A stretch of 22,593 bases of DNA from a virus. Below, one piece after another: positions 1-22,593 of this stretch. The notes beneath the pieces are model-generated. The model saw only the letters and a program-made list of their open reading frames with translations, was not told the origin of the DNA and made no database searches. Position 1 is the stretch's first letter, and each line of letters begins with the position of its first letter. The position numbers and the translations under genes are program-made. The DNA is taken from positions 1 to 22,593 of the IMG/VR virus record IMGVR_UViG_3300033429_000018; one strand, given 5' to 3'.

Positions 1-1149
1 ACCGTCGAGTGAGATCCGGTCAGAGGTTACGAGGCAGGTAGCGTCGTCGCGTGGCTGTAGGAACCACGAGCTCTCGTCAGTCGCCGGGTCGAGCTCCGAC
101 CAATCGGCAGGGATGTCGGTACGGAGATTGATTCCTACCGGGCGCTCCGCGAACGCGGTATAGAACTGACCCGACGACTCAAGGCTCGAAGCGGCGCTTG
201 CGTCACTCCAATCGCTCCAGCGCAGGAGAACGTCCTGGTGCCGGACCCTGCCGATGTACTGGTTCTGGAACAGGTTGAGCGAGCCCGCATGGTACGCCTC
301 GAATGTCTCGACGTTGAGTGTCGTTACGTCCCTAACCGGCGAGGCGAACCCGGTATCGGCCGCGAGCGTTACCTGCCACTGGCTCGCGTAGTGCGGTGAG
401 TTGGGCACTCCGTAGGAGAACGCGGAGCTCGTGTAGTCGATGTAGTCCGGCCCCTGGTCGGCAATCGCAATCGTCGGCTTGACGGGAGGGCTGTCAGGTA
501 CATCGACCTGGATCGCGTTGTGGCTGACACCCTGGGAACCCCAATCGAGGAGTAGGAACTTGCCGGTCGTGTAGGTGGCGTCGGTCTGCTGGGTTTTCTG
601 TACCCACTGGAACCCGCCGCCTGGGTCCTCCCAGATGTAGACGGTGATCTCGTCGCCCAGGTGCGTGACCTTGATGCTCTGGAGCGTGTCGTTGGCGAAC
701 CAGGACCCGAGATTCCATAGCTGTGTCGGCGTGCCATCGTCGTAACGAACGAGCCGCAGGTTGTCGGTTGCCGGCGTGCCCAGACAATCGTACTCGAGCG
801 CGTAGCCGTCCTTCTCACCGAGCTTGGCTTTCCACACGATTGAACATTCGGTGTCCACGAACTTGCCGAACCAGACACCAATATCCCAATAGATTTCGAG
901 GTCACTGGCGAGCGGATCTTCGCTGTGGTAGGAAGCGACGGTCACGGAGCCGGAGTTGGCTAGGGCAACTTGGAGTGTGCCCTCGCCGGTCATGGCCCGG
1001 TCGTTGACGATGTGCTCGTAGCTGGGGCCAGAGGTGCCCCAGATGCTTGTTTCGCTAGTCCACGACCCACCGTCCTCCGGCGTGTGGGCGTCGAGGTCTA
1101 CTGGCGGTGACGCCTCCGTGAAGGTGTCATTGATAAGTGTCGTTGCCAC
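1..1149 (-). CDS. Tail/fibre-type structural protein, jelly-roll plus fibronectin-like domains (C terminus off left edge)
   Basis: An uninterrupted frame of 383 codons runs from a GTG at 1149 to the left edge, so the C terminus is missing. The GTG start is chosen because GAGGGAG lies just upstream and the preceding gene stops at 1160. Residues about 5-215 are rich in aromatic and beta-strand residues and open with the motif DTFTEAS...HTP, typical of concanavalin/LamG-like jelly rolls. Residues about 219-320 begin PDSPPVKPT and include WSDWSDASA, the look of a fibronectin type III repeat. Jelly rolls and Fn3 repeats are common in phage tail tips, baseplates and fibres that touch the host surface. 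The gene follows the neck genes, as expected for the start of the tail module. A similar N-terminal motif occurs in the 235-residue protein at 9012-9719. The exact tail part is not determined. Confidence 0.8.
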   Translation of the reverse strand, partial: MATTLINDTFTEASPPVDLDAHTPEDGGSWTSETSIWGTSGPSYEHIVNDRAMTGEGTLQVALANSGSVTVASYHSEDPLASDLEIYWDIGVWFGKFVDTECSIVWKAKLGEKDGYALEYDCLGTPATDNLRLVRYDDGTPTQLWNLGSWFANDTLQSIKVTHLGDEITVYIWEDPGGGFQWVQKTQQTDATYTTGKFLLLDWGSQGVSHNAIQVDVPDSPPVKPTIAIADQGPDYIDYTSSAFSYGVPNSPHYASQWQVTLAADTGFASPVRDVTTLNVETFEAYHAGSLNLFQNQYIGRVRHQDVLLRWSDWSDASAASSLESSGQFYTAFAERPVGINLRTDIPADWSELDPATDESSWFLQPRDDATCLVTSDRISLDG

Positions 1150-1160
1150 GGACGCTCCCT
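1150..1160 (-). promoter_or_regulatory. Shared extended ribosome-binding motif, copy 1 (GGGAGCGTCC)
   Basis: On the minus strand the sequence AGGGAGCGTCC directly precedes the GTG start at 1149. It is the weakest of four copies of an AAAGGAGCGTCC motif and carries GGGAG in place of GGAG after the A-run. It sits across the stop codon of the preceding gene. Confidence 0.55.
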
Positions 1161-1867
1161 CACTTGGTGGCGTCTACATCCGCGAAGCCGAGGATCGGGA
1201 GCAGGGCCTCCGTGTTCATGCGCTGGATGTGCCCGTACCTGCGCCGGAGATTTGTGGTCGCGTGCTCGAGATGGGCGGCAAAGCGGTTGGCCCACCGGAG
1301 TCGTTCGGCCGCAAACACCTGGAGCTCGTTCTGCCGGCTCTGTGCCGCACCGTCCTTCGCGGCCAGGTAGATCGCCACCTCGACCACGAGGAGCTCGTTG
1401 AACTGCTCGCGCCACATGGAGTCCAGTACGTCGGTGACGGCCGTGAGCGTGTCCGGTCGCTTGGCGAAGAAGAAGTCCAGTGTGTCCGTGGCCGGATCCG
1501 GGTCCGGCGCGTTGCCGGCCTCGTAGAACGCCTGGCCCCACTCGTACACGGCAGGTAGCCCCGATTCGGCTGTCCGGTCGTCGTAGGGCACCACAACGAC
1601 CTCGACTCCGCTCTCCTCGATGCGGAAGATCGCTTCGGCCGCCTCCGGCCTGGGCCACGGCGTCGAGGCACCGGGCGGGGCTACTGCCTCCGTGTCACCG
1701 AAGAAGGTCGGGTTGATCCGAGCGGCAAACGCATAGCACCCATCGAGCGCACGCTGGACGACGGCCAGGAGCTCCGTGGACTCCGTGGCGATGGTGCCTG
1801 GGTTGTTCTGCGTCGAACGGGAGTACGCCGCGTCTAGGATGTCCTGTACCGTCACTGTAACTGCCAT
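1160..1867 (-). CDS. Probable head-tail connector/neck protein (235 aa)
   Basis: I start this gene at the ATG at 1867 (MAVTVTVQDIL). A longer reading adds 17 residues that overlap the preceding gene and look non-coding, whereas the chosen ATG lies one base beyond that gene's stop at 1869. The product is about 235 residues, acidic and largely helical, without membrane segments or cysteine motifs. No catalytic motif is visible. It is one of two consecutive proteins of 216 and 235 residues downstream of the major capsid gene and just before the jelly-roll tail protein, where tailed phages keep adaptor, stopper or tail-completion proteins. The role rests on position and size, not on a recognised family. 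It ends 11 bases before the next start. Confidence 0.75.
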   Translation of the reverse strand: MAVTVTVQDILDAAYSRSTQNNPGTIATESTELLAVVQRALDGCYAFAARINPTFFGDTEAVAPPGASTPWPRPEAAEAIFRIEESGVEVVVVPYDDRTAESGLPAVYEWGQAFYEAGNAPDPDPATDTLDFFFAKRPDTLTAVTDVLDSMWREQFNELLVVEVAIYLAAKDGAAQSRQNELQVFAAERLRWANRFAAHLEHATTNLRRRYGHIQRMNTEALLPILGFADVDATK

Positions 1868-1868
1868 G

Positions 1869-2519
1869 TCACCACTCCGCTCTAACGTATGTGGCCTCAC
1901 CGCGACTGTGCTGGGCAATCTCGATGAGCCATTCCTCCTCGGCTGATTTCCAATCGGCCGCGAACTCGGCCGTGTTGATCTTCACACCCTCGTAACTGCC
2001 CTGTCGCCGTGCCATCTGCCACGCTAAGTGGTTCACACATGGCCACTTTGCGCCGTCGGCCAGGGGCACCGGGTCGGCCATCGCCGCAGGTAGCGTGAGC
2101 TCCGGGGCGTAGTAGAAGTCGATACTCGTCGCGCCCGTCCAATCCTCCGCGTCACCGCAGAGATAGAGCGTGCCCTCGAGGATATAGCCGGCGCTATGCA
2201 CGTTCGGCATGAAGCGGTTGGCCCACGGCACGATATTGAACGGCTCTGGCCGCCTGTAGGTGCCGGTCGTATTGAGCGTACCGCCCTGGTAGTAGACGAA
2301 AGCGGGAAGTGCATGGCCAGCGTCGAAATCAGCCAGCGGCAGAGTGATCTCCTCCACGGTCGAGTAGAGGTTGCTGTCCCGCTCGATAGCCCGGTAGTAA
2401 AGCTGTCGGAGGTAGCGGTTCAGTTGCCGTTGGCATACGCCGTCCGGCGTCCTCTGTGGATCAAAGGACGGGTGCTGGTCCCGTGCCTCTAAGATCGTTT
2501 CCTCGACCGTGAAAGCCAT
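1869..2519 (-). CDS. Probable head-tail adaptor protein (216 aa)
   Basis: Begins at ATG 2519, which overlaps the upstream TAA by one base (TAATG), and ends one base before the next ATG. The 216-residue product opens MAFTVEETILEARDQHPSF. An N-terminal helical part containing RQLNRYLRQLYYRAIERDS is followed by a beta-rich middle and a helical C terminus (residues about 155-205). Helical N-terminal halves of this sort are common in gp4/gp6-type adaptors that bind the portal ring, and the gene lies between the capsid gene and the first tail gene. No enzymatic motif is seen. The adaptor call is an inference from layout, length and predicted fold. Confidence 0.75.
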   Translation of the reverse strand: MAFTVEETILEARDQHPSFDPQRTPDGVCQRQLNRYLRQLYYRAIERDSNLYSTVEEITLPLADFDAGHALPAFVYYQGGTLNTTGTYRRPEPFNIVPWANRFMPNVHSAGYILEGTLYLCGDAEDWTGATSIDFYYAPELTLPAAMADPVPLADGAKWPCVNHLAWQMARRQGSYEGVKINTAEFAADWKSAEEEWLIEIAQHSRGEATYVRAEW

Positions 2520-2917
2520 TACTCAAGCTCCTTGATCGCATCCTTGAGCATGTCCACGACCTCGGCGCGTGGGTTCTCACGCCGCTTCTCGGCCCGCAGA
2601 CACTCGGTCAGCGAACTCTTGCGGGGACCCTCCGGCCGGAACATCTCGGCCTTCACATACCTGTCGATGGTTGCCGTCACGGGATCGTCGGCCAGGCCCT
2701 TACGGACGGACGCGACACTGAACGATTCGCCGTCCTCGTTAACCACCTTCTCGGCGGCTGTGTCACCTGTCACCGCGGGACCGGCTATGTTCGCGCCAAT
2801 CGGGTGCGGGTGCGGGTCGAGCACCGACGGCCCGAAAACGTGGGCATGTGACTTGAGCTCCTCCTGCTCCTTCTTGAACTGTTCCTCACCGATCACGGCG
2901 GGCCCGAAATAGCTCAT
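2519..2917 (-). CDS. Small hydrophilic virion-region protein of unknown function (132 aa)
   Basis: The ATG at 2917 overlaps the preceding stop as ATGA, and the TAA at 2519 overlaps the next ATG, so the gene is locked into a coupled chain. The product is 132 residues and strongly charged. Residues about 20-45 contain HAHVFGPSV and the His/Pro run DPHPHP. The C-terminal third is helical and basic-acidic (KRRENPRAEVVDMLKDAIKELE). There is no membrane segment or cysteine pair. I do not recognise the family. Position in the capsid-to-tail interval suggests a minor head or neck component or an assembly helper. Confidence 0.7.
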   Translation of the reverse strand: MSYFGPAVIGEEQFKKEQEELKSHAHVFGPSVLDPHPHPIGANIAGPAVTGDTAAEKVVNEDGESFSVASVRKGLADDPVTATIDRYVKAEMFRPEGPRKSSLTECLRAEKRRENPRAEVVDMLKDAIKELE

Positions 2918-3405
2918 TGAATCCTCCCCTGGTCAAACGACCTGGCGTTGCGGAACAACTGTGGAGCCACATGGCGCTCCCGATACTCGATCTCCTCGTA
3001 GTAGCTGTCGGCTATCGGGGGCCGGAAGTCAGAGTCCGCGAGGGCACGCTCGAAGGCGGCCTCACGTTCTCTACGGTGCGTGAACTCCCGGAGTCGTACA
3101 TCGTTCACGAGCACTCCGGTCGGCTCCCCTTGAAACTGGTAGAACGCCACGATCCCGAATCCCTGTTCTGCAAGTTGGGCCACACGGAATCGCGTGCCCC
3201 GGTCCGGCAGGTTCGGGTTCTCGAGGACCTGTAGCTTCATCCTCCGAGCGGTGGCGATCCGCTCGCTGTTCAATACCACGCGACCGACGACCCACCGGCC
3301 TTTGCCCAGGTAGTGAAGATCGTACACCGGGTCGAGCTCACGGAGCTCCCGCAGGATACCCTCCGGTGGGTCCCGCAAGCTCGACAACCGAATGTGGTTC
3401 CGCAT
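2914..3405 (-). CDS. Virion-region protein of unknown function (163 aa)
   Basis: Starts at ATG 3405, coupled by one-base overlap to the preceding gene, and stops within an ATGA overlap with the next. The 163-residue product opens MRNHIRLSSLRDPPEGIL. The first half has a beta-rich pattern (YDLHYLGKGRWVVGRVV) and the second a long charged helix from about residue 115 with EREAAFERALADSDF, then YYEEIEYRERH. It resembles other small phage proteins lying between capsid and tail genes but matches no family I can name. A role in head completion or assembly is only positional inference. Confidence 0.7.
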   Translation of the reverse strand: MRNHIRLSSLRDPPEGILRELRELDPVYDLHYLGKGRWVVGRVVLNSERIATARRMKLQVLENPNLPDRGTRFRVAQLAEQGFGIVAFYQFQGEPTGVLVNDVRLREFTHRREREAAFERALADSDFRPPIADSYYEEIEYRERHVAPQLFRNARSFDQGRIQ

Positions 3406-3668
3406 TACGCGGGTGCCTGGAGGTTGAGGTCAACGAGGTCCCCGATGGTTGCTACCAACAGGGCCCAATCCTCACCCACCATTGGCCCGATGTGCTCGAA
3501 ACGGACGTAGCCGACCTGCCCGACTGTGCCCTTCTCGAGGATGAGATGATGGTTGTCCGGCACGTTGGCGTCGCCCGCTCCTGGGACGCCGCCGATGTCC
3601 GTACCGGGGGCCTGGGTGTTCTTGACCACCACGAGATCCTCAAAGAGGTACTCAGTGATTGCGACCAT
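3405..3668 (-). CDS. Small beta-rich head/neck protein (87 aa)
   Basis: ATG at 3668 is preceded on the minus strand by GGAGGTAACCG, a good ribosome-binding site, and the stop overlaps the next ATG by one base. The 87-residue product has alternating hydrophobic strands (LVVVKN, HLILEKGTVGQVGYVRF, WALLVATIGDLVDLNL) without helices or cysteines, consistent with a small beta-barrel such as a head-closure (stopper) or decoration protein. No specific family is recognised. Confidence 0.7.
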   Translation of the reverse strand: MVAITEYLFEDLVVVKNTQAPGTDIGGVPGAGDANVPDNHHLILEKGTVGQVGYVRFEHIGPMVGEDWALLVATIGDLVDLNLQAPA

Positions 3669-3679
3669 CGGTTACCTCC

Positions 3680-4081
3680 TTATCGTGGCTCGCCGCCCAT
3701 TGGATAGGGGCGAATGGTGACACGGACCTTGAGTCCGGTTGCTACGCCCGAGCCGTCCGAAGTGACTTTGATGTTGAGGTTGTCGGTTGCCGAGCCCTTA
3801 CGGTTGGCGACCGTCGCCGTGATCGTGCCGGCCGTGACTGTCTCGACCACCGGAGTCTCCGCGCCCGTGAGGGCCGTGGCTCCGATGTAGGCGATGAAAC
3901 TCACCGCCGCCGTGAGCGCCTCGACGTAGTGCTCGATCTTCTCGACGTAGAACCCGAAGCCGGGTACGGCCGCGTCGTAGATTTGCCCCGTTTGGGAGAT
4001 CGGTACGTCGTCTACGAACAGTAGGACGACTTCCCGTGCGACCCCCGAGGCAGGGTCGATGCTCCTGTCAACTACTGGCAC
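3680..4081 (-). CDS. Beta-rich structural protein next to the capsid gene (133 aa)
   Basis: A GTG at 4081 is the start: the minus strand reads AGGAGGTAAT immediately before it, a near-perfect ribosome-binding site, and no ATG is available in frame nearby. The 133-residue product is beta-rich with Thr/Val-rich strands (ETVTAGTITATVANRKGSAT) and a C-terminal RVTIRPYP. It is the first gene after the major capsid gene, where cement/decoration or head-completion proteins often lie. Its ribosome-binding site can be buried in a hairpin formed by the leader (see 4084-4161), so its translation may be set apart from that of the capsid protein. The decoration role is an inference. Confidence 0.75.
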   Translation of the reverse strand: MPVVDRSIDPASGVAREVVLLFVDDVPISQTGQIYDAAVPGFGFYVEKIEHYVEALTAAVSFIAYIGATALTGAETPVVETVTAGTITATVANRKGSATDNLNIKVTSDGSGVATGLKVRVTIRPYPMGGEPR

Positions 4082-4083
4082 AT

Positions 4084-4161
4084 TACCTCCTGTGGAGGTA
4101 GGGCGGTTTCGCGGCGAGCGTCCCCAATCAATGGGGATTTCCGCTACTCCCGCCCTACTCC
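4084..4161 (-). promoter_or_regulatory. Leader with two mutually exclusive RNA pairings around a ribosome-binding site
   Basis: In the minus-strand transcript, segment A (4161-4150, GGAGTAGGGCGG) can pair with segment B (4106-4094) over 12 base pairs with one bulged base. This encloses AGCG/CGCT and a six-pair apical stem TCCCCA/TGGGGA. The 3' part of B plus adjacent A/T (4100-4094, TACCTCC) can instead pair perfectly with the ribosome-binding site GGAGGTA (4090-4084) across a three-base loop. There is no T-tract, so it is not a standard intrinsic terminator. Switch behaviour is an inference. Confidence 0.6.
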
Positions 4162-4164
4162 TGT

Positions 4165-5598
4165 TCAGACACCCGCATCGTCTACGATGCCAGTGATCTT
4201 GAAGTTCTTATGCGGCGCGATGTTGCCCGTCTGCATGACGATGTGGCCCACCGCGTAGAACGAATCTTTCCGGCCCGTCGCGTCGGTGACGCGGTTCCAG
4301 ATCGAGCCCGTGAGGTCGTCCCACTCCCAACCCGTGTTCCTCCACTGTTTGCAGGTATCGGATTGGATACCGAAGATCAGCGAGGACGGCATCTTGCGAA
4401 TGACCTTGAGCTCGACGTTCCGATCTCCGAAGATCATCGTGAGGCCCGCCTTCCCGCCTGTGTACGAGCGCGGGTCGTTGAGCCGTTTGTCGTCCTTGAG
4501 GTTCCTCCAGAAATTGCGAGCTCCCGAGCGCGACATGAGGATCTTGTCGATCTCGCCCTTCGCTCTCACGAACGTCTGGTCGTCCGCGAACGTGAGTAGA
4601 TCCTCCGTCACCTGGCCGCTGTACGGAGCCGCGGAACCATCGAACACCTGGGAACGCCAGGGCCGGTAGTCCGCACGGGCAAGACCCTGGAACGACGCCA
4701 GCACATCGCCGTTGTCGATCATACCCAGGAGTCCCATGATCTCGCGGTCTACGCCGGACGCCTGGTACGAGGCACCCGCGTCGTCACCGCCGAAGATGAA
4801 GTCGTCGTCGGCAACGTCTGTGCCAACAACAGCATCCAGCGTGATGCGGTTCGTGTCGGGATCGACGTCCACGATGGTCCGGGCCCCTGTCGTGGTACGA
4901 GGAGTCGTTCCGGCCGCGGCCGCCGCAAACACAATCGACTCACCCTCCATGAACTGCAACCAGCTATCCTCGAGTGACGCGATACCCATGCAAGCGTCGA
5001 TGTCGATGTAGACCTTCGCACCCGCATCCGGGTCCGCGTCATCGACCCGAGCTCGCACGCCAGCCCCGTAACCGAGGAGCATCCTGTCGAGCTCGTGATC
5101 CACACGAGTCTTGAGGTCGGGAAGGTGTCGCTGTGCCCAGGTAACGAACGCGCCCTCGCCGCGCTTCACACGCCGCATGGTGTCGCCCGTCATCTGCACC
5201 ACACCCTCGATCTTCTTCAACCAAACCTGGCTGTTCTTGATGACCGGGCCGTTCGGAACGGGGATGTAGTCGCCTTCCAGCTTACGAGCGCCCACACCGG
5301 CTGGCAGACTGAAATAGTGCGCCAATTCGATGTACCGGCCGCCCGTCGTTTCGGACACGGACACGTTCATGTCCTGCTCGAAACAATCGAGTAGCTCCGA
5401 GTCCTCGACAATGGAGTTTGTCAGAGGCTCCTCGAAGATGATTTTCATGGCCTCGTTGACGTTATAATCAACGCCGGCTGTGGTGCCGACTGACGCCATC
5501 GCCAGGGCCACGCCTCCTCCCGCCAGCATACTCGCAATTCCGTGCGTAAACGCCACGGCCGCGATTGCCAGCAGGAGTCCAAAGGTTTTCCTCAACAT
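4165..5598 (-). CDS. Major capsid protein with hydrophobic N-terminal extension
   Basis: A 477-residue protein directly downstream of a portal-scaffold pair; size, position and composition fit an HK97-fold major capsid protein that builds the icosahedral shell. An insertion-like acidic beta region (about residues 185-290, DVDPDTNRITLDAVVGTD) and a C-terminal VGHIVMQTGNIAPHKNFKI segment fit the coat family. The chosen ATG at 5598 has AGGAGAAAGAG before it, a well-spaced ribosome-binding site. That start gives MLRK followed by a long hydrophobic stretch ending ALA just before Met34, like a signal peptide with a signal-peptidase site. An alternative start at Met34 (5499) would remove it; its GGAGGAGG is about 13 bases away, which is far. 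Which form is in the capsid is unresolved. Confidence 0.9.
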   Translation of the reverse strand: MLRKTFGLLLAIAAVAFTHGIASMLAGGGVALAMASVGTTAGVDYNVNEAMKIIFEEPLTNSIVEDSELLDCFEQDMNVSVSETTGGRYIELAHYFSLPAGVGARKLEGDYIPVPNGPVIKNSQVWLKKIEGVVQMTGDTMRRVKRGEGAFVTWAQRHLPDLKTRVDHELDRMLLGYGAGVRARVDDADPDAGAKVYIDIDACMGIASLEDSWLQFMEGESIVFAAAAAGTTPRTTTGARTIVDVDPDTNRITLDAVVGTDVADDDFIFGGDDAGASYQASGVDREIMGLLGMIDNGDVLASFQGLARADYRPWRSQVFDGSAAPYSGQVTEDLLTFADDQTFVRAKGEIDKILMSRSGARNFWRNLKDDKRLNDPRSYTGGKAGLTMIFGDRNVELKVIRKMPSSLIFGIQSDTCKQWRNTGWEWDDLTGSIWNRVTDATGRKDSFYAVGHIVMQTGNIAPHKNFKITGIVDDAGV

Positions 5599-5636
5599 CT
5601 CTTTCTCCTGTGGGTTGTTATCGCCTACCGGCCTGT

Positions 5637-6743
5637 CTACCGCGAGAGTGAGTCCAGGGCATCGCCCAGGCTCATATCCTTGTACTGCTCTCTACGCGCT
5701 GGACCTGCCCCAGCACCGACGGGTGCCGTCGAACTCATCTTCTTTCGCTTGCGAGTCTTGGCCCGAAACTTCTCGCCAGCGTCTTTGGCGGGCTTTTCCC
5801 CGCTCGGTTCTGCCGGGGCTTCCCCAGCGTTTACCCCGAACGCCTCGATCTCGTCGGCCAGAACGCGATCTAGGTCCTTCGGGTCGATCCTCTTTATTGT
5901 TTTCCCCGACTGTTCGGCCTGTTTCACATGGTCTGTAAGCCGCGAAAGTGCGGCCCGTTCCCACACCATCCGGGTCCGATCGGGTAGCTTATCTCCCATC
6001 TGCTTGATCGTGTCGCGGAGCTCCCATGCGTTCTCTCGACCCTCGCGGGCCTGGGTCCTGCGATCCGCGATCTGGTTCTTGAACTCGGCACGGTCAGCCC
6101 GCCTACGTTCCGCGGCGACCAACCTCGGCGCATCGTCCATGCGCCACTCGTCCAGCCTGTCGGAGAGAGCCTTCCAAACCTCGTCGTCCAGGAGTAGGTC
6201 CTCCGCTACTGCGGCCCGGAGCTGTGGTCCGATCTTCTCGGCCAGGAACCCTACCGGGTCGGCACGGAGCTCGTCCTCCATGATCGCAAGCTGGTCGGAA
6301 TCCAGCTTGATCTCCCGAACGCGCTTCTCCAGGTCCTCTCGGGCGGCCAGGAGCTCAGTCCCGACATCGGCCTGTTTCTGGAGCTCACGGATTGCTTCGG
6401 CGGCTTCCTCGCTGTCGAGCTCAATCTCCAGCTCGCCTACCGCGACCTCGAAGCTCTCGCCTTCCTGCTCGGATTCTTCTTCCTCATCTTCCTCGTCAAC
6501 TTCTTCGTCTGCTTCCTCAACCTCCTCGAGCTCGTCCGACACTTCCTCGGCATCCTCCTGCTCGACTTCCTCCCCTTCGTCGGCGGGAGCCTTCTGCTCC
6601 GCTTCCAGTGTTTCCGGGGCTTCGGGTTCTCCTTCCGCTTCGCTCACCGACTCCGCGCCGACTGGGGGATTCAACGAATCCAGTACGTCCTGCAAAGTGC
6701 CTGGCTCGGCCTGCACGATCTCGGTTTCCTGTCCGTCTGCCAT
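5637..6743 (-). CDS. Capsid scaffolding protein
   Basis: A 368-residue protein with an extremely acidic first half (residues about 25-130 are dominated by Glu/Asp, e.g. EEVEEADEEVDEEDEEEE). A long charged helical, probably coiled-coil region follows (about 130-290), then a basic C terminus around KAKTRKRKK-type residues near 335-350. Acidic, helical, low-complexity proteins between portal and major capsid genes are typically scaffolds that guide prohead assembly and then leave; the basic C terminus is where known scaffolds contact the coat protein. The ATG at 6743 is preceded by the shared AAAGGAGCGTCC motif. No protease motif is evident, so the scaffold probably exits intact or is cut by another enzyme. 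Confidence 0.85.
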   Translation of the reverse strand: MADGQETEIVQAEPGTLQDVLDSLNPPVGAESVSEAEGEPEAPETLEAEQKAPADEGEEVEQEDAEEVSDELEEVEEADEEVDEEDEEEESEQEGESFEVAVGELEIELDSEEAAEAIRELQKQADVGTELLAAREDLEKRVREIKLDSDQLAIMEDELRADPVGFLAEKIGPQLRAAVAEDLLLDDEVWKALSDRLDEWRMDDAPRLVAAERRRADRAEFKNQIADRRTQAREGRENAWELRDTIKQMGDKLPDRTRMVWERAALSRLTDHVKQAEQSGKTIKRIDPKDLDRVLADEIEAFGVNAGEAPAEPSGEKPAKDAGEKFRAKTRKRKKMSSTAPVGAGAGPARREQYKDMSLGDALDSLSR

Positions 6744-6746
6744 TGG

Positions 6747-6758
6747 GGACGCTCCTTT
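6747..6758 (-). promoter_or_regulatory. Shared extended ribosome-binding motif, copy 2 (AAAGGAGCGTCC)
   Basis: AAAGGAGCGTCC lies just upstream of the scaffold ATG at 6743 and overlaps the stop codon of the portal gene. It matches the copies at 13425-13436 and 22270-22282 over 12 bases. Confidence 0.7.
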
Positions 6759-9012
6759 ACCTGGCGAACTCTGGCAAATGCCTGCCCGCTGGCGGGCCCT
6801 GCGGCATCTGCCGTGATCCTGGTCCTATGGGGCTCTGTGATCCTTCCGGCGTGGGTCCTTGTGGGCCGCCACCGTTCTCGCTCGGTGGGCCACCTTCCTC
6901 GCCTCCGGCTTCTGCGGCCGCGGCTTGCATCATCATCTCCTTCGCGATCTGTGCTTGCTCGACCATCTTGTGCTTGACCCAATGCCGGTGGAACTCCGTC
7001 TGCACTTCCATCGGCAGACGCAGGTACTCTGGCGAGGCCATGAACTCCTCGTGGATCCAGATGTGAACCATGTTGTCGTACCATTCGAGAATCGGGATCT
7101 CGTCGGACGGTACGCCCTGTACCAGCTTCCCGTTCTCCTGCTCGGCCGTGCTCCTGTGGACACCACCGGGCCTCGTTGCCCTGGCCATGTGCGGGAAACG
7201 GGAAAGGTCGAAGTACGCTTTCCTGGCTTCCGGTGTCCCTGGCATCCCCAGGAGCCCGTCCGCATACATGCGGTAGATCCTGTTCTGTCGCTCGCCGCGC
7301 CCTTCCGGGAGCATGGACTCGACGTCCACCGCGACGTTCACATGGCCTGTCTCGAACATCTCGGGCATGACGGTCACGGTACGCTGTACGCTGTCCTCAC
7401 CCGCGTACTGGATGATCTTCTCCTCGTCCCATATCGCGGGTAGGAGCTGGACCCAATCCTCCACCACACGGCCCATCGTGATTGCGGCTCGTCGGAGTGT
7501 CGGCCCCAAGAATCTGTCTGTGTTGAACCGGAGCTCCTTCACGAGCTCGCCACTAGCATCACGAGTGGGCGGTGTGCCTTCGGACCCCTCGAGATTGCCC
7601 AGGAAATCCATCTCGTCCTGGAGCATCTCCTGGATCTTCCAAACATCGGTCGGGAGTGGCGGTGGTTCCGCATATTCAATCGCGGGTACTCCCGGCCGGC
7701 GATTGACCTTGAGTATCAGACCCGGCTTGTTCGTCATCTGCTCCTCCTCGAGGCCGGACTGTTCGTCAATGACCATCGCCGGGTTGGTCACGAGGTTCCG
7801 GTGCTCGAGGATCTGAGCGATCCCGCGGTTGTACGTCCGCTGGATCGGGTTGAGCATTTCCTGTGGTGAGGTGCCGTGCGGTCGGCCGGGGAGGTTCACG
7901 AAATCGAAACGGTGGATCGGGCTCGCGCCCTTGAAGTGTACGGGTCGTGGACCGTCGTACAGAATGTGCTCTTTAGAGGCGACCATGAGCCGGCCACCTG
8001 GCTTGTCGGGGGCCGCCTGCATCGCGCCGTCCAGGATCCGTGACGGCATGTGCCAGAACTCATCTATTCGGACGAGCTCTCGTGAATAACCGTGGTCATA
8101 ACCACCGACACCCGGCTTGTTACCTGCGGCCCCGAAGTAGCCGGCCCCGAACATGATACGCTGTAGCTCACCGGCCCCATCAGCTTCCTCTCCCGATGTG
8201 TCCGGTGCCACCTCAATACCCCAGCGGTCGAGTACCTGCTCGACTGTGAGGTAGGTTCGAAGCATGTGCCATCGTTTGTGCTGGAAGGGCTTGTTGTTCC
8301 ACTCACCACGGACCTCCAGCGGATTGTGAACCGTAACCTGGATTTGCCCCTCATTGTACCTATGGGGCTCCCCGGTGGGATTCATCTCCCCACCGTCAAA
8401 GGTTGCTTGGGGCTCGCCGGACTCGTTGAACGGCACATCGTCATAGGTTTGCCCGTCGTAGTCGAACGAGCCCCGGTATTCGCGTAGCGGGCCCGAATCC
8501 GGGTCCACCGTAGAGCGCAGGTAGGACGCACCGCCAGGAATGAGATTGGACATGAGAAGGTCTACGACCTCGACCATGCCTATCTCGCCCCACAAGCTCT
8601 TGAATACGGTGTCCATGACCTCGGCCAACTGCGCGTCCATGCGGTCGCCTGTCGAGGGCTGGAAGGTCACAACGGGCGGGTTCTCCGTCATGCGTGCGTG
8701 GGTGAGCATGTACCAGTACAGGAGTCGGTTGACGACGGGGCGCTGTCGCCACCTTCGCTCATCCTGCGTGAGAAACCGGGACACATCCACCCACTTTTGC
8801 AGTAGGTCGGAGAAGATCATCCACTGTTGGCCCGCCAACATGCGGATGTTTTCCTCTACCTGGCGGTCGCGGTGCTGGAGCGCCCAGGTCTGCGAGCCCC
8901 ATAGTCCGTGCAGGAAGGCGATCCGCTTGCCGTCGAGAACGTCGCGCTCTCCGTCACCAAACGGGTTGGCGCGGAACGGCGGCATCTCATTCAGAATGAT
9001 CGGCTCTGCCAT
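6757..9012 (-). CDS. Portal protein (P22-like, large)
   Basis: The start is set at ATG 9012 (MAEPIILNEMPPF): GGGAG lies five bases upstream and the ATG overlaps the preceding stop as TAATG; an upstream extension of 12 residues is unlikely. The product of 751 residues forms the dodecameric ring at one capsid vertex through which DNA is packaged and ejected. The N-terminal motif ENIRMLAGQQW, followed by VVNRLLYWYMLTHARMTENPP (here split as read), is characteristic of P22-type portals, as is the length of more than 700 residues. The C-terminal 60 residues are Gly/Pro/Gln-rich and probably disordered. It sits between a jelly-roll protein and the scaffold, the usual portal-scaffold-capsid order. 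Confidence 0.9.
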   Translation of the reverse strand: MAEPIILNEMPPFRANPFGDGERDVLDGKRIAFLHGLWGSQTWALQHRDRQVEENIRMLAGQQWMIFSDLLQKWVDVSRFLTQDERRWRQRPVVNRLLYWYMLTHARMTENPPVVTFQPSTGDRMDAQLAEVMDTVFKSLWGEIGMVEVVDLLMSNLIPGGASYLRSTVDPDSGPLREYRGSFDYDGQTYDDVPFNESGEPQATFDGGEMNPTGEPHRYNEGQIQVTVHNPLEVRGEWNNKPFQHKRWHMLRTYLTVEQVLDRWGIEVAPDTSGEEADGAGELQRIMFGAGYFGAAGNKPGVGGYDHGYSRELVRIDEFWHMPSRILDGAMQAAPDKPGGRLMVASKEHILYDGPRPVHFKGASPIHRFDFVNLPGRPHGTSPQEMLNPIQRTYNRGIAQILEHRNLVTNPAMVIDEQSGLEEEQMTNKPGLILKVNRRPGVPAIEYAEPPPLPTDVWKIQEMLQDEMDFLGNLEGSEGTPPTRDASGELVKELRFNTDRFLGPTLRRAAITMGRVVEDWVQLLPAIWDEEKIIQYAGEDSVQRTVTVMPEMFETGHVNVAVDVESMLPEGRGERQNRIYRMYADGLLGMPGTPEARKAYFDLSRFPHMARATRPGGVHRSTAEQENGKLVQGVPSDEIPILEWYDNMVHIWIHEEFMASPEYLRLPMEVQTEFHRHWVKHKMVEQAQIAKEMMMQAAAAEAGGEEGGPPSENGGGPQGPTPEGSQSPIGPGSRQMPQGPPAGRHLPEFAR

Positions 9013-9719
9013 TACAACTCCCGAACAATGAGGTCCTGGATGACACAACCACCGAACCCACTACAGAAGGCGTGAACGTAGTCGGGCCCTGCGTGGGTCG
9101 AATCCGTGTCGTCGTAGACCGGGGTATCCGTGTCCTCGATGTCGGTCAGCCAGAGCTTGATCGCGGTGCCGATGATCTGTAGGCGTGCCGTGATCGGGAC
9201 CCCCGTACTGAGGTCGGTGCTCTCGTAGAGGTTGGTCGGGGTCGTGGTCGTCCAGTGATCCAGCGACAGCCGGTCGCCGGAACGGAGCCCGAACGAGTAG
9301 CCCGTGCGTTCGGCCAGGAGCGACCGGAAGTAGATGAGCGCCTCGCCCGTACCCGTGTGGTCAGTCTCAAAGACGGCCGTGATGTCGAGGTCCGCGCTCT
9401 GGCTTTCGGGGATGTAGTGGCCGGCGTTCGTGGAGCCGCTCCGCAGGGACGCCTCGCCCGAGCCGGCGACGATCTGGAGATTCCACGCGCTCGCGCTAGA
9501 CCAATCGCCGTCGTTGTTCCAGTACCAGGCCGTACCGACATTGGGGGTGTGGTTCTCGAGGTAGGTGGTGGACGCCTCGTCGAAGCGGTCAGAGAACACC
9601 AGGGTCCCGGACCCGCCGCCGCCCACCGCGTCACGATCTACGAATCCGGGCGCGGCCAGTAAATCGGCTTCGGCCGTCACCAGGGGTACATCCAGCCGGG
9701 GTGCGCTCAGTAGGGTCAT
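9012..9719 (-). CDS. Jelly-roll (LamG-like) protein in the head module
   Basis: A 235-residue protein starting at ATG 9719 in a one-base stop/start overlap and ending the same way at the portal gene. Residues 1-35 form a short arm ending in a Gly-rich linker (VGGGGSG). Residues about 38-235 are a beta-rich domain with FSDRFDEAS...NHTPNVGTAW, AGHYIPESQ, AVFETDHTGTGEALIYFRS and a terminal strand VIQDLIVREL, the pattern of concanavalin-like domains. Such domains bind glycans or decorate virion surfaces. It has the same DxFxEAS...HTP opening as the protein at 1-1149, suggesting shared ancestry. A jelly-roll protein between terminase and portal genes is unusual; capsid decoration or an early adhesin are both possible. 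Confidence 0.75.
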   Translation of the reverse strand: MTLLSAPRLDVPLVTAEADLLAAPGFVDRDAVGGGGSGTLVFSDRFDEASTTYLENHTPNVGTAWYWNNDGDWSSASAWNLQIVAGSGEASLRSGSTNAGHYIPESQSADLDITAVFETDHTGTGEALIYFRSLLAERTGYSFGLRSGDRLSLDHWTTTTPTNLYESTDLSTGVPITARLQIIGTAIKLWLTDIEDTDTPVYDDTDSTHAGPDYVHAFCSGFGGCVIQDLIVREL

Positions 9720-10081
9720 TAGCCGGCCCGGTGCCTGCCTGTGACGATTGCGTAGGGGTCGCCGCCACCGTCCGTATCGAACTCGATGAAGATGAACAGG
9801 GGGCCATCCTCAACGACCACGATGCCGTCTGCCACGATGTCAACGCCAAGCTGGATCGCGTTGGTGATGTCGGCGGGGTTGGTTTCGTTCGTGCCCCACA
9901 CCTTGATCGTGTCGCTTGAGGTGCCGTAGATGTGGATGCAGACGTCGGTGAGGTGACCAATGTGGATCCGCGAAACGAGCTTCCCGGTGTCTGCCCCGAG
10001 GCTGTTATACAGCTTGTGCTCGATTGCGGCGGCAGTAGTCGTCAGCAGGAGGTTTAGCCAGGTACGACCAGAATCGCTCAT
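9719..10081 (-). CDS. Small beta-rich structural protein (120 aa)
   Basis: ATG at 10081 follows AAAGGAACGGCACC and overlaps the stop of a 15-codon leader ORF as ATGA; the 3' end overlaps the next ATG by one base. The product has a short helical N terminus (TTTAAAIEHKLYNSL). Alternating strands follow: RIHIGHLTDVCIHIYG, TIKVWGTNETNP, GIVVVEDGPLFIFIEFDTDG. The GTNETNP-then-strand pattern is common in small phage proteins of head or tail decoration type, but I cannot name a family. Its coupling to the jelly-roll gene suggests the two are made together, perhaps as partners. Confidence 0.7.
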   Translation of the reverse strand: MSDSGRTWLNLLLTTTAAAIEHKLYNSLGADTGKLVSRIHIGHLTDVCIHIYGTSSDTIKVWGTNETNPADITNAIQLGVDIVADGIVVVEDGPLFIFIEFDTDGGGDPYAIVTGRHRAG

Positions 10082-10125
10082 GGTGCCGTTCCTTTCAATC
10101 TGAATCTGAATCTGAATAATGGCAC
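10078..10125 (-). CDS. Putative 15-residue leader peptide, Phe-Arg repeats
   Basis: A GTG at 10125 is preceded by TAAGGAG at a six-base spacing, a near-ideal ribosome-binding site. The frame reads MPLFRFRFRLKGTAP and ends in a TGA that overlaps the next ATG at 10081 as ATGA, the junction type used by the real genes here. It may be a translated leader that couples or tunes expression of the downstream gene. It is too short for coding statistics, and the downstream gene also has its own weak site (AAAGGAACGG), so function is inference. Confidence 0.35.
   Translation of the reverse strand: MPLFRFRFRLKGTAP
10099..10116 (-). repeat. Three tandem TTCAGA hexamers
   Basis: On the minus strand TTCAGA occurs three times in succession, reading Phe-Arg x3 in the leader ORF. 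A fourth, imperfect unit (TTGAAA) follows. It lies in one of the few inter-gene gaps of the late block. Confidence 0.8.
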
Positions 10126-10188
10126 TATGATCTCCTTACAATCGTCCGTTTGACCGCGCAAGTCCCTAACAGCGATCAACATGACCGA

Positions 10189-10551
10189 TTACTGGACAGG
10201 CGGCTGGCCCCAAGTCTCGTAGTGGGCGATCAGTTTTTCGGCTTCCTCGCGGGCCCGTTCGGTGCTCGAACCTGTCTCGCGGGCCAGGTACTCCGTGAGG
10301 TTGTCGCGTGCCGTTTCCGAGATTCTGAGGGTCGCGAGCTCGTCCACCGTAGCCGGGTCCTCCTTGACTACGGCCACCGGCTTTTGCGGCTGACCGTACT
10401 GAACGAGGTGCTTGTACGTTTCAAGGAGCTCCGTCTGTGTTCTCGCTCTCGAAAAGCTGAGGCCCAGGAACCATCCCAGCCCCAGACCGACGATCAGTGG
10501 GGTCAGAATCAGCATCACCATCATGCCTATTTCCACTTGCATCGGGACCAT
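10189..10551 (-). CDS. Small single-pass membrane protein (120 aa)
   Basis: The ATG at 10551 has GAGGAGGTG six bases upstream, one of the best ribosome-binding sites in the window. Residues about 8-30 form a hydrophobic helix (MMVMLILTPLIVGLGLGWFL), followed by a basic patch (SFSRART) and a charged helical tail to residue 120 with TEYLARETGSSTERAREEAEKL. This is the layout of a bitopic membrane protein with a cytoplasmic helical domain. A phage holin, spanin or envelope-modifying protein could look like this, but no family motif proves it. Its first 131 bases lie inside the 3' end of the gene at 10421-10738 in another frame. Confidence 0.7.
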   Translation of the reverse strand: MVPMQVEIGMMVMLILTPLIVGLGLGWFLGLSFSRARTQTELLETYKHLVQYGQPQKPVAVVKEDPATVDELATLRISETARDNLTEYLARETGSSTERAREEAEKLIAHYETWGQPPVQ

Positions 10552-10738
10552 TCAGCCACCTCCTCGCTCGATTGTACCAGCGGTTCCGCTTCCGGCTGTA
10601 TGCGTGCAAGCGGATCAACTTGTCCACGATGCCCACGAGCTCACCGCGCTTGACGACGAGCGACGGGTGCTTGAGGTACTCGTAGAGTGATTCGCCGCGG
10701 TCTGCCTTGCCGGTCCTGCGTCGCTGTTCGCGGTTCAT
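10421..10738 (-). CDS. Small basic protein downstream of large terminase (105 aa)
   Basis: The ATG at 10738 overlaps the terminase stop as ATGA and is preceded by GGAG at seven bases, so this short start is preferred to an upstream one. Residues 1-62 look like ordinary coding sequence: MNREQRRRTGKADRGESL, then a helical LVVKRGELVGIVDKLIRLHAYSRKR-type region, strongly basic. From about residue 63 the frame overlaps the next gene and the reading becomes Asp/Gly-rich, probably a by-product of the other frame. The basic N-terminal part could bind nucleic acid. Function unknown; the overlap of 131 bases is far longer than elsewhere in this genome. Confidence 0.6.
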   Translation of the reverse strand: MNREQRRRTGKADRGESLYEYLKHPSLVVKRGELVGIVDKLIRLHAYSRKRNRWYNRARRWLNGPDASGNRHDGDADSDPTDRRSGAGMVPGPQLFESENTDGAP

Positions 10739-12282
10739 ACTTGTGCTCCGAACTCCGGGTGAAGGACGTCGTTGGAGAAGGCGGCCGGGAGCTTCGACTT
10801 CCGGCCTTTCTCGTACTCGACCTCGAGGGCTTCCTGGCTCCACGCTCCGGTATCGTGATCCAGGGTACGGTTGCCGGCCGGGACCTGGCGGCTGGCTACC
10901 GCGTACCGCGTTTCGTCGTACATGTCGTCCCCGCCGTTACCGAACTCGTCGGCGTCCAGCTTGAGCGAGTCCTCGGGGTTGTCGGGGTCTGACGGCATGG
11001 CCTCGAGCTGTTCAAAACACTTCCGGTTGCCTTCGGTGTCGAACATGACGAGCCAGGGGGCCTCGTCCTCGTTATCGAACGAGAAGAACCGGCGCATGTT
11101 GTTGAGCCCTGCGATCCGGCTGATGTTCGCCTGGATGAACACGAACCCCTCGCGCAGGAACTCCTCGGCCAGGGTAGGCATGTTCTCCTGCCGTGACTTG
11201 TGGTCGTGCCAGCAATCGTGGCCGGCGTACACATGCCGCATCCTGCGCCAATCAATGTCCATCGCCTCAAGCCGAGCCTTGACCATCTGAGCGATCTCCG
11301 GTGGTCGCTGGTGGCTGTAGGTCACGGTGTCCAGCTTGAAGTGTCGGCCGTCCTCGTTGACCGCATAGACACCCCACGAATAGGGGTGCGCGTAGCCCCA
11401 ATCGAACGAGCCGTAAATCTTCCAATTCTCCGGGATCTTGAACCCTGGGATCAAGTGGATGTCGGGGTCCATCATGGTGAGTGCCAGCCCGAGCCCTGCG
11501 TTCCAATCGCCGTCGCGTAGCCAGGACCGGAACGGTTCCGGCAGGGTCGAGAGCTCGTTCACATACTCCGGGTCGCGTTCCATGAGAACGTGATTGTCGG
11601 GCACCTTCGCCTGGACGAAGGCGTACATATCCGGGCTCTCACGGTACTTCGTGTAGTACCGGCGAGTGATGAACAGTCGCTTGTACCAGTGGTGGCCGAC
11701 GTTGCCGGGGTTCGAGGGGTAGAGCACGAACGGGCGAGATCCGTCTACAGTGGCACGGAGTCGGTTGCCTGTGAGCCAGCGCACGAGGTCCCAGGTGTAG
11801 TGGGTCGATTCCTCGAAGATCATAAAGTCGAACTCGACGCCCTGGTATCGCTTGAGGTCGTCCTGGTCCTTGAGGAACCCGAAGTACAGACGGGACCTGT
11901 TGAAGAACTCGGCGCACATGTCCTCCCCGTTGTAGGAGTACACCTGGTCGCCGGTCTTACGGTCGGGCCACCTGTCGGGCACCTCGAACTTGAACTTGAC
12001 GAGGTGGTTCGACTTCACCTCGGCCTTCGTTGACCGGAAGATGATCCCGGTACAGCCAGGCCACCTCATACATGCCGCCACACCGACGGCACGAGCGAGA
12101 TGCGACTTACCGCCGCCAGCCGCTCCACCGTACCCGATGTGACGGCAGTATGGTTCGTCCGGCCCCTTCGCCAGCGGGGTGTGATTGAACGCCTCCATCT
12201 GCTTCGGCTGGAGCCCGTAGATCATCTGCCGTTGGCTACCGTCCGGCTTCTGGAGTACGACGACCGGCTCGAGAACGGCCAT
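10735..12282 (-). CDS. terL: Terminase large subunit (packaging ATPase/nuclease)
   Basis: A 515-residue protein that pumps DNA into proheads and cuts it. The Walker A motif is GGAAGGGKS at residues 52-60 and the Walker B motif FMIFEE at 153-158, with the catalytic glutamate following the acidic residue. The C-terminal RNase H-like nuclease domain starts around residue 288 with YGSFDWGYAHP (Asp294 as first metal ligand). AGHDCWHD follows, then an acidic cluster, DEFGNGGDDMYDETRYAV, near the end. Length and motif spacing are normal for large terminases. The start at ATG 12282 lacks a strong ribosome-binding site, but the adjacent gene stops four bases upstream. The small subunit is over 1.3 kb away, separated by five small genes. 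Confidence 0.93.
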   Translation of the reverse strand: MAVLEPVVVLQKPDGSQRQMIYGLQPKQMEAFNHTPLAKGPDEPYCRHIGYGGAAGGGKSHLARAVGVAACMRWPGCTGIIFRSTKAEVKSNHLVKFKFEVPDRWPDRKTGDQVYSYNGEDMCAEFFNRSRLYFGFLKDQDDLKRYQGVEFDFMIFEESTHYTWDLVRWLTGNRLRATVDGSRPFVLYPSNPGNVGHHWYKRLFITRRYYTKYRESPDMYAFVQAKVPDNHVLMERDPEYVNELSTLPEPFRSWLRDGDWNAGLGLALTMMDPDIHLIPGFKIPENWKIYGSFDWGYAHPYSWGVYAVNEDGRHFKLDTVTYSHQRPPEIAQMVKARLEAMDIDWRRMRHVYAGHDCWHDHKSRQENMPTLAEEFLREGFVFIQANISRIAGLNNMRRFFSFDNEDEAPWLVMFDTEGNRKCFEQLEAMPSDPDNPEDSLKLDADEFGNGGDDMYDETRYAVASRQVPAGNRTLDHDTGAWSQEALEVEYEKGRKSKLPAAFSNDVLHPEFGAQV

Positions 12283-12285
12283 CGG

Positions 12286-12540
12286 TTACTCGGTTCTACG
12301 GGTCGGCGGTAGCGGCTTGTAGACCGGCTTGGACCCGCTCGGGCCCGTCTTGCCCGAACCCTCGCCAGGCATCTTCCGGGCCTTCTTCTGGTTCTTCAAG
12401 GACTTGATCGCGTCCTCGAGCTTCTGCCGGCGGATCGCCTTCGTTTCCGCCAGGCCCTCGGCGTAGTCACGCTTGGTGCCCTTCCGCTTCTTCTTCTTCA
12501 TAACCACCCGGCCCTTTGCCTTCTTCTTCTCCTGCGGCAT
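12286..12540 (-). CDS. Lysine-rich basic protein (84 aa)
   Basis: ATG at 12540 overlaps the upstream TAA by one base. The 84-residue product is extremely basic: MPQEKKKAKGRVVMKKKKRKGTKR at the N terminus (quoted in two parts in reality), a helical middle KLEDAIKSLKNQKKARK and a Gly/Pro/Ser tail. Such composition suggests a nucleic-acid-binding or DNA-condensing protein, perhaps packaged with or acting on DNA during packaging, given its place just before the large terminase. No family recognised. Confidence 0.7.
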   Translation of the reverse strand: MPQEKKKAKGRVVMKKKKRKGTKRDYAEGLAETKAIRRQKLEDAIKSLKNQKKARKMPGEGSGKTGPSGSKPVYKPLPPTRRTE

Positions 12541-12806
12541 TATTCCTCCCGTTCAGAATGTGGACCTGGACACGAGCAATCCGCGTAGTGGTCGTTGCAC
12601 TCCAGGCACCAGGGCTCGCCGCAGAGCTCGCAAGCTACGCACTCGTCAGCAAACTTAACGGGCTTGGAGAAATCGATGGTATGAGGTTCGCCAGGTCCGC
12701 TTTCCGTTACCTCGCGCATGACTACGGCTTCGACGCCAGCTTCCTTGAGCTCGCCCGACATGCCCCGAAGTATATCCCCGATGTGCTCCATGTTACCCAT
12801 TACCAC
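12540..12806 (-). CDS. Small cysteine-cluster (zinc-binding-like) protein
   Basis: The 88-residue frame begins at a GTG (12806) directly after the preceding TAG; an ATG at 12800 with AGGTGG close upstream is an equally plausible start. The N-terminal half is helical (MEHIGDILRGMSGELKEAG). Near the C terminus lies a dense cluster, CVACELCGEPWCLECNDH, then CSCPGPH, with seven cysteines and two histidines in about 28 residues, enough to hold two zinc ions. Its place between small and large terminase genes suggests a packaging or DNA-associated accessory role, but function is unknown. Confidence 0.65.
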   Translation of the reverse strand: MVMGNMEHIGDILRGMSGELKEAGVEAVVMREVTESGPGEPHTIDFSKPVKFADECVACELCGEPWCLECNDHYADCSCPGPHSEREE

Positions 12807-13052
12807 CTACTTTCGCGTTTCCTTCGCGTGTCCACGAACGGCGAACATAGGACCCGGCAGGTTCGTTACGCGGCCGATCCGGTCCAGGTACTCGGCCGTT
12901 CGCTGGTTCACGAGCCCCTGCACCTCGTCCAACGAGGTCGCGCCGGTTCGTTCCTTCTCGTCCCAGATACAGGCCAGTAGGTCGTCGGCCGTTACCTCGC
13001 GGCCCGATAGCCGATTCACCGCCGCCTCGACTCGTGCCAGGTGGTCAATCAT
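12807..13052 (-). CDS. Small helical protein of unknown function (81 aa)
   Basis: Starts at ATG 13052, which overlaps the upstream stop as ATGA and has AAGGAG seven bases before it; a far longer upstream extension in this frame overlaps the neighbouring gene and is Gly/Arg noise. The product reads MIDHLARVEAAVNRLSGRE, then DDLLACIWDEKERTGATSLDE and a basic tail. It is mostly helical with no motif I recognise. The last codons contain two tandem 11-base repeats (12812-12833) related to the repeats inside the initiator gene. Confidence 0.65.
   Translation of the reverse strand: MIDHLARVEAAVNRLSGREVTADDLLACIWDEKERTGATSLDEVQGLVNQRTAEYLDRIGRVTNLPGPMFAVRGHAKETRK
12812..12833 (-). repeat. Tandem 11-mers related to the initiator-gene repeats
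   Basis: Plus strand TTCGCGTTTCC is followed at once by TTCGCGTGTCC, one mismatch. The first unit lies in a 16-base exact match (ACTTTCGCGTTTCCTT, 12809-12824) to 20292-20307 inside the replication-initiator-like gene. Confidence 0.7.
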
Positions 13053-13423
13053 CCTGCCGCTCCTTCCGGGCCATGATCCCGTACCGCCGCCTCGATCCCC
13101 GCTACCGTGTCTACCACCGGCTCGCCGTCTACCAACACACGTTTCACCTCCTGGTAGTCTGGGTGAGCGAGTATCTGGTAGTGGTACGACTCTACCTCGT
13201 CGGCCACCTTCCTCAACGCCGTCGCCCACTCCAACGGGAAATCGGGACTGCGCGTCGAAGTGGCGATTGACTCCGTGAACGACCGCGTGAGCCCACGGAT
13301 GATGTCCACGAAATAGCAACCGTCGTATACGAACCTCACCGCCCAGAACGCCTCGTCTGTGCTGGGCTTCACCCGCTGGAGTAACCTGTACCACGCGATC
13401 CACCGATCTCCCTGGTCGCTCAT
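13049..13423 (-). CDS. Protein of unknown function (124 aa)
   Basis: The start is ATG 13423 (MSDQGDRWIAWYRLLQRV), placed right after the shared AAAGGAGCGTCCC motif. In-frame extension to 13528 is possible, but it reads across the small membrane-protein frame and lacks this site. The 124-residue product is helical with aromatic-rich stretches (VRFVYDGCYFVDIIRGLTRS, then EWATALRKVADEVESYHYQI). It ends in an ATGA overlap. No motif is recognised. It lies between the small and large terminase genes. Confidence 0.7.
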   Translation of the reverse strand: MSDQGDRWIAWYRLLQRVKPSTDEAFWAVRFVYDGCYFVDIIRGLTRSFTESIATSTRSPDFPLEWATALRKVADEVESYHYQILAHPDYQEVKRVLVDGEPVVDTVAGIEAAVRDHGPEGAAG

Positions 13424-13424
13424 G

Positions 13425-13436
13425 GGACGCTCCTTT
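13425..13436 (-). promoter_or_regulatory. Shared extended ribosome-binding motif, copy 3 (AAAGGAGCGTCC)
   Basis: AAAGGAGCGTCC followed by C and ATG at 13423. Twelve bases identical to the copy before the scaffold gene. Confidence 0.7.
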
Positions 13437-13440
13437 CCCC

Positions 13441-13614
13441 CTAAAACCACACGAGCCATTGGCCCGCTACGAATATGAAAATCTGAACGGCTAAGAAGAA
13501 TCTGCGGAAAAGCGAACGTGGGTCCCATAGGGTGGGTCCCCTCCCGGCCGCGAATCCGGGGCCGCCTCTGGGGGTGCGTGTCGTGCGAGCCGTGCCTGCC
13601 TGCGCCGTGGTCAA
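13441..13614 (-). CDS. Putative small membrane protein, TTG start (57 aa)
   Basis: An open frame of 57 codons fills what would otherwise be a 187-base gap. It starts at a TTG (13614) that overlaps the small-terminase stop as TTGA, mirroring the ATGA/GTGA junctions of neighbours, and its TAG at 13441 sits just ahead of the next ribosome-binding site. Residues 1-30 are Thr/Arg/Gly/Pro-rich. Residues about 36-57 are a strongly hydrophobic aromatic helix (LFRRFFLAVQIFIFVAGQWL then VWF at the end), preceded by arginines, as in a single-pass inner-membrane protein. A small holin-like or membrane-acting phage peptide is possible. The TTG start and small size keep confidence moderate. Confidence 0.45.
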   Translation of the reverse strand: MTTAQAGTARTTRTPRGGPGFAAGRGPTLWDPRSLFRRFFLAVQIFIFVAGQWLVWF

Positions 13615-14225
13615 GGTCGCCCCGTTCTGGCCGGCGTCGTGAGCTGTAGCGGTTGTGCAGTATCTATTGCTTGTCCAGGTGCGGCGTCGTGCTGGCCGGT
13701 AGGATTGACCTGGCCCCTCAGCTCGTCGGGACCTGCGACGAACACCGCGAAGCCCCCGGTGTGCTGTATGGACCCGCGGAGCTCCGGCCTACCCTCGCAC
13801 CTGTCTATGATGTACTGGGCTGACTTCACCGCTGACCGGATCCGCTCATCCGACCAACCAGCCGGCAAGCCACCCGCCGCCGCCAGCTCGAGAGTTGCTT
13901 GGGCTCCCGGTGCCAGCTCCCACCAATCACGGAGCAGGTCACGCACTCCGGCCGCCGCCTCATTCCTCAGCTCGTGAATACGCGCCTGTACTCGGTCCCG
14001 CTTTAGCAAACGACTAGCGCACGCACCGGCCACCGGCTTAGACGAGCAACTGGGGAAGGCGTGCAGGTAGCAGAGGGTCCCGTTGCCCTGCATCCCATCG
14101 GCGCCGGCCACATAAGCCAGCGCAAAGGATTCCTCCCCAGGTGTCAACGTCAGACGGTCCGCCAGAGGTCCCCCGATCGGTGCTAGGGTATGGCCCCAAC
14201 CTAGCCAGGTGCGCCAGCTATGCAA
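13611..14225 (-). CDS. terS: Terminase small subunit
   Basis: Residues about 27-95 carry the small-terminase DNA-binding pattern: LTPGEESFALAYVAGADG, then YLHAFPSC, a helix with ACASRLLKRDRVQARIHELR, then Ala-rich helices. This matches the familiar 'LTPxQExFxxxYL ... A ... A.ASRLLKxxxVxARIxEL' shape of small terminases, which recognise viral DNA and hand it to the large subunit. The frame is 204 codons from a TTG at 14225; a stop lies just upstream and there is no ATG or GTG before the domain, so the true start may be this TTG or a later TTG/CTG (for example TTG at 14147). The C-terminal 50 residues are Gly/Pro/Gln-rich. It is the first gene of the late block, divergent from the plus-strand cluster. 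Confidence 0.78.
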   Translation of the reverse strand: MHSWRTWLGWGHTLAPIGGPLADRLTLTPGEESFALAYVAGADGMQGNGTLCYLHAFPSCSSKPVAGACASRLLKRDRVQARIHELRNEAAAGVRDLLRDWWELAPGAQATLELAAAGGLPAGWSDERIRSAVKSAQYIIDRCEGRPELRGSIQHTGGFAVFVAGPDELRGQVNPTGQHDAAPGQAIDTAQPLQLTTPARTGRP

Positions 14226-14268
14226 GCACCATCACATCACAACAGCGCACCCCCTACCCCCTCAAGGG

Positions 14269-14297
14269 TTGACAATGTATGCCGACGACATACATTG
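14269..14297 (+). promoter_or_regulatory. Promoter with embedded operator-like inverted repeat
   Basis: TTGACA at 14269-14274 is a perfect -35 hexamer. A -10-like TACATT follows at 14291-14296 after 16 bases. A perfect 9-bp inverted repeat, CAATGTATG (14273-14281) and CATACATTG (14289-14297), spans the spacer and the -10, with a 7-base centre. A repressor bound there would block polymerase. It lies in the only divergent gap, 47 bases before the first plus-strand gene. The -10 is weak (4/6). Confidence 0.6.
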
Positions 14298-14343
14298 AAG
14301 ATAGAGCATGGACTGACACCACTTCAGACCGGGAGCTGAAACC

Positions 14344-14598
14344 ATGTCACGCCCGCAGTATTCCACCGAGCACTTCGAAGCCCAGCAACACGAAGCCGGC
14401 AGAGGTCCCGACTACTACGGGCCACCGCTGGCGGCACCACTGGACGAGGCGAAGCTGGCACCTCGCATCGTCCGCCGGCAGATCGCGCACCTTGAGTGCG
14501 GCGAATGTCACCGCAGGTTCACGAGGTCGGCCCGTCACCTCATGCTTTCCGAGATCCGCTGTCCGGGTTGCCGTTCGGTTGATGTTGATGTGGTCTAA
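14344..14598 (+). CDS. Zinc-ribbon-like small protein, first gene of plus cluster (84 aa)
   Basis: ATG at 14344 has GGGAG eight bases upstream and lies shortly after the operator-type promoter. Residues 1-45 are hydrophilic (MSRPQYSTEHFEAQQHEAGR). Residues about 52-79 hold ECGECHRRF ... RCPGCRSV, two Cys-x2-Cys knuckles about 18 residues apart, the form of a zinc ribbon. Such proteins often bind nucleic acids or partner proteins. As the first gene it would be made earliest and most. No family name can be given. Confidence 0.75.
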   Translation: MSRPQYSTEHFEAQQHEAGRGPDYYGPPLAAPLDEAKLAPRIVRRQIAHLECGECHRRFTRSARHLMLSEIRCPGCRSVDVDVV

Positions 14599-14611
14599 GG
14601 TCCGCAGGTCC

Positions 14612-14655
14612 GGCCGGGATCGCCGCAGAGGTGGGGCGCACCTCAGATCCCGGCC
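14612..14655 (+). ncRNA. Two-tier hairpin in the 5' gap of the plus cluster
   Basis: GGCCGGGATC (14612-14621) and GATCCCGGCC (14646-14655) form a perfect 10-bp stem. Inside, GAGGTG (14628-14633) and CACCTC (14639-14644) form a 6-bp stem with a five-base loop; an asymmetric internal loop (6 bases against 1) separates the two. It fills most of the 85-base gap, with no T-run after it, and is followed by GGGAGG before the next start. A processing site, attenuator or protein-binding RNA are possible. Confidence 0.6.
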
Positions 14656-14683
14656 ACCCACCACAACCACCGGGAGGACAACA

Positions 14684-14884
14684 GTGAGGAACGCCGCAAT
14701 CAGACAAGCGCAGGACCGGGCAGACCGTGAAGGAGTGCCGTGCTTCGTGTACCTGCAGGCACACCGCAACCTGCCCGTCTGGTACGTTCGCACGCTGAAC
14801 GAACCACGGCCGGACGGGGCCACGCTCGAATACCACGCCGTGCCATGTTGGGCGGCGACACCAGCAGACGAGGAGGCACCATGA
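14684..14884 (+). CDS. Small protein of unknown function (66 aa)
   Basis: Start is the GTG at 14684, six bases after GGGAGG and downstream of the two-tier hairpin; a much longer in-frame reading would cross that hairpin and the previous gene. The 66-residue product opens MRNAAIRQAQDRADREG and continues with a compact beta-like core CFVYLQAHRNLPVWYVR, then EYHAVPCWAA. Its end overlaps the next ATG as ATGA. No family is recognised; such small alpha-beta proteins are common in early phage regions. Confidence 0.65.
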   Translation: MRNAAIRQAQDRADREGVPCFVYLQAHRNLPVWYVRTLNEPRPDGATLEYHAVPCWAATPADEEAP

Positions 14885-15063
14885 ACCGCGCCGCGCCGAA
14901 GGTATACGAGCTGGACGGTGTGCCGGTAGACGTTTTCTCGTTCATGGAAGTCAACGACCTATCGAGCACGGAGGTCCGCGCCATCCTTGAGATGTATGTG
15001 GGCGACGTTGCCGCGTTCGGTGGCGGGGCCGCCGCAACTTTTGACCTGGAGCGTACACGATGA
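14881..15063 (+). CDS. Small acidic protein of unknown function (60 aa)
   Basis: ATG at 14881 overlaps the preceding stop (ATGA) and has GGAGGCACC upstream. The 60-residue product MNRAAPKVYELDGVPVDV ... EVNDLSSTEVRAILEMYVGD is acidic with a helical centre. It overlaps the next ATG as ATGA. It falls at the minimum size for confident calling, but the flanking couplings and clean ribosome-binding site support it. Confidence 0.65.
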   Translation: MNRAAPKVYELDGVPVDVFSFMEVNDLSSTEVRAILEMYVGDVAAFGGGAAATFDLERTR

Positions 15064-15602
15064 GCGCCTTTCTTGTATCCGCATCGACTATCGGGGCCGT
15101 GGCCAGGTACGCCGCGGATGAGCGGTTGAAGATATACCACCGTCGCAAGGCGGGAGGTTGGCCCGATGGTGATCCCATCGACGCCACAACCGAGCAAGGC
15201 CGGCAAGCTATCTGCACTCTACTGGCCGCCGCCAACGTGCGGAGTCTCGCGGTACGCTACCCGGACACGGCAGAACAAGGCGCGGCCGCCTGGACGGACA
15301 CCGTGGCCGATGACCTCGACTACACCGCGCTTTGTTGCCAAGCCGCACGGCTACAGCTCCACCGGATACACCCCGGCAAGTACGAGTGGACGCCACCGCA
15401 GAGGCACATCAACATCTATAAGCTATGCGGCTGTATCGACTACCAGTGTTGTGAGTTTGCCGAATGGCCCGACGATCCGGCCTACCGCATCCTTGAGCGG
15501 GTCAAGGATCACGCGGCGGTGAAGGCGTTTCAGTCTGTCTACCTGTCGAACGGGGCCCAGCGGGACAAAAGCCGTTACGAGCTGGCCCCGTGGGGCCTGT
15601 GA
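15060..15602 (+). CDS. Conserved phage-type protein of unknown function, 'MSAF' N terminus (180 aa)
   Basis: Start ATG 15060 overlaps the upstream stop as ATGA. The 180-residue product opens MSAFLVSASTIGAVARYA and contains NVRSLAVRYPDT, then CGCIDYQCCEFAEWPDDPAY and ends YELAPWGL. I recall families of phage and bacterial hypothetical proteins with the same succession: MSAF(I/L)VS start, 'S.xxRY', 'C.DYQ.CE...W' and a C-terminal APWG. This one appears complete by that pattern. Biochemical role is unknown. The cysteines around residues 120-130 are conserved-looking and may bind a metal. It is the largest of the plus-cluster genes. Confidence 0.75.
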   Translation: MSAFLVSASTIGAVARYAADERLKIYHRRKAGGWPDGDPIDATTEQGRQAICTLLAAANVRSLAVRYPDTAEQGAAAWTDTVADDLDYTALCCQAARLQLHRIHPGKYEWTPPQRHINIYKLCGCIDYQCCEFAEWPDDPAYRILERVKDHAAVKAFQSVYLSNGAQRDKSRYELAPWGL

Positions 15603-15829
15603 TGCGGTTCCTCGACTACGGATGCACGGTATGCGGTAGGGGATGGCTCTCGCACCAACTGGTGCGGGAGCTGTGCCCGAGGTGCGGCGGGCCATGCGAG
15701 ATCCTGACCGACGACAACAACACGACCAAGAGCCCGACCGAATCGGACGACCTCTGGGTGGGTTGCGTGATCCTGTACGTGGCGGCCGGCGCCCTTATCG
15801 CCCTGGCCGGCTTTCTCTACTCATGTTGA
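15602..15829 (+). CDS. Zinc-ribbon protein with C-terminal membrane helix (75 aa)
   Basis: ATG at 15602 overlaps the previous TGA (TGATG), so the shorter start is used. Residues 8-30 contain CTVCGRGW and LCPRCGGPC, two Cys-x2-Cys knuckles that would hold one zinc. Residues about 51-73 (LWVGCVILYVAAGALIALAG, then FLYSC) are a single hydrophobic segment, so the protein is tail-anchored with the ribbon in the cytoplasm. That combination could bring a host or phage factor to the membrane. No family recognised. Confidence 0.7.
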   Translation: MRFLDYGCTVCGRGWLSHQLVRELCPRCGGPCEILTDDNNTTKSPTESDDLWVGCVILYVAAGALIALAGFLYSC

Positions 15830-15842
15830 ACCGGGAGGCACC

Positions 15843-16214
15843 ATGAGCACACCGCAGGAACACCAGAGGCACGACGCGACGCCGGAACCCGAACCGCTGA
15901 CGGCATACTGCCGGGATTGCGGGAGCACGCGCATCTGGATGCAAGAGATGACCTACTTTCGCCAAGAGGTGACGTTTCTCGAACGCCTGCCGGACGAAGC
16001 GGGGCGGCCGATGTACGAGATCGACTACGGGCCGTGCTACGATTACGTCTACGAGTCCACCGAGGACATCACCGACGCCAACGGCACCGTGCTGGCCTAC
16101 GTCTGTCGGGAGTGCGAGAGCGAACACGCGCTGGCTGACCTGCTGATCGTGGAGAACACGAACGAGCTCGTGCAGATCCCAGAGGAAAGGAGGCCCAACC
16201 ACTATGGCAAATGA
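15843..16214 (+). CDS. Zinc-binding-like protein, split Cys pairs (123 aa)
   Basis: ATG 15843 follows GGGAGGCACC, nearly the same leader as the gene at 14881. After a charged N terminus (residues 1-20), CRDC at about residues 23-26 and CREC at about 90-93 form two Cys-x2-Cys pairs separated by a 60-residue acidic, tyrosine-rich insertion (MYEIDYGPCYDYVYESTEDI). This looks like one zinc ribbon with a domain inserted between its halves. Function unknown. It overlaps the next gene by 11 bases. Confidence 0.72.
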   Translation: MSTPQEHQRHDATPEPEPLTAYCRDCGSTRIWMQEMTYFRQEVTFLERLPDEAGRPMYEIDYGPCYDYVYESTEDITDANGTVLAYVCRECESEHALADLLIVENTNELVQIPEERRPNHYGK

Positions 16215-16413
16215 CCGAGGGTTCATAGCGAGGCAGGCCAAGTTCAATAAGCGGATGGTCAAGAGCCACGAACGGAGCACGAACCGCTGGGCTGACAAGC
16301 TCGTGGCGCAGGAAGAAGCGAGGGCCAGGGCGACCCGAACGTGCGCCGAGTGCGGAGCAGGGACACGCAAGGCGGCCCGGTTCTGCGAACAATGCGGAAA
16401 GGAGCTGACATGA
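16204..16413 (+). CDS. Small basic protein with C-terminal zinc ribbon (69 aa)
   Basis: ATG 16204 is preceded by AAAGGAGG and lies inside the last 11 bases of the previous gene. Residues 1-45 are basic and helical (MANDRGFIARQAKFNKRMVK). Residues about 46-69 read CAECGAGTRKAARFCEQCGK, a textbook short zinc ribbon with CxxCG pairs, as found in many zinc-ribbon regulatory and transcription-associated proteins. The basic helix plus ribbon suggests nucleic-acid binding. The stop overlaps the next ATG (ATGA). Confidence 0.75.
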   Translation: MANDRGFIARQAKFNKRMVKSHERSTNRWADKLVAQEEARARATRTCAECGAGTRKAARFCEQCGKELT

Positions 16414-16697
16414 GACAGATGCAAGACCTGCTCACCGAGAAGATTGAACAAGCCCTCGATCACCGTGACCTCGCGCCCGTTCGCCGTGGGAAGTGGGCCA
16501 ACACCGGGCACATCTTCGGCATGAACGACGCGCTGGATACGGTCGTGCTCGTGAAATACGACTTTCAAGACACCTACTGCTCGATCATAGTCGAGGATCA
16601 CGCGACCAGCCGGTTCAACAAGTGGAACCACCTCGACTACGTTGACGGGACGCGCCTTCGTGAAATGCTCGCCTTCATCCGGGGAGAGGACGAATGA
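16410..16697 (+). CDS. Small protein of unknown function (95 aa)
   Basis: ATG 16410 is in an ATGA overlap with the preceding gene and has AAAGGAG seven bases upstream; an extended start would overlap the zinc ribbon and is rejected. The product begins MRQMQDLLTEKIEQALDHRD, a helix, followed by beta strands (TVVLVKYDFQDTYCSIIVED) and a final helix LREMLAFIRGEDE. It has an alpha-beta fold look with no known motif. It overlaps the next ATG in turn. Confidence 0.7.
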   Translation: MRQMQDLLTEKIEQALDHRDLAPVRRGKWANTGHIFGMNDALDTVVLVKYDFQDTYCSIIVEDHATSRFNKWNHLDYVDGTRLREMLAFIRGEDE

Positions 16698-16942
16698 CCC
16701 ACGCGGACGCACTACGCATCGTTATCACGTTCGCGCAGGTACGCGCCGACCAGTGGCGTGCCGTGGCCAACAGCGAGAACCCCGCCGACCTCATTGACGA
16801 GCTGTACGAGTGCGCGGCTCAACCGGGGCTGAAAGACGCACGAGAGATGGCCGACATGATCGAAGAAGCGATAGCACTCATCGCACCGCTTGAGGTCAAG
16901 ACCGCGAAGCTCTCATGGCTCAGTGTGGAGGGATTAGGATGA
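16694..16942 (+). CDS. Small helical protein of unknown function (82 aa)
   Basis: ATG 16694 overlaps the previous stop as ATGA, after GGGGAGAGGACG. The 82-residue product MTHADALRIVITFAQVRADQ ... is nearly all helix (ELYECAAQPGLKDAREMADM, then IEEAIALIAPLEV), acidic, with no metal or membrane motif. It resembles small helical accessory proteins of early phage operons, but no family is assigned. Confidence 0.7.
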   Translation: MTHADALRIVITFAQVRADQWRAVANSENPADLIDELYECAAQPGLKDAREMADMIEEAIALIAPLEVKTAKLSWLSVEGLG

Positions 16943-17178
16943 AGCCGCGACCGAACGGATACTACATACGCGCCGTCTGGAAGCACGAGGGCGACGACCT
17001 ACCCATCGAGGACCGCTACACCGAGTCCTTTCGCCTGGACGACCGTGAGAGCTGGCCCAGCGAGACACCCGACGATTGGGGTGTCTACTACACGGACGCC
17101 GAAGGGCTCGACCACTGGACCGAGGATCACCCCACGCTCGAACGAGCGCAATCACACATAAGGCTGGTGAACAAATGA
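16939..17178 (+). CDS. Small acidic protein of unknown function (79 aa)
   Basis: ATG 16939 is chosen over an upstream in-frame start because it forms the ATGA junction and has GGAGGGATTAGG before it. The product MKPRPNGYYIRAVWKHEGDD ... LDDRESWPSETPDDWGVYYT is acidic and rich in Trp/Tyr with a strand-like pattern. No motif known. Its stop overlaps the next start (ATGA). Confidence 0.7.
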   Translation: MKPRPNGYYIRAVWKHEGDDLPIEDRYTESFRLDDRESWPSETPDDWGVYYTDAEGLDHWTEDHPTLERAQSHIRLVNK

Positions 17179-17435
17179 CCGAGGGCAACGGAGGGCTGAT
17201 CCCGACGCGATTCGTCGTGCTCGTGGAACTCGAGGACAGGCCGAGCCTCGAGACAGCGCAGGGCATCGTCGGTGGCTGGGTCGAAATGCTGACGCTGGCC
17301 AACGGCGACCAAATGCTCGTGAACGAGGAAGGCCGTATCCACAACCTGCCGCACAACCCCATCGCGTCCGCGCTGGCGGGACGCAACCTCGTGGGCAACG
17401 CGGTGCTCTTGAAAGGAGAGGCCCGATGGGACTGA
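17175..17435 (+). CDS. DUF3846-like protein (86 aa)
   Basis: ATG 17175 is in an ATGA overlap. The product has a central block GGWVEMLTLANGDQMLVNEE, then GRIHNLPHNPIAS and a final LVGNAVLLKGEAR. This order (acidic 'vNEEGr', 'LPxNxxA', 'GnxVLlKG') matches DUF3846, a family frequent in phage and plasmid proteins with unknown biochemical function. The identification is from memory of the family pattern. It overlaps the following gene by 10 bases. Confidence 0.68.
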   Translation: MTEGNGGLIPTRFVVLVELEDRPSLETAQGIVGGWVEMLTLANGDQMLVNEEGRIHNLPHNPIASALAGRNLVGNAVLLKGEARWD

Positions 17436-17941
17436 CATGGAACAACGACAACACGTTGGCTAACTGCTCGTGCGGGACCCCCGGTTGCCGGGGGTTCGAC
17501 GTATTCAACGTCGGAGAGCACATGGAGGATGGCTACTCGCTCGGCCACATCCAGAAGAACGACGAGTGCGGCTTCTTCGAGGACGACGACGAGGCGGCCT
17601 TCGCCGCGATCCGGTGGGGATATGTGCTCGTGTACGACAACCATCTTGAGCGATACTTCGTCGTGGAGCACCGGGATACCTGGCCTACTCTGACGCGCCA
17701 CCGCGTCGGGTTTCACCGTGAGGACGGCCGCCTGGTCGAGCGGTTCCAGGTGAAATGCCCGTGCGGACGGTGGGTCCTATGCTCCGGGTTCACGAATACC
17801 TGTGAGTGCGGACGCGACTACGGCATGAACGGATACCAGCTCGCACCGCGGAGCCAGTGGGGAGAGGAGACAGGCGAGAGCATAGAGGAGATCCTCAAGG
17901 CTGACGAGGACTACCAAGACTGGGCGTGGGGGAACCAATGA
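17426..17941 (+). CDS. Cysteine-rich zinc-binding-like phage protein (171 aa)
   Basis: ATG 17426 follows GGAGAGGCCCG within the end of the DUF3846-like gene. The 171-residue product has CSCGTPGCRGFDVF at residues about 14-27. A beta-rich middle (YVLVYDNHLERYFVVEHRD) follows, then CPCGRWVLCSGFTNTCECGRDYG at about 110-132 (eight ligand candidates in all), and QLAPRSQWGEETGES near the end. The 'CxCGxW ... NxCxCGxDY ... G..LAPRxxWGEETGE' signature recurs in small phage proteins, in my memory often near DUF3846 genes. At least two zinc sites are likely. Function unknown. Confidence 0.72.
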   Translation: MGLTWNNDNTLANCSCGTPGCRGFDVFNVGEHMEDGYSLGHIQKNDECGFFEDDDEAAFAAIRWGYVLVYDNHLERYFVVEHRDTWPTLTRHRVGFHREDGRLVERFQVKCPCGRWVLCSGFTNTCECGRDYGMNGYQLAPRSQWGEETGESIEEILKADEDYQDWAWGNQ

Positions 17942-18126
17942 AACTGCGACGAGTGACCGTCTGGGTGGGCCCTCAAGACTGGGCGACAATCAAGCGGCTC
18001 GCCGCCGTCCGTACCGTCGAGGAGGACGAACGGGTGACGACCAGCGAACTCGTGCGACGCGGTATCGCACGGGAGATCCAAGCTGTACGGGGCCTCGACG
18101 GACAGCCACGCTACAAGAAGCCCTAG
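17938..18126 (+). CDS. Ribbon-helix-helix-like DNA-binding protein (62 aa)
   Basis: ATG 17938 is in an ATGA overlap. The product has a short basic strand (KLRRVTVWV), a helix (DWATIKRLAAVRT), a turn, and a second helix (TTSELVRRGIAREIQAVR): strand-helix-helix, the plan of ribbon-helix-helix (Arc/CopG-like) repressors that bind DNA as dimers. The length of 62 residues is typical. Sitting last in the cluster, it could act on the inverted repeat at 14273-14297, but this is inference. Its TAG overlaps the opposing gene's stop by four bases. Confidence 0.65.
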   Translation: MKLRRVTVWVGPQDWATIKRLAAVRTVEEDERVTTSELVRRGIAREIQAVRGLDGQPRYKKP

Positions 18127-18569
18127 ATCCCCAGCTCCTCCGCCAGGTCGTCGGCGGAGGAGCTCTCTCCCAGGGGGAACACCCACCGATCCACGAACTG
18201 CTGACACCTCGGACTCACCACGAGCTCGCCGGACGGGTGCATCGGGACGCCCGCCCTGGCTAACGCATAGATCGCATCGTCAATCGTCCAGACGGGACAC
18301 GCATAGCGACCGGATGCGATCTCACGGTTCATCCAATCCACTTGATCGGTCGAGGGCTTGTTCTTCTCCCACTTCACCTCGAGCCACACCACGACGTCGG
18401 CCCACACCACCCGGAGATCGGGGATCCCGAGCGTCTGTTGGGTGCCGGCATAGATGCGCTTGTGACACTTCGGGCACCGCCCTGGCCGGCGCTGACTGAA
18501 CTCATCTACCTCACACGAGTACAGCTTGCAGAGGTTGATGATCGACCGCTCGAGCCCCTTCTCACTCAC
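18123..18569 (-). CDS. VRR-NUC nuclease with Cys-x2-Cys insertion (148 aa)
   Basis: The GTG at 18569 is preceded by GGAGG seven bases upstream and overlaps the upstream stop (GTGA), so the shorter start is used. The PD-(D/E)XK core is clear: Glu7 in an N-terminal helix, GIPDL with Asp51, WLEVK with Glu64 and Lys66, and Gln76 in KPSTDQ. That is the VRR-NUC form, known for structure-specific (flap or junction) DNA nucleases in phages and in FAN1. An added RCPKCH at residues 31-36 sits between the first helix and the Asp strand, perhaps a zinc knuckle. It is a likely partner in phage recombination with RecT upstream. Convergent with the plus-strand cluster. Confidence 0.82.
   Translation of the reverse strand: MSEKGLERSIINLCKLYSCEVDEFSQRRPGRCPKCHKRIYAGTQQTLGIPDLRVVWADVVVWLEVKWEKNKPSTDQVDWMNREIASGRYACPVWTIDDAIYALARAGVPMHPSGELVVSPRCQQFVDRWVFPLGESSSADDLAEELGI
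18133..18164 (+). terminator. 12-bp perfect hairpin at the convergent junction
   Basis: AGCTCCTCCGCC (18133-18144) and GGCGGAGGAGCT (18153-18164) pair perfectly over 12 bp with an eight-base loop, seven bases beyond the last plus-strand stop. It lies in the C-terminal codons of the VRR-NUC gene, so it can fold in both transcripts. There is no T-run, so a two-way terminator or transcript-end stabiliser is inferred. Confidence 0.5.
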
Positions 18570-19120
18570 GGGTGCGCCTCCATCCAAGCGATTGCCATGT
18601 CCAAGAGCGGCACGAGCTCTCTGGATAGGAACTCGTGAGGTACGAACCAGCCAGGAGCCGTTTTCGGGCTTCGGCCGTGGCTCGGGTCGTACCACTGACC
18701 GACCACGGGACCGGCTTCCGCCAGGCACCAGCCGACCACGAGGAACTGTTGAGCTCTATCCGGGACCGCCACAACCCACACGACCCCCATCTCCGGCTTC
18801 TTCTCGCTCTCCCAGGGCTTGATCTTGAGCCCCTTGCCCCTCGTGACCCAATTCGAGGCACGGACCTCGAGGCCACACACATCGCCGTCCTTACGGAACC
18901 GATTGACGCTCGCCTCCCAGGGCACACCGAGCAGGTTCGCCACCACGAGCTCACCAGCGGCACCCAGAATGTCGTTCTTGTACGCCTTGTCCATCGAATC
19001 CTGCGGCCAGTTGTCCTTCTGGCCGCCTTCCTTACGGCGACGGACACCGATCTCGGTAGCCCAAGCGTAGTCCGCAAACCCCAGAGCAATCGTGTCGATG
19101 ACGTCCATTAGGTCGCTCAT
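18566..19120 (-). CDS. PD-(D/E)XK-like protein (184 aa)
   Basis: ATG 19120 overlaps the upstream stop (ATGA) and follows GGGGGTGAC; an extension to 19159 is not needed. Residues about 50-90 read GAAGELVVANLLGVPW ... DGDVCGLEVRAS, giving Glu57 in a helix, Asp80 and Glu85-x-Arg87: the order of a restriction-endonuclease-like core, with Arg instead of Lys in the last motif. Two further strands (GVVWVVAVPD and QFLVVGWCLAE) fit this fold. I recall phage hypothetical proteins with the same 'GxxxE ... D.G..VR.s ... fvlvGW' pattern. Activity is uncertain because of the Lys-to-Arg change. Confidence 0.65.
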   Translation of the reverse strand: MSDLMDVIDTIALGFADYAWATEIGVRRRKEGGQKDNWPQDSMDKAYKNDILGAAGELVVANLLGVPWEASVNRFRKDGDVCGLEVRASNWVTRGKGLKIKPWESEKKPEMGVVWVVAVPDRAQQFLVVGWCLAEAGPVVGQWYDPSHGRSPKTAPGWFVPHEFLSRELVPLLDMAIAWMEAHP

Positions 19121-19560
19121 GTCACCCCCATCTTCTGCCTGGACATCTGCGCCTCCCATTCGTCCGGTGCCAGCACCACCACCACCGGGGCCGGATAACC
19201 GTCACGGCTCTCGGTTGGGACCTCAACACCGTCCCGTTGCCGTTCCGCGAAGATGCGGAGCCAATGCTTGTGTGCCGTCGAGCCCTCCTTGACCTCGATT
19301 CGCACGGGCTCGTCAGGGTTCGCCGCTCGCTCGCCGCGATGGATCGGTGTGGCAGGAGGCGCAGACTCGAGGAAATCGGCCGGTCGTGGATACCGTGTGG
19401 ACTCAGCGAACAGCACCTTACTCGCGGCGGTGAACTGTTCGTCGGTGAGTTTCAGTTTGAGAAACTCGTAATACTCGTCCAGGGCGGCGCTCTTGAGCTT
19501 CTTGTCGAAGCGGAGCTCGATGCGCTGGATACCCAGAGCAAACGCTGGCATGGAGAGCAT
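19117..19560 (-). CDS. Probable replication-associated small protein (147 aa)
   Basis: The start is ATG 19560, with GGAGGT four bases upstream and a one-base overlap with the preceding stop; an earlier start gives Gly/Arg noise across the neighbour. Residues about 1-65 have FALGIQRIELRFDKKLKS and LDEYYEFLKLKLTDEQFTAA, then YPRPADFLES. The 'LtxeqFxxA ... YPxPaDFL' pattern is common in phage proteins near replication initiators. The C-terminal half is basic/acidic mixed with PAPVVVVLAPDEWEAQM. A helicase-loader or replisome-accessory role is a guess from context. Confidence 0.6.
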   Translation of the reverse strand: MLSMPAFALGIQRIELRFDKKLKSAALDEYYEFLKLKLTDEQFTAASKVLFAESTRYPRPADFLESAPPATPIHRGERAANPDEPVRIEVKEGSTAHKHWLRIFAERQRDGVEVPTESRDGYPAPVVVVLAPDEWEAQMSRQKMGVT

Positions 19561-19775
19561 TAGACCTCCCCCTCGCGCTGGCGTAGCCACGTTTCGCCCA
19601 TCCTCTCGGCCTCCGACTTGCGGGCCGCGAGCCGGCTGTATTCCTCGTGGAGCTCCTCGTACTTCTGCTCGAGCTCCTCCGCCTGGCGGACCCAATCCAG
19701 AAACTCGGCTCGAGTCACCACGCGAGTCTGACACCCACCACACATCCGGGCCTTGAGCGCCTTCGAGAGGGTCAC
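19560..19775 (-). CDS. Coiled-coil protein with Cys-x2-Cys (71 aa)
   Basis: A GTG at 19775 is used because it overlaps the stop of a nine-codon leader ORF as GTGA. The gene stop overlaps the next ATG. Residues 12-15 are CGGC, a single Cys pair, followed by a long charged coiled coil (FLDWVRQAEELEQKYEELHE, then EYSRLAARKSEAERM). A dimer sharing a zinc through one Cys pair per chain is possible. Function unknown. Confidence 0.62.
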   Translation of the reverse strand: MTLSKALKARMCGGCQTRVVTRAEFLDWVRQAEELEQKYEELHEEYSRLAARKSEAERMGETWLRQREGEV

Positions 19776-19801
19776 GAGTCCATCCGTCCTTCCATGCTCA
19801 T
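19772..19801 (-). CDS. Putative 9-residue leader peptide
   Basis: ATG 19801 lies six bases after AAGGAGG, an excellent ribosome-binding site formed by the last codons of the initiator gene. The frame MSMEGRMDS ends in a TGA that overlaps the GTG start at 19775 (GTGA). It may deliver ribosomes to that GTG, which has no good site of its own. An indel splitting a longer N terminus is the alternative. Confidence 0.3.
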   Translation of the reverse strand: MSMEGRMDS

Positions 19802-19802
19802 G

Positions 19803-20675
19803 TCAATCCTCCTTGTCGAAGAACGCTTCCCACCGAACATCCTCATTGAGCTCGGTGCCGGCGTTCTGGTATGCTTTGCCGAAGTGCTTGCGGAGATCGA
19901 ACATGTCCCAGAGCTCGCCCTTGCTGTACGGGTAGGTGTGGGCCATGCCATCCCAGGCACGCACGATCTCCTGCGGCTCGTTCTCGTTCGCCATGAGCAC
20001 CGCAATCCGAAACTGCTTCTTGATCTGCGACTGAGGCGGGCGGGCGGAGCAGACCTGGGCAATCCACCGACCGACCATCATGGACGCAATCTCGTGTGGC
20101 GTGTACTGAATCTGAACGGGCTCAACAAACGAAATCTGTCCATCGTTTTGTAGTATTTCGCCTACGACTACAGTGGAAGGTGCGAAAGAAGGACCGTTAG
20201 GTTCTTCTTGAGTACCTGTAACTGTAGGAGTAGTAACACCCTTTGTTTCCTGCCCGTTCGACCTAGCGGGGGAAACCGTTGCAGGAACAGAACTTTCGCG
20301 TTTCCTTAATTGAACGGGCACGTTCGCGTTTCCTCCCGTTGCTTCGAAGTGCTGGTATTCCTCATACTTACATATAGTTAGCACGCCTGGGTCGCGTTTC
20401 CCCGGCGGCGGTCGGGACCAAGTGACCCGCCCTTCGGCCTCGAGTCTCGTGAGGAACGTGTAGACCTTCTTATCGCTCCAATTCCAACGGGCCGACAGGA
20501 ACCGAACGGACGCTCGAAGCTGACCCCGCTCGAGCGAGCTACCGTCAAACGGACGGGCCCTCCCGATGAGGTCGATCCATGCGAACGCCTTGCACGCGGC
20601 CTCACCCGTCGAGGCGGGATGTAACGGGTGGGCCGGGTCAAGGAGCTCGGCCGATACAGCGACCGTGCGGGCCAC
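19803..20675 (-). CDS. Replication initiator-like protein (lambda O/DnaD type layout)
   Basis: The GTG at 20675 lies two bases after the RecT stop and has no strong site of its own, so it is probably coupled. The 290-residue product has an N-terminal helical DNA-binding region (residues about 25-100), with AFAWIDLIGRAR, RASVRFLSARWNWSDKKVYT and FLTRLEAEGRVTW, the look of the winged-helix domain of phage replication proteins. Then comes a Thr/Ser/Gln-rich linker (about 110-190). A C-terminal domain (about 195-290) includes MMVGRWIAQVC and MFDLRKHFGKAYQNAG. The layout resembles phage O-type initiators that bind the origin and recruit a helicase or loader. Codons about 92-127 hold three copies of TCGCGTTTCC in low-GC DNA. 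No ATPase motif is seen. Confidence 0.65.
   Translation of the reverse strand: MARTVAVSAELLDPAHPLHPASTGEAACKAFAWIDLIGRARPFDGSSLERGQLRASVRFLSARWNWSDKKVYTFLTRLEAEGRVTWSRPPPGKRDPGVLTICKYEEYQHFEATGGNANVPVQLRKRESSVPATVSPARSNGQETKGVTTPTVTGTQEEPNGPSFAPSTVVVGEILQNDGQISFVEPVQIQYTPHEIASMMVGRWIAQVCSARPPQSQIKKQFRIAVLMANENEPQEIVRAWDGMAHTYPYSKGELWDMFDLRKHFGKAYQNAGTELNEDVRWEAFFDKED
20296..20401 (-). repeat. Candidate replication-origin iterons inside the initiator gene
   Basis: The plus-strand 10-mer TCGCGTTTCC occurs at 20296-20305, 20324-20333 and 20392-20401, all in one orientation. A low-GC stretch (TCATACTTACATATAGTTAG, 20362-20381) lies between copies two and three. The 300 bases from 20101 are about 49 % GC, against more than 60 % in the flanks. 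Copies fall in two different reading phases of the gene, so protein coding does not explain them. Origin function is inferred by analogy with lambda. Confidence 0.5.
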
Positions 20676-20677
20676 TG

Positions 20678-22267
20678 TTAGTCGATGATCTGTCGGAGCC
20701 GCAGGACATCAACGAGCTCACGCCGGCCGTCCTCGTCAAGCGAGAGCGGCTGGATCTGCGCCTCCCCTTCCTTCCTGTAGGGCTCGAACGTGTCGGCATA
20801 CTCGATGCTATTGAGGGTCGTGATGACCATCGTGGTCTTGAACCCCTTGTCCGCCACCTGGCGGTATATCTCCGCCAGCTTCGGCACCTCGAAAGCGGTA
20901 GTCGTAGAGGATGACGGCTCCTCCGTCGATGGGAGCGACTCCGATTCCGATGACGTAGGGTCCGGCTTGTCGAGGTCCTGCTTCTTGGCCTCCTCGAGCC
21001 CCGCCGCCGCGTCCGCATAGTTGATCGCCGCCAGGCACGCATCGTCCCAGGTGAAGAAGTGACCGGGTATGGTCGGGCCGGCAGGTTCACCCGGCTCTAC
21101 CCACACGAACGGGACGAACAACTCGCCCTCCTGCTGGATCTCGTAGCCCTCGGGGAGTGTGAGCACCGACTCCGGCTCCGGGGCAAGCGGCATCTGCCCG
21201 AACACACCCAGCCAGGTCAGGGCCGTATGCTGGATCACACCGTCCGCATCGTAGCCGACGAACAGCTCGCCGTCGCGCATGATGACGCACCCCTCGGGGA
21301 GCATGGCTTCCGCCTTCTTCTCCTCCTTGTGGGCCCTACCGTGGCCGGCGAGCGACCGCTGGTTCTTGTAGTCGGTGATGCAGTAGCCACAATGAAACCG
21401 CTTCTCCTCAAAGGAGTCCTCTGCCGATGCGCTCGTAGACCCATTTGGGGATCCAGCTTCCGGGTCCGCCGGCTCCGATGATTGGCTCTCCTGCTTTTCG
21501 AGGGCCTTCTGCAACTGCTCCACCGTAGGGTCCACGGCGGGCCCGTCCACCTCGATGACCGTACCTGGCGCGAGCTTGGCGGCGAGCTCCTCCTGGGCGG
21601 CGGCTGTGGCGGCCTGGGCCGCACCGGAAGCGACAGCGCCGGGGTCCCACGCCTCCGAGCCCCAGTCGGCCTCAGAGTAGAGCCCCTGCGTGCTCTCCGG
21701 GCACACGACACGGATAGTAGAGCTCAACACGCGGGCCATCACCATCTCGGACGGGTTGTTCCGCCAGTTTTGCTTGTTGAACAGGTGCTTGAAATCCTCC
21801 ATCAAGCGCATCTCCATGTGGTCGGCCATGTCGCCGGTCATGTGGGCTACGCAGTAGGCACCCAGACACCGACCAGCCTTGAGCCCGCCTGTATGCTGAA
21901 CCATGACCTTCCCATCGGCCCGCTTCGTCCACTGGAAGTCCTCGCCTTCGTAGACATGCTGGAACTCGAGCGATTCGACACGGGGATCCCTGGCCGCGAT
22001 GTCGATGAACCCCTTGTAGTCGATCTGGAACGTCAACCGGCCGCCGTCGCCCTTCCATGCGTGGATCTGGGTGAATGGGTTGAGCCCCGACATCTTGGCC
22101 CGGATACCGAGCGCGATGACGTTCACGGGATCGTCGCGGAACCCGTCCGGCAACTGCGCTCGCATGGCCGAGATATAGGCGGCCTCGTAGGTCACGCCTA
22201 CGCCAGCGTTCACAATCTCCGCGAGTGATTGCTTCTTCTCGTGGGGTACTACTGCTCCTCCGGTCAT
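20678..22267 (-). CDS. recT: RecT-family single-strand annealing protein with C2H2 finger and C-terminal extension
   Basis: ATG 22267 follows the shared AAAAGGAGCGTCCGA motif; a 30-residue upstream extension is basic noise overlapping the previous gene. Residues about 15-215 are a RecT core: ALGIRAKMSGLNPF, then GRLTFQIDYKGFIDIAARDP, YCVAHMTG, and WRNNPSEMVMARVLSSTIR. RecT anneals complementary strands in phage recombination. The protein is 529 residues, about twice normal. Beyond the core come an Ala/Pro-rich linker and a classical zinc finger at residues 293-313 (Cys293, Cys296, His309, His313). Two copies of LPEGxxIxxxGELFV follow (323-337 and 371-385), then a Ser-rich linker and a helical end. 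The fusion is unusual; the finger may bind DNA or another protein. Confidence 0.88.
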   Translation of the reverse strand: MTGGAVVPHEKKQSLAEIVNAGVGVTYEAAYISAMRAQLPDGFRDDPVNVIALGIRAKMSGLNPFTQIHAWKGDGGRLTFQIDYKGFIDIAARDPRVESLEFQHVYEGEDFQWTKRADGKVMVQHTGGLKAGRCLGAYCVAHMTGDMADHMEMRLMEDFKHLFNKQNWRNNPSEMVMARVLSSTIRVVCPESTQGLYSEADWGSEAWDPGAVASGAAQAATAAAQEELAAKLAPGTVIEVDGPAVDPTVEQLQKALEKQESQSSEPADPEAGSPNGSTSASAEDSFEEKRFHCGYCITDYKNQRSLAGHGRAHKEEKKAEAMLPEGCVIMRDGELFVGYDADGVIQHTALTWLGVFGQMPLAPEPESVLTLPEGYEIQQEGELFVPFVWVEPGEPAGPTIPGHFFTWDDACLAAINYADAAAGLEEAKKQDLDKPDPTSSESESLPSTEEPSSSTTTAFEVPKLAEIYRQVADKGFKTTMVITTLNSIEYADTFEPYRKEGEAQIQPLSLDEDGRRELVDVLRLRQIID

Positions 22268-22593
22268 TCGGACGCTCCTTTTGTGGTCGTGATGGTCCCG
22301 TCTTTGATGCCGGTAACCGATTCCTCTTTTGTGATGATTCCTTTGCGGATCAACCATCGCTCGAACTTCGCGGGGTCGTGGGTGATTTCGCCCAACCGTA
22401 TGCTGTTCGCTAACTCGTGGAGCTCCTGCGCCCTTAGAGCTTGCTGTTTACCCATTTCCATTTGCGCGAGGCGGCGTTGCCGTTGTCTCTCGAGCTCCTC
22501 GTCCTGCTTCACCTTCCGCTCAAAGGCGCGTTCGCGCTCCCAACGAACTTGATGCTCCCGACTTATGCGTATCCTGTTGCGTTCCTCGTACTC
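22264..22593 (-). CDS. Charged coiled-coil protein, N terminus off right edge
   Basis: The frame is open to the right edge with no stop, and all 109 visible codons look alike in composition. A GTG at 22512 could start it, but the upstream codons (EYEERNRIRISREH, then WERERAFERK) continue the same Glu/Arg-rich helix, so it probably begins outside the window. The visible part is a long charged coiled coil (EELERQRQRRLAQMEMGKQQ) followed by a small domain with FERWLIRKGIITKEE. The stop overlaps the RecT ATG as ATGA. It may be a partner in the recombination block; no family recognised. Confidence 0.65.
   Translation of the reverse strand, partial: EYEERNRIRISREHQVRWERERAFERKVKQDEELERQRQRRLAQMEMGKQQALRAQELHELANSIRLGEITHDPAKFERWLIRKGIITKEESVTGIKDGTITTTKGASE
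22270..22282 (-). promoter_or_regulatory. Shared extended ribosome-binding motif, copy 4 (AAAAGGAGCGTCC)
   Basis: AAAAGGAGCGTCC followed by GA and the RecT ATG at 22267; twelve bases match the copies before the scaffold and 13423 genes. It lies inside the end of the upstream coiled-coil gene. Confidence 0.7.

Follow-up and report, generated by a model that had tools for sequence, protein, structure and literature searches.

Why should a phage annealing protein of the RecT type carry a zinc finger within an additional C-terminal stretch of ~315 residues, and is such a fusion real? The question is raised by a gene in the 22,593-nucleotide stretch of DNA analyzed here (termed the window), which is the complete 22.6-kb virus record. 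The initial annotation had placed this gene at 20678-22267 and the interval proved correct, the coding frame lying on the minus strand: a single frame runs from an ATG at 22267 to a stop codon at 20678-20680 and encodes 529 amino acids, and the plus strand of the same interval, interrupted by internal stops, contains no open frame (Table 1). An alternative in-frame ATG at 22357 would lengthen the product, and the start at 22267 was preferred because of its ribosome-binding site and because a homologous gene in a related phage, described below, starts at the equivalent place. In both loci the recT ATG overlaps the stop codon of the preceding gene by 4 bases (ATGA).

That the protein possesses a RecT-type core, as the initial annotation had proposed from family pattern, was borne out by sequence and fold comparisons. 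PF03837 was matched with an E-value of 2.6e-19 (70 bits against a gathering cut-off of 24 in a Pfam scan) and PHROG 148 (RecT-like annealing protein) with an E-value of 6e-13. A full-length AlphaFold model, for whose alignment the sister protein introduced below was combined with 30 RecT rows from other phages, displayed pLDDT values of 75-91 in most blocks of the core, and its sole PDB matches at E<=0.001 were RecT of Listeria phage A118 (7ub2) and lambda Redbeta (7ujl), with a probability of 1.00. The NCBIfam model TIGR00616 ('recombinase, phage RecT family') scored 34.1 bits for the window protein and 39.1 for the sister, below its curated cut-off of 52.65; the protein is therefore a divergent RecT, found within the wider Pfam family and outside the NCBIfam subfamily model. 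It shares with the RecT/Redbeta annealing proteins the sequence family of the core, the fold and, as judged from the sister locus, an exonuclease gene nearby, but differs from them by an added tail of ~315 residues, in which a C2H2 finger is followed by a pair of small units and a helical end.

Another phage with a RecT-finger fusion, which according to the initial annotation would, together with a confident C2H2 fold, support its reading, was found once. This sister protein of 522 amino acids is encoded on IMGVR_UViG_3300010430_000510 (locus L002), from an uncultured phage, and is 62% identical to the window protein over residues 7-528. The identity is unevenly distributed, reaching 83% in the core and 81% in the finger and dropping to 27-38% in the linkers, and dN/dS between the two genes was below 0.3 in each conserved island, with dS near saturation in some of them. 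This alternation of high-identity islands and low-identity linkers, together with the low dN/dS, indicates that the tail is made of constrained modules on loose linkers, as far as can be read from one pairwise comparison between the only two tail-bearing sequences.

Table 1. Coordinates of the recT-zinc finger gene, its parts and its neighbors in the window, and of zinc fingers on other phage proteins (last four rows, coordinates of the loci named).
Feature	Coordinates	Strand	Basis or remark
recT-zinc-finger fusion gene	20678..22267	-	529 codons + stop; translation, Pfam RecT, full-length 62% identical homologue
Ribosome-binding site AAAAGGAG	22275..22282	-	7 bases before recT ATG; read from sequence
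RecT annealing core, residues 46-201 (Pfam extent)	21665..22132	-	PF03837 and fold match
Variable linker, residues 251-285	21413..21517	-	Codon alignment: 38% identical to sister over 21 aligned positions
C2H2 zinc finger, residues 293-313	21329..21391	-	Pattern; PDB profile search; ligands in sister; predicted beta-beta-alpha
First small unit, residues 323-352, opening with LPEGxxIxxxGELFV	21212..21301	-	63% identical to sister
Second small unit, residues 371-419, opening with the second block	21011..21157	-	37% identical to sister
Variable Ser/Thr/Pro/Asp/Glu-rich linker, residues 420-457	20897..21010	-	27% identical to sister
Predicted helical C-terminal domain, residues 458-529	20681..20896	-	73% identical to sister
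Preceding gene, 3' part, cut by contig end	22264..22593	-	67% identical to L002:823-1395; sister homologue 191 aa
Next gene, DnaD-like helicase loader	19803..20675	-	PHROG 2514 E 8e-8; PHROG 186 E 1e-5
Non-RecT phage finger, L138	11286-11402		C2H2 pattern
Non-RecT phage finger, L141	14585-14701		C2H2 pattern
Non-RecT phage finger, L133	5121-5228		C2H2 pattern
Non-RecT phage finger, L135	8992-9108		C2H2 pattern

The classical C2H2 motif was located exactly where it had been annotated. The sequence CGYCITDYKNQRSLAGHGRAH at residues 293-313, with C293, C296, H309 and H313 as candidate ligands, fits C-x2-C-x3-[FY]-x5-L-x2-H-x3-H without deviation, satisfies the general form C-x2-4-C-x3-[FY]-x5-L-x2-H-x3-5-H as well, and is preceded by F291, the customary aromatic residue at -2. 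All four ligand residues are retained in the sister protein together with F291, Y300 and L306. Using a profile made of the window and sister finger sequences alone, hmmsearch against all PDB sequences returned C2H2 fingers as top matches (a designed finger protein, E 0.002, and human ZFAT, E 0.004). In Pfam, the finger stays under the C2H2 cut-off, the sister finger scoring 15.2 against 25.2 bits and that of the window being unlisted for zf-C2H2; it is therefore termed C2H2-type, on its pattern and predicted fold, and not a Pfam member. With the classical families PF00096 and PF13912 it has in common the exact motif spacing, the positions of the hydrophobic core and, by prediction, the beta-beta-alpha fold, and its LxGHxRxH ending resembles fingers of other uncultured phages which pass PF13912, but it departs from these families in being single, sub-cut-off and borne by an annealase.

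The finger is predicted to adopt a C2H2-type beta-beta-alpha fold in one of the two modeled constructs. In the best of five AlphaFold models of residues 284-434, computed from an alignment that included four other phage fingers which may have helped, it forms a hairpin followed by a helix with pLDDT of 84-87; the mean pLDDT of the five models ranged from 79 down to 46 and only the best one was confident. This modeled finger superposes on solved C2H2 fingers (6h0g_C, 1.5 A over 30 residues; 2els, 2.3 A over 34 residues) with a Z of 2-3, which is low, but for an aligned piece of only ~30 residues. These matches come from structural re-alignment, the Foldseek search of the 284-434 model against the PDB having returned nothing at E<=0.001. 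No hairpin forms in the full-length model, where the pLDDT of this region is below 50.

Beyond the finger, two LPEGxxIxxxGELFV blocks occur at the positions initially reported, LPEGCVIMRDGELFV at residues 323-337 and LPEGYEIQQEGELFV at 371-385, and are identical at 10 of their 15 residues, a figure that never exceeded 7/15 in shuffled tails. The proposal of a duplicated module is weakly supported: the repeat exists in the window protein and both stretches are predicted to be beta-beta-alpha, but it is absent from the sister, whose equivalents are LPEGCAVVRDEHRFV for the first block and VPEHYLVFVDRGGQHV for the second, only the first block being present there. Since the sister protein yielded neither a significant internal repeat nor significant similarity between its two units, the duplicated module was rejected as a conserved feature. 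An old duplication that decayed in the sister and a later local copy would both fit this block pattern. The first small unit is modeled with strands at 45-49, 52-56 and 62-66 and a helix at 69-75 (numbering of the 284-434 model), and the second is predicted as beta-beta-alpha in both the full-length and the 284-434 models. The second unit also bears a weak structural resemblance to NMB1088 (3bid, a DUF1508-like protein; Z 4.8 and rmsd 5.6 over 56) and to dimethylformamidase (6lvb_B). Only such faint similarity of fold links the small units to DUF2188/DUF1508-like beta-beta-alpha units, the match to a viral DUF2188 protein having TMt 0.51 and E 0.5, and no sequence match to these two families was found. 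Helices are predicted with low confidence at 463-473, 478-499 and 512-528 of the C-terminal domain (full-length model), for which two weak, unrelated PDB matches and none in the phage collection were obtained.

How unusual this architecture is was estimated by a survey of IMG/VR frames drawn by two conserved DNA patterns and confirmed by profile, a non-exhaustive sampling which yielded 195 RecT frames, 169 of them untruncated, including window and sister. A classical finger was present in these two proteins alone, and in the remaining 167 the region following the core lacked both a classical finger and Cys/His clusters of any kind, so that this sample upholds the earlier statement that such fingers are missing from RecT proteins. 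The associated size range of 270-300 amino acids is the usual one, although larger phage RecT proteins, of about 380-480 amino acids, are found as well. Counted from the YKG motif, the window and sister proteins extend for 443 and 434 residues against 288 for the next longest frame and a median of 195, and their tails are thus the longest of the survey by about 145 residues, those of the other 167 frames falling short by 146 residues or more. Pattern and protein searches of viral contigs recovered the sister as the only further RecT-finger protein, and two genome scans recovered none, their lone pattern match not being a RecT. In the phage collection, matches were weak and confined to the core, those of the tail being no better than chance level; PADLOC gave no match, and in the collection of papers searched none contained RecT, C2H2 and phage together as whole words and nothing relevant was retrieved for RecT plus zinc. 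Small proteins unrelated to RecT carry classical C2H2 fingers in further uncultured phages (Table 1), and the fingers of L138, L141 and L133 exceed the Pfam cut-offs (PF13912 or PF00096). The finger is therefore a module that phages use, and what is new is its placement on an annealase. An annealase is thereby added to the few phage proteins in which this analysis encountered fingers of the classical C2H2 type. We conclude that the RecT-finger-tail protein is a real, conserved and very rare RecT variant and not a new kind of system.

At the sister locus, genes for a YqaJ/RecE-type exonuclease, the 191-aa protein, RecT and a DnaD-like helicase loader follow one another. The window displays the same order from the gene of the 191-aa protein onward and ends before the position of the exonuclease gene. 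The latter lies two genes upstream of the sister recT and was recognized by Pfam YqaJ (1.5e-6) and by PHROG 434, RecE-like (2.5e-25); an exonuclease in the same operon as the annealase, that is a SynExo pair, was thus seen in the sister locus only. As read from the sequences, this gene order is the known exonuclease/annealase layout. The replication operons of the two phages otherwise match except for a gene swap, a 197-aa PHROG 18407 protein (window 18566-19159, minus strand) being replaced by a different 99-aa protein (L002 4334-4633). A probable endonuclease or Holliday-junction-resolvase-like gene is also present in the window at 18123-18728 on the minus strand (PHROG 93, E 7e-8; PHROG 5702, E 5e-6).

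What could the tail be for? We lean, with some reserve, towards the gene product being the annealase half of a phage RecE/YqaJ-RecT pair whose tail serves as an interaction arm, the finger being a zinc-stabilized contact module within it. Lambda Redbeta deprived of its C-terminal domain retains annealing and loses recombination, and this domain contributes to binding of the partner exonuclease (PMC5052646); these findings and the exonuclease/annealase layout are the grounds on which the tail is read as an interaction arm. Binding and annealing of single strands would fall to the RecT core, as in other RecT proteins. The tail would present its conserved islands (finger, two predicted beta-beta-alpha units, helical domain) on variable linkers, and the helical end and finger may contact partners at a fork or resected end, candidates being the exonuclease, SSB, the helicase loader or DNA near the core. 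The island pattern, with 81% identity in the finger, 73% in the helical end and 83% in the core against 27-38% in the linkers, fits functional modules, and the overall acidity of the tail, calculated by segment, fits a flexible arm with no DNA-coating role of its own. Like the Redbeta C-terminal domain the tail forms a separate module behind the annealing core, but it is larger and multi-part, and no sequence match was found between its helical end and that domain. A common extra C-terminal domain, remotely Redbeta-like, has been described in Firmicutes annealases (PMC8093625).

Two alternatives would deprive the tail of such a role. An assembly join or a frameshift could have linked a normal RecT gene to an unrelated downstream frame; no point in its favor was found, and we rejected it, its probability being practically negligible, on the full-length homologue with the same gene order on a separate contig, on the even GC3 (0.79-0.87 along the whole gene) and on the lack of any N, which likewise argue strongly that the fusion is uninterrupted, as had been claimed. 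It is also improbable that the Cys/His motif arose by chance or is a decayed remnant devoid of a zinc site in a mostly disordered acidic linker. The sub-threshold Pfam score and the disordered, low-confidence finger region of the full-length model would agree with this, but only 6e-8 such motifs are expected by composition in the 314-residue tail, 60 windows simulated with matching dinucleotide composition contained none in six frames, C2H2 fingers rank first in the PDB profile search, and the four ligands, like F291, Y300 and L306, persist in a sister finger far more conserved than the linkers.

If the finger is functional, it might act directly on DNA. The finger segment has a net charge of +2 and is the sole net-positive segment of the tail among those measured (the others range from -4 to -15), which makes direct contact with duplex, junction or single-stranded DNA beside the annealing groove, independent of sequence and aiding loading or stabilizing the product, the main rival to the interaction arm, though an unlikely one. 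A charge of +2 is modest and is flanked by acidic residues (EEK before, EEKKAEA after), and lone C2H2 fingers seldom bind DNA well unaided, usually requiring a neighboring finger or a basic arm. Zinc fingers are not foreign to such functions, since a DNA-binding small viral zinc finger protein is known in AFV1p06 of an archaeal virus (PMC5569661) and the viral annealase ICP8 of herpes includes a zinc finger; ICP8 is however unrelated, and its finger has three Cys and one His as ligands and resides in the protein body rather than in a C2H2 tail (PMC13137030). A role in directing the annealase to one defined DNA site (the phage origin or pac/cos, for instance), which was the first option of the initial annotation, appears very improbable and is the least likely one for an isolated +2 finger. 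The finger is classical with a full helix, and the DnaD-like loader gene directly downstream makes co-production with replication factors probable, but a lone finger with no basic arm and with Asn, Arg, Ser and Gly (read from sequence) at the usual base-contact positions -1, 2, 3 and 6 is poorly suited to site recognition, and annealing proteins work on resected ends regardless of sequence. Contact of the finger with a partner protein or a DNA structure is more likely than site-specific targeting.

We tentatively raise the possibility that in this phage lineage the annealase has become a multi-contact hub, whose eukaryote-type C2H2 finger and added small domains would recruit the exonuclease and the replication machinery, or DNA itself; if this is true, zinc would have a part in phage recombination. 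RecT-type annealases are believed to depend on their tails for the choice of exonuclease and host factors, a constraint on recombineering outside E. coli. With its compact zinc module, open to mutation, the tail of this natural annealase would offer a clean handle on tail function, since substituting single ligand residues should unfold only that contact and spare the core.

The window phage appears, from its predicted proteins, to be rich in zinc-binding candidates: at least five small proteins of zinc-ribbon type have paired CxxC motifs (14344-14598, 15590-15829, 15843-16214 and 16204-16413 on the plus strand, 12540-12806 on the minus strand), and two of them, when scanned, gave weak Pfam zinc matches. 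The minus-strand genes at 4165-5598, 6757-9048, 10735-12282 and 13611-14225 make up a packaging block of ordinary tailed-phage type (major head protein, portal, large terminase subunit with best matches of ~30% identity in Arthrobacter and other phages, and small terminase).
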